DNA of 64,000 nt. Source: Candidatus Melainabacteria bacterium (GTDB lineage: Bacteria; Cyanobacteriota; Vampirovibrionia; 2-02-FULL-35-15). Of the stretch, positions 1 to 64,000 are shown in pieces. The notes beneath the pieces are model-generated. The model was not told the origin of the DNA. It was given only the letters and a program-made list of their open reading frames with translations, and ran no database searches. The stretch spans positions 186,001 through 250,000 of the forward strand of contig JAHFBF010000003.1 in NCBI GenBank assembly GCA_023250195.1, in the 5' to 3' direction. Position numbers and translations under genes: made by a program. Each line of letters begins with the position of its first letter. Positions within the stretch are counted from its first letter, which is position 1.

Positions 1-2
1 AA

Positions 3-287
3 AGGGTAAGAGATTTAGAAGGATTATTAACAGCACTTATTCTTGGACAAACTTTTGATGCTGATCCAAACACTGCTGGAATTCAGAATGTCTCAGGGCT
101 GACTTCAGTAAACAATCCAAATGGTGCATTTGATGCAAACGTAGTCAGACAAGAGCTATATAGAGCAAGAGCATATGAAGGAGAATTAAGAACTGCAGAA
201 AACTTCTGGAATGAAATTGTATCTGCCAATAAATCTGCACAACAAAAGACACACGAACTATTCAAAGCAGCCGGTGGTGGCAGTTAA
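3..287 (+). CDS. Small helical protein, 3' part only (paralogue of the gene at 480)
   Basis: The frame is open from the first bases of the window and stops at TAA 285-287, so the N-terminus is missing; 94 residues are visible. I do not recognise the family. The C-terminal half is predicted helical, and the stretch RQELYRARA...FWNEIV...KS...K..ELF matches the next gene (RQILSVARA...FWDVV..EKS...K..ELI) in order and spacing, so the two are paralogues. The last residues are a Gly-rich tail (AAGGGS). A strong terminator follows 16 nt after the stop. With sctV/sctN 14 kb away, a role as a small secreted or needle-like subunit is possible, but this is inference only. Confidence 0.7.
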   Translation, partial: RVRDLEGLLTALILGQTFDADPNTAGIQNVSGLTSVNNPNGAFDANVVRQELYRARAYEGELRTAENFWNEIVSANKSAQQKTHELFKAAGGGS

Positions 288-302
288 TAGAGTATTTGTT
301 AC

Positions 303-343
303 AAAAAAACCGCGCATTGGGTTTTCCTTTGCGCGGTTTTTTT
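303..343 (+). terminator. Rho-independent terminator, bidirectional
   Basis: A-tract, then CCGCGCA (310-316), a 13-nt loop, TGCGCGG (330-336) and a T-tract. The A and T tracts extend the stem. It closes the transcript of the first small gene and separates it from the gene at 480. Confidence 0.9.
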
Positions 344-479
344 ATGGCATTTAGAATCATTAAAAAAAATTAATATTAGTTATAACCCTACTTTAATAGA
401 AATTTGAGTTAATACCCATGTTCGTTAAACGACGAACAAGTGATAAACCTAGACAAATTTAAAAGCGGAGAACAAAACT

Positions 480-746
480 ATGCCAGTTATACACTATGTA
501 AATCCAGTATCAGAGCTTGCTTCAGCTCAAGAAGGTGTTTCACAAGCAACACAAGACAATACTTTTGCAGAGCAATTAACCCAATTAGCAACACTTGGCT
601 ATGGTGATCCTTATGCTGCAAGACAAATACTTTCAGTTGCAAGAGCAACTATGGGAAACCAATTACAAAAAGAACAATTTTGGTTTGATGTTGTAAAAGA
701 AGAAAAATCAAGTATGAAGAAAGCATGGGAGCTAATTAAGGAATAG
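480..746 (+). CDS. Small helical protein of unknown function (88 aa)
   Basis: ATG start behind GCGGAG, 10 nt upstream. No signal peptide or membrane segment. Residues 41-88 are strongly helical and match the C-terminus of the truncated gene at 3-287 (shared pattern RQ.L..ARA, FW..(I/V)V, KS...K..EL). Its length of 88 aa, an Asp-Pro (GDPYAA) ahead of a long helix and a KxxxxxI-type end loosely resemble type III needle subunits (SctF, about 80-90 aa). I cannot establish homology by eye and give this only as a hypothesis. It probably forms an operon with the gene at 775 (28-nt gap with its own RBS). Confidence 0.7.
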   Translation: MPVIHYVNPVSELASAQEGVSQATQDNTFAEQLTQLATLGYGDPYAARQILSVARATMGNQLQKEQFWFDVVKEEKSSMKKAWELIKE

Positions 747-774
747 TAGATTTGTAATCTAAAGGAGATCAATA

Positions 775-1236
775 ATGTATATTATGGAGCCAGATTCACT
801 TACCCAGCTGTATGTTGAAAAAAATTCCAATGAAAATGTTTATAAAGGCTTATTAAATGCTAACTTTCAGGATTATATGGATTCTCTAAAACAGGGCGGT
901 GAACTTGAACTTAGCTCAGGAAAGTTAAAACAAAAGGTTACTGGTTTAGCTTCAGCAGTAGGATTGGCTGCAGGTGCACTTGGTGGTCCTGCTGGTCTTG
1001 CGCTTGGTTTTTCTGTAGGAAATACACTTGGAAAGTATATAGGTAATGTATTAAGTGAAAGGATTTATGGTCAGGCAATGGCAGATATTTCTGAGATCTC
1101 TCATGACTCTAAGATAAGACATGCGCAGGTAGCAGCTCAATTATCATTTTTAGGACAGGTAGGTGGGGCTATTGATAACCTTCGTCAAAATGAAAATAAA
1201 CGTAAAAAAGACGATTTTCAGGCAATGCAGGTGTAA
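775..1236 (+). CDS. Glycine-zipper protein of unknown function (153 aa)
   Basis: Start chosen because AAGGAG lies 7 nt before ATG 775; a second Met at 784 is possible. Residues about 58-95 form a glycine-zipper/alanine-rich segment (GLAAGALGGPAGLALGF), typical of peptides that pack in or against membranes. The rest is polar and helical, with a basic C-terminus (NKRKKDD). No Sec signal is visible. It follows the small helical gene at 480 closely, so they are likely co-expressed. A pore-like or translocator-associated role would fit a secretion setting but is not shown. Confidence 0.65.
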   Translation: MYIMEPDSLTQLYVEKNSNENVYKGLLNANFQDYMDSLKQGGELELSSGKLKQKVTGLASAVGLAAGALGGPAGLALGFSVGNTLGKYIGNVLSERIYGQAMADISEISHDSKIRHAQVAAQLSFLGQVGGAIDNLRQNENKRKKDDFQAMQV

Positions 1237-1238
1237 TT

Positions 1239-1268
1239 CCTTAAAAACGGCTAAATTATTAAGGTTTT
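1239..1268 (+). terminator. Weak terminator-like hairpin
   Basis: CCTTAA (1239-1244) can pair with TTAAGG (1259-1264), followed by TTTT, just after the stop at 1236. The stem is only 6 bp and A+T-rich, so support is modest. Confidence 0.25.
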
Positions 1269-1399
1269 CAAGTATTAAAAAAATTTAATGTTTCAGCTAT
1301 CAAATTTTAGGGGCTTTTATCTTTATATACACGTAGAGGTATGTACTAGGGTTAACCAAAGGTTAAAAGTGGTAAGTAAAATATAAGAAAGAGGTTTTT

Positions 1400-1699
1400 A
1401 TGTCAGGTGAACCTAAGCGAATAAATGGTCCTGGAGAAACACCTCCACCAATTACTACAGTTGGTGGCAGGCAAATTCAACAAGGAACTAATCCAGAAAC
1501 AAGGCCAACTTCAGATGGTTTTGGAACTGTACCACCAGCCAGATTAACTACTACTACCGTTCCACCAGCACCTCCAGTGCTTGAACAAGTACTGGCAAGA
1601 GTAGACGCTATTGATACGTTTGGCGAAAGATTTGGTTTATCTCGTGGTGCACGTGCAAACTTGATTCAAGAAGTTGATAAAAGACATCCCCTTACTTAG
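1400..1699 (+). CDS. Pro/Thr-rich small protein (99 aa)
   Basis: ATG behind AAAGAGG. Residues 1-58 are a disordered Pro/Thr/Gly-rich segment (PPPITT, TTTTVPPAPP), followed by a short helical domain (VLARVDAIDTFGERFGLSRGARANLIQEVDKRHP). I do not recognise the family. A disordered N-terminus with a small folded C-terminus is compatible with a secreted or scaffold-type protein. No signal peptide. It lies 18 nt upstream of another small gene and probably shares its transcript. Confidence 0.55.
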   Translation: MSGEPKRINGPGETPPPITTVGGRQIQQGTNPETRPTSDGFGTVPPARLTTTTVPPAPPVLEQVLARVDAIDTFGERFGLSRGARANLIQEVDKRHPLT

Positions 1700-1717
1700 T
1701 TATGTTGGATTTATAGA

Positions 1718-1906
1718 ATGATTACCATAAACAGAAAAATAGTAGAAGAATATTATGGCAATGAATGGGGCTCTGTTGTAAGTGCAAAGACTTTAAATCT
1801 TTTAATTGAACTTACTTGCAAGGCCTATCACTTAAACCAATCACAGGCTCTCGAATATACCAAAGAAAAACAGCTCTCAAAACTTCAAAATCTCGGACAA
1901 ATATAG
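1718..1906 (+). CDS. Small protein of unknown function (62 aa)
   Basis: Short, soluble, predicted helical protein starting 18 nt after the preceding stop. I see no clear Shine-Dalgarno sequence and no recognisable motif. Its codon usage resembles its neighbours. It may be coupled to the Pro/Thr-rich gene just upstream. It is retained because it is open across its length in a tight gene row; otherwise the evidence is thin. Confidence 0.45.
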   Translation: MITINRKIVEEYYGNEWGSVVSAKTLNLLIELTCKAYHLNQSQALEYTKEKQLSKLQNLGQI

Positions 1907-1983
1907 ATAAATAACATATTTAGAAGTTATTTTGTTTTCATTTTTTGCCTGATTAGTATCTTTTCGTTAAAATATCATTAATT

Positions 1984-3426
1984 ATGGCAGAAATTCAATC
2001 TAAAGATATTTTAAATGAAAAGTCACTGGAAATTATTTTAAATTTTAAACCTTCAGATAAACACGATAAAAATGTAGTAAATGAAATATTAAAACTAAAA
2101 GGTGACATAAAAAAAATAATTACCTTGTTGCCTCAGCAGGAGCAGGAAATGTTGGATCTTAGATATTTCCAAAACCTCTCAAATGAAAAAATTGCTGAAC
2201 GTATTAATAAACCTAAAGATGAAGTAAATAAAATTGTTACTCGTGCTGTTAAAAATGTAAAAGAAAAGCTGGGACAGGAAAATCTTGATTTTGAAAAGGT
2301 TCAGAAGGTTATAGAAATTCCTAGGGTTATAGAAATTCCTAATGTAAAGCCTGACATAAGAGAACAAAACCCAGTAAAACAAGCCGCAGTTCAGGTTCAA
2401 TCAGGTTATAAAAGAAGACCTTCCTTTTTTGGTTTTATTTTCAGCCTGGCCTTTTATGCTGTGTTTCTTGGGGGTGGCTACTTTGTTGTACAAAAATATT
2501 TTTTCCATAATTTACCTACCTTAAACCAACTTTTTTCTAATTCAAAGAATCTTGTGCAGAGATTTGAAAAGGCAAAACCAATGAAGCGGAAAAGTGGAAT
2601 TGCAAAATCACAAGACCCATATGCCATTAAACTTTCTGGTTCAAGCAGTTTATTTGGACTTGCAAGAAGGTGGGAAAATGCATTTAATGTTGTTTATCCT
2701 AAATACCATGTTAATTTAATTTCATCTGATTCTGATAAGGGGATAAGTGATCTTTTAAGTGGGAAAATTGATATTGCAAATTCAAGTAGACCCATTACAT
2801 TTGCAGACAGAAAAAAAGCATCTGAGAATGGATTGGAACTATCTGAGAGCAGGGTTGCTCTGGATGCTTTAATAATTATTGCCAATAAAAAAAATCCTGT
2901 TAATGAGATAAGCCTGGATGACCTGGAAGGGATTTTCAATACTGAAATAAAAAGCTGGAAACAGATAAGTTCAAATTCTTTTGAGAAATCGATATTACCT
3001 GTAGTTAGAGAAGAAGGCAGTGGAACAAATGAATTTGTTATAAACAGAATATTGCAGGGGAATGTTTTTTCATCCTCACTTATAAGTAAGGACTCGAACA
3101 AAGAGCTTATTAAGTTTGTTTCTGAAAATGAAGGAGCTATTAGCTTTATAAACTCGATAAATTATCCGTGGGATAACAAGGATATTAAATATCTGAAAGT
3201 TAAAAATTATAATGATTCATTGGCTGTTTCTCCTTTTGAAGGGCAGAAATTAAATGCTGGCGCCATAAGATATGGTGATTATCCACTTGCACGCTATTTG
3301 TATTTAATTACACGAACTGATGCGCCAAAAAAGATTCAGGATTTTGTATCCTGGGTATTGAGTAAAAAAGGTCAACAAATTGTTGCTTATTCTGGATTAA
3401 TATCAGTGAGTACTGATGAAGATTGA
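1984..3426 (+). CDS. Membrane-anchored HTH regulator fused to a PstS-like phosphate-binding domain
   Basis: 480 aa with an unusual order of parts. Residues about 42-97 look like a sigma-70 region 4 helix-turn-helix (LPQQEQEMLDLRYFQNLSNEKIAE). Residues 98-146 form a charged linker with a doubled VIEIP motif. Residues 148-170 are a single transmembrane helix. Residues about 210-475 are a periplasmic phosphate-binding (PstS/PBP-like-2) fold: KLSGSSSL near its start, DIANSSRP, and GSGTNEF in the ligand-loop position. With no cleavable signal the topology is DNA-binding part inside, binding protein outside. I infer a one-component transmembrane regulator (ToxR-like logic) sensing phosphate or a related anion. 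No pst or pho genes are nearby. A TAAAAT box at 1968-1973, 10 nt before ATG, suggests a very short 5' UTR. Confidence 0.8.
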   Translation: MAEIQSKDILNEKSLEIILNFKPSDKHDKNVVNEILKLKGDIKKIITLLPQQEQEMLDLRYFQNLSNEKIAERINKPKDEVNKIVTRAVKNVKEKLGQENLDFEKVQKVIEIPRVIEIPNVKPDIREQNPVKQAAVQVQSGYKRRPSFFGFIFSLAFYAVFLGGGYFVVQKYFFHNLPTLNQLFSNSKNLVQRFEKAKPMKRKSGIAKSQDPYAIKLSGSSSLFGLARRWENAFNVVYPKYHVNLISSDSDKGISDLLSGKIDIANSSRPITFADRKKASENGLELSESRVALDALIIIANKKNPVNEISLDDLEGIFNTEIKSWKQISSNSFEKSILPVVREEGSGTNEFVINRILQGNVFSSSLISKDSNKELIKFVSENEGAISFINSINYPWDNKDIKYLKVKNYNDSLAVSPFEGQKLNAGAIRYGDYPLARYLYLITRTDAPKKIQDFVSWVLSKKGQQIVAYSGLISVSTDED

Positions 3427-3467
3427 TTTAATAGGTTTAAAGAATAAAAATTGGAGTACCTATAAAA

Positions 3468-3857
3468 ATGAATTATAAATTAAATGAAGAAATTAAACCC
3501 TGCGAAGTTGTTGTAGATAAATATAGTCCGTTTTACTATGCTGGTGCTTCTGGTGATTTTAACCTAATCCACATAGATAATGAGTTTGCAAAAAACGTTG
3601 GGCTTCCAGGGCTGATTTTACAGGGACTCTGTACAATGGCTTTTGTTTATAGAGCAGCTTTAGGAAATAACAATCCAGAAACAATGAAAAAATTAAAAGT
3701 AAGATTTAGAGGTGTTGTCAGTCCGCTTGATGTCCTTTCCATTAAAGGAAAGGTTGCAAATATTGAAAATAATTCAGCAACAATAGATCTTTTAGTTAAA
3801 AATCAGAGAAACGAAGATGTGATTACTAATGCTCAGGCTGTTTTAGTGCCAGGTTAG
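3468..3857 (+). CDS. MaoC-like hotdog-fold dehydratase
   Basis: 129 aa, single hotdog domain. The MaoC hydratase signature is present (YAGASGDFNLIHID, with Asp and His as the likely catalytic pair), followed by the helix LPGLILQGLCTMAFVY. Such proteins hydrate enoyl-CoA or dehydrate 3-hydroxyacyl-CoA/ACP thioesters. The partner-like gene at 6299 (minus strand) resembles the other half of two-subunit dehydratases (HadA/HadB-like), so the two may form a heterodimer, although they are not in one operon. The RBS GGAG (3453-3456) lies in the loop of a possible hairpin ATAGGT/ACCTAT (3431-3463). The 3' end overlaps the convergent RNase H gene by 32 nt. Confidence 0.8.
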   Translation: MNYKLNEEIKPCEVVVDKYSPFYYAGASGDFNLIHIDNEFAKNVGLPGLILQGLCTMAFVYRAALGNNNPETMKKLKVRFRGVVSPLDVLSIKGKVANIENNSATIDLLVKNQRNEDVITNAQAVLVPG

Positions 3858-4917
3858 CCAGCTTATCTGCCCTGAGATTTTCTTCTCTTGGAATATGTGT
3901 GATTTTAAATGAGGAAAGTCTTTCTGCTAATGAACTGGCTTTGTCAAATAAATCCTTAATATCAGCATCCTTTACCTTGTAGATTTTATTTATTTGTTTT
4001 ACTACAAGTTCACTGTCTGATTTTATTTCAACATTTTGAAAACCACATTCAATACTGACTTCCAAGGCTCTTATAAGTGCTGTATATTCTGCGAAATTAT
4101 TTGTATGGATCCCAATAAATTCTGATACTTCTTTTACTTGTTCTTTATCTTTATGAAAAACAATTCCAATAGAAGAGGGTCCTGGATTTCCTTTTGAAGC
4201 ACCATCAATATTTATAGTAATGATTTCTTTTTCACCAACTTCTTGAAATAGAATTTCTTGCATATCTTTAATTACTAAAATATTTTTGATCCCTCTTTTC
4301 AGATACGAGGTTTGTAAAAAAGTATTTTTTGTTAGAAAAATGGAATTACCAGTTAATAAGTGAGAAAGTTGTTCTTTATTTATGTTTGTATAAAATTGGT
4401 TGAAACAGTCTTCAAGATTTGAGCTCTTTAAGAAGATTTTATTGTTTTCTTTTGAATCATTTGTAATAAGTATTTGCTTTGTGCTTTTATGGATTTGCTT
4501 AACTATTTGAAGGTTTGTTGAAATTATTGAATCTTTAATAAATTCTTTGCTTTCGTCAAGTGATTTGTCGATTATTGTTCTGAATAGATTATTTAATTCA
4601 TCGTAAGTTTTATCTTTAATAGAGTTTGTTAATGAGCTTGTTATTATTGAAGGGATAGTATTAATTGGTAAGAAATTAATTGGACTTGAAGGTTCAATCA
4701 CACTGTTTTCTGGATTTATTCCTAAAAGTTGAATAATTTGTGTTCTTATTTGATTGAAACTACCCCAGTTATTTGTAGTATTCTCGGCTACTTTTTGTGC
4801 AATTGTTGCTACTAAACGTGACCAGTAGTTGTTTGGATCTATAAAATAAGAATCTCTATCCCACAAAATAATATCAGTGTTATATTCGATTCCACTGAGT
4901 TTTAATTGGATAGACAT
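3826..4917 (-). CDS. HAD-like domain fused to ribonuclease HI
   Basis: 363 aa. Residues about 232-363 are a complete RNase HI domain, which cleaves RNA in RNA/DNA hybrids: acidic residues D238 (NIDGASKGNPGP), E277 (NNFAEYTAL), D301 (IKSDSELVV) and D351 (REENLRADKLANLAL) are all present. The N-terminal 225 residues are unusual. WDRDSYF (D20, D22) resembles HAD motif I and ILITND (T152) resembles motif II, but I cannot identify convincing motifs III/IV. It may be a HAD phosphatase-like fold, perhaps inactive. The start at 4917 is shared with a short gap to the divergent der gene. The RNase H call is firm; the HAD call is tentative. Confidence 0.85.
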   Translation of the reverse strand: MSIQLKLSGIEYNTDIILWDRDSYFIDPNNYWSRLVATIAQKVAENTTNNWGSFNQIRTQIIQLLGINPENSVIEPSSPINFLPINTIPSIITSSLTNSIKDKTYDELNNLFRTIIDKSLDESKEFIKDSIISTNLQIVKQIHKSTKQILITNDSKENNKIFLKSSNLEDCFNQFYTNINKEQLSHLLTGNSIFLTKNTFLQTSYLKRGIKNILVIKDMQEILFQEVGEKEIITINIDGASKGNPGPSSIGIVFHKDKEQVKEVSEFIGIHTNNFAEYTALIRALEVSIECGFQNVEIKSDSELVVKQINKIYKVKDADIKDLFDKASSLAERLSSFKITHIPREENLRADKLANLALKQPEH

Positions 4918-4956
4918 AAGGTTATTTTACAACGTAAGCTATAATTGAAAATCCAA

Positions 4957-6294
4957 ATGGAAAAAAGAGATATAAAAGTGGCTATTATTGGGCGTCCTAA
5001 TGTTGGAAAGTCTACTTTATTCAACAGGCTTCTAAAGCAGAGGAAATCTATAGTAGATGATTTCCCTGGCGTAACAAGAGACAGATTATATGCTGATATC
5101 GAGTGGAATGGAAAACCAATTACTTTAATCGATACAGGTGGATTGATTGATGAAAAATATATTCCGGAAAAAGAAATAATTGATGAAGTAAGAAAACATG
5201 TTTTCGTGGCTGTTGATGAGGCTGATTTTGTCGTATTCATGGTTGATGGTAAAGCTGGTATTACTTCACAGGATGAAAAGATTGCAAAGATTTTAAGAAA
5301 AATAAAAGATAAAAAGAAAATCTTTCTTGCAGTAAATAAAATTGATACAGAGAAGCAGCTGGATCTTGTCTCTGAGTTCTATTCTCTGGGTCTGGGTGAA
5401 CCCTATCCTATTTCTGCTATTGCAGGTTCGAGTGGTTTAGCTGATATTCTGGATGAAGTTTCTAAAAGTTCAAAAAATCATAAAGTTATAAGTGATGAAA
5501 TTGTTAAAATTGCAATTGTAGGTAAACCAAATGTCGGGAAGTCAAGTATTCTAAACTGTCTTCTTGGGAAAGAAAGATCTATTGTCAGTTCAATTGCAGG
5601 GACTACGAGAGATAGCATTGACACTGAGATTAGTGTTAACAGCAAGCATTATTTACTGGTTGATACAGCAGGGTTAAGGAGAAAATCAAAAGTTTCTTCA
5701 GTTATAGAACGTTATGCTACGACAAGAGCTATTGAAGCTATTGAAAAAGCTGACATAGCTTTATTAGTGGTTGATAGTGCAGAGAAAATCTCAGATCAGG
5801 ATCAAAAAATTGCCTCAGTAATAAAAAGAAGAAATAAAGCATCAATAATAATAGTTAATAAGTGGGATTTAGTGGGGAATAAAACTTCAACTACAATTAA
5901 CAGGGTTGAAGAGCAGATTTTGTACGGTCTTCATTTTGTAAATTACTCTAAAATCTTATTTACGAGTGCAATAGAAAAGAAAAATATAAACAAAATATTT
6001 GGATTGGTAGATGAAGTGTTTGGAAATTATCAGAGAAGAATTTCCACTGGTAAGTTAAATAAAGCATTAGAGGATATCGTTCTTTTGACCTCTCCTCCAG
6101 CTAAAAAAGGCAAAGCTTTAAAAATATATTATGCTACACAGGCTAATGTAAAACCACCTGAAATAGTCTTATTTGTAAATGATTCAGAATTAGTCAGTGA
6201 ACAATATCAGAAATTTTTAGAAAAAGAAATAAGAAGCCGATTTGACTTTACGGGAAGCCCAATAAAGATGGTGTTTAGGAATAAGCCGAAGTAG
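4957..6294 (+). CDS. der: Ribosome biogenesis GTPase Der (EngA)
   Basis: Tandem GTPase needed for 50S maturation. GTPase domain 1 has GRPNVGKST, the switch motif PGVTRD, DTGG and NKID. Domain 2 has GKPNVGKSS, AGTTRDSID, DTAG and NKWD. A C-terminal KH-like domain (about residues 345-445) ends the protein, as usual for the family. Start chosen at ATG 4957, because MEKRDIKVAIIG is the normal N-terminus; an in-frame TTG at 4945 sits inside a TATAAT box (4940-4945). That box lies only 11 nt before the ATG and no Shine-Dalgarno is visible, so a near-leaderless transcript is likely. Divergent from the RNase H gene. Confidence 0.96.
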   Translation: MEKRDIKVAIIGRPNVGKSTLFNRLLKQRKSIVDDFPGVTRDRLYADIEWNGKPITLIDTGGLIDEKYIPEKEIIDEVRKHVFVAVDEADFVVFMVDGKAGITSQDEKIAKILRKIKDKKKIFLAVNKIDTEKQLDLVSEFYSLGLGEPYPISAIAGSSGLADILDEVSKSSKNHKVISDEIVKIAIVGKPNVGKSSILNCLLGKERSIVSSIAGTTRDSIDTEISVNSKHYLLVDTAGLRRKSKVSSVIERYATTRAIEAIEKADIALLVVDSAEKISDQDQKIASVIKRRNKASIIIVNKWDLVGNKTSTTINRVEEQILYGLHFVNYSKILFTSAIEKKNINKIFGLVDEVFGNYQRRISTGKLNKALEDIVLLTSPPAKKGKALKIYYATQANVKPPEIVLFVNDSELVSEQYQKFLEKEIRSRFDFTGSPIKMVFRNKPK

Positions 6295-6298
6295 AAGG

Positions 6299-6736
6299 CT
6301 ATCCCCTAATAACAAACGTCCAAACACCTTCTACAACTAACTCTTTATTCTGATTAAATGATTTTGTTTCTAATTCCACAAAATCATTGTTACTCTTTTG
6401 ATAAATATTTTTTATCTTTGAATGAGTAGTTATCGTATCATTTGCCTTAACGATTTTATGAAAATTAAATTCCTGTTCTCCATGTAAAAGCCTGAGCATA
6501 TTTAAATTTAATTCTGGGTCTGAAAAAAGATTTACCATTGTTTCTCTGGCAAAAACTACTACAAACATGGGTGGAGCTATGATACAGCCATACTTTGATT
6601 TTTTTGCAAAGTCAGGATCTGTATATAAAGAATTTAAATCATTAACTGCAAGTGCATATTCTTTTATTTTTTCCTGTCCGACTACATAAGTAACGGGCTT
6701 ATACTCACGATTAATAAATTTTGCATCTACTGGCAT
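6299..6736 (-). CDS. MaoC/HadA-like N-terminal dehydratase domain protein
   Basis: 145 aa hotdog protein of the type that forms the N-terminal, structural half of double-hotdog dehydratases (FAS1_DH/HadA-like): FINREYKPVTYVVGQEKIKEYALAVNDLN near the start and LLHGEQEFNFHKIVKANDTI in the middle. The Asp/His pair of the MaoC signature is absent (NDLNSLYTDPDFA), consistent with a non-catalytic partner. The catalytic partner could be the MaoC protein at 3468. Starts 4 nt after the rsmD stop, so it probably belongs to the GH57-rsmD transcript, although a -10 box sits close upstream too. Confidence 0.75.
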   Translation of the reverse strand: MPVDAKFINREYKPVTYVVGQEKIKEYALAVNDLNSLYTDPDFAKKSKYGCIIAPPMFVVVFARETMVNLFSDPELNLNMLRLLHGEQEFNFHKIVKANDTITTHSKIKNIYQKSNNDFVELETKSFNQNKELVVEGVWTFVIRG

Positions 6737-6750
6737 TGGTTTATATTATA
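6737..6750 (-). promoter_or_regulatory. -10 box 8 nt before the start codon
   Basis: On the minus strand TATAAT (6745-6750) is separated from ATG 6736 by 8 nt, a leaderless-promoter spacing. It lies within the last codons of rsmD, so read-through from the operon is an alternative. Confidence 0.45.
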
Positions 6751-7286
6751 GCTTGTTTTAGAAATGTGATTTTAGTGTTTCCAAATTTCCTTTCTTTAGA
6801 TAAAGCAAATCCTTCAGGGACTTTATAATCACTTTTTAACTCTGACTCAATTAATATTAACCCCTCTTTGTCTAATACCTTATATGCGTCTAATTTTTTC
6901 AGTGTTTCTTCAATAAAAGAACTCTTTCCATATGGTGGATCTAAAAAAATAAGATTAAATTTTTCATCTTTTAATTTATTTAAAGCTTTTGGCAGTTGTC
7001 CATGAATAAGGTTTGCGGTTATATTACACAGCTCAAGATTTTTTCTGATTAACTTGATTGATTCTCTGTCTGAATCTATAAGCGTAAGTTTCCTGGCATT
7101 ACGACTGAGTGATTCTATTCCTAAGACTCCTGAACCAGCACATAAATCTAAAACATTTGCATCTTCTACAAAGTTCTGCAATGTGTCGAAAATAGATTTT
7201 CTTACAAGTGCCATTGCTGGTCGAATAGAATCAGTTTTGCAAGTAGCTAATTTTTTTCTTTTTAGTTTTCCACCCAGAATATACAT
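6741..7286 (-). CDS. rsmD: 16S rRNA (guanine966-N2)-methyltransferase RsmD
   Basis: 181 aa, the usual length. N-terminal MYILGGKLKRKKL and the RPAMALVRKSIFDTL motif are typical of RsmD (RPT.dRvREalFn.L). The SAM-binding motif is VLDLCAGSGVLGIESLSR and the catalytic N6/N2-methylase motif is DPPY. It methylates G966 of 16S rRNA in the assembled small subunit. Sits 2 nt after the GH57 gene and 4 nt before the hotdog gene, so the three form an operon. Confidence 0.93.
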   Translation of the reverse strand: MYILGGKLKRKKLATCKTDSIRPAMALVRKSIFDTLQNFVEDANVLDLCAGSGVLGIESLSRNARKLTLIDSDRESIKLIRKNLELCNITANLIHGQLPKALNKLKDEKFNLIFLDPPYGKSSFIEETLKKLDAYKVLDKEGLILIESELKSDYKVPEGFALSKERKFGNTKITFLKQAII

Positions 7287-7288
7287 CT

Positions 7289-9277
7289 TTATAATTCATC
7301 AGCATTTAAAGAAATGTCTTGTTTGATAGATAGTTCCCATGGTACATTCGGCTCCAAAACCAAATGCCATGTTGGAAGAATTGTTGAACCTTGATAAACT
7401 TTCCCCAGTTTCCCATAGTTATAAGAGAGTGTTTCAATAGGATATCTGAATAAGTTACAGGATTTGTTCCAGGAAAGCACTAAATCTAACTTATAAGGAT
7501 TGGAATAAACTGATATTTGATCGATCTCTTTTAATAATTCTGAAGAATCTAAATTTGGGTTTGGTGTCTTATTTATTTTATCATTATTAAGATAAAAGTA
7601 ACTATTTTCATCAACTCCATTTGTAATATTCAAATTAAATTCAACTGCAAAGAGAAAATCAATATTGTCTGAACTCTTATTTGTTAAGGTGTAATCTATA
7701 GTTAAAGAAGAATCTCCAGATCTTGTGCTTATTTGTTTCTTTAGTTCGATTTCAGGATTATTGGCGAACTCTGTTAAATGTGTTTTTAGTTCAAGAGCAA
7801 TTTTACAGGTTTCTTCTTTAGCTTTAATTTTTTCAACATTATAAGGATTGAGTATTTTTTTTGTAAGATGACTAAATTGATTTGAGATGCATTTATCAAG
7901 GTCTAAACCAGTTGATAAAAAATGATCTATTGCATTTAATTTAGAATATTTATCATAAATTAATTCCCCGTTTGAGTGATATTCTTCTTCTCTTCTGGAA
8001 ATCGTATTTGTAATATTTATATTGTTAGGTCTGAAATCATGTTCCAGAATAGCTCCACCTAATGTTGGTGAAATATAGATATTTTGAGTTTCAGTTTCAA
8101 TTATAATTTCATCGTTTCCATCACAGTCGTAGTCAATTTCGGATACTTGAATCCATCTGGAATTCTGTCTTGAGGCAGAGTCTATAAGATTTTCTGCTTT
8201 TATAAGATTTGAATAAGTGTTATGCCTTTTCCTTGGTGAATAAATACCACCAAGAATAGTGTCCCAGTAGGTATCGTTGCATTGACCCATGAGTAATAAG
8301 TCATATGCCTGATTAATCATTTCTTTTATTACTTTAAACCGGGATTTGCCTTCTTTAGCAGAATTAACTTTTTTACTTACCCTGAGCATTTTTTTGTGAA
8401 GCAGATTTGCTTCATTATATTTCAATAAATAATGGCTCCATTTTGCTTGAGGTTGAATTTCTTGTTTAGCGGGTAAGTATATTCTCCCTTTTGGTTTATT
8501 GTTTTGATAATAATTATTAAATAATTTTGTTTCAATGAGATCACCCTTTGAATTTAAAAGCTCAAAAAAGTTTTTCAACCAGAGAATCTTGCTCTGTTCA
8601 GGATTTACTATTTCATAAACTAAAACAATTACTGATTTATCATTAGAAGAACCCTCAGATAAGTGATTTATAGCTTCTTCAGGAGAATATTGCTGCATTA
8701 AATCATTTAAATTTTTCAAGATAGGGAAAATAGCTATTTTGCGTCCTTCATCTTCAGTAATGAAATATCCCGAAAGCTCACGTTCTTCTAAACCTACACC
8801 TTTAAAATATTCTTTTGGCAGGCAGGTATATTGAATCCTTGATTTTGCAAGATCTAAAGCCATTGATGGTTCCCATGAATATTGTGTAATCCATGCACCA
8901 CTTGGAATATAACCGTAAGTATGATTTATTAATCTGTTCATTAATGAGATCTGTGTTTGTCTATCTTCTTTTGGAATGAAAGGAAGAATAGGTTCGTATA
9001 TTCCACCGCTTAAAAGTTCTAATTGATTACGATCTAAAAGCTCTCTTATTTTTCCCGAAAAGTCTGAATGTTTCTTATCTAAGTATGAAATTAAATTGCC
9101 GCTGAGGTGAAAGGATGACTTTATATTTTGAAAAGTTTTTAATAAATCAGTCAATTCAATAACAAAGTTGCAATTTTCTTTAATCAAATTATTTTCATTG
9201 CTTGCTTTTTGAATATCCGAAGGCAGCTGATAGTGAAATCCAAGAATTAAGTTTAATTTTTCTTTAGTTTTGTCCAT
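7289..9277 (-). CDS. GH57 4-alpha-glucanotransferase homologue, catalytic residues apparently lost
   Basis: About 662 aa with the layout of Thermococcus-type GH57 4-alpha-glucanotransferase: N-terminal barrel with GFHYQLP (region 1) and GGIYEPILPFIPKEDRQ (region 2), a helical section with QCNDTYW and GGIYSP, then a C-terminal beta domain. Recalled active relatives have TERVW, whose Glu is the nucleophile; here the aligned residues are TQYSW, so Glu is Gln132. The acid/base motif HDDGEKFG is replaced by VYEIVNPE (about 219-226). The usual YWHG is YWDT. I infer a glucan-binding or regulatory pseudoenzyme. Start at ATG 9277 rather than GTG 9295 because the family begins just before GFH. First gene of the operon with rsmD. 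Confidence 0.8.
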   Translation of the reverse strand: MDKTKEKLNLILGFHYQLPSDIQKASNENNLIKENCNFVIELTDLLKTFQNIKSSFHLSGNLISYLDKKHSDFSGKIRELLDRNQLELLSGGIYEPILPFIPKEDRQTQISLMNRLINHTYGYIPSGAWITQYSWEPSMALDLAKSRIQYTCLPKEYFKGVGLEERELSGYFITEDEGRKIAIFPILKNLNDLMQQYSPEEAINHLSEGSSNDKSVIVLVYEIVNPEQSKILWLKNFFELLNSKGDLIETKLFNNYYQNNKPKGRIYLPAKQEIQPQAKWSHYLLKYNEANLLHKKMLRVSKKVNSAKEGKSRFKVIKEMINQAYDLLLMGQCNDTYWDTILGGIYSPRKRHNTYSNLIKAENLIDSASRQNSRWIQVSEIDYDCDGNDEIIIETETQNIYISPTLGGAILEHDFRPNNINITNTISRREEEYHSNGELIYDKYSKLNAIDHFLSTGLDLDKCISNQFSHLTKKILNPYNVEKIKAKEETCKIALELKTHLTEFANNPEIELKKQISTRSGDSSLTIDYTLTNKSSDNIDFLFAVEFNLNITNGVDENSYFYLNNDKINKTPNPNLDSSELLKEIDQISVYSNPYKLDLVLSWNKSCNLFRYPIETLSYNYGKLGKVYQGSTILPTWHLVLEPNVPWELSIKQDISLNADEL

Positions 9278-9417
9278 ATATGATAATTTTGACACTCACT
9301 ATAGCGCTTTGCAATTAACCTATACCATTCATTAATTATCTTAAATTATATAGTTTTCTTTGAATTGATATACATTATTATGTAAGATCGTTTATATTTA
9401 ATAATGATTGTGATAGC

Positions 9418-9423
9418 TATAAT
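9418..9423 (+). promoter_or_regulatory. -10 box for the CheY-like gene
   Basis: TATAAT placed so that transcription would start near 9430, exactly where leader element copy A begins. No convincing -35 box is seen. Confidence 0.5.
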
Positions 9424-9429
9424 TAACTA

Positions 9430-9491
9430 AATCCTATCCAGTGAAAGGAATCGATCGAGAGAAGCGCAAACTTGTTTTGTGCTATAAAAAA
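9430..9491 (+). repeat. Hairpin leader element, copy A (before the CheY-like gene)
   Basis: Shared ATCCTATC...AAGG.ATCGATCGA block, then the hairpin AGCGCAAA (9463-9470), loop CTTGT, TTTGTGCT (9476-9483), then ATAAAAAA and ATG. The first hairpin of the family is not preserved here. The element is open in frame with the gene from GTG 9441, but the conserved receiver begins at ATG 9492. Confidence 0.75.
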
Positions 9492-9893
9492 ATGTCAAAA
9501 ATTTTAATAGCAGATGATGAACCTTCTTTAAGGTTATTGGTGAAAGCGACATTAAGTGCAAATAAATCTTTTGAGCTTCTTGAAGCATTTGATGGAACTG
9601 AAGCTTTAAACAAAGCACAAAAAGAATTGCCGGATTTAATATTGCTTGATGTAATGATGCCTGGTTTAAGTGGTTTTGAGGTTTGTGAAAGATTAAAAAA
9701 TGATCCAAAGACAAAAAACATTGTAATTATAATGCTTACTGCAAAAGGTCAACAGTCAGATCGTGACTGGGCAATTTCGGTTGGTACAGATTATTTTCTT
9801 ACAAAGCCGTTTAGCCCAATTGAACTTTTTAACTTAATTGAAAAAATTCTTATAAAAGGCGGGAAAGAAGCTAAGGCTACAAACCAGGAATAA
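9492..9893 (+). CDS. Single-domain CheY-like response regulator
   Basis: 133 aa receiver domain with no output domain. All key residues are present: acidic pair D8 D9 (LIADDE), phospho-acceptor D53 (LLDVMMPG), T83 (MLTAK) and K105 (LTKPF), so it should be phosphorylated. A short basic tail follows (KGGKEAKATNQE). Start at ATG 9492, directly after the hairpin leader; an upstream GTG at 9441 would add a 17-residue tail encoded by the repeat. No kinase is adjacent; the orphan histidine kinase at 34014 is one candidate partner. Ten nt before the methylase gene, so likely co-transcribed. Confidence 0.92.
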   Translation: MSKILIADDEPSLRLLVKATLSANKSFELLEAFDGTEALNKAQKELPDLILLDVMMPGLSGFEVCERLKNDPKTKNIVIIMLTAKGQQSDRDWAISVGTDYFLTKPFSPIELFNLIEKILIKGGKEAKATNQE

Positions 9894-9902
9894 AATTACC
9901 AA

Positions 9903-10688
9903 ATGCGGGCAGATATTTTAAATGAAAACAATTCAAAATTAAAAGAATTAAAAAAAATAATTAAAGAAAAAAACGATTATCTTTTGATTGAGGGGATGAA
10001 ACTGTTTAGTGAAGCAGTTAAAAGTAAAATCCAAATCGAAAAGATCTATATAGATAAAAGTAATATGGAATCTTTATATAAGATTTATCCGAAATATGAA
10101 AGTTGTGAGATTGTTTTTGTAAGCAATAATCTTTTATCTGAAAATTATACTACTGAGAGTGGTCCTGAAGGTGAAAATTTGATTCTTGCTCTTGCAAAAA
10201 GATCAACATGGGAAATCACTCCATTACTTAAATTGAAGAAAAATATAATTTTTCTTGAGAGAATCCAGGACCCGGGTAATTTAGGAACAATTCTTAGATC
10301 GGCACTTGCTTTTGGTGCCAGTGCAGTGTGTTTGTCTGAGAATTCAGTTGATCCCTTTAATACAAAGGTAATAAGAGCAAGTGCAGGAGCAGTATTTAGT
10401 ACACCAGTAATTTCAGTAGATAATATTGATTCTTTCTATAAGCAGATAAAAGAATATGGTTACAAAATCATTGCTACCCGGATAAGTGCAAAAAAATCTT
10501 TAGAGGAGTTAAAGCTTAATTCTCCTGCGATCTTTTTGTTTGGGAATGAAGGAACGGGGCTTTCTAAGAAGATGATTGATCTGTCTGATGAGACTATTAA
10601 AATCCCACATTCTAATAAAGTGGAGTCATTAAATTTAGGAGTATCTGTTGGTTTGGTCTTGTGGGAATTATATAAGCAGAATGAATAG
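9903..10688 (+). CDS. TrmH/SpoU-family RNA 2'-O-methyltransferase
   Basis: 261 aa. N-terminal RNA-binding domain of the SpoU_sub_bind type (about 1-95), then the SPOUT knot domain with the three motifs: ERIQDPGNLGTILRSALAFG (motif 1, catalytic Arg), LFGNEGTGLS (motif 2) and IPHSNKVESLNLGVSVGLVLWE (motif 3). It methylates ribose in rRNA or tRNA; which site cannot be told from sequence (RlmB/TsnR-like). Starts 10 nt after the response regulator, so likely the same transcript. Confidence 0.9.
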   Translation: MRADILNENNSKLKELKKIIKEKNDYLLIEGMKLFSEAVKSKIQIEKIYIDKSNMESLYKIYPKYESCEIVFVSNNLLSENYTTESGPEGENLILALAKRSTWEITPLLKLKKNIIFLERIQDPGNLGTILRSALAFGASAVCLSENSVDPFNTKVIRASAGAVFSTPVISVDNIDSFYKQIKEYGYKIIATRISAKKSLEELKLNSPAIFLFGNEGTGLSKKMIDLSDETIKIPHSNKVESLNLGVSVGLVLWELYKQNE

Positions 10689-10755
10689 GATATCTTTCGT
10701 AGAGTTTTAAGTGAAGGCTGATTGATAAAAAACAAATTATGGAGCAATTGTAAAA

Positions 10756-11202
10756 ATGGGAACTGTATTAGCCATTGATTATGGTTTAAAAAGAGTGGGG
10801 TTGGCAATTTCTGATCCAGGAAGATCCTTTGCATTCCCCTGTGATGTTATTGAAAACAAAAACTTTGATTATTTGATTGCCCAGATTAGTAATGTGATTT
10901 TAGAAAAAGAGGTGGATCTGATTTTAGTTGGTATGCCATATAACATGAATAAAATCAATCCCAGTACGATACAAAAGGTGACAAAAAATGAAATGGAAAT
11001 AAATGTTGAAATCTTTTTAAAGCATCTTCAGAAATCAATAAAAATTCCAATTAAAATTGTAGATGAAAGGTTAAGTTCATTTGCAGCAGAGGAAAAGTTA
11101 AAGGAAGCCGGGTTGTCAGCTAAAAAATCAAAGAAATATATAGATTCTGAAGCAGCTAGACTGCTTCTTGAAGAATTTCTCCAGAATATGCACAAAATAT
11201 AA
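10756..11202 (+). CDS. ruvX: Holliday junction resolvase-like protein RuvX (YqgF)
   Basis: 148 aa RNase H-like fold: AIDYGLKRVGLAISDP (first acidic residue), LVGMPYNMN and DERLSSFAAE. Members process pre-16S rRNA 5' ends and resolve Holliday junctions in vitro. A 16-residue stretch (INPSTIQKVTKNEMEI) lengthens the region after VGMPYNMN, where the family usually has G..g..a..v..F. A GGAG at 10741 is 11 nt from the ATG. Confidence 0.9.
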   Translation: MGTVLAIDYGLKRVGLAISDPGRSFAFPCDVIENKNFDYLIAQISNVILEKEVDLILVGMPYNMNKINPSTIQKVTKNEMEINVEIFLKHLQKSIKIPIKIVDERLSSFAAEEKLKEAGLSAKKSKKYIDSEAARLLLEEFLQNMHKI

Positions 11203-11262
11203 TCTCTTTTGGATGATCTAGGGAGAGAACCCTTTTGTTAGAATTAAGAGAAAATAACTGCT

Positions 11263-11268
11263 TACAAT
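11263..11268 (+). promoter_or_regulatory. -10 box before cobA
   Basis: TACAAT, 10 nt before ATG 11279. That ATG opens a 21-codon frame (11279-11344) whose stop overlaps the likely cobA start at 11337 in another frame, so a leader peptide coupled to cobA is possible. Confidence 0.4.
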
Positions 11269-11304
11269 AATTCAAATTATGGAAATGACAGTTAATGGAG
11301 GCAA

Positions 11305-11390
11305 GGTTTTGTCTGGTTTATCCAGCAAAACCGATTATGCGTAAAAATTTAATTGATAGAAGCTTCAGCTTGTCTGAAGCATATAAAAAT
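11305..11390 (+). repeat. Hairpin leader element, copy D (fused in frame with cobA)
   Basis: Hairpin 1 at 11305-11332 (outer stem GGTTTTG/CAAAACC, inner CTGG/CCAG, loop TTTAT). Hairpin 2 is GCTTCAG (11362-11368), loop CTTGT, CTGAAGC (11374-11380), then ATATAAAAATAAAG, where other copies have the start codon. Here no ATG follows and the cobA frame is open through the element. Confidence 0.75.
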
Positions 11391-11942
11391 AAAGAAAAGC
11401 TTAGATTATATCTTGGTTATGCGCCAGGAAAGACAACAGCATTGAATGGTTTAGCACTGAGAGCATTAGGGGCTGGATTAAAAGTAAAAATAATTTTGTT
11501 TTCAAAATGTGCTGAAACTACCAGTGAATCAAAGATTTACCAGATTTTAAGAGCCCAGTTTCCAAAACACTTTGACTATTTTTTTGCAGGCACTTCTAGG
11601 ATTAGAGAAGAAGGAGGCTTTAGATTTTTTGGAGATCCTGATGGCTGGACCCTCCAGGATGAACTCAAGCTTGATCAAGGATTAAAACAATTAGTCTTAG
11701 ACATAGCTTCTGGAGAGTATGACTTGCTCTGTGTTGATGAACTTACTGATCTTTTATATCATAAAGAGCAGAGGGTTTCAGAAGAAAAGGCAAAACAAAT
11801 TTTTAAAAATATTCATTCTGCAACAGCTGTTGTTGTTACGGGGCACTTATGTCCTGAATGGCTAAAGGAAATCTCTTCAACGGTTATTGAAGGGAAGGCA
11901 TATAAACATTACAAAGGATATACAAAAGGAATAGAGTGGTGA
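11337..11942 (+). CDS. cobA: ATP:cob(I)alamin adenosyltransferase, CobA/CobO type
   Basis: P-loop enzyme that adds the adenosyl group to cobalamin. The Walker A GYAPGKTTALNGLALRALGAG matches the CobA form GxGxGKTTA.lG.alRa.G.G, though the Lys before the last Gly is Pro here. YDLLCVDELTDLL is the Walker B region and VVVTGHLCPEWL the conserved VLTGR..p.eL segment. The conserved region starts at about residue 18 (KEKLRLYLGY); the residues before it (SFSLSEAYKN) are encoded by the repeat element. The only in-frame ATGs are 11295 and 11337, so the repeat is translated either way. I prefer 11337. No other cobalamin genes are near. Confidence 0.85.
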   Translation: MRKNLIDRSFSLSEAYKNKEKLRLYLGYAPGKTTALNGLALRALGAGLKVKIILFSKCAETTSESKIYQILRAQFPKHFDYFFAGTSRIREEGGFRFFGDPDGWTLQDELKLDQGLKQLVLDIASGEYDLLCVDELTDLLYHKEQRVSEEKAKQIFKNIHSATAVVVTGHLCPEWLKEISSTVIEGKAYKHYKGYTKGIEW

Positions 11943-12008
11943 ATCAGGGAGCAGTAGTCAGGGTTAGAAATTAGAAGAAACCTGTTTTCTGATTTTTGTT
12001 CTTTGTTA

Positions 12009-12014
12009 TATACT
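12009..12014 (+). promoter_or_regulatory. -10 box 8 nt before ATG 12023
   Basis: TATACT followed by 8 nt and the start codon, with no Shine-Dalgarno: leaderless-type spacing. Confidence 0.45.
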
Positions 12015-12022
12015 ATTAGTTG

Positions 12023-12451
12023 ATGTCAACTTTTAAGGACAAAGATTCCAGCGATACCACTATTCATGCAATGGTAATTGCATCTCGAAAAGTGGTTGAT
12101 CTTATGGGGAAAGATTTAGCAAGCCATTTTTTGAAACATAAAGTTTGCTTAGTAAATCTTACTCCGGCAGAGTTTTATGGACCGGATGCAGTTTCACTTG
12201 TTTTAGAAGGCAAACAAAACGATATAACAAAAAGTTTGAGCCAGTTAAAAAAAGTCTGTTATCAAAAGGAAATAGGGATTGAATCTAACCCTGTTCAATC
12301 AATACCACCTGTTTTAAAGGGATATTTGCTTGATATGGAAAACGATATTAGATTTGAAAAAATATTTTCGTATTGCTCAAAAGAATACCTTGAATACTGT
12401 AAGAAAAATAACGTAAATCCACACCCTGAAGTTCTGGAAGCATCGAAGTAG
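12023..12451 (+). CDS. Protein of unknown function (142 aa)
   Basis: Soluble alpha/beta protein without signal or membrane segments; not recognised. The beginning (TTIHAMVIASRKVVDLMGKDLASHFLKHKVCLVNLTPAEFYGPDAVSL) suggests a small Rossmann-like or regulatory fold. The C-terminus carries Cys-Tyr pairs (YCSKEYLEYC). Start at ATG 12023; an overlapping TTG at 12020 is less likely. A promoter-like -10 box 8 nt upstream suggests its own leaderless mRNA. It ends beside a 28-bp palindrome shared with the convergent gene at 12479. Confidence 0.7.
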   Translation: MSTFKDKDSSDTTIHAMVIASRKVVDLMGKDLASHFLKHKVCLVNLTPAEFYGPDAVSLVLEGKQNDITKSLSQLKKVCYQKEIGIESNPVQSIPPVLKGYLLDMENDIRFEKIFSYCSKEYLEYCKKNNVNPHPEVLEASK

Positions 12452-12475
12452 AGGCGGGATTAATGTTGCCTCTAC
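12448..12475. repeat. 28-bp palindrome P1 (GTAGAG family, degenerate)
   Basis: Arms GTAGAGGC and GCCTCTAC; the centre has decayed from a palindrome around ATTAAT. It lies between two convergent genes, where it may act as a bidirectional terminator. Confidence 0.75.
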
Positions 12476-12478
12476 TGA

Positions 12479-12838
12479 TTATTTTTTGCCGGATTCCTGC
12501 AAAAGTTTATTAACTTCTTTTTTGAAATCGCCGTTTAATTCTTTTAATTTAATTTCAATAAGTTCAACTATTTCATGATTAGCAACTTCCCTAACCACCT
12601 TAAACACCAGATCACGAACCTTCTCATCAGGATCTGCAATAGAGTCAACCAGGAAGCTGAATAAAATTGAATCATTAATATGTGCTTCTTTAATAAAGTT
12701 TCTAATTGCTATTACTGCGCCAAGTTTAATCTTTCTGCTTTGAGAGGGATCTAATCTTTGTGTAAAATTATCACACATTTCAATGGAGAATTTTTTTCTT
12801 AGATCTTCAGTTCTTTGTTTTATGTTTTTTGTGGTCAC
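12479..12838 (-). CDS. HEAT-repeat-like small protein
   Basis: 119 aa, all helical. The middle (KIKLGAVIAIRNFIKEAHINDSILFSFLVDSIADPDEKVRDLVFKVVREVA) has the A/B helix spacing and the DPDxxVRxxv motif of HEAT or PBS-lyase-like repeats, about two units, so it probably mediates protein contacts. The start is GTG 12838; AATATAAAAT lies just upstream, again with no room for a long leader. Function unknown. Confidence 0.65.
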   Translation of the reverse strand: MTTKNIKQRTEDLRKKFSIEMCDNFTQRLDPSQSRKIKLGAVIAIRNFIKEAHINDSILFSFLVDSIADPDEKVRDLVFKVVREVANHEIVELIEIKLKELNGDFKKEVNKLLQESGKK

Positions 12839-13037
12839 TTTAACATTTTATATTAAGGTGGGGTAGTCTGCAGTACATCCCTGCCTGATTTAAAAATTTA
12901 GTTAATTAATTATAAATATTTTAATTATTAACCAAATTCTCAACTAAAATGACCAATTGTCTGATTAAAAACCAGAGAAATTAAGGATTTACATAGTATA
13001 TAATTTAGTAATCAAAAAATGATGAGATATTAACCCT

Positions 13038-14024
13038 ATGAGAAAAATTAATAAAGTTTCAATTATAATTCCTGTATATAATGAAGAAAAAAGCATAAAA
13101 GTTTTACTGGATGAGTTGGATTATTTCTTGAAGAATTTTACATATTCTTATGAAGTGGTTTTTGTGGATGATGGAAGTAAAGATTATTCTTATAGTTTGT
13201 TAAAAGATGCAGCTTTAAAAAATGTAAATTTTAAGGTAATCAGACTTAGAAGAAATTATGGTCAGAGTGCAGCTATGCTGGCTGCAATTGATTATTCAAT
13301 TGGTGATGTTGTGGTTCCACTTGATGCGGATTTACAGAACGATCCAAATGATATTCCAAAGCTGTTAAACCTTATAGAAGAAGGATATGATCTTGTAAGT
13401 GGCTGGCGGAAACATAGAAAGGATAGAGCACTTGACAGAAAAATCCCTTCAATGATTGCAAATAAGTTGATTTCGTTTGTTTCAGGAATTAAATTGCATG
13501 ATTATGGCTGTTCTTTAAAAGCTTATAGAAAGGATGTTTTGGAAGGAGTAAGACTGTATGGTGAGTTACACAGATTTCTTCCTGTATGTGCATCATGGAA
13601 TGGAGCAAAAGTTACTGAATTAGAAGTAAATCACAGACCAAGAATATTTGGTAAGTCAAAGTATGGCTTGGGCAGAACATATAAAGTTATTTTGGATCTT
13701 ATAGTTTTGAAATTCTTATCTGATTTTTCAACAAAACCAATTTACTTTTTTGGTGGGTTTTCCTTTGTTTGTTTTCTTTCTTCTCTTTTATTTGCAATGT
13801 GGTCAATATATTTAAAAATATTTAAAAATATTGATCTGGATGGAACGCCTCTTTTAATTTTCTCAGCAGTTTTTGTTATCGTTGGTGTGCAGTTTTTATT
13901 GATGGGAATACTTGCTGATCTTGTTATGAGAACATATTTTGAATCACAGAATAAAAAAACGTACCAGATTAAAGAGGCTATTAATCTTCAACAGGAACAC
14001 AGATCTACTTTAGTTTCCAGATAA
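13038..14024 (+). CDS. Glycosyltransferase family 2, dolichyl/undecaprenyl-phosphate sugar transferase type
   Basis: 328 aa. GT-A domain at residues 1-230: IIIPVYNEEKSIKVLLDEL, FVDDGSKDYS, VPLDADLQNDP (metal-binding DxD) and the acceptor-loop RPRIFGKSKYG. Two C-terminal transmembrane helices (about 236-258 and 272-298) match the ArnC/GtrB/DPM1-like branch, which moves a sugar from a nucleotide to a polyprenyl phosphate at the inner membrane. The sugar cannot be inferred. A TATAAT near 13000 gives a leader of about 30 nt. Confidence 0.88.
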   Translation: MRKINKVSIIIPVYNEEKSIKVLLDELDYFLKNFTYSYEVVFVDDGSKDYSYSLLKDAALKNVNFKVIRLRRNYGQSAAMLAAIDYSIGDVVVPLDADLQNDPNDIPKLLNLIEEGYDLVSGWRKHRKDRALDRKIPSMIANKLISFVSGIKLHDYGCSLKAYRKDVLEGVRLYGELHRFLPVCASWNGAKVTELEVNHRPRIFGKSKYGLGRTYKVILDLIVLKFLSDFSTKPIYFFGGFSFVCFLSSLLFAMWSIYLKIFKNIDLDGTPLLIFSAVFVIVGVQFLLMGILADLVMRTYFESQNKKTYQIKEAINLQQEHRSTLVSR

Positions 14025-14396
14025 TAAATCCATTAATATAGGGAGATACCCCTGATTTAGGTCTAAATGCTTTATAAAGACCCGTAATTTTATGGACAAG
14101 TGTTGCCTTTTAAGCAGTTTTTGTCGATATTATAATCATCCTTTAAGGATTTAGTTGCCTTGTTGGTATACATTTAATAAAACAATGTAGCTGATTATTT
14201 GTGTAGCTAAAATTTTCTAGCGGTAGCAAATTATAGAGCGAGAAAATTAAGTAGAAGAAATAACGTAAATGATTAACTCAAGCGAAGATTTTCCGAAAGC
14301 GAAAATCTGAGCATCATTATAGAGAAGGAGCAAAAAAGCGAAATAATTTCTGAAGGCTAAAATTTAAAAGCCGAAGGAAATTATGGAGCGTTTAAA
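14025..14396 (+). promoter_or_regulatory. Long structured leader of sctV (includes copy F of a hairpin family)
   Basis: A 372-nt gap. A TATAAT at 14131-14136 would give a leader of about 250 nt. It holds three hairpins: AATTTTCT/AGAAAATT across 14213-14250; AGATTTTC (14286-14293)/GAAAATCT (14301-14308); and ATAATTTC (14343-14350)/GAAATTAT (14377-14384) with an inner GGCT/AGCC. AGAAGGAG (14323-14330) lies before the third hairpin and GGAG (14385-14388) after it, 8 nt from the ATG. The unit AGCGAAGA...TCTGAGC (14281-14312) recurs before the aminotransferase at 40070. Confidence 0.6.
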
Positions 14397-16490
14397 ATGA
14401 ACAGCCGTCTTCCAGGTGAGATTCTTGTTGGAGTAGTAGTATTTGGACTATTACTCTTAATTTTAGTGCCATTGCCAGCATGGCTTATGGACATTGCGCT
14501 TGCAACAAATATTTCATTTGCAATTGTTACTTTAGGAATTGCTTTATATATTTCAAGGCCTCTTGATTATGCAGTTTTGCCGTCAGTTCTTTTAATTACT
14601 ACGTTATTACGATTGTCATTAAATATAGCTGTTACCAGGTTAATTCTGTCAAATGGTTATGCAGGAGAAGTTGTAAGTGCATTTGGTCAGTTTGTTGCAG
14701 GAGGGAATCTTGTAGTAGGCGTTATTATTTTTATAATTATTACAGTTGTTCAGTTTATTGTGGTTACAAAAGGTGCTGAAAGAATTGCTGAAGTTTCTGC
14801 AAGATTTGCATTGGATGCAATGCCGGGTAAACAAATGTCTATTGATGCTGACTTTAATGCAGGGCTATGTAGCAGTGACATTGCAAAACAAAGAAGGGCT
14901 GATCTTGAAAGAGAATCTTCATTTTATGGGGCAATGGATGGTGCAAGTAAGTTTATAAAAGGAGATGCAATTGCTGGTATTGTTATAACCCTTGTAAACA
15001 TTACTGCAGGTTTAACGATAGGTGTAACTCAGAAAGGTTTAGATCTTGCACAGGCTGCACATAAATATTCTCTCCTTACGGTTGGTGATGCTTTGTCAGC
15101 ACAGGTTCCAGCACTTATTCTTTCAATTGCAGCAGGTCTTATTGTTACCAGATCTACATCAAGTGCTGAAAGTCTAGGGTTAGATATCACTACTCAAATA
15201 ATGAATAAGCCAAGTGCTCTTGCGCTTGCATCTGGTTTGCTTTTCCTGATTGGATTTATGCCAGGGCTTCCTACTTTTGCATTTATTGTTCTTTCAGTTA
15301 TTATAGGAAGTATGGCTGCTTTTGTCTTTGCAAAAAGAGCCCAGGAGCAAAAAGCTATTTATGACCAGGCTACAGCTGAACCAAAAGTAAATCCAAGCAG
15401 TCCGGATATGATGTATTCTTTGCTTGAAGTTGATAATCTTGCAATCTGGGTTGGACGTAATTTGCTTGACATTGCAGATCCTGCCAGACAGGGGACACTT
15501 GTTCCGGAAATTGCTTCGCTAAGACATCAGTTAACATTGAACCTTGGCTATGTTTTACCTGCAGTTAGAATTATGGATGCCCCAAGTTTAAATGCAAATG
15601 AATACAGGATTGTAATTAGAGATACTACTGTAGCTTCAAGTGAAGCGTATCCTGACAGGATGCTTGTTTTGAGGGAATACTGGGATAGGGTATATTCAGA
15701 ACCACCTCCTGGCGGGCTTCCTGGATGGGATTCTGCTTTGCAGGAGCCTGCATACTGGATTGATCCTGATTACCTTAAGCAAATTGATTGGCAGTATCCT
15801 GCTACGCCGGCAGTGAGAGTAGTTACTGCTCATCTAGCAGAGGTTGTAAGAAGAAATATTGACGAGCTTCTTTCAAAAGCAGATGTAAAGAAAGTACTTG
15901 ATCAGGCAAAACAAAAAGATGCGCAGCTTGTTGAAAATCTTATACCTGGTTTAATTAGCATTGGTGATTTGCGTCGAGTATTTGTAAACCTTTTAAAAGA
16001 AAGAGTTTCAATAAGAGATGTACAGTTTATGCTGGAAAGGCTGGAAGATTTGTGCAGTGGTATAAAAGACCCGGATCTTTTGTCTGAAAAACTTAGAATA
16101 ACATTAGGGCGACAAATATGCCTGGAGTTTGCTACACCTGAAAAACAAATTTATTCGATTGCATTTAATCCTGCAGTAGAACGTAAGCTTGAAGAATCAC
16201 TGCAGCGTGTTGAAAATAACCTCGTTTTAATTCTGGATCCAAGGCAGATACAACAGCTGGTTACGATGATTTCCAAATCTTCAAAGAGAATAAATGAAAG
16301 ATATGGCAGAAGACCTGTTTTAATCTGTGGACCGGGGTTAAGACTTCCTCTTTATAGATTACTTGAACAGTTTGATCCGCATATTCATGTTCTTTCATAT
16401 GCAGAACTTTCTCCAGACTTTAATGTCCAGGTCTTAGAAACAATTGGAGATGAAGTTAATCAGACAGGAGCGGCAGCACCAGCAGCGTAA
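14397..16490 (+). CDS. sctV: Type III secretion export apparatus protein SctV (FlhA family)
   Basis: 697 aa. The N-terminal half has about eight membrane helices and the FHIPEP signature region: RPLDYAVLPSVLL, TLLRLSLN, AFGQFVAGGNLVVG, FIVVTKGAERIAEVSARF and DAMPGKQMSIDAD. MSIDAD, LERES and the GGNLVVG form fit the non-flagellar SctV branch better than FlhA (MAIDAD), though a divergent FlhA cannot be excluded. The cytosolic half (about 330-690), which forms the nonameric export ring, has VTAHLAEVVRR, LIPGLISIGDLRRVF and LGRQI. The usual DPxFGLPAxWI segment reads DSALQEPAYWID, a clear departure. Followed directly by sctN. Confidence 0.85.
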   Translation: MNSRLPGEILVGVVVFGLLLLILVPLPAWLMDIALATNISFAIVTLGIALYISRPLDYAVLPSVLLITTLLRLSLNIAVTRLILSNGYAGEVVSAFGQFVAGGNLVVGVIIFIIITVVQFIVVTKGAERIAEVSARFALDAMPGKQMSIDADFNAGLCSSDIAKQRRADLERESSFYGAMDGASKFIKGDAIAGIVITLVNITAGLTIGVTQKGLDLAQAAHKYSLLTVGDALSAQVPALILSIAAGLIVTRSTSSAESLGLDITTQIMNKPSALALASGLLFLIGFMPGLPTFAFIVLSVIIGSMAAFVFAKRAQEQKAIYDQATAEPKVNPSSPDMMYSLLEVDNLAIWVGRNLLDIADPARQGTLVPEIASLRHQLTLNLGYVLPAVRIMDAPSLNANEYRIVIRDTTVASSEAYPDRMLVLREYWDRVYSEPPPGGLPGWDSALQEPAYWIDPDYLKQIDWQYPATPAVRVVTAHLAEVVRRNIDELLSKADVKKVLDQAKQKDAQLVENLIPGLISIGDLRRVFVNLLKERVSIRDVQFMLERLEDLCSGIKDPDLLSEKLRITLGRQICLEFATPEKQIYSIAFNPAVERKLEESLQRVENNLVLILDPRQIQQLVTMISKSSKRINERYGRRPVLICGPGLRLPLYRLLEQFDPHIHVLSYAELSPDFNVQVLETIGDEVNQTGAAAPAA

Positions 16491-16534
16491 TGAGGGAATT
16501 GAAAATTGAGAATTGAAAGGCATAGTTAATAAAT

Positions 16535-17878
16535 ATGGACAAGTTGGTTGATGATGAATATATAAAAGATTTAGATTCCGCAGTTCAGGAATTGCTAAAC
16601 AAAAATGAACTGCGCAAGTGGACTGGTTATGTAAATAAGGTTGTTGGATTATTGTTGGAAGCCAAGCTTCCGGGAGCTATGGTTGGTGAACTTTGTAATA
16701 TAATTACTGACCACGGTGATGTAAAGCCAGCTGAGGTTGTGGGTTTTAGGGGTGATATTTCACTCTTGCTTTTACTTGTTGATGGAAAAGGAGTACATCA
16801 GGGCAGTAAGATTATTCAAACAGGAAGACCACTTGAGGTTTTGGTTGGAGAAAGTTTGCTTGGAAGAATATTGGATTCTTTTGGTAATCCGATTGATGGA
16901 AAACCTTTAGAAGGGAATCTTGTTCCAAAAGGGTTAGATGCTGTTCCACCAGAGGCTTATGGTCGTCCTCGTATTGATACTGTTTTTTCTACAGGAGTTA
17001 GAGTAATTGATGGATTATTAACTCTTGGTATTGGTCAAAGAATTGGAATATTTTCAGGATCTGGTGTTGGAAAAAGTACTACACTAGGTATGATTGCAAG
17101 ATATGGTGATGCTGATGTAAACGTAATTGCTCTTGTGGGTGAAAGAGGAAGAGAAGTTCAGGATTTTATTGAAGTAAGTTTGGGTGAAGAAGGATTAAAA
17201 AAATCTGTTGTAATAGTTGCCACTTCAGATCAGCCGGCAATGCTCAGAGTGAAATGTCTTTATGCTGCTACAACTATTGCTGAATATTTCCGTGATCAGG
17301 GTAAAAATGTTTTGCTTATGGCTGATTCAATAACAAGACTTGCTATGTCTGCACGTGATGTAGGACTTTCTGTAGGTGAGCCTCCAACCATGAAAGGTTA
17401 TACTCCTTCTGTATTTGCAATGTTACCAAAGATTTTAGAAAGATCGGGCAGATCCAAAGCAGGTGCAATTACGGCAATTTATACTGTACTTGTTGAAGGA
17501 GATGATTTTAATGAACCAATTGCAGATGCAGCGCGTGGTATTTTGGATGGTCATATAATTTTATCCAGATCAATTGCTGCAAGAAATCATTACCCTTCTG
17601 TAGAGGTATTAAATAGTGTAAGTAGGCTTTTCCCGGACCTTGCCGTTAAAGAACATCAGGAAGCTGCTGGTTTTGTTAGAAACATGATGGCTACCTATAA
17701 CAATGCAGAAGATTTAATTGCAATTGGTGCATATGAAAAAGGATCAGATCCAAGAATTGATAAAGCAGTTTTATTAAAACCTGTAATAGATTCATTTTTA
17801 CAGCAAGGGATATATGAAACTACAGGATTTGAAGAAACAATTAAATTGCTGACAGCTATATATCAAAAAGCTAAATAA
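16535..17878 (+). CDS. sctN: Type III secretion ATPase SctN (FliI-like)
   Basis: 447 aa, F1-ATPase-like. LPGAMVGELC and AEVVGFRGD occur in the N-terminal barrel; Walker A is GSGVGKST; GERGREVQDFIE, VVIVATSDQPAM, the Walker B VLLMADSITRLAMSARDVGL and GEPP.MKGYTPSVFAMLP follow. STGVRVIDGLLTLGIGQR has the IDGLLT form of SctN rather than FliI's INgLLT. It unfolds substrates and releases chaperones at the export gate. The gene lies 44 nt after sctV behind GAAAGG, so they are co-transcribed. Other sct genes (R, S, T, U, J, C, Q) are not in the window. Confidence 0.88.
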   Translation: MDKLVDDEYIKDLDSAVQELLNKNELRKWTGYVNKVVGLLLEAKLPGAMVGELCNIITDHGDVKPAEVVGFRGDISLLLLLVDGKGVHQGSKIIQTGRPLEVLVGESLLGRILDSFGNPIDGKPLEGNLVPKGLDAVPPEAYGRPRIDTVFSTGVRVIDGLLTLGIGQRIGIFSGSGVGKSTTLGMIARYGDADVNVIALVGERGREVQDFIEVSLGEEGLKKSVVIVATSDQPAMLRVKCLYAATTIAEYFRDQGKNVLLMADSITRLAMSARDVGLSVGEPPTMKGYTPSVFAMLPKILERSGRSKAGAITAIYTVLVEGDDFNEPIADAARGILDGHIILSRSIAARNHYPSVEVLNSVSRLFPDLAVKEHQEAAGFVRNMMATYNNAEDLIAIGAYEKGSDPRIDKAVLLKPVIDSFLQQGIYETTGFEETIKLLTAIYQKAK

Positions 17879-17901
17879 TTAACCCAATTTGTAAGGACGT
17901 A

Positions 17902-17929
17902 GTAGAGGCGTAGCATGCTACGCCTCTAC
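17902..17929. repeat. 28-bp perfect palindrome P2 (GTAGAG family)
   Basis: Arm GTAGAGGCGTAGCA and its exact complement, centre GCATGC. It lies in the 63-nt gap between sctN and adhE, 12 nt before the adhE start. Confidence 0.85.
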
Positions 17930-17941
17930 TGATAAACTATT

Positions 17942-20602
17942 ATGACTATGCCTTTTCTTCCTGAAGATAAACCTCGAAATATAACTTTATCTACAGAATC
18001 GGCCAAATTACATTTGGACAATATTGATTTGTCCAGTGTCTTGGAAGAAGATTTTTACCCTTACCAGATAGATGAATTGCTTTTAAAAGCACGCAAGGCT
18101 TGTGCAGTTTTTACTCAATATACTCAGGAAATGGTAGATAAAATTGTTTATGCTGTTGTTCGTGCTGCATTAGCCCATTCAAGAGAATTTGCAAAGCTTG
18201 CAGCTGAAGAAACAAGAATGGGTTTATTTGAAGATAAGATCTTGAAAAATATTGTTGCAAGTGAATTTTTATATCATCAGATAAAAAACAAAAAGACAGT
18301 TGGTTTAATTAGAGAAATTAAAGATGAACAAATGGTTGAAGTTGCAGAACCGGTTGGTGTAATTGCAGCTTTAACACCTATTACAAATCCTACAAGTACA
18401 GTTATTTATAAATCAATTATTTCTTTAAAGACAAGAAATGCAATTGTTTTTAGTCCTCACCTTATGTCCAGCAAGTGTGTTGCATATACTGCAGAAATAT
18501 TGTATAGAGCAGCTTTGCAGGCAGGAGCGCCTGAGGGGTGTATTGGGTGGTTAAAGAGAAATTCAAAGCTACGCAAACAGACAAATTATTTAATGCATCA
18601 TGAAGAAGTTGATCTTGTCTTTGCAACTGGTGGTACTACCATGGTAAAAGTTGCTTACAGCAGTGGTAAGCCGGCAATTGGAGTGGGCGCAGGCAATACA
18701 CCGGTTTATATTCACAAATCCTGTAATCCAGTCAGTACTGCAATGGATATCTGCATTTCAAAAACATTTGATAATGGTACTGAGTGCCCTTCTGAACAAA
18801 CCATTGTAATAGATAAAGAAATTTATTCGAAAGTTCTAGAAGAATTTAAAAAATTGAATTGTTATATTTGTTTGGAAGAAGAAACAAAAAAAATAATTCC
18901 TGTTGTTATTGATCTGGAAACAAACTCAATGAACTATAAATTTGTTGGAAAGTCTGCATCTGTAATTGCAGAAAGAGCAGGCTTTACTGTGCCAAAAAAC
19001 ACGAAAATATTGCTGTGTGAAATAAATTCACATAATTTAAATAGCCCATTATTAAAAGAAAAACTAATGCCGGTTCTTGCTATTTTAAAAGCTGAATCCG
19101 AACAAGATGCTTTAAATAAATGTTTATTTGTAAATTATAGTGGAGGGACAGGACACACTGCAGGAATATTTGCAAATGATGAAAATGTAATTTTAAATTT
19201 TCGAAGTTTAATTAATGCCGGCAGAATAATTGTTAACCAGCCAACTGCGCTTGGAGGATTGGGAGGTTTTTATAATAATTTACCGACAACATTAAGTTTT
19301 GGATGTGGTACTGGAGGAGGAAACAGTACTACAGAAAATGTTAATATTTACAATCTCCTGAACATAAAGCGTGTTCCACGAAGGCAAACATCACCTATGT
19401 GGTTTCGTATTCCAAATCAAATTCACTTTAATGCCGGTTCATTAGCTGTTTTAAAAACAATACCAGCTAGAAATATTTTTATTATTACAGACAAAACAAT
19501 GGATAAGCTTGGAATTGTAAAAAAAGTTCTGGAGAACCTTCCCTCAGATTCAACCTTTAAAATTTTTACTGATGTAGAACCTGAACCAAGTAGAGGCATT
19601 ATTGATAAAGGATTGGAACAAATTAAGGATTTTAATCCTGATTATTTTGTAGCTGTTGGAGGGGGTTCGGTAATTGATGCTGCAAAAGCAATAAGATTAT
19701 TTTATGAATGTCCGGAAATTAAATTTGAAGATTTATCAGTAGATTTTGTGGATTTTAGAAAAAGAGCAGTTAATTTCCCTGCTCTCGGTAAAACGAAACT
19801 AGTTGCAATTTCTACTACTTCGGGTACTGGAAGTGAGGTTAGTCCTGCATGTGTAATTGCTGACAAGAAAAATAATATTAAAATCTCATTATTTGATTAT
19901 AATTTAACCCCGGATATTGCAATTGTAGACTCTGAGCTTGTGAAAGACTTGCCTGTAAAACCCACTGCAGATACCGGCATTGATGCTTTCACACATGCAC
20001 TGGAAGCTTATGTCTCTATATTTGCATCTGATTATACCGATGCGTTAAGTTTACAGGCGATAAAAATAATCTATGAAAATCTTCCAAAGGTTGTAAATGA
20101 ACCACATGATTTGGATGCCAGACAAAAAATGCACAATGCTGCAACCCTTGCAGGAATGGCATTCAGCAATGCTTCTGTAGGTATAAATCATGCTCTGGCA
20201 CATGCTTTTGGTCCTAAGTTTGGCATACCACATGGCAGAGCAAATGCAGTATTTCTTTTAAGCACAATAGATTTTAATTCAGGAGTGCCTGTAAAATTCA
20301 TGCCATTTTCAAATTATAGAAATTATATTGCACATGAGAAGTATGCTGAAGTTTCAAAGACTTTAGGTTGTGCTGATAACGATGTGAAAGATTTGATAAG
20401 TAGTTTAAAAGAAAAAGTAAAAGATTTGCTTAAAAAATCTGATTTGCCATATAGAGTTAGTGAACTTGGGATTAAACTGGATGATTACTTGGTCAGTATC
20501 CCAGATTTAATCAATAAAACAATTAATGATTTAAGCTTAAGAACAAATCCGAGGATGCCACTTTTGGAAGAGCTGGAGGAGATTTTTAGGAATGCCTATT
20601 AA
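17942..20602 (+). CDS. adhE: Bifunctional aldehyde-alcohol dehydrogenase AdhE
   Basis: 886 aa, the normal AdhE length. The N-terminal CoA-acylating aldehyde dehydrogenase (1-445) has catalytic Cys in DNGTECPSEQ. The C-terminal iron alcohol dehydrogenase (about 465-886) has GGGSVIDAAKA, TTSGTGSEVSP and the iron-binding series D.GIDAFTHALE, GINHALAHAFG, IPHGRAN. It turns acetyl-CoA into ethanol using two NADH, so it marks fermentative redox balancing. Start at ATG 17942 (a second Met at 17948 is equally possible); no Shine-Dalgarno is seen. Its 3' end overlaps the STAS gene by 11 nt. Confidence 0.95.
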   Translation: MTMPFLPEDKPRNITLSTESAKLHLDNIDLSSVLEEDFYPYQIDELLLKARKACAVFTQYTQEMVDKIVYAVVRAALAHSREFAKLAAEETRMGLFEDKILKNIVASEFLYHQIKNKKTVGLIREIKDEQMVEVAEPVGVIAALTPITNPTSTVIYKSIISLKTRNAIVFSPHLMSSKCVAYTAEILYRAALQAGAPEGCIGWLKRNSKLRKQTNYLMHHEEVDLVFATGGTTMVKVAYSSGKPAIGVGAGNTPVYIHKSCNPVSTAMDICISKTFDNGTECPSEQTIVIDKEIYSKVLEEFKKLNCYICLEEETKKIIPVVIDLETNSMNYKFVGKSASVIAERAGFTVPKNTKILLCEINSHNLNSPLLKEKLMPVLAILKAESEQDALNKCLFVNYSGGTGHTAGIFANDENVILNFRSLINAGRIIVNQPTALGGLGGFYNNLPTTLSFGCGTGGGNSTTENVNIYNLLNIKRVPRRQTSPMWFRIPNQIHFNAGSLAVLKTIPARNIFIITDKTMDKLGIVKKVLENLPSDSTFKIFTDVEPEPSRGIIDKGLEQIKDFNPDYFVAVGGGSVIDAAKAIRLFYECPEIKFEDLSVDFVDFRKRAVNFPALGKTKLVAISTTSGTGSEVSPACVIADKKNNIKISLFDYNLTPDIAIVDSELVKDLPVKPTADTGIDAFTHALEAYVSIFASDYTDALSLQAIKIIYENLPKVVNEPHDLDARQKMHNAATLAGMAFSNASVGINHALAHAFGPKFGIPHGRANAVFLLSTIDFNSGVPVKFMPFSNYRNYIAHEKYAEVSKTLGCADNDVKDLISSLKEKVKDLLKKSDLPYRVSELGIKLDDYLVSIPDLINKTINDLSLRTNPRMPLLEELEEIFRNAY

Positions 20603-20888
20603 ACAAAGTTTATCGGAATTGCTTTGTGGAGAAATAAAATCAAAAGAAGTTATTGATGTTATTTTTGATGAATTGGAAAATCAATTACTTGATAAGAGAG
20701 AAATTACCGTTAATTTGAAAAAAGTTACTTTTGTTTCAGTTTATTTCTTAGAAAGACTAGAAAGATTTATGGAGAAAGCAAAGGATCTAAGTGTAGAAAT
20801 TAAAATTATTAATATAAGTCCTGAAATTTATAAGGTGTTTCAAGTCTCAAGGTTAAATACAGTACTAAATGCCTGCTTATCACCCTAA
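20592..20888 (+). CDS. STAS-domain protein (anti-sigma factor antagonist-like)
   Basis: 98 aa. ITVNLKKVTFVSVYFLERLERFMEKAKD fits strand, loop, helix of a STAS domain, followed by VEIKIINISPEIYKVFQVSRLNTVL, the second strand and helix. The usual phosphorylatable Ser/Thr after the Asp loop (D.t.iDSSGL) is unclear: the segment reads TFVSVYF. It overlaps adhE by 11 nt, so translation is coupled. The role could be partner-switch signalling or protein binding. No anti-sigma kinase is nearby. Confidence 0.72.
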   Translation: MPIKQSLSELLCGEIKSKEVIDVIFDELENQLLDKREITVNLKKVTFVSVYFLERLERFMEKAKDLSVEIKIINISPEIYKVFQVSRLNTVLNACLSP

Positions 20889-21665
20889 GCACACTATCAA
20901 TCCCTGTCTACCAGCTCGTTTTCCCTGAATCCGGTGAGAATAAAATAAACTATTTTGTGTTGCTGTATCAAGCTCTGAGACAAAAACTTTCATTACTCCA
21001 GCTCTGTCTAATTGTAAACAGTTTGCAAGCTTTAAATCTGCTTTTGGTTTTGGTCCATTTGTATTGAGGATTGAATCTGATTCCGTTGCCTTGACTAAAA
21101 GATCTGCAACTTCCTGGCTGACTTCATAACTCTTTTGTCCAATAGCAGGACCAATTGCTGCGATAATTTGTGACGGCCTTGCTAGAAAATTTTCCTGCAT
21201 TGCAATAACTGCTTTTTCAACAATTGCTAATGCAGTACCTCTCCAGCCTGCATGAACAAGACCTACAATTTTTTTTTCAGGACAATAAAGTAACACTGGA
21301 ACACAGTCAGCAGCAGTTATTAAAAGTGGAATATTTGTCAGGTGAGTAATTATGGCATCAGCTTGAGGGATTTCCTGTTCTTCGTTTTCTAAAATGAAAA
21401 CATTATCACTATGTGCCAGTGGTAGTACTCTTAGAGCCGCATAACTTAGCTCAAGATTTTTACATAATATTTCCCGGTTTTTATCAACACTTTTATCGGG
21501 AAAAATCGTTGGTTCATGTTTTGCAAGATTTAAGTCATTTGATCTACCTGTAAATAGGTGTTTTAAATTGGAATAATTTAAAAATTCAGCACATTGCCAG
21601 CCTCTTACTTGCCCAAAGTTAACTTCTTCCCAGGTCTTTTTTTGTAATTTTTTGAGAAAGAACAT
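20880..21665 (-). CDS. pgeF: YfiH/PgeF family purine nucleoside phosphorylase (laccase-domain)
   Basis: About 261 aa. Cu-oxidase_4 family motifs: LPLAHSDNVFIL, ADAIITHLTNIPLLITAADCVPVLLYCPEKKIVGLVHAGWRGTA with the zinc-site Cys and His, GPAIGQKSYEVSQEV, and YSHRIQGKRAGRQGLIVCLG. Members act on purine nucleosides or edit peptidoglycan. Start at ATG 21665 (MFFLKKL). An upstream in-frame ATG at 21749 would add 28 residues encoded by the palindromic repeat there. The extended -10 TGCTATATT sits 7 nt before 21665, supporting this start. Confidence 0.9.
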   Translation of the reverse strand: MFFLKKLQKKTWEEVNFGQVRGWQCAEFLNYSNLKHLFTGRSNDLNLAKHEPTIFPDKSVDKNREILCKNLELSYAALRVLPLAHSDNVFILENEEQEIPQADAIITHLTNIPLLITAADCVPVLLYCPEKKIVGLVHAGWRGTALAIVEKAVIAMQENFLARPSQIIAAIGPAIGQKSYEVSQEVADLLVKATESDSILNTNGPKPKADLKLANCLQLDRAGVMKVFVSELDTATQNSLFYSHRIQGKRAGRQGLIVCLG

Positions 21666-21681
21666 AGGGTAAAATATAGCA
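21666..21681 (-). promoter_or_regulatory. Extended -10 promoter, 7 nt before pgeF
   Basis: TGC plus TATATT (21673-21678) on the minus strand, then 7 nt, then ATG 21665. No Shine-Dalgarno fits in the leader. Confidence 0.6.
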
Positions 21682-21712
21682 TATAGACTTAAGAGGTTAG
21701 GATAAGGTAACA

Positions 21713-21801
21713 CGTCATTGCGAGGAGCGAAGCGACGAAGCAATCTCAAAAACGTGAAAAAGTTAAGGAGATTGCTTCGGACTAAAGCCCTCGCAATGAC
21801 G
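21713..21801. repeat. Long inverted repeat R1 (CGTCATTGCGAG type)
   Basis: 89 bp. Outer arms CGTCATTGCGAGG / CCTCGCAATGACG, inner arms CGAAGCAATCTC / GAGATTGCTTCG. Ends 7 nt before the sbcD start codon, so it forms nearly all of that gene's upstream region. Related copies at 56521 and 60807. Confidence 0.9.
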
Positions 21802-21808
21802 CTAAAAA

Positions 21809-23023
21809 ATGATTAAAATAGTACACTTTTCAGATTTACATTTTGGTTCTGGAGAACGATATGGTTCTATAAATCCGGAAACTGGCTTAAATAGAAGATT
21901 TGAAGATTTTATAGCGGCTCTGGATAAACCAATTAATTTTGCTATTGATAATAAAGTTGACCTTGCGATATTTACAGGCGATACATACAAACATGCTACT
22001 CCTGAACCTATTTACCAGCGGGAGTTTGCAAAAAGAATTAAAAAGCTTTCAGCAAATAAAATTCCTACAATACTTCTTGTCGGAAATCATGATGTTTTAT
22101 ACAGGATAGATGGTTCTGATGCGCTGGATATTTACAGTACCCTGCAGATCGAAAATGTGACAGTATTTAACAAAATTGAATTGAAAAACATTGAAACAAA
22201 AAATGGAACTATCCAGGTAATTTCACTTCCGCATATTACAAAAAGCAGGCTCTTGGCAAAAGAAGAATATAGAAATTTAAGTACTAAGGAACAGGATCAA
22301 TTGATGATTGAAAAAATCAAAGAAGCACTAAAAGGATCTCTCGAAAAACTGGATCCTGAACTGCCAGCCATTTTGCTTGGGCATGCAACGATTGAAACAG
22401 CACAGTTTGGCTCTGAGCAGGATTTATCTATTGGTAAAGTTTTCAGTTACCCGCTAAGTTTTTTTCAATCAACCCAGTTAGAGTATGTTGGCTTTGGTCA
22501 TATTCATAGACATCAGATTCTGCAGGAGAAAAATCCTTTAATTTTATATGCCGGTTCTCTTGAAAGAGTTGACTTTGGGGAAGAAAATGAAGACAAGGGT
22601 TTTATATATTTAGAGATTGATAAAGGGAAACTTAAACATGAATTTATATCCACAAATCCGAGGAAGTTTATAACTATTTCAAGTGATCTTACTGAAAGCC
22701 AAAATCCTCAAGCTGATTTAGAAGCTGAAATTAAAAACAAAAAACAGTCAGGTGCAGTTATTAGACTTAAATATAAAATAAATGAAGAAGAAGTGGGATA
22801 TATAGATCAGGAAAAAATAAAATCAATATTAAGTGATAGCTTTGCCCTTGTTATTCAAAGTGAAATTATACGAAAGGACAGAACCTATCGTATTGCAGAG
22901 CTTGATGCAAGCTTAATTTCCCAACCGCTTTCAGCTCTTGAAAAATATTTATTTGACTATACTGAAGAAGAAAGAGAAAACTTGCTTAAGAAGGCGAAAG
23001 AGTTGATGACATATAATCCTTAG
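21809..23023 (+). CDS. sbcD: SbcD/Mre11-type DNA repair exonuclease
   Basis: 404 aa metallophosphoesterase: FSDLHFGS, FTGDTYKH, LVGNHD, LLGHATIE and FGHIHRHQ supply the two-metal ligands, followed by the capping domain (about 280-400). With SbcC it opens hairpins and trims DNA ends, an activity of interest in a genome full of long palindromes. sbcC is not next to it. No Shine-Dalgarno: the repeat R1 ends 7 nt before ATG. It ends with a 4-nt overlap against the convergent pilT. Confidence 0.88.
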   Translation: MIKIVHFSDLHFGSGERYGSINPETGLNRRFEDFIAALDKPINFAIDNKVDLAIFTGDTYKHATPEPIYQREFAKRIKKLSANKIPTILLVGNHDVLYRIDGSDALDIYSTLQIENVTVFNKIELKNIETKNGTIQVISLPHITKSRLLAKEEYRNLSTKEQDQLMIEKIKEALKGSLEKLDPELPAILLGHATIETAQFGSEQDLSIGKVFSYPLSFFQSTQLEYVGFGHIHRHQILQEKNPLILYAGSLERVDFGEENEDKGFIYLEIDKGKLKHEFISTNPRKFITISSDLTESQNPQADLEAEIKNKKQSGAVIRLKYKINEEEVGYIDQEKIKSILSDSFALVIQSEIIRKDRTYRIAELDASLISQPLSALEKYLFDYTEEERENLLKKAKELMTYNP

Positions 23024-24111
23024 CTGGATGTAAGCCCGGCACCGGTTAACTCGCTGGCAATAAGTTTTTCAAGATCTTCTGGTCGTGAACTTTTACCCAG
23101 GGCATCTTCTGGTCTAATGAGTTTCTTTTTAACAAGATCTGCAAGCCCATTTTCCAGAGTAACCATTCCTAACCTTCCGCCTGTTTGAATCGAGGAATAT
23201 ATTTGAGCAGTCTTACCCTCGCGAATTAAATTTGCAATTGCAGGTGTATTAACCAAAATTTCCATTGCCATAACTCTTCCTGTGATTTGTCCCTGTGGGC
23301 CAAGTTTTGGAATTAATGTCTGGCTGAATACTGCTACAAGACTGTTGCTTAATTGAATCCTGATTTGCTGTTGCTGATCCGGAGGAAAAACATCTACAAT
23401 TCTGTCAATTGTCTGAGCAGCTGAACTTGTGTGTAGAGTAGCAAATACGAGGTGTCCTGTTTCTGCAGCTTTTAGTGCAAGAGCAATTGTTTCAAGGTCC
23501 CGCATTTCACCAACCAGAATCACATCAGGATCTTCTCTTAATGCCGCTCTTAAGGCATTATCAAAACTGTGAGTATCAGAACCAAGCTCTCTTTGGTTTA
23601 CTACCGATCTTTTACTTAGGTGAATATATTCTATAGGGTCTTCAATAGTAAGAATATGGTCAGAACGATTTTCATTTATCCAGCCTACCATTGTGGCAAG
23701 TGTGGTACTTTTACCCGAACCAGTAGGCCCTGTTACAAGAACCAGTCCACGTGGTTTTGTGCAGACCTGCTGACAGATTTTAGGAAGGTTTAATTGATCA
23801 AAGGTTGGGATTTTAGAAGTAATTGTTCTAAATGCAGCAGCAAATCCATTTCTATCTTTATAGGCATTAACCCGAAATCTTCCTAATCCATCAATTCCAT
23901 AACTGCAGTCCAACTCAAGCTTTTGTTCTAAAATTTTCTTTTGCTCAAGTGTTAATATGCTGAAGATTAATGTTTTTGTATCGTTTGCTGTAAGAGGTTC
24001 ATATTCTGTAGGGATAAGCTTTCCATCTATTCTTAAAACCGGCGGCATTCCTACACCAATATGCAGATCACTTGCTTTTTTTTGAATAACTAATTCCAGT
24101 AACTCTTTCAT
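23020..24111 (-). CDS. pilT: Type IV pilus retraction ATPase PilT
   Basis: 363 aa. ASDLHIGVGMPPVLRIDG (N-terminal PAS-like domain), Walker A GPTGSGKST, Asp box ILTIEDPIEYIH, Walker B VILVGEMRDLETI and the His box TGHLVFATLHT. It powers pilus retraction and twitching. The C-terminal helix (SRPEDLEKLIASEL) replaces the usual AIRNR..L..L. The RBS is AGGAAA after the upstream gene. The pair with the roadblock-domain membrane protein (15-nt gap) looks like an operon. Confidence 0.93.
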   Translation of the reverse strand: MKELLELVIQKKASDLHIGVGMPPVLRIDGKLIPTEYEPLTANDTKTLIFSILTLEQKKILEQKLELDCSYGIDGLGRFRVNAYKDRNGFAAAFRTITSKIPTFDQLNLPKICQQVCTKPRGLVLVTGPTGSGKSTTLATMVGWINENRSDHILTIEDPIEYIHLSKRSVVNQRELGSDTHSFDNALRAALREDPDVILVGEMRDLETIALALKAAETGHLVFATLHTSSAAQTIDRIVDVFPPDQQQQIRIQLSNSLVAVFSQTLIPKLGPQGQITGRVMAMEILVNTPAIANLIREGKTAQIYSSIQTGGRLGMVTLENGLADLVKKKLIRPEDALGKSSRPEDLEKLIASELTGAGLTSS

Positions 24112-24126
24112 TTTTTAATTTCCTGG

Positions 24127-25695
24127 TTACTCTTCAAATTCTGACAACTTCTTCAAGAGTTGACCCATATAAACTTCGCCGGTTCCCTTTGTTTGAATAG
24201 CAAGCAGTTTATCTTCAATGTTAGCCATTACTAAGGTTCCATTTTTTGATTCTAACAAAATATGAAGCAAACTGCCTTGTTTTGTTTTATTTATCTGTTT
24301 GTTGAATTGGGTGAATAACTGGCTTATTTTCTGAGGAATATTTTCGCTTTCAAGTGATTCTATCTTTTCATTCCAATCTTCTGATAATATACTTCCGTTG
24401 TAATTTAAGTACATTGATCCAATTATTTGATCGTTTTTATTTATTTCTTTAAGCTTTTGTCGAAAGATTTCTAAATCTTCATCAGAAATAACTGTCTCTG
24501 GTTCTGAAAATTCTTTCTTGATTTCAGTTTTTAAACTTTCTATTAACTCTTCTTTTATACTTTTAATACTTTCAATAATATTTTCTTTTGGTTCATTTGT
24601 ATCTTTTGGCTTTTCTTTGCTTTCATGAATTAATTTTAATTTAATTTCTTCCTCAAGTTCTTTCTTTAAAGTTTCTTTTATTTCTTCTATTTTCTCCGCA
24701 TCACTGATTTGTCTGAAACTTGCCTCATGAATATCTTCTGTTTCTATCTTTACTGAAATCTGTGGTTTAGGCAAAGAGTAAGGTCTCTTAACTTCTTTTT
24801 CTGTCTTCTTTTTGAGGGATTTTTCGGATTTTGATGAAGTTATTTTTTTAACAGCATCAAGAGATGAGTACTGCTCGAATATTGCAGAAAGCTCATCTTT
24901 TATATTACTCGGAGGAAATGTACTTATTTGTATAGGTTTTGGTTTTTCTATAGGAGTGTAAGTTGATTCCTCAATATTAATACCTGTTTCATCACGATCA
25001 AAAAATTCAGATTCTTTCTCAAGAGATTCTGTTTCATTTTTAGCAAACAGTTTACCTGAGCTTTCTTCAGGAAGGCTTTCAGAAGTTTTATTTATTTCAG
25101 GTTCAAATTCGAAAGGTTTCCAGAAACCCTCATCTGCTTCACTGTCTGAACTCTTGGTTTTAGGAGCTTTTACATTTTCAACAGCTTCTGTCCGAGATTT
25201 TGTTGTTTCTTTAGAATGAAGGCGATTTACTTTTGGCTTGTTTATTCCAAAGAAACCTTTTTTATATTTAGTTTCTGCCTTATTTTTTTTGGTCAACTCT
25301 TCGTCATATTTAAGACTGTAATTAGTCACTAATAGAATAAAAGAAAAAATGTTGGAAACAAATAATGCAAAAGTATTTAGATGAAACTCATCAGTTTTTA
25401 TTAAGAAAGAATGTTCGCCTGGCCAGCCAAGCGTATTAATTCCCCAGGCAGCAAAACAGATGACAAGAGTTGTAAGAAGATAAATAGCTGCAAGTATAAT
25501 TGCCTGGATAAAAGTAGTTTTTGGAAATAAAGTAATAACAGGAATAAAACTCAGACCAAATTCCCCAATAAATAATGAAACAAGAGAAATGATTCTTGAT
25601 TGTATGAAGTAATGTGGTGTTAATGCAACAACAATTATTCCAACAACCAGTAATGGAATGAAAAATATTATATTTGGTCCGGATAGTCGATACAT
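24127..25695 (-). CDS. Membrane protein with charged linker and roadblock/LC7-like C-terminus
   Basis: 522 aa in three parts. Residues 1-125 hold about four hydrophobic helices. Residues 130-410 are a very charged Glu/Lys-rich linker, partly coiled coil. Residues about 412-520 look like a roadblock/LC7 domain (IIGSMYLNYNGSILSEDW, LLHILLESKNGTLVMANIEDKLLAIQTKG), as in MglB and other small-GTPase regulators. Placed just upstream of pilT in one operon, it may anchor a polarity or motility regulator at the membrane. No MglA-like GTPase is in the window. I know no named family with this architecture. Confidence 0.75.
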   Translation of the reverse strand: MYRLSGPNIIFFIPLLVVGIIVVALTPHYFIQSRIISLVSLFIGEFGLSFIPVITLFPKTTFIQAIILAAIYLLTTLVICFAAWGINTLGWPGEHSFLIKTDEFHLNTFALFVSNIFSFILLVTNYSLKYDEELTKKNKAETKYKKGFFGINKPKVNRLHSKETTKSRTEAVENVKAPKTKSSDSEADEGFWKPFEFEPEINKTSESLPEESSGKLFAKNETESLEKESEFFDRDETGINIEESTYTPIEKPKPIQISTFPPSNIKDELSAIFEQYSSLDAVKKITSSKSEKSLKKKTEKEVKRPYSLPKPQISVKIETEDIHEASFRQISDAEKIEEIKETLKKELEEEIKLKLIHESKEKPKDTNEPKENIIESIKSIKEELIESLKTEIKKEFSEPETVISDEDLEIFRQKLKEINKNDQIIGSMYLNYNGSILSEDWNEKIESLESENIPQKISQLFTQFNKQINKTKQGSLLHILLESKNGTLVMANIEDKLLAIQTKGTGEVYMGQLLKKLSEFEE

Positions 25696-25715
25696 AGGTA
25701 GTTAATCACGTACTA

Positions 25716-28160
25716 TTAAACCCTGAATTTTGCCAGGAAGCAAGTAATAAGATGATTTTTTATTTTATTTACTTCATCTTCAATTTGTTTACTTGTAAGG
25801 GTTTGCTCAAAATCCTGCATTTTTACTCTGTATGTCAAGCTTCTATATTCTTTATCTAAATCATAAAGGCTGACAAGTTTTACACTTTGGACGAAGTTGG
25901 ATATTATTCTGATAATTTCATTTGAAATTGTATCAGCCTCGTACTTTTTTGAAATATCAATTGTTATATCTCTGATTACAGCAGGTTGTGAAGAGATTTT
26001 CTCAAATAAATGTGTTTTTTCTAAGTCACTTAATATTCCTTCAATATTAATTTCAAAAACCAAAACAGGCCATTTTAAGTCAAGTTTTTTCTCAAGTTGT
26101 GGATGTAAGCAGCCAAGTGTTCCAAGTATATTATTGTTAAAAGAAACAGCCAGTGAAAGCTTTGGGTGTAAAAAAGCTTCTTTGTGATGGATGAAACCTG
26201 CTTTGTATTTATTTCTTTCAAAGAAACTTTCTAGTATTCCCTTTCCTGTAAAAAACAAAATTTGGTTTGCTTCTCCTGATGAATGTTTGTTTGTAAACCA
26301 GGTTTCTTCATGTCCAGATATTACACCTGCTATCTTTGTGGTTTCTTCCACGCCGGTTTCTCTTTCGGATGATTTTCCTTTTAAGAAATAAACTTTACCA
26401 ATTTCAAAAAGTTTTACAGGATAAGTTTGATGACTGAAGTTTAATCTTAGTGCTTCCAAAAGTCCTGGGATTAGGCTTTGCCTTAAAATTGTATGTTCCC
26501 TTGAAAGTGGATTAAGCATAAGAATTGCCTCTTCTCTATTGAATGTAAATTCTTTGTTACTTAATACATTCTCACCTATAAGACTGCTTAAGTAAGCTTC
26601 AGAAAAACCTGCTGATAGAAAATGGCTTTTTATCTTTTTAAGCCCGGTATGTGTTTTTTTTGCAGCTAGGGTGGAAGGTGGAGGAAGAGCTTCTATCCGG
26701 TCATAGCCATATAGCCGGGTAATTTCCTCTATGAGATCTATGGGTCTATTGACATCATTTATTCTGCCGGATGGTACTGTAACCTCAATTTTGTCATCTT
26801 GAATAGAGTTGCACTTAAATTCTAATGACTCCAGTAATCCGACAATTTCTTTTATGCTTATATCTATCCCCAGAACCCTTTTAACTTCTTTTAGTGATAA
26901 TTGAATCTTGGCTTCTTTTTTTACAGGTTCTCCAGCTTGAACTATAGGACCAACTATAATTTTGTTGTTATCTTGTGCAGCTAATTCTTCTATAAGCTCA
27001 ATAGCTTTTAGAAGTGCATTGTAAGTAAAATTACTGTCTACACCTCTCTCAAAACGTTTTGAGGCATCTGTAGACAAGCCAATGGTTCTTGAACCCTTTC
27101 TTACTTTTAAAGGGCTAAAAACAGCTGCTTCAAGGACAATTTCTTTTGTGTTTTCAGTTACTTCTGAATCTTTTCCACCCATAATTCCAGCTACAGCTAC
27201 AGGGGTACTGCTATCTGCAATTACCAATACTGCTTCGGTTAATCCACGTTTTTTGCCATCCAGGGTTAAAATTTCTTCACCTTTTTTAGCAGTTCTTGAA
27301 ACAAGGAAGTCACCTTTTAGTTTTGTCTTATCATAAGCATGCATTGGCTGACCAAATGACCAATTTATATAGTTTGTAATATCTACAATATTATTTATAG
27401 CCTTAATGCCTACAGACTCAAGCAGCTTTTTTAGCCATTGTGGACTATCAGTAACTTTTATGTTTTGAATTGTAGCAGTATAAAAAAGAAAAGTATCTTT
27501 GGTGTTTTCAATTTTGCTTGAAATGCCTTTTACTGAATTATCAAATTTTGGAGCTTTGAAGCTTAATTCTTTCTTTTTTTTCTTTATTAGGGCACTGATT
27601 TCTTTGCTTAGACCATAAACTGAAAGTGCATCTCCTCTATTTGACCTGGAGGCTACCTCTAAAACAATATCCTGGCTTAATGAGAGGTAGTCAATTACAT
27701 TTTGACCAACTTGTGCTTCAGCGGGAAGAATTAAAATCCCATCTAACTCTTCCTGTGGTAACCCAAGCTCATTACCAGCACAAAGCATTCCAAATGACTC
27801 AATTTCACGAATTTTGCTTAATTTGATCTGGAGCTCGGATCCATCTTTTCTATTTATGACCATTGCTCCAGGAAGACAAACAGGGACCTTTTGTCCGACT
27901 TTAATATTTTTTGCTCCGCAAACTATTTGGAGTTTATTTTGTCCGTCTGTGGTTACTTTTGTGATTGAGAGGCGGTCGGCATTTGGGTGCTTATCTATAG
28001 TTAGGATTTCTCCGACGAGTATAGGACCCTTAAGTTTTGGACCCACTCTTTGAATATCTTCTACTTCAAAGGCTCCCATGGTCAGCTTTGAAGCAACTTC
28101 CTCGGGAGAAATGCCGTCTAAAGGTAAGAACTTGTTCAGCCAATTAATCGAGAGTTTCAT
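25716..28160 (-). CDS. pheT: Phenylalanyl-tRNA synthetase beta subunit
   Basis: 814 aa, the bacterial full-length form. EMAP/tRNA-binding domain near 40-150 (VGEILTIDKHPNADRLSITKV), B3/B4 editing domain (about 205-375), B5 domain (about 405-475), catalytic-like core and C-terminal FDX-ACB anticodon-binding domain (SSQPAVIRDITIDISKKY...TLTSKQIEDEVNKI). Pairs with PheS to charge tRNA-Phe. pheS is not adjacent, unlike in many bacteria. Confidence 0.96.
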   Translation of the reverse strand: MKLSINWLNKFLPLDGISPEEVASKLTMGAFEVEDIQRVGPKLKGPILVGEILTIDKHPNADRLSITKVTTDGQNKLQIVCGAKNIKVGQKVPVCLPGAMVINRKDGSELQIKLSKIREIESFGMLCAGNELGLPQEELDGILILPAEAQVGQNVIDYLSLSQDIVLEVASRSNRGDALSVYGLSKEISALIKKKKKELSFKAPKFDNSVKGISSKIENTKDTFLFYTATIQNIKVTDSPQWLKKLLESVGIKAINNIVDITNYINWSFGQPMHAYDKTKLKGDFLVSRTAKKGEEILTLDGKKRGLTEAVLVIADSSTPVAVAGIMGGKDSEVTENTKEIVLEAAVFSPLKVRKGSRTIGLSTDASKRFERGVDSNFTYNALLKAIELIEELAAQDNNKIIVGPIVQAGEPVKKEAKIQLSLKEVKRVLGIDISIKEIVGLLESLEFKCNSIQDDKIEVTVPSGRINDVNRPIDLIEEITRLYGYDRIEALPPPSTLAAKKTHTGLKKIKSHFLSAGFSEAYLSSLIGENVLSNKEFTFNREEAILMLNPLSREHTILRQSLIPGLLEALRLNFSHQTYPVKLFEIGKVYFLKGKSSERETGVEETTKIAGVISGHEETWFTNKHSSGEANQILFFTGKGILESFFERNKYKAGFIHHKEAFLHPKLSLAVSFNNNILGTLGCLHPQLEKKLDLKWPVLVFEINIEGILSDLEKTHLFEKISSQPAVIRDITIDISKKYEADTISNEIIRIISNFVQSVKLVSLYDLDKEYRSLTYRVKMQDFEQTLTSKQIEDEVNKIKNHLITCFLAKFRV

Positions 28161-28388
28161 AAAGCAAAATACCTAAGAAAATTATGACACAGGTCGACTA
28201 AAAATTTTGCAAAGGCACTTTATAAAAAACTTGAAATATCTAGGGGAATTGCAGATAAACTGCTGTTATAATCAAAAGCTTGTTAATAAGGTTATTTTTT
28301 CTAGTTAAACAAATACGAAAAGTTTAAAAAAGGGAATAAGTCTTATTAATAAAGATAAAAAATCAAATTAAAAACGGAGAAATAAAAA

Positions 28389-28418
28389 TGAAAATGAAAG
28401 GAGTAAAAATAGCTTAGT
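28389..28418 (+). CDS. Putative leader peptide of speD (9 codons)
   Basis: ATG behind GGAG (28377-28380) with an 8-nt spacer, encoding MKMKGVKIA, then TAG at 28416-28418. The RBS quality suggests translation. The stop codon directly abuts the outer helix of the following RNA structure, so ribosome occupancy could control folding. If TAG were read through, the frame stays open for 24 more codons to TAA 28491-28493. Confidence 0.45.
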
Positions 28419-28543
28419 TACTACCACCTAACGGTGACTGCCCAATTCCGGCCAAACGAAAATTTTGGAAATTAAACTGGGCACAATGGTAATAGTAAAA
28501 GTACAAAACAAATCAGGAAAAAATTTTAGGAATTTGTTTTGTA
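28419..28543 (+). ncRNA. Candidate structured leader (riboswitch-like) of speD
   Basis: Outer helix TTACTACCA (28419-28427) with TGGTAATAGTAA (28488-28499, bulged). Inside it TGCCCA (28440-28445) pairs with TGGGCA (28479-28484), enclosing CCAAA (28453-28457) with TTTGG (28465-28469). Unpaired CTAACGGTGAC and ATTCCGG could form a ligand pocket. A separate 11-bp hairpin follows: ACAAAACAAAT (28504-28514) with ATTTGTTTTGT (28533-28543), then the speD RBS GGAGG. It does not match any riboswitch class I can recall. A polyamine or SAM signal would be logical but is inference. Confidence 0.5.
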
Positions 28544-28564
28544 AAAGGCTGGAGGAAAGAAACA

Positions 28565-28993
28565 ATGTTTGGACCACATTTATTATTAGAAGGCTACGGT
28601 TCTCCAAAAGAGAAACTCTCTGACGTGAGTATGATTAGTGAACTTTTAGATATATTTCCTAAAAAACTTGCAATGACAAAAATAATGCCCCCATATGTAT
28701 TTAAATATGATGGTGGAGAAGTAAAGGAAGACTGGGGTATTAGTGGAGTTGTATTAATTGCTGAGTCACATATTGCTTTACATACATTTCCTGAAAAAGA
28801 ATTTTTTACCCTTGATATTTTTTCCTGTAAAGACTTTGACGTAAGAATTGCTGTAGATTTTGCCCTGGATTTTCTGCTTCCTGTTCATTTTGATGAAACA
28901 GTTATCACAAGAGGTAGGGAATTTCCACGTTCAATCGGACGTGCTGCAAAAATCGTAAATCAAGAGCGACGCAGAATAGCGAGTGTTAAATAA
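28565..28993 (+). CDS. speD: S-adenosylmethionine decarboxylase proenzyme SpeD
   Basis: 142 aa, class 1b. The autocleavage site is in AESHIALHTFPE: Ser68 becomes the pyruvoyl group, with His73, and the catalytic Cys in LDIFSC (Cys88) also present. It makes decarboxylated SAM, the aminopropyl donor for spermidine. RBS GGAGG lies 8 nt from ATG. The 285-nt structured leader implies regulation. A second, inactive-looking homologue is at 44642. speE is not in the window. Confidence 0.95.
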   Translation: MFGPHLLLEGYGSPKEKLSDVSMISELLDIFPKKLAMTKIMPPYVFKYDGGEVKEDWGISGVVLIAESHIALHTFPEKEFFTLDIFSCKDFDVRIAVDFALDFLLPVHFDETVITRGREFPRSIGRAAKIVNQERRRIASVK

Positions 28994-29017
28994 CGGAAAG
29001 GATTTGTCCTTCGAATA

Positions 29018-30469
29018 TTAAACAGGTTTCATCGTTGGGAAAGCTATAACATCTCTAATACTTGCAGAATTTGTAAGTATCATTATAAGTCTATCGATTC
29101 CAATTCCCAACCCACCTGTAGGAGGCAATCCATATTCAAGTGCAGTTATAAAGTCTATGTCCAGTGGATGAGCTTCATGATCACCGGAAACTTTTTTCTT
29201 TGCCTGCTCCTCTAGTCTTTTTCTTTGGTCCAATGGATCTGTTAATTCTGAAAAACTATTTGCAAGCTCCCAGCCATTCATATAAAGTTCAAATCTTTCA
29301 ACTAATCCATTTATAGAACGGTGTTTTTTTGCAAGTGGTGATACTTCAAGTGGAAAATCTTTTACAAATGTTGGCTGGATTAGTTTTGATTCTACGGTTT
29401 TTTCAAAGACTTCAATAATTTTTTCACAGGGGGCATCAGATAAATCAACCTTGGCATGTTCTTTAATTAGATCCAGCATCGAAATTCTTGCCCACGGCTT
29501 TTCAAAATCAATGATTTTTCCCTGATATTCTATCTGTAATTTACCGTGAATTTGTAAGCAGATAGTTTTAATTAAATCTTCTGTTAAATTCATCATGTCA
29601 TTGTAATCAGCATAGGCTTCATAAAGTTCTATAGATGTAAATTCCGGATTGTGTTTGGTAGAGATTCCTTCATTTCTAAAAATCCTTCCAAGCTCATAAA
29701 CTTTTTCAAAACCGCCTACTACGAGTCTCTTTAAGTGAAGCTCAGTGGCAATTCTAAGATAAAGATCCATCCCAAGTGCATTGTGATGAGTTACAAATGG
29801 TCTTGCTTCTGCTCCACCTGCTTCTACCTGTAAAACAGGAGTATCAATTTCAATATAATCTTTTGCATTTAAATAGTTTCTAAGTCCTGAGATTATTTGT
29901 GCTCGCTTTTTAAAGGTTTCCTTTGTGGTCGATGTAACAATTAAATCAAGATATCTTTGACGGTACCTCGTTTCTATGTCGTGAATCCCTAAATGCCTTT
30001 TCTTTCCTTCAATAATTTCAGGAAGAGGTAATAAAGATTTACAAAGTAAAGTCACCTCGCTTACTTTTATAGAAAGCTCTCCGCGAGGGGTTCTTCTGAC
30101 TGTGCCGGTCGCTCCAATAAAATCACCTTTGTCAAGAAGAGGTAAAAACTCAGTTAACTTTTTATCCAGTTTTTCTTTGTCACAATAGAGTTGGATTTTT
30201 CCCGAATCATCATAAAGATCAATAAATATCCAGTCATTCCTTTCATTATGAATTCTTCCTGAAACTATTACTTTGTCGTTTGTTTCCTGGCTATTTTGAA
30301 GATCTTTGTATTTGTTTTGAAGCTCGATAGCTTTATGAGTTCGGGAGAATTTATAGGGATAAGGATCAATCCCAAGGCTTTTTATTTTTTCAAGTTTTTG
30401 AAGGCGTTGCTCTCTTAAACGTGAAGATGATTCGTGTTCTGTTTGGATTTGAGGGTCTTTGGTTGACAT
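29018..30469 (-). CDS. lysS: Lysyl-tRNA synthetase, class II
   Basis: 483 aa. OB-fold anticodon-binding domain ([28 protein letters not shown]), motif 2 region ([28 protein letters not shown]) and motif 3 ([22 protein letters not shown]). The -10-like TATAAT at 30480-30485 is 10 nt before ATG, giving a very short leader. A perfect 28-bp palindrome (P3) follows upstream. Confidence 0.96.
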
Positions 30470-30508
30470 ATAGATAATTATTATATGACTATATGTTGGA
30501 AAACAAAA

Positions 30509-30536
30509 GTAGAGGCGCGATTAATCGCGCCTCTAC
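30509..30536. repeat. 28-bp perfect palindrome P3 (GTAGAG family)
   Basis: Arm GTAGAGGCGCGATT and its complement, centre ATTAAT. Between lysS and the DUF561 gene, both on the minus strand. Confidence 0.85.
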
Positions 30537-30552
30537 AAGTAATAAATGTTAT

Positions 30553-31350
30553 TTAAACCTTTATAGCAGGTGTTTTTATGTATTCCAAATATTGTGGAGC
30601 AAAACTATTTACACTGCCTACAACTTCTTTAACCCTCTTTGTCATTTCAGCCTGGGTTTGTAGTGAGTTAATGTAGTTGCCTACTCCCACTCCGTTTGCA
30701 CCCATTGAAATTGCAAGCGGGGCAGTGGTAGGGGTAATGCCGCTTGCAGTAATAATATTTGCATTTGGAAGAATTTTTCTAAGTTCTATTGTGTTTGTCA
30801 GGGTTGAAGCGGCTTTTAGAATATCCAGATAGCTTTGATCTTTTCTTTCGGTGTCAGGAATCTCTGGTGCAAAGCCTTCAGTTTGAATAATGTCAGCACC
30901 AGCAATAGCAAGATCTTTTGCAAGGCTAAGTTGATTTTCCATTTCAAGTGTTGCTGGTACTGTAACAGAAATTATTATATCTTTTGGGACTGACTTTCTG
31001 ACAAATTGTAATATCTCAAGGATTGCTGAGGGTGTAAACATTTCCCCTTCTGCATAAAAGCTTTCATAGTTTCCGACCTCCAATACATCAGCTCCAAGTG
31101 ATTGAGCTGCAATTAATTTTAAAGGATCAATGCTTGAAACAAAAATGGGTAGTTCTACAGATGCTTTAACAGCTTTTATGATTTCAGGATCATCACAAAT
31201 ATCAAGAGCAGAAGCTCCGCCGGACTCAGCTGCTAATGAGATGCTTATTGTTTTTTGTTTATCGTAGTTTTTAATTCCTGAAATTACTTTTACGAAATTT
31301 TTATTTTTTAGTGCAGTTAAAACTTTTTGTTTGTTTCCTGAATTTGACAT
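30553..31350 (-). CDS. DUF561/Ycf23 family TIM-barrel protein
   Basis: 265 aa. VLTALKNKNFVKVISGIKNYD, LAAESGGASALDICDDPEI, LGADVLEVGNYESFYAEG and ANIITASGITPTTAPLAISMGANGVGVGNYIN match the Ycf23/DUF561 family, known from Cyanobacteria and algal plastids; its barrel resembles ThiG and TrpC-type folds. Biochemical role unknown. Within the window this is the best pointer to a cyanobacterial relative. RBS GAGG lies about 7 nt before ATG. Confidence 0.88.
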   Translation of the reverse strand: MSNSGNKQKVLTALKNKNFVKVISGIKNYDKQKTISISLAAESGGASALDICDDPEIIKAVKASVELPIFVSSIDPLKLIAAQSLGADVLEVGNYESFYAEGEMFTPSAILEILQFVRKSVPKDIIISVTVPATLEMENQLSLAKDLAIAGADIIQTEGFAPEIPDTERKDQSYLDILKAASTLTNTIELRKILPNANIITASGITPTTAPLAISMGANGVGVGNYINSLQTQAEMTKRVKEVVGSVNSFAPQYLEYIKTPAIKV

Positions 31351-31404
31351 TTAATACCTCGCTTTTTAATCCCTGTAACTTATGTCATTTTACAACAGAA
31401 AAGC

Positions 31405-32178
31405 TTAAAACCTAACTTCTACTTTATCACCGGTTTTTGCATTTGTTGCTTTTGCTACATTACCTTTGTTAATAAACAGCTCTAGATAACTATGGCTTCC
31501 CTTAATTGCAAATAGCTTATTTGGTTCAGCTTCAGAATAATTTGAGATAAATCCTTTAAAGTCGAGATTTTTAAACCTGCCGGAGATTTTATTTGGAAGA
31601 CTTGAGCTGGAAATATTTGTGATGATATTTCCAAAATGATCTATATGTTTTACTATTCCGACACAACCTTTTTCGGTCTTTGTAAAGTCATTTGATTGTA
31701 ATTTAACTAGCTCTTCTTTTTGCAATAGTTTTCCGAAATCTTTTGTAGTAGTTCCTTTTGCCAGATGTGCTGCAACAGGGGCAAAGATGTCTCTCCCATG
31801 AAATGTCTGACTTATATTAGGTAACCAGTATTTTTTTTCTGTCAGTTCAATAATGTTTATAACTTCCTCTTTTTCTAATATGCTTGTAAAAATTCCATTG
31901 TCAGGACCAATAAAAAAATAATTTCTTGTTTCAAATAAAATTGGTTTTCTTTCACTTCCAACACCAGGATCTACTACACATAAATGTATTGTTCCATGAG
32001 GGAAATAATGATAGGAGTTTTCAATTATCCAGCTTGCCTGCCAGATATCCTGAGGTGCAATATTGTGAGTAACATCAATAATCTTTGCATATGGAAAAAT
32101 ATTTAAAATTACACCTTTTACAACTCCTACGTAAGGGTCAACCTCACCAAAATCTGTTGTTAAGGTAATGATTTGCAT
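31405..32178 (-). CDS. SAM hydroxide adenosyltransferase (DUF62 family)
   Basis: 257 aa. TLTTDFGEVDPYVGVVKGVI at the start, VDPGVGS, FIGPDNGIFT and TFHGRDIFAPVAAHLA in the N-terminal domain, then IDHFGNIITNIS in the C-terminal barrel. These enzymes hydrolyse SAM to adenosine and methionine (chlorinase/fluorinase relatives lacking the halide site). TATAAT lies 8 nt before ATG, suggesting a leaderless mRNA. Confidence 0.9.
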   Translation of the reverse strand: MQIITLTTDFGEVDPYVGVVKGVILNIFPYAKIIDVTHNIAPQDIWQASWIIENSYHYFPHGTIHLCVVDPGVGSERKPILFETRNYFFIGPDNGIFTSILEKEEVINIIELTEKKYWLPNISQTFHGRDIFAPVAAHLAKGTTTKDFGKLLQKEELVKLQSNDFTKTEKGCVGIVKHIDHFGNIITNISSSSLPNKISGRFKNLDFKGFISNYSEAEPNKLFAIKGSHSYLELFINKGNVAKATNAKTGDKVEVRF

Positions 32179-32192
32179 TGTGATACATTATA
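32179..32192 (-). promoter_or_regulatory. -10 box 8 nt before the DUF62 start
   Basis: TATAAT on the minus strand (32187-32192), 8-nt spacer, then ATG 32178; no RBS. Confidence 0.6.
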
Positions 32193-32200
32193 TTTGATGT

Positions 32201-32230
32201 CGTAGAGGCGTTGCATGCAACGCCTCTACG
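32201..32230. repeat. 30-bp perfect palindrome P4 (GTAGAG family)
   Basis: Arm CGTAGAGGCGTTGCA and its complement, centre GCATGC. Lies just upstream of the DUF62 promoter and downstream of the gene at 32254. Confidence 0.85.
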
Positions 32231-32253
32231 GGTTAACAATAGTTTATTTAATG

Positions 32254-33063
32254 CTATTTAATAATTGTGTTATTTGAATCTGTGGTTTGAACAGCCTGAT
32301 TCATTAAGTCGTCTACTGCTAATTCAATTGGATTTAAATCCTGAGTTCTATCTAATTCTATTTCGAGTTCCTGACCTGATGCAATCATTACTTCCTGTCC
32401 GTGTTTTTTTATTCCATAAGCTAATCCTGTAAGCCCTCCTATTACAGCCGTTGAAGTTAGACTCCAGCCACCGCTAAAAACTGCACCTGTTGCTGCAACA
32501 CCAATAGCAGCAGTTTTTACTGCTTTATTTCCCGGGATGAAAGTAAGAGTTGCACCTTTTACAATACCAAGTCCTATACCTCTTGCAAGTCCATTTCCTT
32601 CCCCTTTTAAATTACGGTTTTTATTTGTATTTTTTTTGTCAACTGCAAATCTTGCTCCGCTTAATGGAATATACTTTCCAGAAGGCAAAACAATTTTGTC
32701 AAATGCAACTTCAATTAAACCCTGCATGCTGGCTTTTCCTGCAGATTTGATATCCATTACATGGCCAACTACAATACTTCCGACAGGGACTAAATTAATG
32801 TCGTTTATATTTAAGTCATTTAAAACAGTTGCACTGAATTCATCGCCAATTTTATTTTCCAGGGAGTTAAGTTCATTGTTTACTGAAACTTTTAATTTTG
32901 TATGTTTTGGAATGAGATCACTATAACTGGCAGATCCTTTTAAGGAAGTTTGTTCGTCTATTACTAAAGTGTTTTCAGTGGTATCATTTGATTCTGCAGA
33001 CAATACGGTACTATTTGTTATAAAAATGACACTTAAAAAAAAGTATAAAATTATTTTTTTCAT
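32254..33063 (-). CDS. Secreted protein of unknown function with glycine-rich helix region
   Basis: 269 aa. Residues 1-23 are a Sec signal peptide (KKIILYFFLSVIFITNSTVLSAE). Residues about 50-140 look like a beta domain (LKVSVNNELNSLENKIGDEFSATVL, LVPVGSIVVGHVMDI, KIVLPSGKYIPLSGARFAV), a pattern seen in many uncharacterised envelope proteins. Residues 155-225 are Gly/Ala-rich, with zipper-like helices. Probably periplasmic or envelope-associated. No name is supportable. Confidence 0.75.
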   Translation of the reverse strand: MKKIILYFFLSVIFITNSTVLSAESNDTTENTLVIDEQTSLKGSASYSDLIPKHTKLKVSVNNELNSLENKIGDEFSATVLNDLNINDINLVPVGSIVVGHVMDIKSAGKASMQGLIEVAFDKIVLPSGKYIPLSGARFAVDKKNTNKNRNLKGEGNGLARGIGLGIVKGATLTFIPGNKAVKTAAIGVAATGAVFSGGWSLTSTAVIGGLTGLAYGIKKHGQEVMIASGQELEIELDRTQDLNPIELAVDDLMNQAVQTTDSNNTIIK

Positions 33064-33232
33064 GGACTTCTTCGTCTTAATTAAATCTTTTGTAAGTATT
33101 TTGTTAAAAATTTACTTGATTTTTAATTTAGCTTCCTCCCTTTTTCACTGTAAATATAATAGTCCTTATTATCTTTCATACCCTAAAAATATGAGGTTAT
33201 AACGACTGTCCTAGAAGGCTTTGGGGCATTTT

Positions 33233-33982
33233 ATGAGAAGAAAAATAAGAAAATATAAAAATACCATTGTCTTGCTTTCTGGTGGACTTGACTCTTCTAC
33301 ACTAGCTTACCTTGTAGCAAAAAAATCACCTCCTTACTTAAAGAATAGGGTTTACTCATTAACTTTTGATTATGGTCAGAGTCATAAAAAAGAACTGAAG
33401 AGTGCTAAAAAAATAGCCAAGAAGATTGGTGCTGTTGAACATAAAATTGTTAAATTTGATTTAACTTTATGGGGTGGTTCTTCCTTAACAGACAGGAAAA
33501 TTAAAATCCCGCAAAATAGAAAGATTCCTGAATCAGGTTCAATTCCAAACACTTATGTTCCTGCAAGAAACACTATCTTTCTTACCTTTGCTCTGGCTTA
33601 TGCTGAAGCTATAAAAGCAGATGAAATATATATAGGTGTCAATTCAATTGATTATTCAGGCTATGTTGATTGCAGACCGGCTTTTATAAAGAAGTTTCAA
33701 GAACTGGTTAAAGTGGCTACCGTAGCGGGTGTCAAAGGTAAAGCAGTAAAGATTAAAACCTCATTAATAAAGATGACCAAGGCTGAGATTGTAAAGGTGG
33801 GTGAGAAAATAGGGGTTCCATGGGGTAGTACATGGAGTTGTTATATGGGAGAAAAGCTAGCCTGTGGAGTTTGTGACAGCTGTCAGCTAAGGTTAAAAGG
33901 ATTTGCTCAGGCCGGAGTTAGAGATCCATTGAAATATAAAAGGCTACCGAAGTTTTATAGTCAATGGCTTATAAAGAAATGA
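33233..33982 (+). CDS. queC: 7-cyano-7-deazaguanine synthase QueC
   Basis: About 249 aa. PP-loop ATP pyrophosphatase motif LLSGGLDSSTLAYL, YVPARNTIFLTFALAYAEA, and zinc ligands in STWSCYMGEKLACGVCDSCQLR. It converts carboxy-deazaguanine to preQ0 for queuosine. Start at ATG 33233, because GGGG lies 6 nt upstream; a TTG at 33221 is less likely. The YhhQ transporter at 38035 serves the same pathway, which suggests mixed synthesis and salvage. No preQ1 riboswitch was recognised upstream. Confidence 0.92.
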   Translation: MRRKIRKYKNTIVLLSGGLDSSTLAYLVAKKSPPYLKNRVYSLTFDYGQSHKKELKSAKKIAKKIGAVEHKIVKFDLTLWGGSSLTDRKIKIPQNRKIPESGSIPNTYVPARNTIFLTFALAYAEAIKADEIYIGVNSIDYSGYVDCRPAFIKKFQELVKVATVAGVKGKAVKIKTSLIKMTKAEIVKVGEKIGVPWGSTWSCYMGEKLACGVCDSCQLRLKGFAQAGVRDPLKYKRLPKFYSQWLIKK

Positions 33983-33984
33983 CA

Positions 33985-34012
33985 GTAGAGCCTTGCCATG
34001 GCAAAGCTCTAC
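33985..34012. repeat. 28-bp palindrome P5 (GTAGAG family)
   Basis: Arms GTAGAGCCTTGCCA and TGGCAAAGCTCTAC pair with one mismatch, centre CCATGG. It exactly fills the gap between convergent queC and the histidine kinase. Confidence 0.8.
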
Positions 34013-34013
34013 A

Positions 34014-35231
34014 TTAATTAACAGGTAATGTAAAACTAAACGTACTTCCTTTACTAAGCTCACTTTTTACTTCTATTTTTCCGTTTAATGTAGTAATTAT
34101 TTCTTTGCAGATTGCTAATCCTAAACCAGATCCTGTAATGCTTTTGATTCTTGGATTTGAAGACCGATAAAACCGATTAAAAATTTTAGGTTGTTCTTCT
34201 TTGCTGATTCCAATACCTTTATCTAATATGGAAACCATGATTTCTTTTTTAGGCAGTTCCAGAGAAACAGAAATAGTGCCTCCATTTGGCGAGTATTTAA
34301 CTGCATTTGAAATTAAATTGTCTAAAACAAGGCGAACTAATTTTTGATCAGTGTTTATGATTGGATAGTTATCTGAAATGTTATAGCAAAGTTTATGTCC
34401 TCTGTTTAGAATTGCAAATTCTTCAATGGAAGTCTTAATTATTTCTCCAAGATCACAGGGTTCAATTTTTGGTGTCCATAAATTAATAGCAGGGTTGCTG
34501 ATCTGTAAAAAGTCACTAAGTAGTGATGAAAGCCTATTTGCTGCTTGTTGAATTTGCTCTGCAATTTCTTTTATAGTTTCTTCGGGGTGTTTTTTGTTTA
34601 AAAGTAAATTACTAAAACCTAAAATGCTGGAAAGTGGTGTTCTCAACTCGTGACTGATGTTATTTATTAGATTTGTCTTTAATTGATCCTGCTCTATTAG
34701 TGTCAAGTTTTGATTTTTTAGTCTTTTTATTTGATCATTATTCTTATGAAATCTTTCTATCTTGGAAACAGCAAATTCAAATATTGCAGCTAATTTGGAT
34801 AAAAAGATTTCATCCTCTTTCTCTAGATTTAAGTCTTTCTGTTTCGAAGTTACAACTAATATCCAATTGTCTTTTTCCGAGATTCTCAATTCGATTCCTA
34901 TTAACGAGAAAATATTAAAGTTGTTCAGTGATTCACCCTTGATGTCTAAATACTTCCAAATTTTTCTTTTTTCAAGTATTTTTTTTATTTTTTCGGGCAG
35001 TACAGATATTCTGTATTTAATCATTGAACTTTCTTTAGGCTCACAGTAATCAAAGTAGACTGACATTTCATTGGCTATTGGTTTCCACAATTGAACCCGG
35101 TTAATGTGGGTAGCTCTGAAGGCTTGTTGTATAACTTGAAAAGTATTATTGAAGAGAGTTTCAGGATCTGAAGCGTTATTTACAGCTTCAAGAAAACTGA
35201 TGTAAATTTGTTCTTTGTTTGGAGTTTCCAC
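34014..35231 (-). CDS. Sensor histidine kinase, cytosolic, GAF-like N-terminus
   Basis: 405 aa with no transmembrane segment. Residues 1-150 look like a GAF sensor (THINRVQLWKPIANEMSVYFDY...DEIFLSKLAAIFEFAVSKIE). A short coiled coil follows, then HisKA with the phospho-acceptor His in ISHELRTPLSSILGFSN. HATPase has N box LDNLISNAVKYSPNGG, G1 DKGIGIS, F box and G2 GSGLGLAI. The start is GTG 35231, 7 nt after TACAAT. An orphan: no response regulator is adjacent; the CheY-like protein at 9492 is a possible partner. Confidence 0.9.
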   Translation of the reverse strand: METPNKEQIYISFLEAVNNASDPETLFNNTFQVIQQAFRATHINRVQLWKPIANEMSVYFDYCEPKESSMIKYRISVLPEKIKKILEKRKIWKYLDIKGESLNNFNIFSLIGIELRISEKDNWILVVTSKQKDLNLEKEDEIFLSKLAAIFEFAVSKIERFHKNNDQIKRLKNQNLTLIEQDQLKTNLINNISHELRTPLSSILGFSNLLLNKKHPEETIKEIAEQIQQAANRLSSLLSDFLQISNPAINLWTPKIEPCDLGEIIKTSIEEFAILNRGHKLCYNISDNYPIINTDQKLVRLVLDNLISNAVKYSPNGGTISVSLELPKKEIMVSILDKGIGISKEEQPKIFNRFYRSSNPRIKSITGSGLGLAICKEIITTLNGKIEVKSELSKGSTFSFTLPVN

Positions 35232-35244
35232 GAATTATATTGTA
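35232..35244 (-). promoter_or_regulatory. -10 box 7 nt before the kinase GTG start
   Basis: TACAAT on the minus strand (35239-35244), 7-nt spacer, GTG 35231; no room for an RBS. Confidence 0.5.
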
Positions 35245-35252
35245 CAGTACCC

Positions 35253-35819
35253 CTACTTGTATGAATTCTTCTTCGATACCGAATTGCTTTCATCTATGTA
35301 CCATCGCCATGGATGTTCAACTGCCTGTGATATTCCTATTCTAGTAGTTTGAATAATTGTTGCCTTTTTATTCTTCAGTAAACTATTATTTGTAACAATT
35401 AACGGACTGTTTTCATTACAACAATCAATCGCGTTATGGTCTTTTGTAACCTTTAAATATCTACAAAGTTTTCCTGGTCCACTTGCAACCTTTGGATCTT
35501 TATCTGGGATTTCAAGTGCTCTAATTAAAACTGCGCCTGGGGTTTCTTTTTTTTCAGTTACAAAATTAAGACAATGATACATTCCATAAATAAAATACAC
35601 ATAGGAAAACCCACCAGGCCCGAACATTACTTCATTACGGGGAGTTTTACCTCTTGCTGCGTGACAGGCAGGGTCATCTTTTGTATAAGCTTCAACTTCA
35701 ACGATTATCCCGAGTCTTTGCTTTTGTCTACTTTGTCTTAATACAAGGGTTTTACCCAGCAGTTCTGGTGCTACTTTCAGTGTTGGTCTTTCAAAAAAGA
35801 ATCGTTTTAAGGGCTTCAT
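35253..35819 (-). CDS. mpg: 3-methyladenine DNA glycosylase (Mpg/AAG family)
   Basis: 188 aa. APELLGKTLVL, EVEAYTKDDPACHAARGKTPRNEVMFGPGGFSYVYFIYGMYHCLNFVTE (active-site Glu and Tyr) and PGAVLIRALE define the eukaryote-like AAG fold. It excises alkylated purines in base-excision repair. Divergent from gatC. The gap between them holds an A+T-rich hairpin near 35842-35869 of unclear purpose. Confidence 0.93.
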   Translation of the reverse strand: MKPLKRFFFERPTLKVAPELLGKTLVLRQSRQKQRLGIIVEVEAYTKDDPACHAARGKTPRNEVMFGPGGFSYVYFIYGMYHCLNFVTEKKETPGAVLIRALEIPDKDPKVASGPGKLCRYLKVTKDHNAIDCCNENSPLIVTNNSLLKNKKATIIQTTRIGISQAVEHPWRWYIDESNSVSKKNSYK

Positions 35820-35962
35820 AGTTGTTTTTTATATCTACTCCGCAACACATTTTATTAGAAAATTGTGTTGTTTTGCAAAGAGCTCCTAGTATACCTAATC
35901 CCACATTATCCAGGTTTTGGCTATTGTTTTAGTAAAATTACACATGCTGAGTAATTATGCTT

Positions 35963-35971
35963 TGCTACAAT
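35963..35971 (+). promoter_or_regulatory. Extended -10 promoter, 7 nt before gatC
   Basis: TGC then TACAAT (35966-35971), 7-nt spacer, ATG 35979. Predicts a leaderless gatC mRNA. Confidence 0.6.
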
Positions 35972-35978
35972 ATAACCT

Positions 35979-36263
35979 ATGCTTACTAAGCAACAAGTAG
36001 AACATGTAGCAAAGCTTGCAAGGCTAGATTTAAGTGAAGAGGAAAAAGAACTTTACACTAAACAACTCTCTAAAATTTTAGATTATATTGACCAGTTGAA
36101 TGAAGTTAATACGAAAGGAATTGAACCTATGACTCAGCCAATTCCAACTGTTAACGTAATGAGAGAAGATATTGTAAAAAAACAATTTGAAAGGCAGGAA
36201 GTTTTAAGTAATGCACCGCATGAGGAATATGGGTTTTTTAGGGTACCAAAGATTGGGGAATAA
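35979..36263 (+). CDS. gatC: Aspartyl/glutamyl-tRNA amidotransferase subunit C
   Basis: 94 aa, standard GatC: VEHVAKLARLDLSEEEKELYTKQLSKILDYIDQLNEVNT, EPMTQPIPTVNVMRED and a C-terminal FFRVPKIGE. It is the belt subunit that holds GatA and GatB, making Gln-tRNA(Gln) or Asn-tRNA(Asn). gatA and gatB are not adjacent. pyrG starts 22 nt downstream. Confidence 0.95.
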   Translation: MLTKQQVEHVAKLARLDLSEEEKELYTKQLSKILDYIDQLNEVNTKGIEPMTQPIPTVNVMREDIVKKQFERQEVLSNAPHEEYGFFRVPKIGE

Positions 36264-36269
36264 ATGACG

Positions 36270-36278
36270 TGTTACGAT
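36270..36278 (+). promoter_or_regulatory. Extended -10-like box 7 nt before pyrG
   Basis: TGT then TACGAT (36273-36278), 7-nt spacer, ATG 36286. It lies in the short gatC-pyrG gap; co-transcription is also possible. Confidence 0.4.
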
Positions 36279-36285
36279 AGAAATC

Positions 36286-37953
36286 ATGACTAAATATATT
36301 TTTGTAACTGGCGGTGTAGTAAGTAGTCTAGGTAAAGGTATTCTGGCGGCTTCTCTTGGTTGTCTTTTAAGAGCAAGAAAATTTTCCGTTACGATTCAAA
36401 AACTTGATCCATATTTAAATGTTGACCCGGGAACTATGTCTCCATATCAGCATGGAGAGGTTTTTGTTACAGAAGATGGGGCAGAAACTGACCTTGACTT
36501 AGGGCATTATGAAAGATTTGTAGGAGTTGATTTAAGCCAGATAAATAATGTTACTGCTGGAAGTATTTATCAGTCTGTTATTAATCGTGAAAGAGCTGGA
36601 GATTATCTTGGTGGAACTGTTCAGATGGTCCCACATGTCTCAAATGAAATAAAAGAAAGAATTCGCAGAGCAGCTACAAATTCCGGAGCAGATATTGTAA
36701 TTGTGGAAGTAGGTGGAACAGTTGGTGATATTGAAGGATTAATATTTTTAGAAGCTATTCGTCAGTTTAGAAATGATGTCGGGCGTGAAAATGTGGCAAA
36801 TGTACATGTTACATTACTTCCCAATTTAAAAGCAACCAGTGAAATTAAAACAAAACCAACTCAGCACAGTGTTGAAATCCTCAGAGGAAAAGGTATTCAG
36901 CCTGATATTCTGGTCTGCAGGACTGAAAAAACAGTTCCGAAGGCTATAAAAGAAAAATTATCTCTGTATACTGATGTGCCAATTGAGTCAGTTATAGAAT
37001 GTAAAGATCAAAAGTCAATTTATGAAGTACCGCTTGCCCTTGAAAAAGAAGGATTAGCTGAAAGAATATTGGATAAACTTTGTTTAGTTAGTTCTCCTCC
37101 TGATTTAACAAGCTGGCAGGAGCTGGTAAATAAATTAAAAAAACCAGAAGGTGTTGGTGGGAAAAAATTAGCTAAAATTGCAATTGTTGGAAAATATATT
37201 AAACTTTCAGATTCATATATCAGTGTAGTTGAAGCTATTAATCATGCCGGTGTAAATTTGGGGGTAGAAGTAGAAATAAAATGGGTTTTATCAGATGATC
37301 TGGAAAGCTCAGTAGATCTTAAAGAGGTTTTTTCTGATATAGATGGAATTATTGTGCCTGGTGGTTTTGGAGATAGAGGGATTGAAGGAAAAGTTAATGC
37401 TATTAAATATGCAAGAGAAAATAAGATCCCATTTTTAGGACTTTGTCTTGGGATGCAGTGTGCCGTGATTGAATTTGCAAGAAATGTCTGTAGTTTAACC
37501 GGTGCAAACAGTACAGAATTTGCCAGGGATACTTTACATCCTATAATTGATTTAATGCCAGACCAGGAAAATGTTACTCAAAAGGGTGGAACTATGAGAC
37601 TGGGTAAGTACCCATGTTCTTTATTGTCCGGTACAAAAGCGTTTACAGTCTATGGGGAAGAGTTGATTTCTGAGAGACACAGACACAGATATGAATTGAA
37701 TAATTTCTACAGAGAAAAATTAAATCTTGGTGGGATGGTTTTTTCCGGGGTTTCACCTGACAATTCTCTGGTAGAGCTTATTGAATTAAAAAATCATCCA
37801 TGGTTTGTTGCAAGTCAGTTTCATCCTGAGTTTAAATCCAGACCTGAAAAACCACATCCGTTGTTTATAGGCTTTATGAAAACAATATTGGGAATGTCAT
37901 TAGAAAGTAAAAGAGGTTCAGAGCTCAGAACTGATAGTGCTTCACAAATATAG
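36286..37953 (+). CDS. pyrG: CTP synthase
   Basis: 555 aa. The N-terminal synthetase domain begins [17 protein letters not shown] and contains [38 protein letters not shown]. The C-terminal glutaminase has PGGFGDRG, the nucleophile Cys in LGLCLGMQ, and His/Glu in QFHPEFKS. It makes CTP from UTP, glutamine and ATP. The stop TAG is also the first base triplet of leader element copy B. Confidence 0.97.
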
Positions 37954-38034
37954 GGTTTGTCCGGTTTACCCGGTATCCTATCCTGCGAAAGGGATCGGCC
38001 GAAGGAAGCTCCAGCTTGTCTGGAGCTATAAAAA
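37951..38034 (+). repeat. Hairpin leader element, copy B (before yhhQ)
   Basis: Hairpin 1 at 37951-37980 (TAGGGT/ATCCTA outer stem, CCGG/CCGG inner stem, loop TTTAC). Then ATCCTATC...AAGGGATCGG, GAAGGA (38001-38006), hairpin 2 AGCTCCAG (38007-38014), loop CTTGT, CTGGAGCT (38020-38027), then ATAAAAA and ATG 38035. Folding hairpin 2 brings GAAGGA to about 7 nt from the start codon. Confidence 0.85.
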
Positions 38035-38709
38035 ATGAAACAATATAAATATCTTGATATTGCCACTGTAATTTTTGTTGTTGTTTTATTTCTGTCAAAT
38101 TTTATTGCACATAATAAATTTGCACAAATTGGTAATTTTGTATTTGGTACAGGAATTATATTTTTCCCGGTTTCATATTTGCTTGGTGATCTTTTGACTG
38201 AAGTCTATGGTTATGCAGCATCAAGAAGAGTAATATGGATTGGATTTTTTGTGCTTTTAATATCAGCAGTTTCAATTCAGATTATTCTTGCAATTCCTCC
38301 GGCAACTGGTTGGAATAACCAGCGGGCTTATATGACTGTTTTTGGAAACAGTTTAAGAACAGTACTTTGTTCTATTCTTGCTTTCTGGTCGGGCGAGTTT
38401 ACAAATTCTTTTACACTTGCAAAAATGAAAATATGGACTGGTGGAAAATATTTATGGACCAGAACAATTGGCTCTACGATTGTAGGTGAAGCTGTAGACA
38501 CTTTGATTTTTTATCCGCTTGCATTTGGCTTTTTGTCGGGATTCCCATGGCACTTAATTTTTAAAGTAATGCTTGCAAATTATACTTTAAAAGTTTTATG
38601 GGAAGTAATTGCTACGCCATTTACATATAAAGTAGTTTCTTTTTTAAAAAAGCAGGAGCATGAAGATTATTATGATTATAAGACTGATTTCAGCCCATTT
38701 AAAATGTGA
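38035..38709 (+). CDS. yhhQ: Queuosine precursor transporter, YhhQ family
   Basis: 224 aa with about six membrane helices. VYGYAASRRVIWIGF, WSGEFTNSFTLAKMKIWTGGKYLWTRTIGSTIVGEAVDTLIFYPLAF and VMLANYTLKVLWEVIATPFTY match the YhhQ/DUF165 family, which imports preQ0/preQ1. It fits with queC at 33233. Start codon directly after leader element copy B. Confidence 0.93.
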   Translation: MKQYKYLDIATVIFVVVLFLSNFIAHNKFAQIGNFVFGTGIIFFPVSYLLGDLLTEVYGYAASRRVIWIGFFVLLISAVSIQIILAIPPATGWNNQRAYMTVFGNSLRTVLCSILAFWSGEFTNSFTLAKMKIWTGGKYLWTRTIGSTIVGEAVDTLIFYPLAFGFLSGFPWHLIFKVMLANYTLKVLWEVIATPFTYKVVSFLKKQEHEDYYDYKTDFSPFKM

Positions 38710-38832
38710 AAATAGTTTGATTACCAGGGATAACCCTTTCAGGCTGATTTTCTAAGCTTTGTAAAAGATTTGTGCTTAGCTAAGCAGTGGTATATGAATA
38801 TTACCGTCAGTCTTATTTTAGAGGTGAATACC

Positions 38833-39207
38833 ATGAAAACATTATTTTCTTTAAGTTTAATTCTCACCTTATTTTTTACTTTGCTTATAAATAATTTTGC
38901 ATATGCTCAAGAGTTAGTTGGTCCACGAGTGTTGCAACCAGCTGAGCAATCAATTCAATAACCAGTTCTAGCTGAGGAACCGACGGAAAATGGTGATTGT
39001 GAAGTAAATGGAAATAGCTGTAAGAATGATGGTGTATCTTGTATAATTGGTGGTCAGAAGGGGTTTTGTATCACTGTCAAAAAGGGTGATATAACAGGGA
39101 ATGATGCATTTGGCTGCAAGTGTTTCCTGGATTGTGTAAAAGAAACTAACAATATATGTCCTCCTGGCTACATGTGCGATAAAGAAACCGGTAAATGTAA
39201 AAAGTAA
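38833..39207 (+). pseudogene. Small secreted Cys-rich protein interrupted by one stop codon
   Basis: ATG 38833 behind GAGGTG (7-nt spacer) opens a signal peptide (KTLFSLSLILTLFFTLLINNFAYA) and a short stretch ending ...AEQSIQ, then TAA at 38959-38961. The same frame continues without further stops to TAA 39205-39207 and encodes a Cys-rich domain: CEVNGNSC, SCIIGGQKGFC, GCKCFLDC, CPPGYMC and GKCKK, about ten Cys. One substitution (such as CAA to TAA) explains the break. Alternatives are read-through or a sequencing error. The family is unknown; paired Cys suggest a disulfide-bonded periplasmic or exported protein. Confidence 0.7.
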
Positions 39208-39221
39208 ATAGCCAGTTAGCT

Positions 39222-39839
39222 CTACATAGCCCCTTTAGTAGATCTGGATCCTTTAATTCTTGGATCAATTTGTTTTGCATGATCAAATGCAATTGCAAAG
39301 GCTTTAAATCCGGCTTCAATAATATGGTGTGAGTTTACACCGGAGATTTGTCTTAAGTGAAGTGTAAATGGAGCATTAAAAGCAAATGCTTTCCAGAACT
39401 CAAGATTTAATTCAAGCTCAAAATTATTTATTCTTTCTTTGTTGAACTTTAAATCATAATAAATAAATGGTCTTGTACAAAGATCTAAAACACACTCTAC
39501 ACAGGCTTCATCAAGCGGTACTTTTGCATTGGCGTAGCGAACTATACCTTCACGCTCGCCCATAGCATCTTTTAATGCCATACCTAAAACAATTCCTACA
39601 TCTTCTACAGTGTGATGTGAATCAATTTCCAGATCTCCACTGGCACTTAAATCGAGATCAATAAAACTATGCCTTTTTAATTGGCTTAGCATATGATCAA
39701 AAAATGGTATTCCAGTAGCAATTACACCCTGACCAGTGCCATCAATATTTACATTACATGTAATGCTTGTTTCATTAGTCTTTCTTTCAATTCGAGATTT
39801 TCTTTCAATTGTAGTTTTTTGTTTTTCTTGCGGTGCCAT
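39222..39839 (-). CDS. hisB: Imidazoleglycerol-phosphate dehydratase
   Basis: 205 aa, single-function HisB. GIPFFDHMLSQLKRH and DSHHTVEDVGIVLG in the first half, and the matching second half GVNSHHIIEAGFKAFAIAFDHA, give the manganese-binding His sets. An N-terminal basic extension (about 20 residues, KQKTTIERKSRIERKTNE) precedes the fold. The RBS GAGG is present. Divergent from the aminotransferase at 40070. Confidence 0.95.
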   Translation of the reverse strand: MAPQEKQKTTIERKSRIERKTNETSITCNVNIDGTGQGVIATGIPFFDHMLSQLKRHSFIDLDLSASGDLEIDSHHTVEDVGIVLGMALKDAMGEREGIVRYANAKVPLDEACVECVLDLCTRPFIYYDLKFNKERINNFELELNLEFWKAFAFNAPFTLHLRQISGVNSHHIIEAGFKAFAIAFDHAKQIDPRIKGSRSTKGAM

Positions 39840-39944
39840 TTTAATTACCTCAATGTTAGATTATATTATTTATATTCCACATTTTTAAAAGACGAAAGGA
39901 ATTTTATAAAGATCTTATATTTATAGGTAATTTAACATATACAA

Positions 39945-39976
39945 TTGACTTTATTAATTATTTATTGTGTTTTAAT
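39945..39976 (+). promoter_or_regulatory. Promoter of the class V aminotransferase
   Basis: TTGACT (39945-39950), a 20-nt spacer, and TTTAAT (39971-39976) with TG at 39968-39969. The start point would fall just before the hairpin leader at 39987. Confidence 0.5.
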
Positions 39977-39986
39977 GAGAAATATA

Positions 39987-40069
39987 AGCGAAGAATGTTC
40001 CGGTGAGGAATATTCTGAGCGTCGAAAGGGAAAAGGAAAAATCTCGTAGGGATTTTTCCGGTATAAAAA
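39987..40069 (+). repeat. Two-hairpin leader E (related to the sctV leader)
   Basis: Hairpin 1 is GAATGTTCC (39993-40001) with GGAATATTC (40007-40015). Then TCTGAGC, GAAAGGGAAAA, and hairpin 2 GGAAAAATC (40035-40043) with GATTTTTCC (40051-40059), then GGTATAAAAA and ATG. It shares AGCGAAGA...TCTGAGC with 14281-14312, and the TATAAAAAATG ending with copies A and B. Confidence 0.65.
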
Positions 40070-41170
40070 ATGCAAGATAAATCTTTCTTAATGATTCCTG
40101 GCCCTACGCCTGTACCTGAATCGGTGCTTGTAGAACTTGCCAGGCATCCAATCGGGCATAGGTCGAAAGAGTTTTCTGATATTTTTATGTCCTGTATTGA
40201 GGGCTTAAAATGGCTTGGGAAAACCAAAAATTCTGATGCATTTATTTACACAGCAAGTGGTACGGGGGCAATGGAAGCAGCTATTGCAAATGTTTTGTCT
40301 CCAGGAGATAAGGTTTTATCTTTAGTAATCGGTGTTTTTGGGAAAAGGTTTGGACAAATTGCACAGACCTTTGGAGCACAGGTTGAAATGTTAACTGTTG
40401 ATCCAGGAAAAGTTATTGATCTGAAAGTTCTAGAGCAGAAGTTACATGAAGATAAAAATAAAGAAATAAAAGTTGTAACGGTAACTCACAGTGAGACTGC
40501 AACCGGTGCGGCAAATGATTTGGAAAAAATTGCAAGGATTGTAAAAAATCATGGTTCATTACTTTTGGTAGATGCTGTTACTAGTCTGGGTTGTATGAAT
40601 GTAGAGATTGATAAGTGGGAGCTTGATGTTGTTATTTCAGGTTCGCAAAAAGGTTTTATGATTCCACCGGGGCTAAGTTTTATTTATGTAAGTCCAAAAG
40701 CATGGGAATATAATAAAAAATCAAAATGTCCAAAGTTTTATTGGGATTTTGAAAAACATAAAAAATCACTTGATGAACAAACCACACCTTTTACACCAAA
40801 TGTTTCTTTTGTCTGTGCATTAAAAAAATCTTTTGAAATGATGCAAAAAGAAGGGCTTGAAAATATTATTCAGAGACATGATCGATTAAAAACCAGATTA
40901 AGGGCAGGACTTAAAGAGCTTGGTTTAAAGCTTTTAACTGAAGACAAGGATGCAAGTGCTGCAATTACGGCTATTTATCCGCCTGATGGAGCTTCAATTT
41001 CAGATATTAGATCTGCTTATAAGAAAGACTGGGATATAACTATAGCAAATGGACAGGATACTTTGAAGGATAAGATTTTTCGTATAGGACATTTAGGTTT
41101 TATAAGTGATAGGGATATTGAGATGACGCTTGTGGTGACGGAGAAAGTTTTTGAGAAATTAAAATCGTAA
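40070..41170 (+). CDS. Class V aminotransferase (serine-pyruvate/alanine-glyoxylate type)
   Basis: 366 aa PLP enzyme. MIPGPTPVPESVL at the start, FIYTASGTGAMEAAIANVLSPGD, THSETATGAANDLEKIA, LLVDAVTSLGCMNVE and the PLP lysine in VVISGSQKGFMIPPGLSF. The closest fit is the alanine-glyoxylate/serine-pyruvate aminotransferase or phosphoserine-like hydrogenase-subunit group found in Cyanobacteria. Substrate not certain. Preceded by the two-hairpin leader E. Confidence 0.88.
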   Translation: MQDKSFLMIPGPTPVPESVLVELARHPIGHRSKEFSDIFMSCIEGLKWLGKTKNSDAFIYTASGTGAMEAAIANVLSPGDKVLSLVIGVFGKRFGQIAQTFGAQVEMLTVDPGKVIDLKVLEQKLHEDKNKEIKVVTVTHSETATGAANDLEKIARIVKNHGSLLLVDAVTSLGCMNVEIDKWELDVVISGSQKGFMIPPGLSFIYVSPKAWEYNKKSKCPKFYWDFEKHKKSLDEQTTPFTPNVSFVCALKKSFEMMQKEGLENIIQRHDRLKTRLRAGLKELGLKLLTEDKDASAAITAIYPPDGASISDIRSAYKKDWDITIANGQDTLKDKIFRIGHLGFISDRDIEMTLVVTEKVFEKLKS

Positions 41171-41173
41171 GCA

Positions 41174-41203
41174 TGTAGAGTTGTAGCATGCTACGACTCT
41201 ACA
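41174..41203. repeat. 30-bp palindrome P6 (GTAGAG family)
   Basis: TGTAGAGTTGTAGCA with its complement except one G-T pair, centre GCATGC. It exactly fills the gap between two convergent genes. Confidence 0.8.
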
Positions 41204-42112
41204 TCATGTAATTCTCGGATCAATCCTCTTGTAGAGAAAATCAATTGTCACGTTTAATGTTGCAAGAATAAAAGAAAAAATTATTGCAGTTCCGGTTATT
41301 AAAAAATAATCCCTGTTTGTAAAAGCAGTTATAAAGTATCTTCCCATTCCTGGTATTGAAAAAAGATATTCTACGACAAAAGAACCTGTAATTAAAATCG
41401 CAATGATTGGTCCAAGAATTGTAATCAAAGAAATTAAACAGTTTTTAAGTGCATGTTTGAAAATAATCTGCCATTTTGGAAGACCTTTACTGATGGCAGT
41501 TTTAATATATTCTTCTGAAAGCTGTTCAAGCATTTGAGTTCTGATTATTCGTGCTATATAGGCTGCTGGTAAAAATGAAAGTGTAATTGTTGGAAGAATT
41601 AGATGTAACGGGCTTTCGTAGAGGGCAACAGGTAGGATCTTTAGCCTTAAGCCAAATATATTAATTAAAAGAGCCCCGATTAAAAAATTTGGAACCGAAA
41701 TCCCAAGAGTTATTAAAGTAATTAAAAATGAACCCAGCAATTTCTTGCTGTATACTGCAGAAGCTATTCCAAATATTAGCCCTGTTGGTACTGCAATGAT
41801 TAAAGCAATTAGTCCTAATGTTATTGATATTGGTAATGCTGCAAATAGGATTTCACTGACAGATCTGTTTACATATTTTAATGAGGGACCTAAATCCCCA
41901 TGTGTTAATCCTTTAATGTAAAGAAAATATTGTGTGTAAATGGATTCATTTAAATGATATTTTTTTTCTAAGTTTAAAACTATTTCCGGTGGTAATGATT
42001 TGTTTCCGGTAAACGGATTTCCGGGGATTAAATGAAGTAATATAAATGTAATTGAAGCTACTAAGAATGTGGTTAAAAGAATCTTTAATATTCCTTTTAA
42101 AAAATATTGCAT
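41204..42112 (-). CDS. ABC transporter permease, OppB/DppB type
   Basis: 302 aa with six predicted membrane helices. FILLHLIPGNPF, the periplasmic LNEQ-like YHLNESIYTQYFLYIKGLTHGDLG and the EAA-loop YIKTAISKGLPKWQIIFKHALKN match the oligopeptide/nickel permease B family. The matching OppC, ATPases and binding protein are not adjacent, so it is an isolated subunit here. Confidence 0.92.
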   Translation of the reverse strand: MQYFLKGILKILLTTFLVASITFILLHLIPGNPFTGNKSLPPEIVLNLEKKYHLNESIYTQYFLYIKGLTHGDLGPSLKYVNRSVSEILFAALPISITLGLIALIIAVPTGLIFGIASAVYSKKLLGSFLITLITLGISVPNFLIGALLINIFGLRLKILPVALYESPLHLILPTITLSFLPAAYIARIIRTQMLEQLSEEYIKTAISKGLPKWQIIFKHALKNCLISLITILGPIIAILITGSFVVEYLFSIPGMGRYFITAFTNRDYFLITGTAIIFSFILATLNVTIDFLYKRIDPRIT

Positions 42113-42182
42113 ATTTATATAAGTATATTATTATTTCCCAGTTTTAGTGTTTTATGAATAGATGTTAAATTCTGCCCACTGA

Positions 42183-42692
42183 TTATGCGCTCAATCCAAT
42201 AATATATTTTTGCCAGTCCGGGAAATAAGATGTTGCCAGTCTTGTTACTTCAAAATATAAATATCCAAGCGGTACTCTTGGATGTTTTAAAAGATGCATG
42301 TTAGCTTCTCTTGGCGTTCGATTTCCTTTTTTTACATTACATCTTTGGCATGATGCAACCACATTTTCCCAATTATCAAACCCGCCCCGGCTTCTTGGAA
42401 TCACATGATCAATTGTCAGGGCAGTTGTTTTACAACCACAATACTGACATGAAAAATGATCTCTGTACATTAAATTTTTTCTTGTAAGCGGAATCTCTTT
42501 GTATGGGATTTTTATGTATTTTCTTAAGCGTATGACTGTTGGTATATTGAAGTTTGCATAAATTACTTTTCCGTTGTGTTCTACCTGTTCTGCTTTTCCT
42601 TTAAAAATTAAGACTACAGCTCTTTTCCAGTTACAGATATTTAATGGTTCATAAGAGGCATTTAAAACTAAAACTTTTTTAGATTCGGTCAT
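42183..42692 (-). CDS. HNH endonuclease, cyanobacterial type
   Basis: 169 aa. An N-terminal domain ([32 protein letters not shown]) precedes the HNH core [38 protein letters not shown], with two CxxC zinc pairs and the DH..P and N residues. This form is widespread in Cyanobacteria and Actinobacteria and is not associated here with a restriction system. Its start codon directly follows a hairpin of the CTTGT leader family (copy G). Confidence 0.9.
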
Positions 42693-42755
42693 TTTTTATG
42701 GCTTCAGACAACCTGAAGCATCCTTTGATTAATTCTCTTCATGGGATCGAATTTG
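42693..42755 (-). repeat. Hairpin leader element, copy G (before the HNH gene)
   Basis: On the minus strand: GATCCCATGAAGAG block, CAAAGGA (42721-42727), hairpin GCTTCAG / CTGAAGC (42713-42719 with 42701-42707), loop GTTGT instead of CTTGT, then CATAAAAA and ATG 42692. Same order as copies A-D. Confidence 0.7.
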
Positions 42756-43007
42756 CTGTCCATTTTTTTTCTTTGTACAGTAGTTTTTTTATCAACTGTA
42801 ATTTTATAGAAATTTATACTATTAGACTAACCTTTATATGTAAAAGTTGTCTTATAAGTGTAACTATCATTAAGTTTTGGTTAAAACCCATGAATCTCTT
42901 ATAAAGAGTGCTTTTATAGCAATTTACCCAATAGTTAGAACATTTTCACCTTTTGCTGATTAAGGACAAGATATAATTTAAATGTTTCAGTAGAAAATAT
43001 TAAAAAG
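42756..43007 (+). promoter_or_regulatory. purF upstream region
   Basis: A+T-rich gap. TATAAT at 42972-42977 predicts a leader of about 25 nt. No good -35 box, operator or riboswitch is seen; CTCTT/AAGAG at about 42895-42907 is a weak hairpin. A 68-codon open frame at 42698-42904 shows no coding signs. Confidence 0.45.
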
Positions 43008-44531
43008 ATGGATATTAATGCACAAAGTGAGGTGATTATTACTCATAATCACCAAACGTTGGTGAGTGAAGAAGCAGAAATCTATGGAAGTGCAAAGGCC
43101 GAGTCCTCCAGCCTGGAGCATGCATGGAAAGAAGCCTGTGGAGTGTTTGGAATAATGGCTCCTGGTGAGGATGTTGCAAGATTAGCCTTCTTTGCTTTGT
43201 ATGCCTTACAACACCGTGGTCAAGAGAGTTGTGGAATAGCTACTTTTTCTAATGACAATGTTTTTTGGCACAAAGACTTAGGCTTGGTAAGCCAGGTATT
43301 TAACGAAGAAATTCTTGCAAAATTATCAGGTGATGTTGCAGTAGGACATACCAGGTATTCAACAACTGGTTCAAACAGTGTTTGTAATGCTCAGCCTATT
43401 TTAGTTGCTTATAAAGATATAAAAATAGTTCTTGCTCACAATGGAAATCTGGTTAATGCTACAGAACTTAGAAATTATTTGATTTTGAAAGGCTATAAAT
43501 TTGAGTCTGCCACTGACAGTGAAGTAATGGCAAAACTAATAGTTCTTGAGCTTAATAACAAAAATGATTTAAAGTCTGCAATAAAAGAAGCTTTTAAAAA
43601 ATGTAAAGGAGCATACTCAGTTGTTTTAGCTACGAAGGATAATCTGGTAGCTGTAAGGGATCCTGATGGTGTAAGACCCCTTTGCATTGGTACTACGATT
43701 AAAAATCAGCATGTTATTGCTTCTGAGACATGTGCTCTGGACATAATTGGTGCAAGCTATAAAAGGGAAGTTGCTCCCGGTGAAATAGTCTTTATAACCA
43801 GAGATCAAAAATTAGATTCAAGTTTATTTGTCTCTGAAATCAAACCTCACCACTGTATCTTTGAACTTATATATTTTTCAAGACCGGATAGTACATTTAA
43901 AGGTCTAAGCATTTACCATTTTAGGAAAGAACTTGGTAGACAATTAGCCCGTGAAGCACCAGTTGATGCAGATTATGTGATTTCAGTGCCTGATTCTGGA
44001 ACTCCTGCTGCAATTGGTTTTGCAGAAGAGTCAAAGCTACCATTTTCAGAAGGATTGATTAAAAATAGATATGTAGGAAGAACGTTTATTCAGCCTTCAC
44101 AAATGCTGCGAGAACTTGGGATAAGATTAAAGTTAAATCCTCTCAGGGATATTATTGCGGGAAAGAAAATAGTAGTTGTTGATGATTCTATTGTCAGAGG
44201 TAATACATCAAGAAAAATTGTAAAACTTTTAAGAGATTCAGGGGCAAAAGAAATTCACATGAGGATCAGTTCTCCGCCTGTTCAGTGGCCATGTTTTTAT
44301 GGCATTGATATTGATTCACGTGATCAGCTGATTGCAGCTAAGAATTCTGTCGATGAAATTACAAAATTTATTGAAGCAGATACATTAAAGTATATAAGTC
44401 ATGAAGGAATGATAAAATCAACAGGATTATCTCAAGATACTTTTTGTACAGCTTGTTTTAGTGGGAAATACCCGATTGAAATTCCACAAGAGCTTGAAGG
44501 TGCAAAACTTAGATATGAAAAAGCAACATAA
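43008..44531 (+). CDS. purF: Amidophosphoribosyltransferase
   Basis: 507 aa, first step of purine synthesis. The glutaminase nucleophile is Cys44 in EACGVFGI after a 43-residue propeptide, much longer than the usual short one. ALQHRGQESCGI and GHTRYSTTG follow. The PRTase domain has VVDDSIVRGNT and the PPi loop PDSGTPAAIGFAEESKLP. Cys residues in PVQWPCFYGID and FCTACFSGKYP are those that bind the [4Fe-4S] cluster of the Bacillus-type enzyme, suggesting oxygen sensitivity. Confidence 0.96.
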   Translation: MDINAQSEVIITHNHQTLVSEEAEIYGSAKAESSSLEHAWKEACGVFGIMAPGEDVARLAFFALYALQHRGQESCGIATFSNDNVFWHKDLGLVSQVFNEEILAKLSGDVAVGHTRYSTTGSNSVCNAQPILVAYKDIKIVLAHNGNLVNATELRNYLILKGYKFESATDSEVMAKLIVLELNNKNDLKSAIKEAFKKCKGAYSVVLATKDNLVAVRDPDGVRPLCIGTTIKNQHVIASETCALDIIGASYKREVAPGEIVFITRDQKLDSSLFVSEIKPHHCIFELIYFSRPDSTFKGLSIYHFRKELGRQLAREAPVDADYVISVPDSGTPAAIGFAEESKLPFSEGLIKNRYVGRTFIQPSQMLRELGIRLKLNPLRDIIAGKKIVVVDDSIVRGNTSRKIVKLLRDSGAKEIHMRISSPPVQWPCFYGIDIDSRDQLIAAKNSVDEITKFIEADTLKYISHEGMIKSTGLSQDTFCTACFSGKYPIEIPQELEGAKLRYEKAT

Positions 44532-44556
44532 ATTACAAAACGTTTATGGGTATATT

Positions 44557-44641
44557 AGGATTTGTCTGGTTTACCCGGCAATCCTATCAGAGGTAAGGGA
44601 TTGACCGAAGGACGCTCGAGCTTGTCTTGAGCGAAATAAAA
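44557..44641 (+). repeat. Hairpin leader element, copy C (before the SpeD-like gene)
   Basis: Hairpin 1 at 44557-44585 (AGGATT/AATCCT, CTGG/CCGG, loop TTTAC). Then CCTATC...AAGGGATTGACC, GAAGGA (44607-44612), hairpin 2 CGCTCGAG (44613-44620), loop CTTGT, CTTGAGCG (44626-44633), then 8 nt and ATG 44642. TATATT at 44551-44556 abuts the element. Confidence 0.85.
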
Positions 44642-45064
44642 ATGAATGATGCAAATAAAACCGGGAAAGAAATGAAATCTTACAGAACGGTAAGATCTAT
44701 AAAAAGTTTAAAATTAAAAAAAGATGCAAAGATAAATCGTATTCATGTACTTCTAGATCTTTATGAGTGTGATGATAAAGCTATTGGAAAAGCAAGTTTA
44801 CTGGAACAAAGAGTGAAAAAAATATTTGCTCAGTTTGAACTTGAACCAAAGATCCAGACTTTTTATCAGTTTCAGCCATTTGGTGTAACTGCAATTATCT
44901 GTGCTGATGGTTTGCAATTTACAATTCATACCTGGCCTGAGTATAAATCTGCTGCTATTGATCTTTATTCTTTCAACAGTAGAAGAACGGCTACTCAGAT
45001 ATGTGATCAGCTGAAGACTATGTTTAAATCTGCTGAATATGAGATGAAAGTAAGACGTAGATAA
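44642..45064 (+). CDS. SpeD-like protein lacking the pyruvoyl serine
   Basis: 140 aa, AdoMet decarboxylase class 1b fold: NRIHVLLDLYECD, FQPFGVTAII and FTIHTWPEYKSAAIDLYS. The cleavage site ESH is replaced by G-L-Q, so the residue that becomes the pyruvoyl group is Leu91. The catalytic Cys is Phe111; the His of IHTWPE (His96) is kept. It cannot self-process or decarboxylate by the known route. Possible roles are a regulatory partner of the true SpeD (28565), as for the trypanosome prozyme, or a new function. A 30-residue basic N-terminal extension is present. Start ATG 44642, directly after leader copy C. Confidence 0.8.
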   Translation: MNDANKTGKEMKSYRTVRSIKSLKLKKDAKINRIHVLLDLYECDDKAIGKASLLEQRVKKIFAQFELEPKIQTFYQFQPFGVTAIICADGLQFTIHTWPEYKSAAIDLYSFNSRRTATQICDQLKTMFKSAEYEMKVRRR

Positions 45065-45067
45065 AAA

Positions 45068-46345
45068 TTACTCTGAGTATTTTTTCAACGCTAACACAGT
45101 ATTATGTCCACCAAATCCAAGCGAAGATATTAAACCAACATTTACTTTTTGCTCTCTTGCTTTATTTGGTACATAGTCTAAATCGCAGTTTGGATCAGGG
45201 GTTTGGTAGTTAATTGTAGGTGTAATGATTCCAGTGTGAATGGTAAGTGCACATATTGCTGTTCCTGTGGGTCCTGCTGCGCCAATTAGGTGTCCTGTCA
45301 TTGATTTTGAGCTTGTTACAGCAAGTTTTTTTGCATGATCCCCAAAAACTCTTTTAATAGCAAAAGTTTCTCTAGCATCATTTAGTGGTGTGGATGTTCC
45401 ATGTGCATGAATATAATTTACATCTTCTGGCTTTACTTCTGCATCTCGGAGAGTTTCAAGCATTGCTCTGGCTGCACCATCGCCGGTTTCATGTGGGGCT
45501 GTTATATGTGCTGCATCACAAGTACCTGCTCCACCAATAACCTCAGCATAAATTTTTGCTCCACGTTTTTTAGCATGTTCAAGTTCTTCAAAAATAACTA
45601 CAACAGCTCCCTCTCCCATTATGAATCCATCACGTTCTTTACTAAATGGGCAGGAAGCCATTTCGGGCGGGCAATTTCTTTTTGAAAGTGCACCCATGTT
45701 ACTGAACGAAGCCATGCTTAAGGGATGAATGGTAGCCTCTGTACCGCCTGTAATTACTACATCTGCTTTATTTAATCTAATCCAGTTTAAGGCATCAAGC
45801 ATTGAGTCAAGACCGCTGGCACATGCTGTCGAGTCATTTTTTGCTCTGCCTTTTAAGCCCCATAAAATTCCAATATAGCCTGATGGAGCATTTGGCATAA
45901 GACGGATAATACTTCTTACACCTACTTTTTTCTGCCCGCCGGTTAAAAGTGCAAGTTGATCTGCACAGGTAGTTTGAATACCACCAATTCCAGTGCCGAC
46001 AAAAGTAGAAACCCGTTCAGTATTTAGCTTTGAAAAGTCTATAGAAGAATCATCTATTGCAAGTTTTGCAGCAGTAACCGCAAATTGTGTAACTTTATCC
46101 ATGTCTTTATTCATGGATTTTAAAAGTCTTGGGTCAGTAAAATATTGCTCAAGGGAAAAATCTTTAACTTCACCGGCAATCTTTACATCAATTGCCTGCC
46201 ATTCAGGGTTTCCTGAATCTTTAATTTTGCCAATGCCGCTTTTCCCAGATTTTAAGCTATTCCAAAAAACACTATTTCCTATTCCTATAGGGGTAACAGG
46301 ACCAATGCCAGTTATAACAACGCGTCTTGTTTTATAACGCTCCAT
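45068..46345 (-). CDS. fabF: 3-oxoacyl-[ACP] synthase II (FabF)
   Basis: 425 aa condensing enzyme. Catalytic Cys in NDSTACASGLDSM, His in HAHGTSTPLNDARE and SSKSMTGHLIGAAG, ending GGHNTVLALKKY. Elongates fatty acids. Adjacent acpP or fabZ genes are absent, so fatty acid genes are scattered. Confidence 0.95.
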   Translation of the reverse strand: MERYKTRRVVITGIGPVTPIGIGNSVFWNSLKSGKSGIGKIKDSGNPEWQAIDVKIAGEVKDFSLEQYFTDPRLLKSMNKDMDKVTQFAVTAAKLAIDDSSIDFSKLNTERVSTFVGTGIGGIQTTCADQLALLTGGQKKVGVRSIIRLMPNAPSGYIGILWGLKGRAKNDSTACASGLDSMLDALNWIRLNKADVVITGGTEATIHPLSMASFSNMGALSKRNCPPEMASCPFSKERDGFIMGEGAVVVIFEELEHAKKRGAKIYAEVIGGAGTCDAAHITAPHETGDGAARAMLETLRDAEVKPEDVNYIHAHGTSTPLNDARETFAIKRVFGDHAKKLAVTSSKSMTGHLIGAAGPTGTAICALTIHTGIITPTINYQTPDPNCDLDYVPNKAREQKVNVGLISSLGFGGHNTVLALKKYSE

Positions 46346-46400
46346 AATTTATCCCATAAATCGTTTCACTTTTTATCGGTTATATTATATCAAGAAATCA

Positions 46401-46490
46401 TATGTCATTCTGAAGGAGTAAAACGACTGAAGAATCTCATAAAATTATTAGTGGTCAACGGAGATTCTTCTCTTCGTTCAGAATGACATA
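46401..46490. repeat. Long inverted repeat T (TATGTCATTCTGA type)
   Basis: 90 bp. Arms TATGTCATTCTGAA / TTCAGAATGACATA and AGAATCTC / GAGATTCT. Lies between the fabF start and the LuxR-type gene. Confidence 0.85.
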
Positions 46491-46521
46491 TAGATTTATT
46501 CTTATGAGTATGTTATCTGGG

Positions 46522-47241
46522 TTAAGTTTTTTCTACTGGTTGACTAATTAGACTTTTAAATAAGTTAGGTTTCTTTGAAAGATTATCTATCCCATGATGT
46601 AATCCATAAAGAACAGCCTGTGTTCTATCATTTACATTTAGCTTTGTGAATATGTTATTAATATGTGTTTTAACAGTGGACTCACTGATAAACAATAGCT
46701 TTGAAATTTGTTTATAGTTTATGCCCTGTGTTAAAGAGTGCAGGACCTCAATCTCTCTGTCTGTAAGTGCATTTAACAGTCCACTGTCAGATTTTGTTTC
46801 AACCCATTGTTTTTGTAGGGAAGATTTTAAGATATTTGTTGTTACACCGCATAAAAACATTTGTCCTTTTGATAATTGCTTAATTGCAGATTCAAGAGAC
46901 TCATTCAAATTTTCTGTGTAAATAATTGCATCGGTGTTTTCAATTACATAACTTAAAATTTTACCCGAATCATTTTCATTTACTGCTAAAATAATTTTGG
47001 TTTTTGGTGAAGTCTGTTTGATTTTTGTAATAACTTCCAGGGCTTCAATTACGCCGGGTAGAGTAGAAGAAAGAAACAGGTAGCTTGGTTTATGTGTCTC
47101 AACTTCAGAAAGGATTCCTTCCTTTGTATTAATTAATGTTTTATTTACTATATGTAATTTATTTTTGGCTAAAGAATCCAGTAAATTCTGATTATTTAAA
47201 AATAAGTTAGATGCTAATAAAATCGTACTTGTATCTTGCAT
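46522..47241 (-). CDS. NarL/LuxR-type regulator with degenerate receiver
   Basis: 239 aa. The C-terminus (about 155-222) is a LuxR HTH: LTDREIEVLHSLTQGINYKQISKLLFISESTVKTHINNIFTKLNVNDRTQAVLYG. The N-terminus folds like a receiver but lacks the phosphorylation chemistry: the usual DD pair reads LLASNLFLNN, and the phospho-acceptor strand (normally LLDxxMPG) reads LFLSSTLPG. It should act without phosphorylation, perhaps by ligand or partner binding. Start at ATG 47241, 5 nt after GGGAG; a GTG at 47247 overlaps the RBS. Confidence 0.88.
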   Translation of the reverse strand: MQDTSTILLASNLFLNNQNLLDSLAKNKLHIVNKTLINTKEGILSEVETHKPSYLFLSSTLPGVIEALEVITKIKQTSPKTKIILAVNENDSGKILSYVIENTDAIIYTENLNESLESAIKQLSKGQMFLCGVTTNILKSSLQKQWVETKSDSGLLNALTDREIEVLHSLTQGINYKQISKLLFISESTVKTHINNIFTKLNVNDRTQAVLYGLHHGIDNLSKKPNLFKSLISQPVEKT

Positions 47242-47340
47242 AAACACTCCCTCTCGAACTTTCCCTACCTTCTACATTTTTAGGCAATTTTTAGGGTTTA
47301 CTATCAGGGACATCCCCAGGGCCAACGGTATTATGATTAA

Positions 47341-47973
47341 ATGTTGTTAAGGTTAGATAAAATGCAAATCTCAAACATCAAATTTCTTAAATCTTTATAT
47401 ATACTCAACCTGCTTATTGCCTTGATTCTTCTTTCAAACCCTTCATTTTGTGCTGATTCTTATAATCCTGAAAGTAAAATTAAGGTTAAGGTAAACTACA
47501 CAGAAAATCCCAATCCGATAGACTTTTTCTTTAATAATAATGAATTTGAAAAATATACTGAAATTGGTCCTCATGAAAAGCTGGATGGGGTCTGGATTGG
47601 AAACTATGCTTTAAGTCAGGAATCTGTTTTTTGGGTAAACCACTCAGTAGAGAAAAGTCATATTTATAACTCTGTATACTTTGGCCCATATACGATTAAT
47701 ATCAAATTCAATTTAACTGATAAAGAGATTTTATCTAGTCTTGAGATAATTCAAAAAGATGTAAAGTACAGTTCTATAAATATTGACCTTGCAAATGATA
47801 AGCAGATAAACTATTGGACAAAAGCTAAAAGTAGAGATTGGTTTCAGGTGGTTAGGGGAAAAATATTCAGGGTAAATGAGAATCAACTCTTTACGGTTTT
47901 TCAAACAATTGTATATGAAAGTAAGATTCCTATTTACGCATTCAAAGGAGAAGCAGTTTTAAATAGATTATAG
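47341..47973 (+). CDS. Secreted protein of unknown function
   Basis: 210 aa from ATG 47341. A Sec signal (FLKSLYILNLLIALILLSNPSFCADS) ends near residue 38, with Cys in SFCADS; the lipobox match (PSFC) is poor, so a plain signal peptide is more likely. The mature part is beta-rich and aromatic (DGVWIGNYALSQESVFWVNHS, VYFGPYTINIKF). A TATTAT at 47329-47334, 6 nt before this ATG, suggests a leaderless start; a Met at 47362 is the alternative. Not recognised. Confidence 0.7.
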   Translation: MLLRLDKMQISNIKFLKSLYILNLLIALILLSNPSFCADSYNPESKIKVKVNYTENPNPIDFFFNNNEFEKYTEIGPHEKLDGVWIGNYALSQESVFWVNHSVEKSHIYNSVYFGPYTINIKFNLTDKEILSSLEIIQKDVKYSSINIDLANDKQINYWTKAKSRDWFQVVRGKIFRVNENQLFTVFQTIVYESKIPIYAFKGEAVLNRL

Positions 47974-48012
47974 ACTTGGAGGGCAGCCTGCTTCGATGGT
48001 CTAAATGTAGGT

Positions 48013-48018
48013 TATAAT
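48013..48018 (+). promoter_or_regulatory. -10 box before rpsA
   Basis: TATAAT with a leader of about 45 nt containing GAGC/GCTC and AAGAAGGAG, which lies 17 nt before ATG 48067. Confidence 0.45.
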
Positions 48019-48066
48019 TGGTGACTCATGAGCTGCGCTCAAGAAGGAGAGTAAATAAAAAATAAT

Positions 48067-49152
48067 ATGATTGATAAAATGGCAGAGTTTGAAAAACTCT
48101 TAAAGGAAGGAAAATACGATTCTAAAGTTACTCAGGGAGATATTGTCAAAGGGAAAATTATCCATTTAGAGAAAGATGGAGCTTTAGTAGATGTAGGCGG
48201 AAAAACAGAAGCATTTTTACCATATAAAGAATTATCTTATAAGGCAAGAAACGTAAAAATTGAAGAATTAGTAAAAGTTGGTGAAGAACATGAGTTCTTT
48301 GTTCTCAGAGATGAATCTGAAGATGAAACTGTCATTGTTTCAATTAAAAAAGTTAATCAGGCACAGGGTTGGAATAAACTTGAAGAGTCCAGAAGAGCAA
48401 ATGAAAGCCTTACAGGAACAGTTGTTTCAGTAGTTAAGGGTGGCATTATTCTTGATTTGTTTGGAATAAGGGGTTTTATTCCTACAAGTCAGTTAAGAAT
48501 TAAAAATGTGCAGCATGACAGCTTGCTTAATACTGAACTAAGTGTAAAAATACTTGAAATTGATCAGAAGAAGAATAAGCTTATCCTTTCTCAGAAACAG
48601 GCTTTGCAGGATGAAAAGGCAGACCTGCGTGAAAAAACAATGCAGAATCTTGAACCCGGACAAAGAATTACTGGTGAAGTAGTCAGGGTTACTGATTTCG
48701 GTGCATTTGTTGATCTTGGTGGAATTGATGGACTGTTACCTATTTCAGAGTTTTCGTGGCAGAGAGTCTCAAATCCTCAGGAAATTTTAAAAGTTGGTCA
48801 ACAGATTGAATTGATGGTATTAAAAATAGACAGGGAAACAAGCAGAATAAGTCTTAGCTTAAAGAGAATGCATAATGATCCCTGGAATGAACTTGAAGGC
48901 AAAATAAAAGAAAATGAACTTATTAAAGGTACTGTCAGTAAAGTTGCAAATTTTGGGGTGTTTGTAGAAGTTTGTCCTGGAGTTGAAGGACTTCTCCCGA
49001 GATCGGAAATTACTGAAGAAACAGAAACTCCAAGAATTGAAGATTATCTGTCAGTTGGACAGGAAATTCAGGTTTTTGTAAAACGCTTTGCTCCAAATGA
49101 ACACAGACTTAGTTTAAGTCTTAAAGAAGTCAAACAAAAAGAAACTGTGTAG
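48067..49152 (+). CDS. rpsA: Ribosomal protein S1
   Basis: 361 aa with four S1 (OB) repeats near residues 22-88, 108-175, 196-265 and 280-350, e.g. GEVVRVTDFGAFVDLGGIDGLLPISE and GTVSKVANFGVFVEVCPGVEGLLPRSE. It helps mRNA bind the 30S subunit. S1 usually assists mRNAs with structured or weak leaders, relevant to the hairpin and leaderless starts seen here. The start may be ATG 48067 or 48079. rodA follows 34 nt downstream. Confidence 0.92.
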   Translation: MIDKMAEFEKLLKEGKYDSKVTQGDIVKGKIIHLEKDGALVDVGGKTEAFLPYKELSYKARNVKIEELVKVGEEHEFFVLRDESEDETVIVSIKKVNQAQGWNKLEESRRANESLTGTVVSVVKGGIILDLFGIRGFIPTSQLRIKNVQHDSLLNTELSVKILEIDQKKNKLILSQKQALQDEKADLREKTMQNLEPGQRITGEVVRVTDFGAFVDLGGIDGLLPISEFSWQRVSNPQEILKVGQQIELMVLKIDRETSRISLSLKRMHNDPWNELEGKIKENELIKGTVSKVANFGVFVEVCPGVEGLLPRSEITEETETPRIEDYLSVGQEIQVFVKRFAPNEHRLSLSLKEVKQKETV

Positions 49153-49186
49153 TGAATAAAACTATGTAAGGTGTTTAACAGCACTA

Positions 49187-50506
49187 ATGCAATTAACAGA
49201 TGAAAGAGATTTTGTAGTACGCAGGTGGTCAGATCTCTATGAATTAGACTGGTATATTTTAGCCCCCGTATTGGTTTTAGTTACGTTTAGTCTTTTTTTG
49301 CTTAAGAGTGCAGAAGGTGGAACCTACTTTACACGGCAGCTTATGTTTTTATTGCCATCATTTCTTTTAGGCTTTAGTGCATTATTTATCCAGATTAAGT
49401 TCTGGGAAAAAATCTCTTTGTGGGTATATCTGGTTAATATTTTTTTGCTGTTAATTGTTTTAGTAATGGGAAGTTCAGCGCTTGGTGCTCAAAGGTGGAT
49501 TGATATTGGGATTATTAAAATACAACCATCGGAGATTTCTAAAATTGCAATAATAATTACGCTGGCAGCGTGGTTTTCAAAACATCCGATAAAAAGTTAC
49601 TTTGATATTGCTACATCCGGGTTGATAATGTTTATTCCTTTTATATTAATTTTCAGACAGCCTGATTTAGGAACTTCATTGACATTTGTTGCAATTTATC
49701 TTGGAATGGCTTTTTGGGCAGGAGCTACAATTACACATCTGCTGGTTGTTATGTCACCGGTTTTAAGTTTGATTTTTAATGCAATAGGTTCAGTAGCATT
49801 TAGTTTTGACACCCTGCAGATTAACGATAAAATAGTTGAAATTACTATTACTCAATACTTTATTGTATTTTTAGGTTTTTTGCTGGTGTGGTTTTTAGTT
49901 AATTACAAGCCGTGGAAATCTCCATGGACAGTTTTATTGTTATCGGGTTTAATGCTGTTTAATTTTTTAATTGGTTTTATCCGTCCGGTTCTCTGGAGTT
50001 TCTTACAGCCTTATCAGCAGCGAAGACTAACTATATTTTTAAATCCGGAGAGTGATCCTCTTGGAGCGGGATATCATATTATTCAAAGTCTTTTAGCGAT
50101 TGGGAATGGCGGATTTTTTGGATATGGCTGGCAGCATGGAAGATTGACAAAAGGGAATTATGTACCGGCACAGCATACTGACTTTATCTTTTCAATATGC
50201 GGTGAAGAATTTGGTTTTATTGGTTCTGTTCTTGTTATTTGTATGTTTGCTCTTATTTTATGCAGAATAGTATATATTGCAAAAAATTCAAATAACCAGT
50301 TTGCCAGTTTGCTTTCCATCGGTATTTTTTCATATTTTACCTTTCACATATTTGTAAATATCGGAATGTCAATTGGGATTATGCCTATAACCGGAGTTCC
50401 CCTAACTTTACTCAGCTATGGTGGAACAGCATTATTTATTAATTTATTTTCACTATTTGTTCTTTTGTCAATTTCATGGAGAACATTGCCCAGGAAGATT
50501 TTTTAA
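49187..50506 (+). CDS. rodA: Rod-shape SEDS glycosyltransferase RodA
   Basis: 439 aa with about ten membrane helices. GAQRWIDIGIIKIQPSEISKIAII, DLGTSLTF, GYHIIQSLLAIGNGGFFGYGW, VPAQHTDFIFSICGEEFGFIGS and GVPLTLLSYGG are SEDS signatures. DWYILAPVLVLVTFSLFLL at the start and the GHTDFIF-like loop favour RodA over FtsW. It polymerises glycan chains for wall elongation. Downstream of rpsA, possibly one transcript. Confidence 0.92.
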   Translation: MQLTDERDFVVRRWSDLYELDWYILAPVLVLVTFSLFLLKSAEGGTYFTRQLMFLLPSFLLGFSALFIQIKFWEKISLWVYLVNIFLLLIVLVMGSSALGAQRWIDIGIIKIQPSEISKIAIIITLAAWFSKHPIKSYFDIATSGLIMFIPFILIFRQPDLGTSLTFVAIYLGMAFWAGATITHLLVVMSPVLSLIFNAIGSVAFSFDTLQINDKIVEITITQYFIVFLGFLLVWFLVNYKPWKSPWTVLLLSGLMLFNFLIGFIRPVLWSFLQPYQQRRLTIFLNPESDPLGAGYHIIQSLLAIGNGGFFGYGWQHGRLTKGNYVPAQHTDFIFSICGEEFGFIGSVLVICMFALILCRIVYIAKNSNNQFASLLSIGIFSYFTFHIFVNIGMSIGIMPITGVPLTLLSYGGTALFINLFSLFVLLSISWRTLPRKIF

Positions 50507-50569
50507 TTTAGCATCAGTCATTTCAACGATATGAGAAGTTGTAAGGGGGTGTGAAAACTTTTGGAGGAT

Positions 50570-50641
50570 GTCATTCCCATGAAAATGGGAATCCAGACAC
50601 GAAAGCTGCCTTTACTGGATTCCCGCTTCCGCGGGAATGAC
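50570..50641. repeat. Long inverted repeat S1 (GTCATTCCC type)
   Basis: 72 bp. GTCATTCCC / GGGAATGAC arms with inner GGAATCCAG / CTGGATTCC. Same family as 52526-52600. Fills the gap between rodA and the NIL-ferredoxin gene. Confidence 0.9.
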
Positions 50642-50677
50642 ACCTATCCTCGATTTGTTAGCGCACCCGTTGTAAGG

Positions 50678-50683
50678 TAAAAT
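50678..50683 (+). promoter_or_regulatory. -10 box 7 nt before the NIL-ferredoxin gene
   Basis: TAAAAT, 7-nt spacer, ATG 50691; no RBS. Confidence 0.55.
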
Positions 50684-50690
50684 ATTAATT

Positions 50691-51167
50691 ATGTCCCCTA
50701 GAAAAAATAAAAAAGAGGAAAAACATCTTATAAATGAAAGTCTTATTTCTAATCCAGCTTTGCGTACCAGAAAAAGGGTAGTTCTTGACTTCCCGCCATC
50801 ACAACTTCAAACACCTATTACCTATATATTGGCTAAAGAGTATGATGTTGCAAGTAATATTTTAAGAGCAGAAATAGCGCCTGAAGAGAGCGGAAAATTG
50901 GTTATGGAAATGGATGGCTTGCCGGAGAATCTGGAAAAGGCAATTCAAAGAATTAAAGATTCAGGGATTGAAGTTACTGAAATAGCAAGAAAAGTAACCT
51001 TTGATATGGACAAATGCATTCATTGTGGAGCATGTATTTCTGTTTGTTTAGCCGGTGCTTTAAAATTAGATAGTGAGTTCCATCTACAATTTATAGAATC
51101 AAAATGTACAGTATGTGAAATGTGTGTTACCTCATGTCCTGTTGATGTTGTTACTATAAATCTTTAG
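50691..51167 (+). CDS. NIL-domain plus 2[4Fe-4S] ferredoxin
   Basis: 158 aa. A basic N-terminus, then a NIL domain (RVVLDFPPSQLQTPITYILAKEYDVASNILRAEI), an ACT-like fold found also in MetN transporters, where it binds methionine. Two CxxCxxCxxxC clusters follow (CIHCGACISVC and CTVCEMCVTSCP). Such proteins occur in Cyanobacteria and anaerobes and often lie near sulfur-amino-acid genes; in Cyanobacteria, NIL ferredoxins are widespread. Here the next plus-strand gene is moeB/thiF, which fits a sulfur-transfer context. Confidence 0.9.
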   Translation: MSPRKNKKEEKHLINESLISNPALRTRKRVVLDFPPSQLQTPITYILAKEYDVASNILRAEIAPEESGKLVMEMDGLPENLEKAIQRIKDSGIEVTEIARKVTFDMDKCIHCGACISVCLAGALKLDSEFHLQFIESKCTVCEMCVTSCPVDVVTINL

Positions 51168-51182
51168 GAGTTTGTTCTACTG

Positions 51183-51461
51183 TTATTGTATTCCTTTATC
51201 TTCTAGAGCGAATGCATCTTCTGTTAGATCTTGTCCATCTGTAATTCCGGTATTAGCGGCTCCTTCATTTGTAATGGTTTCTTCAGGAGCTATATCTGTT
51301 GTAGCTGTATCTGTTGCAGTTATAGAATCGCTTTCATCTGCAGCATAAACTGAAATATTACACTGTAAGCTAATTAACAGTGCAGCAAATACACAAACAA
51401 ATAAGTTTGTTTTATTATTCACAAATATCCAACCCAAAGCTTTCTTCCTGATGCCCATCAA
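51183..51461 (-). CDS. Small secreted acidic Thr-rich protein
   Basis: 92 aa. A signal peptide ends near residue 41 (NLFVCVFAALLISLQCNISVYAAD) after a long basic N-region. The mature part is short, acidic, Thr/Ala-rich and probably disordered (ESDSITATDTATTDIAPEETIT). Not recognised. The low complexity makes its reality moderately uncertain. Confidence 0.5.
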   Translation of the reverse strand: MMGIRKKALGWIFVNNKTNLFVCVFAALLISLQCNISVYAADESDSITATDTATTDIAPEETITNEGAANTGITDGQDLTEDAFALEDKGIQ

Positions 51462-51595
51462 AAAGCAGCTTTAGTTAAATTATCGGAACAATATCTGAGT
51501 AACCAGATAAATCTAGGCTTATCACCATAGAGGTTTAAGTATTAATTTAGTAATTTTGATTAATCTAGGGATAATCCACCTGTTTATCCCTACGC

Positions 51596-51601
51596 TATAA
51601 T
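51596..51601 (+). promoter_or_regulatory. -10 box 7 nt before the moeB GTG start
   Basis: TATAAT, 7-nt spacer (TTTCTTC), GTG 51609; predicts a leaderless mRNA with a GTG start. Confidence 0.6.
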
Positions 51602-51608
51602 TTTCTTC

Positions 51609-52373
51609 GTGGGGTTAACTGATAAACAATTAGAAAGATACAGCAGGCAGATTGTCCTGCCTGAACTAGGTCATAAAGGACAGATGAAACTCCTTTCAGC
51701 TAAAGTTCTTGTAGTTGGAGCCGGTGGTTTGAGTTCTGCTGTTTTAATGTATCTTGCCAGTAGTGGTGTCGGTGAAATAGGAGTAGTTGACTATGACACT
51801 GTAGATTTAACTAATCTTCACAGGCAGATTATTTATGATATAAATGATTTAAATAAATCAAAAGTTTTTTCAGTAAAAGAAAAAATAAAAAAACTAAATC
51901 CGGATGTGAAAATTAAGGTCTTTGAAGAAAAGTTGGATAAAAGTAATATAGAAAAGATATTCAAGGATTATGAGATTATTGTAGATGGACTGGATAACTT
52001 TAATGACAAGTTTTTGTTAAATGATTATTCAATCTTATTAAATAAAAAACTTGTTCATGCTGGTGCAATTGGATTTGAAGGCCAGGTGCTGACTGTAATT
52101 CCAAAACAATCAGCATGTCTCAGATGTTATTTCCCTGAAATACCTGCGGATTTTAGGGAGAGTTGTAAGGATTTAGGAGTATTTGGACCCTGTGTTGGTG
52201 TTATTAGTACTATTCAGGCAAATGAAGTTATTAAGCTAATTCTAGAAGTCGGTAAACCTTTAACAAATAGAGTTTTAAAATTTAATGCTCTTGACGGCAC
52301 ATTTTATGAATTTAAAATTCAAGGGAAAAATAATACTTGTCCTTCCTGTTCTTATACCACTTGTAGAAATTAA
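51609..52373 (+). CDS. moeB: MoeB/ThiF/HesA-family adenylyltransferase
   Basis: 254 aa E1-like enzyme. SRQIVLPELGHKGQMKLLSAKVLVVGAGGLSS (nucleotide loop), DYDTVDLTNLHRQIIY, DGLDNF, CLRCYFP and CPSC (zinc site). It adenylates the C-terminal glycine of a sulfur-carrier protein (MoaD, ThiS or similar). No rhodanese domain. MoeB, ThiF and HesA cannot be separated by sequence alone. GTG start, with a -10 box 7 nt upstream. The 3' end meets a block of repeats. Confidence 0.88.
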   Translation: MGLTDKQLERYSRQIVLPELGHKGQMKLLSAKVLVVGAGGLSSAVLMYLASSGVGEIGVVDYDTVDLTNLHRQIIYDINDLNKSKVFSVKEKIKKLNPDVKIKVFEEKLDKSNIEKIFKDYEIIVDGLDNFNDKFLLNDYSILLNKKLVHAGAIGFEGQVLTVIPKQSACLRCYFPEIPADFRESCKDLGVFGPCVGVISTIQANEVIKLILEVGKPLTNRVLKFNALDGTFYEFKIQGKNNTCPSCSYTTCRN

Positions 52374-52386
52374 TCCAATACTTTCT

Positions 52387-52480
52387 GTCATTGCGAGCTG
52401 AATGAAATGAAGCGTGGCAATCTTCTAACGTTTTGGAGATTCCCACGTCGCTGCACTCCTCGGAAGAGGCTATCTCAAAA
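52387..52480. repeat. Truncated R-type repeat (GTCATTGCGAG)
   Basis: Left end GTCATTGCGAG and inner parts GCGTGGCAATCT and AGATTCCCACGTCGC are recognisable, but the outer right arm is missing, so it is a degraded copy. Confidence 0.6.
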
Positions 52481-52525
52481 CTACCACTATGGAAATGCAA
52501 CATTTTTCAGCATAAAGTCAACAAT

Positions 52526-52600
52526 GTCATTCCCTGGCTTGACCAGGGAATCCAGACAAGACTGCTACCAATACTGGGTTCCCGCTTTCGCGGGAATGAC
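52526..52600. repeat. Long inverted repeat S2 (GTCATTCCC type)
   Basis: 75 bp. GTCATTCCC / GGGAATGAC arms, with GGGAATCCAGACA and CCCGCTTTCGCGGGAA shared with copy S1 at 50570. Confidence 0.9.
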
Positions 52601-52732
52601 AAGCTACTTTCACTCTTTCTATTTTGTCAGAAAAATAGCTAATCCCATAGACAGAGTTTTGAGATGAGCTCGAATGACGTGATATGCTGGTTTATTTTTC
52701 ACGGAGTTTATCCTGAACATTATGTGAAGGAC

Positions 52733-53482
52733 TTAGAATGACATAGATTTAATTGAGTGTTCGTGATGATGAACTTCGCAAGGTGTTATTCTTACTACAT
52801 TTGCAGTAAGTAAAATTAATCCTAGAGTGTAAATTACAATTGCACTTATAACCCCGGAAGATCTCTCGATATTTGCAATTGATTTTTGTAATAGTGATTT
52901 TAAAAGTCCCTGCCCAAAGATCATTGATAAGGCTACAAGTGTTAAAGCTATTCCAAGACCCAGACTAAATGAAAACACATAAAAGAAACCATTTAACATA
53001 TTCTTGAATCCACTTACTGCAGTAGCAGTCATAAAAACCGCCAATCCACCTGAGCAGGGAGCCAGTCCCGCTGTTAATCCTATTAACAGTAAATTTGTTG
53101 CTTTTAAATTTTTAGTAAGGACTTTATGTACTGAACACTGGTGTTCATGTTCATGATGAAATAAAGGGTCGATTATTCTATCCCACATAAGCCATAAACC
53201 AATTAAAAAAATAAATATGCTTGCTATGAAATTTATAAAAACTTCTTTATCTATAGGTGAAATCAACTCTAATGCTTTTATTCCTAAATATCCAATCAAG
53301 TATACGCTTGCAGTATGTGTAACCGATGCAATTAATCCAATAATAAAAGCATCTCTTGCTTTGCTTGTGTTTCTGCTTAATACAAAAGTAGCGATAAGAC
53401 TTTTTCCATGTCCGGGCTCAAGTGCGTGGAGCATACCAAATAAGAGTGCTGTAAATATGTAAAATAGATTTATGCTGGGCAT
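52733..53482 (-). CDS. NicO/RcnA-type nickel/cobalt transporter
   Basis: 249 aa with about six membrane helices. LLFGMLHALEPGHGKSLIATFVL at the start, HTASVYLIGYLG, a His-rich cytosolic loop (FHHEHEHQCSVH), GLTAGLAPCSGGLAVFMTA and a C-terminal HHHEHS. The HxxxPGHGK and APCSGG motifs match the NicO/UreH family that exports or imports nickel or cobalt; direction not determinable. Cobalt use would agree with cobA. TGC-TAGAAT lies 7 nt before ATG. The last residues run into a repeat fragment. Confidence 0.85.
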   Translation of the reverse strand: MPSINLFYIFTALLFGMLHALEPGHGKSLIATFVLSRNTSKARDAFIIGLIASVTHTASVYLIGYLGIKALELISPIDKEVFINFIASIFIFLIGLWLMWDRIIDPLFHHEHEHQCSVHKVLTKNLKATNLLLIGLTAGLAPCSGGLAVFMTATAVSGFKNMLNGFFYVFSFSLGLGIALTLVALSMIFGQGLLKSLLQKSIANIERSSGVISAIVIYTLGLILLTANVVRITPCEVHHHEHSIKSMSF

Positions 53483-53498
53483 GGATTGGATTCTAGCA
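53483..53498 (-). promoter_or_regulatory. Extended -10 promoter 7 nt before the NicO gene
   Basis: TGC then TAGAAT (53490-53495) on the minus strand, 7-nt spacer, ATG 53482. Confidence 0.55.
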
Positions 53499-53535
53499 TA
53501 ATGTATAATTAAAATGAAAATTTGAGGTGCACATT

Positions 53536-54912
53536 ATGCGACAAGAAAAAGATTCAATGGGAGTGTTTGATATTCCGGATGATGTTTATTATGGGGTCCA
53601 AACAGCAAGAGCAATAGAAAATTTCCCAATTTCAGGGATAAAAGCAGATCCTGATTTTATTAAAGCAAGTGTTTATATAAAAAAAGCAGCAGCAAAAGTA
53701 AATGCTGAGCTGAACCAATTAGATAAAAAACTTTCTGAAGCCATTATAAAAGCAGCAGATGAAGTTTTAAGTGGAAAATTATCCGAAAATTTTGTGGTGG
53801 ATGTTTATCAGGCGGGTGCCGGTACTTCGCATAATATGAATATAAATGAGGTTTTAGCTAACCGTGCCGTTGAACTTTTAGGTGGTAAAAAAGGGGATTA
53901 TAAGTTAGTAAGTCCAAATGATCATGTAAATTGTGCTCAGTCTACAAATGATTTTTTCCCTACTGCAATAAGACTGGCAGCTCTAATCAAATCAAAAGAT
54001 TTGTTGGATGTCTTGGATAGATGTTCAAAATCTTTTGCTGAAAAAGGGGATAAATTCTTTCCTATTATAAAGGCGGGAAGAACACACTTACAGGATGCAG
54101 TACCAGTACGGCTTGGCAGGGAGTTTCAGGTATATTCCAGAGTTTTGCACGATCATAAAATAAGACTTGAAAATGCACTTGCTGAACTGAAAGTTCTTGG
54201 TATTGGAGGAACAGCTGCAGGAACAGGTTTAAATGCACATCCACAGTATCAGCCCAAAATAGTTTCAGAACTTGGAAAGCTTACAGGATTTAATTTACAG
54301 GTGGCATCAGACTTAATGCTTGCAATGCAAAGTATGGCTCCGTTTGTCTCTGTAGCCAGTGCACTTAGAAATCTTGCATTGGATCTTACAAAAATCTGCA
54401 ATGATTTGCGTTTAATGGATTCAGGTCCAACTACAGGACTTTCAGAAATTAAGTTACCTGCTGTTCAGCCCGGTTCATCCATTATGCCTGGTAAAGTAAA
54501 TCCTTCAATGATTGAAATGATGAATCAAGTTTGTTTTCAGGTTATAGGCTGTTCTACTACTGTTGACTATTGTTCACAGGCAGGACAGTTTGAATTAAAT
54601 GTAATGATGCCTGTAATAAATTTTAATTTATTGCACAGCATAAAAATATTTACAAATGCACTGAATGTCTGGAACGAAAAATGTATAAAAGGAATAATTG
54701 CAAATCCGGAAAGATGTAAAAAATACGCTGAGAGCAGCTTGTCGAATGCAACAGCTTTAAACCCTTTAATAGGCTATCTTCAAACTGCTGAAGTGGTGAA
54801 AGAAGCAGTAGCGACAGGGAAATCAATAAAAGAAATATGCCTTGAGAAAAATTTAGTGGAAAAAACGAAATTAGAAGAAGCTCTTAATCTGGAAAAACAG
54901 GTTGGAAAATAA
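53536..54912 (+). CDS. aspA: Aspartate ammonia-lyase
   Basis: About 458 aa, fumarase/aspartase superfamily. YYGVQTARAIENFPISG, AGTSHNMNINEVLANRA, SPNDHVNCAQSTNDFFPTA (STND as in aspartases; fumarases have SSND) and the catalytic loop GSSIMPGKVNPSM. It releases ammonia and fumarate from aspartate. GAGGTG lies 7 nt before ATG 53536, favouring it over the GTG at 53527. A TATAAT near 53505 gives a leader of about 20 nt. Confidence 0.88.
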   Translation: MRQEKDSMGVFDIPDDVYYGVQTARAIENFPISGIKADPDFIKASVYIKKAAAKVNAELNQLDKKLSEAIIKAADEVLSGKLSENFVVDVYQAGAGTSHNMNINEVLANRAVELLGGKKGDYKLVSPNDHVNCAQSTNDFFPTAIRLAALIKSKDLLDVLDRCSKSFAEKGDKFFPIIKAGRTHLQDAVPVRLGREFQVYSRVLHDHKIRLENALAELKVLGIGGTAAGTGLNAHPQYQPKIVSELGKLTGFNLQVASDLMLAMQSMAPFVSVASALRNLALDLTKICNDLRLMDSGPTTGLSEIKLPAVQPGSSIMPGKVNPSMIEMMNQVCFQVIGCSTTVDYCSQAGQFELNVMMPVINFNLLHSIKIFTNALNVWNEKCIKGIIANPERCKKYAESSLSNATALNPLIGYLQTAEVVKEAVATGKSIKEICLEKNLVEKTKLEEALNLEKQVGK

Positions 54913-54992
54913 TTGAGAATTGACAATTGAGAATTAAAGGAAAAAATCAAAAAGTCCTTAATTTTCGATTTTACATTCTCAATTCTTAATTT
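54911..54992. repeat. AATTGAGAATTG-type inverted repeat
   Basis: AATTGAGAATTGACAATTGA... pairs imperfectly with ...ATTCTCAATTCTTAATT around a 20-nt loop. A fragment of the same unit lies before sctN (16497-16520). It overlaps the aspA stop and the last codons of ribF, and sits between convergent genes, so it may serve as their terminator. Confidence 0.65.
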
Positions 54993-55926
54993 GTTCTAGC
55001 AGTTTTTTCCCAACTTCACAGTCTTTCTTGATTTGTTTAATAAGTTCTTCTTTTGAGGAAAATTTTTCCTCATTTCTTAGTCTTTCAACAAACTCGATTT
55101 TTATTTCTTGGTTATATAATTCTTTAAACGGGAAATCTAAAATATAAGTTTCTACTTTTAGTTCGCTGTGTCCTTCTTTGAAAGTCGGACAATAACCCAC
55201 ATTAATTACGCAGGGTAATTTTTTCTTGTTTTCGTCAGGTAAAGCAGCAAACCCGGCATATACTCCTACGGTAGGAATGATAAGTCCACTTGGAATCATT
55301 ATGTTTGCAGTTGGGAAACCCAGTTCCGTTCCGCGTTTCAGCCCCTGTGTTATTTTCCCATGTGTTGAATAATACCTTCCAAGTAAAGCAATTACAGATT
55401 TTACTTGTCCAGCAGCTAAATTCTTTCTTATTCTTGTACTGCTAACCGGTTCATCATGAATATTTACAGAATCATTTACATGAATTGTTATGGATAATTT
55501 TGTCCCCCATTCTTTTAATTTATCTGTGGTACCTTCCTGATTAAAACCAAACTTGTGATCATACCCCACGCTTATATATTTTGCATTTAAACAATCGATT
55601 AAAACTTTAGTGAAATAGTCCTGTGCGCTCATGTGTCTTAATTTTGAATTAAATTCAAGTGCCAGTACAGCATCTATGCCCAGCTGTTCAATTAGTTTTA
55701 ATCTGTCTTCAAATGTGTTGAGCAGTTTCGGTGCCTGTCCTGTAATTTCAGAATGAGGATGGTTTAAAAAGGTAGCAACAACAGGAGTTAAGGCATTTTT
55801 TTTTGCAAAATCAATAGCATTTTTAATTATTTCTACATGTCCCAGATGAACACCATCAAAAACACCAAGCGCTATACTTGAACCTTTTGGGAAGATGTTT
55901 TGTTTGATTTGAGTATAAATTTTCAT
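54979..55926 (-). CDS. ribF: Bifunctional riboflavin kinase/FMN adenylyltransferase
   Basis: 315 aa. FAD synthetase domain (ALGVFDGVHLGHVEII, YDHKFGFNQEGT, SSTRIRKNLAAGQV) and flavokinase domain (GKITQGLKRGTELGFPTANI, VYAGFAAL, FVERLRNEEKFSS). It makes FMN and FAD. The last residues (EQIKN) are within the AATTGAG repeat. Confidence 0.95.
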   Translation of the reverse strand: MKIYTQIKQNIFPKGSSIALGVFDGVHLGHVEIIKNAIDFAKKNALTPVVATFLNHPHSEITGQAPKLLNTFEDRLKLIEQLGIDAVLALEFNSKLRHMSAQDYFTKVLIDCLNAKYISVGYDHKFGFNQEGTTDKLKEWGTKLSITIHVNDSVNIHDEPVSSTRIRKNLAAGQVKSVIALLGRYYSTHGKITQGLKRGTELGFPTANIMIPSGLIIPTVGVYAGFAALPDENKKKLPCVINVGYCPTFKEGHSELKVETYILDFPFKELYNQEIKIEFVERLRNEEKFSSKEELIKQIKKDCEVGKKLLEQIKN

Positions 55927-55949
55927 TGCATAAAAAGAATATCATGTTA

Positions 55950-55979
55950 TGTAGGGACATGCCATGGCATGTCCCTACA
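55950..55979. repeat. 30-bp perfect palindrome P7 (GTAGGG variant)
   Basis: Arm TGTAGGGACATGCCA and its complement, centre CCATGG. Lies between divergent ribF and the gene at 56033. Confidence 0.85.
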
Positions 55980-56032
55980 GCATAAATTTCTTAATGCATG
56001 ATATAAATATCAAAGGGTTTTTTAAATTTTGT

Positions 56033-56512
56033 ATGGCAAAATTAATTTCAGAAGATGAAGAAATAAAATCAAGTTTAGAGTTGTTACTTTTAAAGAACAA
56101 AATACAAAATAAAGTTGCCATATCCTGGATTCCGTATAAAATCATTCTTCAAAGTGGCGAAAAGAAGTCAGTCTATGAACTAGATCCAAAGACTAAAGGC
56201 GCTGGTGATTATGTACTTGCACTAAAGCCGATAAATGAAATAGAAAACTTAATTGATGGAATTAATAATTTTTTAAAAGATAAAGACAGTAAAATGTTTT
56301 CTTTTGAGCCTAATGAACCCTCGTTTGAACTTGTAATAGAAAAATCACATAAAGGATATTCAGCTACTTGCTGGGCAGATGCCGGCAATGTAATTTCAAA
56401 TCATTATACATGGGATGGATTTGGACTGAGATTTTTTACAACTGAAAAGAATTTACTTTCTTTTGTGGAAGAATTAAGCAAAGAAAAGGAGGGGTTGTTT
56501 AATGTGTGCTAA
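56033..56512 (+). CDS. Protein of unknown function (about 160 aa)
   Basis: Soluble alpha/beta protein, not recognised. The C-terminal part (FSFEPNEPSFELVIEKSHKGYSATCWADAGNVISNHYTWDGFGLRFFTT...LLSFVEELSKE) has a regular strand pattern with aromatic residues, reminiscent of small immunity-like or uncharacterised domains, but I cannot name one. Start uncertain: ATG 56033 (MAKLISEDE) is behind AAAGGG; ATG 55994 is possible; an ATG at 55964 lies within palindrome P7 and is unlikely. Confidence 0.65.
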   Translation: MAKLISEDEEIKSSLELLLLKNKIQNKVAISWIPYKIILQSGEKKSVYELDPKTKGAGDYVLALKPINEIENLIDGINNFLKDKDSKMFSFEPNEPSFELVIEKSHKGYSATCWADAGNVISNHYTWDGFGLRFFTTEKNLLSFVEELSKEKEGLFNVC

Positions 56513-56520
56513 CTATTCAG

Positions 56521-56613
56521 GTCATTGCGAGGAGGGACAAAGTCCCGACGAAGCAATCTCCAAAGTGTGAAAAAGTTAGTGAGATTGCTTCGGGCTAAAG
56601 TCCTCGCAATCAC
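56521..56613. repeat. Long inverted repeat R2 (GTCATTGCGAG type)
   Basis: 93 bp. GTCATTGCGAGGA / TCCTCGCAATCAC with inner GAAGCAATCTC / GAGATTGCTTC. Ends 13 nt before the carB start codon. The same family as R1 before sbcD. Confidence 0.9.
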
Positions 56614-56626
56614 GTGAAAGCAAAAT

Positions 56627-59600
56627 ATGCCTAAAAGAAAAGATATAAAAAAGATTTTATTGCTTGGTGCAGGACCTATTGTTATTGGTCAGGCATGTGA
56701 GTTTGATTATTCCGGGACACAGGCTTGCAAGGCTCTAAAAGAAGAAGGCTATGAAGTCGTTCTTGTAAATTCAAATCCTGCCACGATAATGACAGATCCT
56801 GAACTTGCGGATAAAACATATATTGAACCTATTACTCCTGAGTTTGTTCAGGCAATTATAGAAAAAGAAAGACCTGATGCGCTTTTACCGACAATGGGTG
56901 GTCAAACTAGCTTAAACATTGCTGTTCAGCTGGCAGAAAAAGGAGTCCTGGATAGATACGGAGTTGAATTAATTGGTGCGAAGCTGCAGGCTATAAAACT
57001 TGCAGAAGACAGAGAGCTGTTTAAAAATAAAATGCTTGAGATAGGACTTGAAGTTCCTAAATCATATATTGTCAAATCTAAAACTGATGGTGTCTGCATG
57101 GCAAATGAAATTGGATATCCATTAGTTTTAAGACCGGCATTTACTTTAGGGGGAACAGGTGGAGGAATAGCTTATAACAAAGATGAATTTGAAAACATGC
57201 TGGATAGAGCTCTTGAAATGAGCCCAATTCATCAGGTTCTTTTAGAAGAAAGTGTCCTTGGATATAAAGAGTATGAGCTTGAAGTGATGCGGGATCTTGC
57301 TGATAATGTAGTTATAATCTGTTCAATTGAAAATTTTGATCCAATGGGAATTCATACCGGGGATTCTATAACAGTTGCACCGGCACAGACTTTAACCGAT
57401 AAACAATACCAAAAATTACGCAATGCAGCTATAAAAATTATTCGTGCCATAGGAGTAGAAACCGGCGGAAGTAATATTCAATTTGCAGTAAATCCAAAAG
57501 ATGGGCGGATAGTGGTTATTGAAATGAATCCACGTGTATCGAGATCCAGTGCTTTAGCCAGTAAAGCTACCGGGTTCCCTATTGCAAAAATTGCAGCAAA
57601 ATTGTCTGTAGGATATATGCTTGATGAAATCCCAAATGATATTACAAGAACTACATTTGCAAGCTTTGAACCTACGATTGACTATGTAGTTACTAAAATC
57701 CCGCGTTTTGCAAGCGAAAAATTCCCTGCTGCTGATCATACTTTAACTACTCAGATGAAATCTGTAGGAGAAGTAATGGCAATTGGCAGAACGTTTAAGG
57801 AATCTTTTCAAAAAGCTTTAAGAGGTCTTGAAAATAAAATGACTGGGTTCTATGACAGAACTTTTTTAGGATTGTCGCTTGAGCAGACTTTAAGCAGGCT
57901 GCAGACACCTACACCCGATAGAGTTAAACAGCTTTATGCTGCTTTATATAATGGGGCTTCAATTTCAAGAATTAATTCTATTACCGGGATTGATATATGG
58001 TTTTTAAAACATTTAGAAGAAATAGTTGCTGAGACAAAAAAGATTGAAAAAGAAGGTTTAAATGGAATTGATAATAAAGAAAAGTTGTTTCACTTAAAAA
58101 GTATGGGATTTAGTGATAAGCAGATAGCTGAGATAGTACAGAGATCAGAGATCAGAGATCAGAGATCAGAAAAAAATATTCTCACCTCTCATCTCTCACC
58201 TCTCATCTCTTCATCTTCTGAAAATAACATTAGAAAGCTTCGAGAGAAATACAATGTATATCCGGTCTATAAAACTGTTGACACCTGTGCAGGTGAATTT
58301 GAAGCCTATACGCCATATTACTATTCTACTTATGAAGAGGGACAAACTGAATCTGAAGTAAAAAAATCTGACAAGAAAAAAATAATGGTTTTGGGTGGCG
58401 GACCGAATAGAATTGGTCAGGGGATTGAGTTTGATTATTGTTGTGTACATGCTACCTCTGGGATTCATGAAGATGGTTATGAAACTATTATGGTTAATTC
58501 AAATCCTGAAACAGTTTCCACTGATTACAATGTTTCAGACAGATTATATTTTGAACCTTTAACCTGTGAAGATGTTTTTAATATATATAAAGTAGAAAAA
58601 CCAGAGGGAGTAATTGTTCAATATGGTGGTCAGACTCCACTGAATATTGCAAAGCCACTTGAAGAACTTGGTGTGAAAATATTAGGAACTCAGGTAAAAA
58701 GCATCCAACTTGCTGAAGATAGGAAACTTTTCAAGGGAATTATTGAAAAACTTCAGCTCAACCAGCCAAGATCATATTCTGCAACTTCTATAGCTGAGTC
58801 AATTGAGCTTGCTAAAAAACTAAACTTTCCACTTTTAGTCAGACCAAGCTTTGTGCTTGGCGGCAGAGCGATGGAAATATTTTACAGTTTAAGTGAGATG
58901 GAAAAGTTTATTGAAAAAGTCTTTGAGGTTGAACCTGATCATCCGGTTTTAATAGATTCATTTTTAGAAAATGCTACTGAAATTGATGTAGATGCAATCT
59001 CTGATGGCAAAGATGTTTTAATATGCGGAATTATGGAGCATATTGAAGAAGCAGGTGTTCACAGCGGTGATAGTGCATGTGTTCTGCCGCCGCAGAATAT
59101 TCCTGAAAAGCAGATTAAGGAGATTAGAGAAGCTACGATCAAATTAGCGCTGGAACTACAGGTTATTGGTTTGATGAATATTCAGTTTGCAATTAAAGAG
59201 GATGTTTTATATGTCTTAGAAGTTAATCCCAGAGCAAGTCGTACTATACCTTTTGTATCAAAGGCTACAGGTATTCCATGGGCAAAAATGGCCAGTAAGA
59301 TTATGCTTGGCAAAACCATTAAAGAACTTGGCTTAAAAGAAAATATTCCAAAATATATCTCAGTAAAAGAAGTGGTCTTGCCATTTCATAAGTTCCCAGG
59401 TTCAGATATAATCCTTGGACCTGAAATGAAATCTACCGGTGAAGTTATGGGCATAAGCCCTGACTTTAGTAAATCTTATGCTAAATCTCAGATTGCAGCT
59501 AGTCAACATCTGCCAACAAGTGGAAATGTTTTTATAAGTGTTAATGACAGGGATAAAAAATTAATTATAAATTCTGCTAAAGAGTTATTTGAGCTTGGAC

Positions 59601-59935
59601 TTGGTATTTATTCAACCAGCGGCACTGCAAAAATTTTAAGACAAAATGGAATCAATGTTACTGAAATAAAAAAAGTATATGAAGGCAGACCCAATATTGT
59701 AGATGCTATTAAAAATAAAGAAATACAGCTTATAATTAACACTCCAATTGGAAGAGAAGCCAGGGAAGATGACAAATATATTAGGCAAGCTGCAATTCAA
59801 TATTCAATTCCTGTAGTTACTACTGCTCGTGGATCTGATGCTACTTCATGTGCAATAAGAGCTTTAAAATTAGGAGTGGTAGATGTAAAACCTTTGCAGG
59901 AATACTATAAAATTGGAACCTGTGCAAATTCCTAG
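56627..59935 (+). CDS. carB: Carbamoyl-phosphate synthase large subunit
   Basis: 1102 aa. Two ATP-grasp halves ([22 protein letters not shown] and [21 protein letters not shown]), each with NPETVS/NPATIM and [24 protein letters not shown]; the C-terminal allosteric MGS domain starts near residue 965. It makes carbamoyl phosphate for pyrimidines and arginine. Residues about 506-531, in the oligomerisation linker just before [16 protein letters not shown], are an insert encoded by a palindromic repeat. No carA nearby. Its stop overlaps the aroE stop by 4 nt (convergent). Confidence 0.96.
58142..58219. repeat. In-frame repeat insert within carB
   Basis: Four GAGATCA units on the left and CTCACCTCTCATCTCT repeated on the right form an imperfect inverted repeat around AAAAAATATT. 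It adds about 26 Ser/Arg-rich residues to CarB without breaking the frame. The composition differs from the flanking gene. Confidence 0.8.
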
Positions 59936-60786
59936 GTAGAGACACTCCATTGGAGCGTCTCTACCACAGCATTTCTCATTATTTCCAGTGGGGCTATATC
60001 TTTCCCAAGCCAGATGTTTAATGATTCTGCTCCCTGTCTAACAAGCATTTCTACTCCATTTAAAGTTTTTAAATCCAGTGCTTTTGCAGATTGTAAAAGC
60101 TTTGTTTCAAGAGGGTTATAAATGATGTCATAAACAAGAGCATCTTTAGGTAGTTTTTGTAAATCTTCTTTTGTGAGGGGAGATTGATCTATATTAGGAT
60201 ACATTCCCACAGGGGTAGTGTTTACAAGAATATGTGTGTTTGAGAGATCGATGTTTGATAGTAAATCGATCTCAATGTTTTTTAGGAAGTTTTTAAAAGC
60301 ATTTAATTTGTTTTTATTTCTGCCGTAAATTTTTACTGATGAAACATTGTGTGAGAGAAAAGCAATTGCACAGGCATGGGCAGCTCCACCACAGCCAAGA
60401 ATAGCAATATTTTTATTTAATAAGTTTGTTCTGCTGCCTTCAGGTATTGCACTCCAAAAGCCATTGCTATCAGTATTATCACCAATTGTTTTTCCGTTTT
60501 CTTTGAAGGTTATAGTGTTTACAGCTCCAGTGTGCTTAGCTTTGTCAGTTAATTCATCAAGTAATGAAATAATGTTTATTTTATGAGGCATGGTTACATT
60601 TAAACCTCTTATTTTTTCTTTTTTTAACTCTTTAAAAACCTTTTCCAAATTTTCTGAGGTTACTTCATGTGCTTTATATTCTGCATTGATGTTTAAGTGC
60701 TGAAGAGCAGCAGTTTGCATTATGACTGATAGTGAAGGTGTGCCAGGTGCTTTTATTATTCCAAGTTTTAAACGTTCTTTTAGCAT
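59932..60786 (-). CDS. aroE: Shikimate dehydrogenase
   Basis: 284 aa. Shikimate site (GTPSLSVIM in place of the usual Sx[23 protein letters not shown]) and NADP site ([22 protein letters not shown]). Ends with VDIIYNPL-like [14 protein letters not shown] and [16 protein letters not shown]. The last ten residues ([10 protein letters not shown]) are encoded by palindrome P8, so the native C-terminus has been replaced or extended. RBS-like AGGTGATAGGA lies upstream. Confidence 0.94.
59936..59964. repeat. Palindrome P8 (GTAGAG family) within the aroE 3' end
   Basis: GTAGAGAC with GTCTCTAC, inner CTCCA / TGGAG. It starts one base after the carB stop and encodes the last ten residues of AroE. Confidence 0.8.
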
Positions 60787-60806
60787 GTCATTTATCCTAT
60801 CACCTC

Positions 60807-60906
60807 CACGTCATTGCGAGGAGCGAAGCAACGTGGCAATCTCACTAACTTTTTCACGATTTTGAGATTGCTTCGTCAGCCCTTTGGGCTTCCTCGCAAT
60901 GACGTG
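60807..60906. repeat. Long inverted repeat R3, overlapping the murE 3' end
   Basis: 100 bp. CACGTCATTGCGAGGA / TCCTCGCAATGACGTG with inner GTGGCAATCTCA / TGAGATTGCTTC. It lies between aroE and murE and supplies the last nine codons and the stop of murE. Confidence 0.9.
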
Positions 60907-62381
60907 AATGCATCAAGTGCTTTCCTTATTTCTTCCCTATCATCAAAATGAATTGTCTTATCTTTTAATATCTGATAATCTTCATGTCCTTTTCCTGCAA
61001 TTACAATAACGTCATTTTTAGTTACTTTTTTTACTGCACTTTCAATAGCACCTTTTCTATCTGCTTCAACTATTATATTTGAAGTGTTTTTTATCCCACT
61101 TAAAATATCACTGATAATTTGTTTTGGATCTTCGGAACGCGGATTATCTGATGTAACTATTACAAGATCTGACAGATCTTCTGCAATTTTTCCCATTTTA
61201 GGACGTTTGGTAGGGTCTCTGTCACCACCGCATCCAAAAACGCAGATTAATTTTCCGTTTTTTGGAGTCATTAATCTGGCTGCTTTTAAAATATTTTCAA
61301 GACCATCAGGAGTATGTGCATAATCCACGATACAAAGTGGAGAACCTTCATTTTGAATGATCTGAAATCTTCCCGGTACTTCTTTTGCATCTGAAACGGC
61401 ATCAATGATTTTGTTTATTTCAATGCCTTCGCTGTATGAAATTGAAATTGCAGCCAAGAGATTATACACATTAAACATTCCATTTAACCTGGATTTGACT
61501 TTAAATTCTCCATTTGGTGTATTTAACATAAAAGATAAACCATCTGCTTGAAAAGAAATTTCTTGTGCCTGAAAATCTGATTTATTTTTTACTCCATAGC
61601 TAACGAGTTTTATATCTTTGTTTAAAGGTTTTGCAAACTCTTCAAACAATGCATCGTCTTTATTTATAACGGCATGCTTGTTTTTCCATGAGGATGAATT
61701 CAGCATTTCAAAAAGTTTTCTTTTTGCCTTCCAGTATTCGTCCATAGTAAGGTGAAAATCAAGATGATCCTGTGTGACATTTGTAAGTGTTGCAACTGCA
61801 AAGTTACACTCATCTGTTCTGGACAGGCTAAGTGCATGAGAGCTGACTTCCATGGCTAAATAGGAAAATCCTTTTTCAGTAAGATTACTTAATTGTCTCT
61901 GAAGATCGGATGCTTGCGGTGTAGTGTGTTTTGCATCGTAGTAATTACTGCTTGTATTTTCTCTTGTTCCAAGTGTTCCAATTACGGCAGTTTTTAAATT
62001 ATTTTTTTCAAGTATGTGCTGCACCAGATGAGTGGTAGTAGTCTTTCCGTTTGTCCCGGTAACTCCAAGAATTTTTATTTTTTTTGAAGGCTCTTTATAA
62101 AATGAATTTGCAAGCCGGGCTATTGAAATTTGTGTATCCTTTACATAAATCACAGGAAGATTGGAATTAATCTTTTTTTGAGCCAGAATTGCTTTTGCAC
62201 CTTTAGCTTCAGCTTCTTTTATATAGTTATGTCCATCAGTCTTTTCCCCAATTAAGCATACAAAGATGTCTCCATCTTTTATTTCTCTGGAATCATAAGA
62301 GATTCCGGTAATAGCTGAATTGTTTTCAATGTTGTCTCCAAAGAGATTAGATATTTCTTTTATTGTCAGTTGATATTTCAT
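60876..62381 (-). CDS. murE: UDP-MurNAc-tripeptide synthetase MurE
   Basis: 501 aa Mur ligase. Domain 1 has SYDSREIKDGDIFV; ATP loop GVTGTNGKTTTTHLV; AMEVSSHAL; NVTQDHLDFH; C-terminal domain GCGGDRDPTKRPKMG and the specificity motif SDNPRSEDP. DNPR is the signature of meso-diaminopimelate-adding enzymes, so the wall is of Gram-negative type. The C-terminal TSLRGSPKG is encoded by repeat R3, not by native sequence. Confidence 0.95.
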   Translation of the reverse strand: MKYQLTIKEISNLFGDNIENNSAITGISYDSREIKDGDIFVCLIGEKTDGHNYIKEAEAKGAKAILAQKKINSNLPVIYVKDTQISIARLANSFYKEPSKKIKILGVTGTNGKTTTTHLVQHILEKNNLKTAVIGTLGTRENTSSNYYDAKHTTPQASDLQRQLSNLTEKGFSYLAMEVSSHALSLSRTDECNFAVATLTNVTQDHLDFHLTMDEYWKAKRKLFEMLNSSSWKNKHAVINKDDALFEEFAKPLNKDIKLVSYGVKNKSDFQAQEISFQADGLSFMLNTPNGEFKVKSRLNGMFNVYNLLAAISISYSEGIEINKIIDAVSDAKEVPGRFQIIQNEGSPLCIVDYAHTPDGLENILKAARLMTPKNGKLICVFGCGGDRDPTKRPKMGKIAEDLSDLVIVTSDNPRSEDPKQIISDILSGIKNTSNIIVEADRKGAIESAVKKVTKNDVIVIAGKGHEDYQILKDKTIHFDDREEIRKALDAFTSLRGSPKG

Positions 62382-62467
62382 TGATTATCTTTTTAAGGGA
62401 AGATTTTCATTAACTTAGCTTTAATTTTTAGTATTTTAACAAATTTAGGGTATAATAAAGGTTAACT

Positions 62468-62659
62468 ATGAGTTTGAGACCAAAGAAAAAAAAAGAAAAG
62501 AAAGAAGAAGACTGGATTTATGATCCGATTGTTGTTAAGGGAATAATTCGTGCTAAACACGAATTAGATGAGTCTTTAAAAAAGGGTGAATATATGCCAA
62601 CACTGGAAGAGGTAGTTGAAGAATTCCAAAAACGAGATGCAAAAAGAGTACGAGATTAG
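62468..62659 (+). CDS. Antitoxin of a RelE/ParE-type pair
   Basis: 63 aa, highly charged. Lys/Glu-rich N-terminus, then DPIVVKGIIRAKHELDESLKKGEYMPTLEEVVEEFQKRD, resembling C-terminal toxin-binding helices of short antitoxins. It overlaps the toxin start by 23 nt. TATAAT at 62451-62456 is 11 nt before ATG, so the leader would be only a few nt. The assignment rests mainly on the toxin. Confidence 0.65.
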   Translation: MSLRPKKKKEKKEEDWIYDPIVVKGIIRAKHELDESLKKGEYMPTLEEVVEEFQKRDAKRVRD

Positions 62660-62924
62660 ATTTACCGCAAGAGGTAAAAGAGACTTAGATAAATTTAGAA
62701 AACGATATTGGAGATCTTATTTGGATTTTATGACAGTAGCCCCTGTGCTGAAAATTGATCCATATGGAGTTGGTAGACCGTTAAAAGGTAATTGTAAAGG
62801 GTTATATTCATTACATTTTGGAAGAAAACCTGAATGCAGAGCATTGTATGAAATAAAAGATTACTTGGTTGTTGTCTTTGTTATGAGAATTGGCACAAGA
62901 GAAAATTTTTATGATATTTTCTAA
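62637..62924 (+). CDS. RelE/ParE-family toxin
   Basis: 95 aa from ATG 62637. EYEIRFTARGKRDLDKFRKRYWRSYLDFM, GVGRPLKGNCKGLYSLHFGRKPECRALYEIKDYLVVVFVMRIGTRENFYDIF has the RelE-fold order of helices then strands, with the central L.G...G.yslh.g...RalYei pattern. Probably an mRNA interferase or gyrase poison. An upstream TTG (62616) is less likely than ATG 62637, which overlaps the antitoxin. Confidence 0.75.
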   Translation: MQKEYEIRFTARGKRDLDKFRKRYWRSYLDFMTVAPVLKIDPYGVGRPLKGNCKGLYSLHFGRKPECRALYEIKDYLVVVFVMRIGTRENFYDIF

Positions 62925-62935
62925 ACTTAATAAAT

Positions 62936-63616
62936 ATGAAACAAACTATCTTAGGTAAAAGTGTAAAAGGCAAAGAAATAAAAGGATATTTTTTTGGAGA
63001 TGAAAAATCGTTTAATAAAACTATTATTATTGGTGGTATTCATGGTGTAGAGCCTCAGTCTGCTGAGGTCTGTGAATTGTATATAGATGAAATAAAAAAT
63101 AAACCCTTCCCGGGAGATTGTTTCTTGGTTTTAATTCCATGTATAAATCCTGATGGCATAGAACTTAAAACAAGAGGGAATGCAAATGGTGTGGATTTAA
63201 ACAGAAATTTTCCTTCAAATGGCTGGCAAAGTATTCCACTGGCTAATAATAGTGCTTATTATCCCGGTGTAAAGCCGGCATCAGAACCGGAGACACAAAT
63301 AATAGTAAATCTTTTAAACAAATATAATTTTAAAAAGATTCTTGCAATCCATACAAATCACACAATCCAATTTCCAAATCCCCCAATGGTAAATTATGAT
63401 GGAGAGCAAAGCAGAGAGCTTGCAGAAAAAGTAAGTGCTGCTATCGGGCTTCCATCGCATCACGATATTGGTTATCCTACACCGGGCTCTTTAGGATGCT
63501 GGATTGGGAAAGATTTAAAAAAGATTTCTGTTACGGTTGAGCTGGATGATACAAAGACTGTAAGTGAACTTTATAAAAAACATGGAGTGATGTTTGAGGT
63601 GGGAGTGGTGAACTGA
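62936..63616 (+). CDS. M14-family zinc carboxypeptidase, MpaA-like
   Basis: 226 aa. Zinc ligands GGIHGVEPQSAE (HxxE) and LAIHTNHTIQ, substrate-binding NPDGIELKTRGNANGVDLNRNFP and the catalytic Glu in VTVELDD. This short form, without a prodomain or signal peptide, is like MpaA, which trims gamma-D-Glu-DAP from recycled wall peptides in the cytosol. This would fit the DAP-type MurE nearby. Starts 11 nt after the toxin stop. Confidence 0.85.
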   Translation: MKQTILGKSVKGKEIKGYFFGDEKSFNKTIIIGGIHGVEPQSAEVCELYIDEIKNKPFPGDCFLVLIPCINPDGIELKTRGNANGVDLNRNFPSNGWQSIPLANNSAYYPGVKPASEPETQIIVNLLNKYNFKKILAIHTNHTIQFPNPPMVNYDGEQSRELAEKVSAAIGLPSHHDIGYPTPGSLGCWIGKDLKKISVTVELDDTKTVSELYKKHGVMFEVGVVN

Positions 63617-63633
63617 GACAGTTGGATTTTAAT

Positions 63634-64000
63634 TTAAAACCCAACTGCTCTTGCAATTGCAGTACTAATGAACTGGTTAATGCTTATACCTTCTTTGGTT
63701 ACTCTTTTTATCAAATCTCTATGTAGTGAAGGTGGAATTCTGACTGTAAATTTTCCACTAAAACCTTCCGGCGTAGGGATTCTTTCTCCATTTAAAAGAG
63801 AGGTTTCGATCCAGTCATACATTGCATCTTTAATATTTTTTAAGGCTGCTTCAGCAGTATTACCATCAGAGACACAACCAGGTAATTCATTTACCTGAAC
63901 ATAAAAATATTCTTTTCCATCATGTTCTTTGTCTTTTCCTACTGTAAATGTATATGGGAGATTTAAAAAGTTTTTTATTTGTTTATCTAGATTTTTATCT
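63634..64000 (-). CDS. HicB-like antitoxin, 5' end outside the window
   Basis: The frame stays open on the minus strand to the window edge, so the start is missing; about 122 residues are visible. The N-terminal part (LPYTFTVGKDKEHDGKEYFYVQVNELPGCVSDGNTAEAALKNIKDAMYDWIE) is the HicB partial RNase H fold, and the C-terminal FTVRIPPSLHRDLIKRVTKEGISINQFISTAIARAV is an Arc/ribbon-helix-helix DNA-binding domain. HicB neutralises HicA toxins and autoregulates. A hicA gene would lie outside the window or be absent. An internal Met (63822) is not the true start. Confidence 0.82.
   Translation of the reverse strand, partial: DKNLDKQIKNFLNLPYTFTVGKDKEHDGKEYFYVQVNELPGCVSDGNTAEAALKNIKDAMYDWIETSLLNGERIPTPEGFSGKFTVRIPPSLHRDLIKRVTKEGISINQFISTAIARAVGF

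Follow-up and report, generated by a model that had tools for sequence, protein, structure and literature searches.

The literature searched holds convincing evidence for one polyamine riboswitch class only, a SAM-I variant. This spermidine riboswitch is built around a four-stem junction and acts via transcription termination (Salvail et al. 2023, PMC10853860). Another leader of a polyamine gene, the alphaproteobacterial odc1 motif, carries a conserved upstream ORF of 11 aa with closely spaced UUG starts (PMC8632094). Almost no regulatory RNAs have been described in the Melainabacteria lineage, and no speD leader motif was found for it in the literature searched (subscription papers and supplementary motif lists lay outside its scope). 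The leader described here, shared by two orders of this lineage, is probably, as judged by comparing sequences, an undescribed gene-control switch.

The window (the whole 64,000-nt stretch of DNA that was analysed) belongs to a genome of ~2.2 Mb from the Melainabacteria, which are non-photosynthetic Cyanobacteriota. Its speD product scores 71.8 bits against TIGR03330, slightly below the curated cut-off (75.65), and contains the processing motifs ESH and HT..PE, recognised by eye. The gene is monocistronic and both flanking genes are oppositely oriented (Table 1); being a single gene between divergent and convergent neighbours, it is the only one that the leader serves. A spermidine synthase homologue is coded at another site in the same genome, so the pathway is present. 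The strong extended -10 element that a sequence-only reading of this DNA had placed upstream of speD is present and, by eye, conserved in relatives, TGTTATAATC-n-AAnGCTTGTT being found at the promoter in G002, G006 and G008 as well; a simple sigma-70 scan, which requires a -35 element, gave no -35 match.

Table 1. Features of the speD locus and its leader, in window positions
Feature	Position	Strand	Basis or remark
pheT-like gene, divergent from speD	25716-28160	-	name from translation read by eye
Extended -10 promoter element of speD, TG-n-TATAAT	28264-28272	+	sequence (TG 28264-28265, TATAAT 28267-28272)
9-codon mini-ORF MKMKGVKIA* (ATGAAAATGAAAGGAGTAAAAATAGCTTAG), outside the conserved element	28388-28417	+	RBS-bearing ORF only in G000 and G002
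Conserved GAAAGGAG, Shine-Dalgarno-like, without conserved start codon	28396-28403	+	GGAG in 8/8 f1 leaders
P0 5' strand TTACTA, pairs with 28493-28498	28418-28423	+	minimum-energy fold; 6/8 f1 leaders
P1 hairpin CACC-TAAC-GGTG	28425-28436	+	8/8 f1 leaders, absent in second order
GGTGACT, begun by 3' half of P1	28433-28439	+	invariant in 11/11 leaders
P2 5' strand TGCCCA, pairs with 28478-28483	28439-28444	+	11/11 leaders
P2 loop TTCCGGCC, anti-Shine-Dalgarno side of pseudoknot	28446-28453	+	TCCGG invariant; pairs with 28547-28554
P3 hairpin CCAAA/TTTGG inside P2 loop	28452-28468 (28452-28456/28464-28468)	+	8/8 f1 leaders, absent in second order
A-rich 3' side of P2 loop, AAATTAAAC	28469-28477	+	AAA invariant
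P2 3' strand TGGGCA	28478-28483	+	minimum-energy fold, leader comparison
P0 3' strand TAGTAA	28493-28498	+	minimum-energy fold, leader comparison
P4 spacer hairpin, 11 bp, ACAAAACAAAT/ATTTGTTTTGT	28503-28542 (28503-28513/28532-28542)	+	fold
Pseudoknot partner GGCTGGAG, overlaps speD Shine-Dalgarno GGAGG (28551-28555)	28547-28554	+	8-bp complement of P2 loop
speD, S-adenosylmethionine decarboxylase proenzyme, 142 aa	28565-28993	+	TIGR03330 E 5.4e-20
lysS-like gene, convergent with speD	29018-30469	-	name from translation read by eye

Searches of 40 relatives with 661 bp of DNA and with the speD protein yielded the speD leaders of eight families, among them f1 (the window's order) and f6 (a second Melainabacteria order, Caenarcaniphilales). 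The speD leader contains a conserved structured RNA (28418-28554 in the window) with the core consensus GGTGACTRCCCAAnTCCGG...AAAnTGGG, which is present in eight of the nine speD-bearing f1 genomes and in three of the four f6 genomes with an orthologous speD, the f6 members having GGTGACTACCCAAATCCGGG...TAAATTGGGT in common, 65-73 nt ahead of the start codon. Across these 11 leaders 24 alignment columns are invariant, the SpeD proteins of the two orders being just 53-59% identical, and the indel lengths, which are not multiples of three, argue against a coding explanation of the conservation. Taken by itself, the folding energy of the leader does not stand out (z -1.2 to -1.5); we regard sequence conservation as decisive in placing the leader beyond chance, and the leader is very probably a conserved cis-regulatory RNA.

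A covariance model of 63 nt (R1) matched exactly 11 sites in 289 genomes of the class, one per genome and all upstream of speD, with E values of 1e-10 to 3e-16 in eight genomes and 3e-7 to 8e-7 in three, followed by a gap to chance level. The next matches (E 0.06 and worse) were rejected, the seven loci sampled (E 0.06-0.2) being chance-like and mostly coding DNA, and across 386 genomes of the phylum no scoring site was found outside the f1 members. When one genome per species was scanned for the exact pattern in ~85,000 species, eight matches stood before speD in Melainabacteria and seven more were discarded as chance (~15 expected by estimate); the pattern matches in Chloroflexi, Alicyclobacillus, Xenorhabdus and others had no speD nearby, and viral contigs contained no copy of the motif. 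Two genomes of the window's order (G001 and G010) have no detectable speD and likewise no motif; G001, from the window's genus, has a spermidine synthase homologue, its speD having been either really lost or missed in an assembly gap. The sole speD of this order without the motif (L138, in G007) has a leader that retains ACTACACAATTTT...GGCCAA fragments, possibly as a decayed or refolded form of the element.

The minimum-energy fold of 28418-28504 comprises P0, P1, P2 and P3; an outermost helix of the window fold, AGCTT/AGGCT, was rejected because it is not kept in relatives. The 6-bp inner helix, the terminal stem and the 11-bp hairpin ahead of the speD RBS that had been read from the letters of the window are all borne out, as P2, P3 and P4. 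The 9-bp outer helix (taken as TTACTACCA with TGGTAATAG) has a mismatch and is lost in relatives, the supported pairing being the 6 bp of P0, and CTAACGGTGAC, which had been described as unpaired, holds in the window's genome the loop and the 3' side of the P1 hairpin. As to conservation in relatives, whose absence was to refute the proposal, the core and P2 are conserved and the mini-ORF and the 9-bp helix are not. One of the leaders that keep P0 has a terminal mismatch and there is one U-A to A-U double change; P2 shows a G-C to A-U double change between the two orders, and the pairing of P4, absent in the second order, is retained despite base changes in G005, G006 and G009. Covariation across speD leaders, which had been suggested as a check, amounts to a few double changes (P0, P2 and the pseudoknot described below) and is thin, with 11 leaders and nearly invariant helix cores. 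Since P1, P3 and P4 occur in f1 only, the minimal element consists of GGTGACT, P2 and its loop, the smallest form (~65 nt) being that of Caenarcaniphilales. GGTGACT must have a role beyond P1, because it is invariant in f6, where its P1 partner CACC is absent.

These constraints bear on whether the leader could be a constitutive structure, with a role in tuning, mRNA stability or temperature response and without a specific effector. The modest folding energy would agree with this, as would the speD leaders of other families of the class, which differ or are without structure; however, a simple hairpin or thermometer would not need so much invariance at unpaired positions (TCCGG, AAA and, in the second order, GGTGACT), and we consider such a leader quite improbable.

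The evidence for a regulatory RNA is extended by a pairing that was absent from the sequence-only reading. The P2 loop is complementary over 8 bp to the stretch that contains the Shine-Dalgarno (SD) sequence of speD (TTCCGGCC with GGCTGGAG), and this pairing potential is kept in 10 of the 11 leaders. It comprises 7-8 bp in seven of eight f1 leaders (the window's and six of the seven others), the exception being G009, which has lost the GGCTGG partner and is left with TTCC/GGAA alone, and 6-7 bp in the three f6 leaders (TCCGGG/TTCGGA or TCCGGGA/TCTTGGG). In G025 (f6) the last two pairs are G-C for C-G and A-T for C-G relative to f1, which are compensatory changes between orders. When the SD core was left in place and everything else shuffled, the chance of such pairing per leader was P 0.001-0.004 in f1 and 0.02-0.04 in f6. 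Every representative loop has its highest score against the SD region of its own leader, with one tie across loops on the same SD. The pseudoknot likely sequesters the SD of speD. The leader shows two features of a translational riboswitch: a conserved, aptamer-like RNA ahead of a metabolic gene, and the potential to pair with the SD of that gene.

Upstream of the core, the 9-codon mini-ORF with a proper RBS is present, although the view of it as translated is unsupported, as the ORF is limited to one genus; its stop (28415-28417) abuts the structure as had been noticed, but it is not conserved. An RBS-bearing upstream ORF is confined to the window's genus (g1), where the two genomes with speD have it: in G000 the frame is open, and in G002 a similar frame has a GTG start. 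The remaining f1 leaders lack a start codon, use another frame or have an ORF that no ribosome-binding site precedes. The conserved part is the GGAG inside the mini-ORF, 32-38 nt before GGTGACT in all eight f1 leaders (chance 0.04-0.15 each), which, speculatively, could act on the anti-SD loop as a decoy or be a ribosome standby site. If translation of the 9 codons sensed polyamines or an amino acid and refolded the leader, as in leader-peptide attenuation, which the sequence-only reading half proposed, this would account for the open frame that two species of the genus have behind a plausible ribosome-binding site, and upstream ORFs at polyamine genes are known elsewhere (odc1 motif, PMC8632094). 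Start, frame, length and peptide are, however, unconserved in the other f1 leaders that retain the RNA core, and the f6 leaders contain neither an upstream GGAG nor an ORF signal; an attenuator of this kind was rejected for want of a conserved uORF and is very improbable.

The structure, which the sequence-only reading had been unable to assign to a known class, has no counterpart in Rfam: the whole window searched against Rfam 15 at the gathering threshold gave no riboswitch match, and the leader at E<=10 gave three chance-level matches only, one of them a PreQ1 upstream of the promoter. The SAM-I/spermidine riboswitch (RF00162 and variant) was rejected, without a covariance-model match even at E<=10, as were the SAM-II, SAM-III, SAM-V, SAM-VI, SAM/SAH and preQ1 classes, whose Rfam models found no match. 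A SAM-I-type terminator platform was discarded as well: 28150-28600 contains no terminator-like site, which fits translational control.

A different speD leader is found in an Obscuribacteraceae-like family (f2; leaders L101-L130, L142 and L159-L188, with L104 as an example of the core before speD), arranged as GGAGG-n-ACACAACGCCCAACTYCCAG-n-CTGG...GTAAGCGTTTCGTGTACCCC-n-AGGGGGAA-ATG. A second covariance model, R2, found it once each in 45 of 50 f2 genomes, beside speD wherever both share a contig; R2 had no match in the phylum sample, and no Rfam family fits this leader. Its ACCCC element is complementary to its own SD, an unusual GGGGG that is present in 30 of 31 leaders, those with GTGTACCCC; the exception, G026, has ACCCAA with the SD TTGGAGG, so that CCAA/TTGG pairing is kept. 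AAGGTAAGCG occurs in all leaders with CTTCC or CTTTC and in none with CTCCC, and CCAG/CTGG is changed to TCAG/CTGA in two genomes. The f2 leader, which is even more conserved than the f1/f6 element, appears an even better riboswitch candidate. The two leaders share the gene, the class, an upstream GGAGG and an SD-complementary element (ACCCC in f2), whereas the aptamer-like domain of f2 is another one (ACACAACGC...GCGTTTCGTGT), and R1 and R2 do not cross-match. The divergent f2 leader of G026 (L105, 1390-1467) contains GGAGG, AACGCT...AGCGTT and TTTGACTACCCAA; the latter resembles GGTGACTACCCAA, and the leader recalls the f2 motif as well as the f1/f6 core. It could link the two types, a common ancestry of which is possible. 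In family f4, a near-identical CTACTAAAAGGATAAGTATGATATAGCG stands right before the speD ATG, with no ordinary Shine-Dalgarno, in three genomes of two genera (L144, L145 and L147), and L143, L146 and L151 have a possibly conserved stretch, GGTTAGC and then an A-rich run before the SD.

In the mechanism that we propose, the leader would be a cis-regulatory RNA governing speD translation, in which pairing of the P2 loop with the SD-containing stretch would block ribosome loading and turn translation off. A bound small molecule of the polyamine pathway would favour the pseudoknot, the foremost candidate being the end product spermidine, in feedback repression, ahead of SAM or decarboxylated SAM (dcSAM); less firmly, the upstream GGAG may compete for the loop or, while translation is ON, offer the ribosome a standby site. 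That such a metabolite favours an SD-blocking pseudoknot is fairly likely, and the leader is probably a small-molecule riboswitch, as a candidate. Of the earlier proposal of a possible new riboswitch this part stands (two orders, only before speD, not in Rfam, a plausible expression platform), and the half concerning the mini-ORF does not. Counting against a riboswitch are the thin covariation, the modest folding energy, the loss of P0, P1, P3 and P4 in the second order, the missing GGCTGG partner in G009 and the speD of G007 without the element. As one gene family is controlled, gene context defines the ligand as polyamine or SAM related at most, and spermidine is put forward tentatively.

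The same RNA and pseudoknot could respond to SAM (or dcSAM or MTA), like the small translational SAM riboswitches: speD consumes SAM, compact SAM-binding pseudoknots that block the SD exist (SAM-II, SAM-V and SAM/SAH), and the absence of a match to Rfam SAM classes is compatible with a new one. Repression of an enzyme by the substrate that it consumes is implausible, however, and an ON switch would be needed, yet the pseudoknot hides the SD; moreover, the R1 search found one site per genome and none before metK or other SAM genes. SAM, dcSAM or MTA is thus an unlikely ligand. A protein would leave traces similar to those of a small molecule, and a regulator, or SpeD itself in autogenous control, might bind GGTGACT/P2 and stabilise the SD-blocking pseudoknot. 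The single target gene per genome, the narrow phylogenetic range, the short, strictly conserved single-stranded stretches and the near-perfect co-occurrence with speD would suit such an operator, but there is no candidate protein, and SpeD is a small pyruvoyl enzyme for which we know of no RNA binding; we hold a protein operator to be unlikely too.

A polyamine-pathway metabolite remains the preferred ligand, and the element may tentatively be viewed as a new minimal class (~65 nt) that senses this pathway directly, represses speD through the loop-SD pseudoknot and has a common ancestor with the Obscuribacteraceae leader. If true, polyamine sensing by such an RNA would be ancient in the Melainabacteria lineage, with the f1/f6 and f2 leaders as its representatives. 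Binding is straightforward to test directly, as related groups offer two distinct speD leaders, both strongly conserved. Among known systems, the element resembles SAM-II, SAM-V, SAM/SAH and preQ1-II in its short hairpin, a loop-pseudoknot with or beside the SD, an A-rich loop strand and translational control; unlike them, it has no covariance-model match and its downstream gene is only speD, and GGTGACTRCCCAAnTCCGG is not, to our knowledge, known from any of the four. With the odc1 motif (PMC8632094) it shares a polyamine-gene leader with a pseudoknot, a sequestered RBS and a small ORF, although the f1/f6 leader has no conserved ORF and its fold differs. Like the spermidine riboswitch (PMC10853860), which is tied to speD and other polyamine genes, it would follow the logic of an off switch, but it has a ~65-nt core, no terminator and a pseudoknot to the SD. 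As a compact, speD-dedicated RNA unrelated to that SAM-I variant, it would be, if true, a second solution to polyamine sensing or a new SAM-related sensor.
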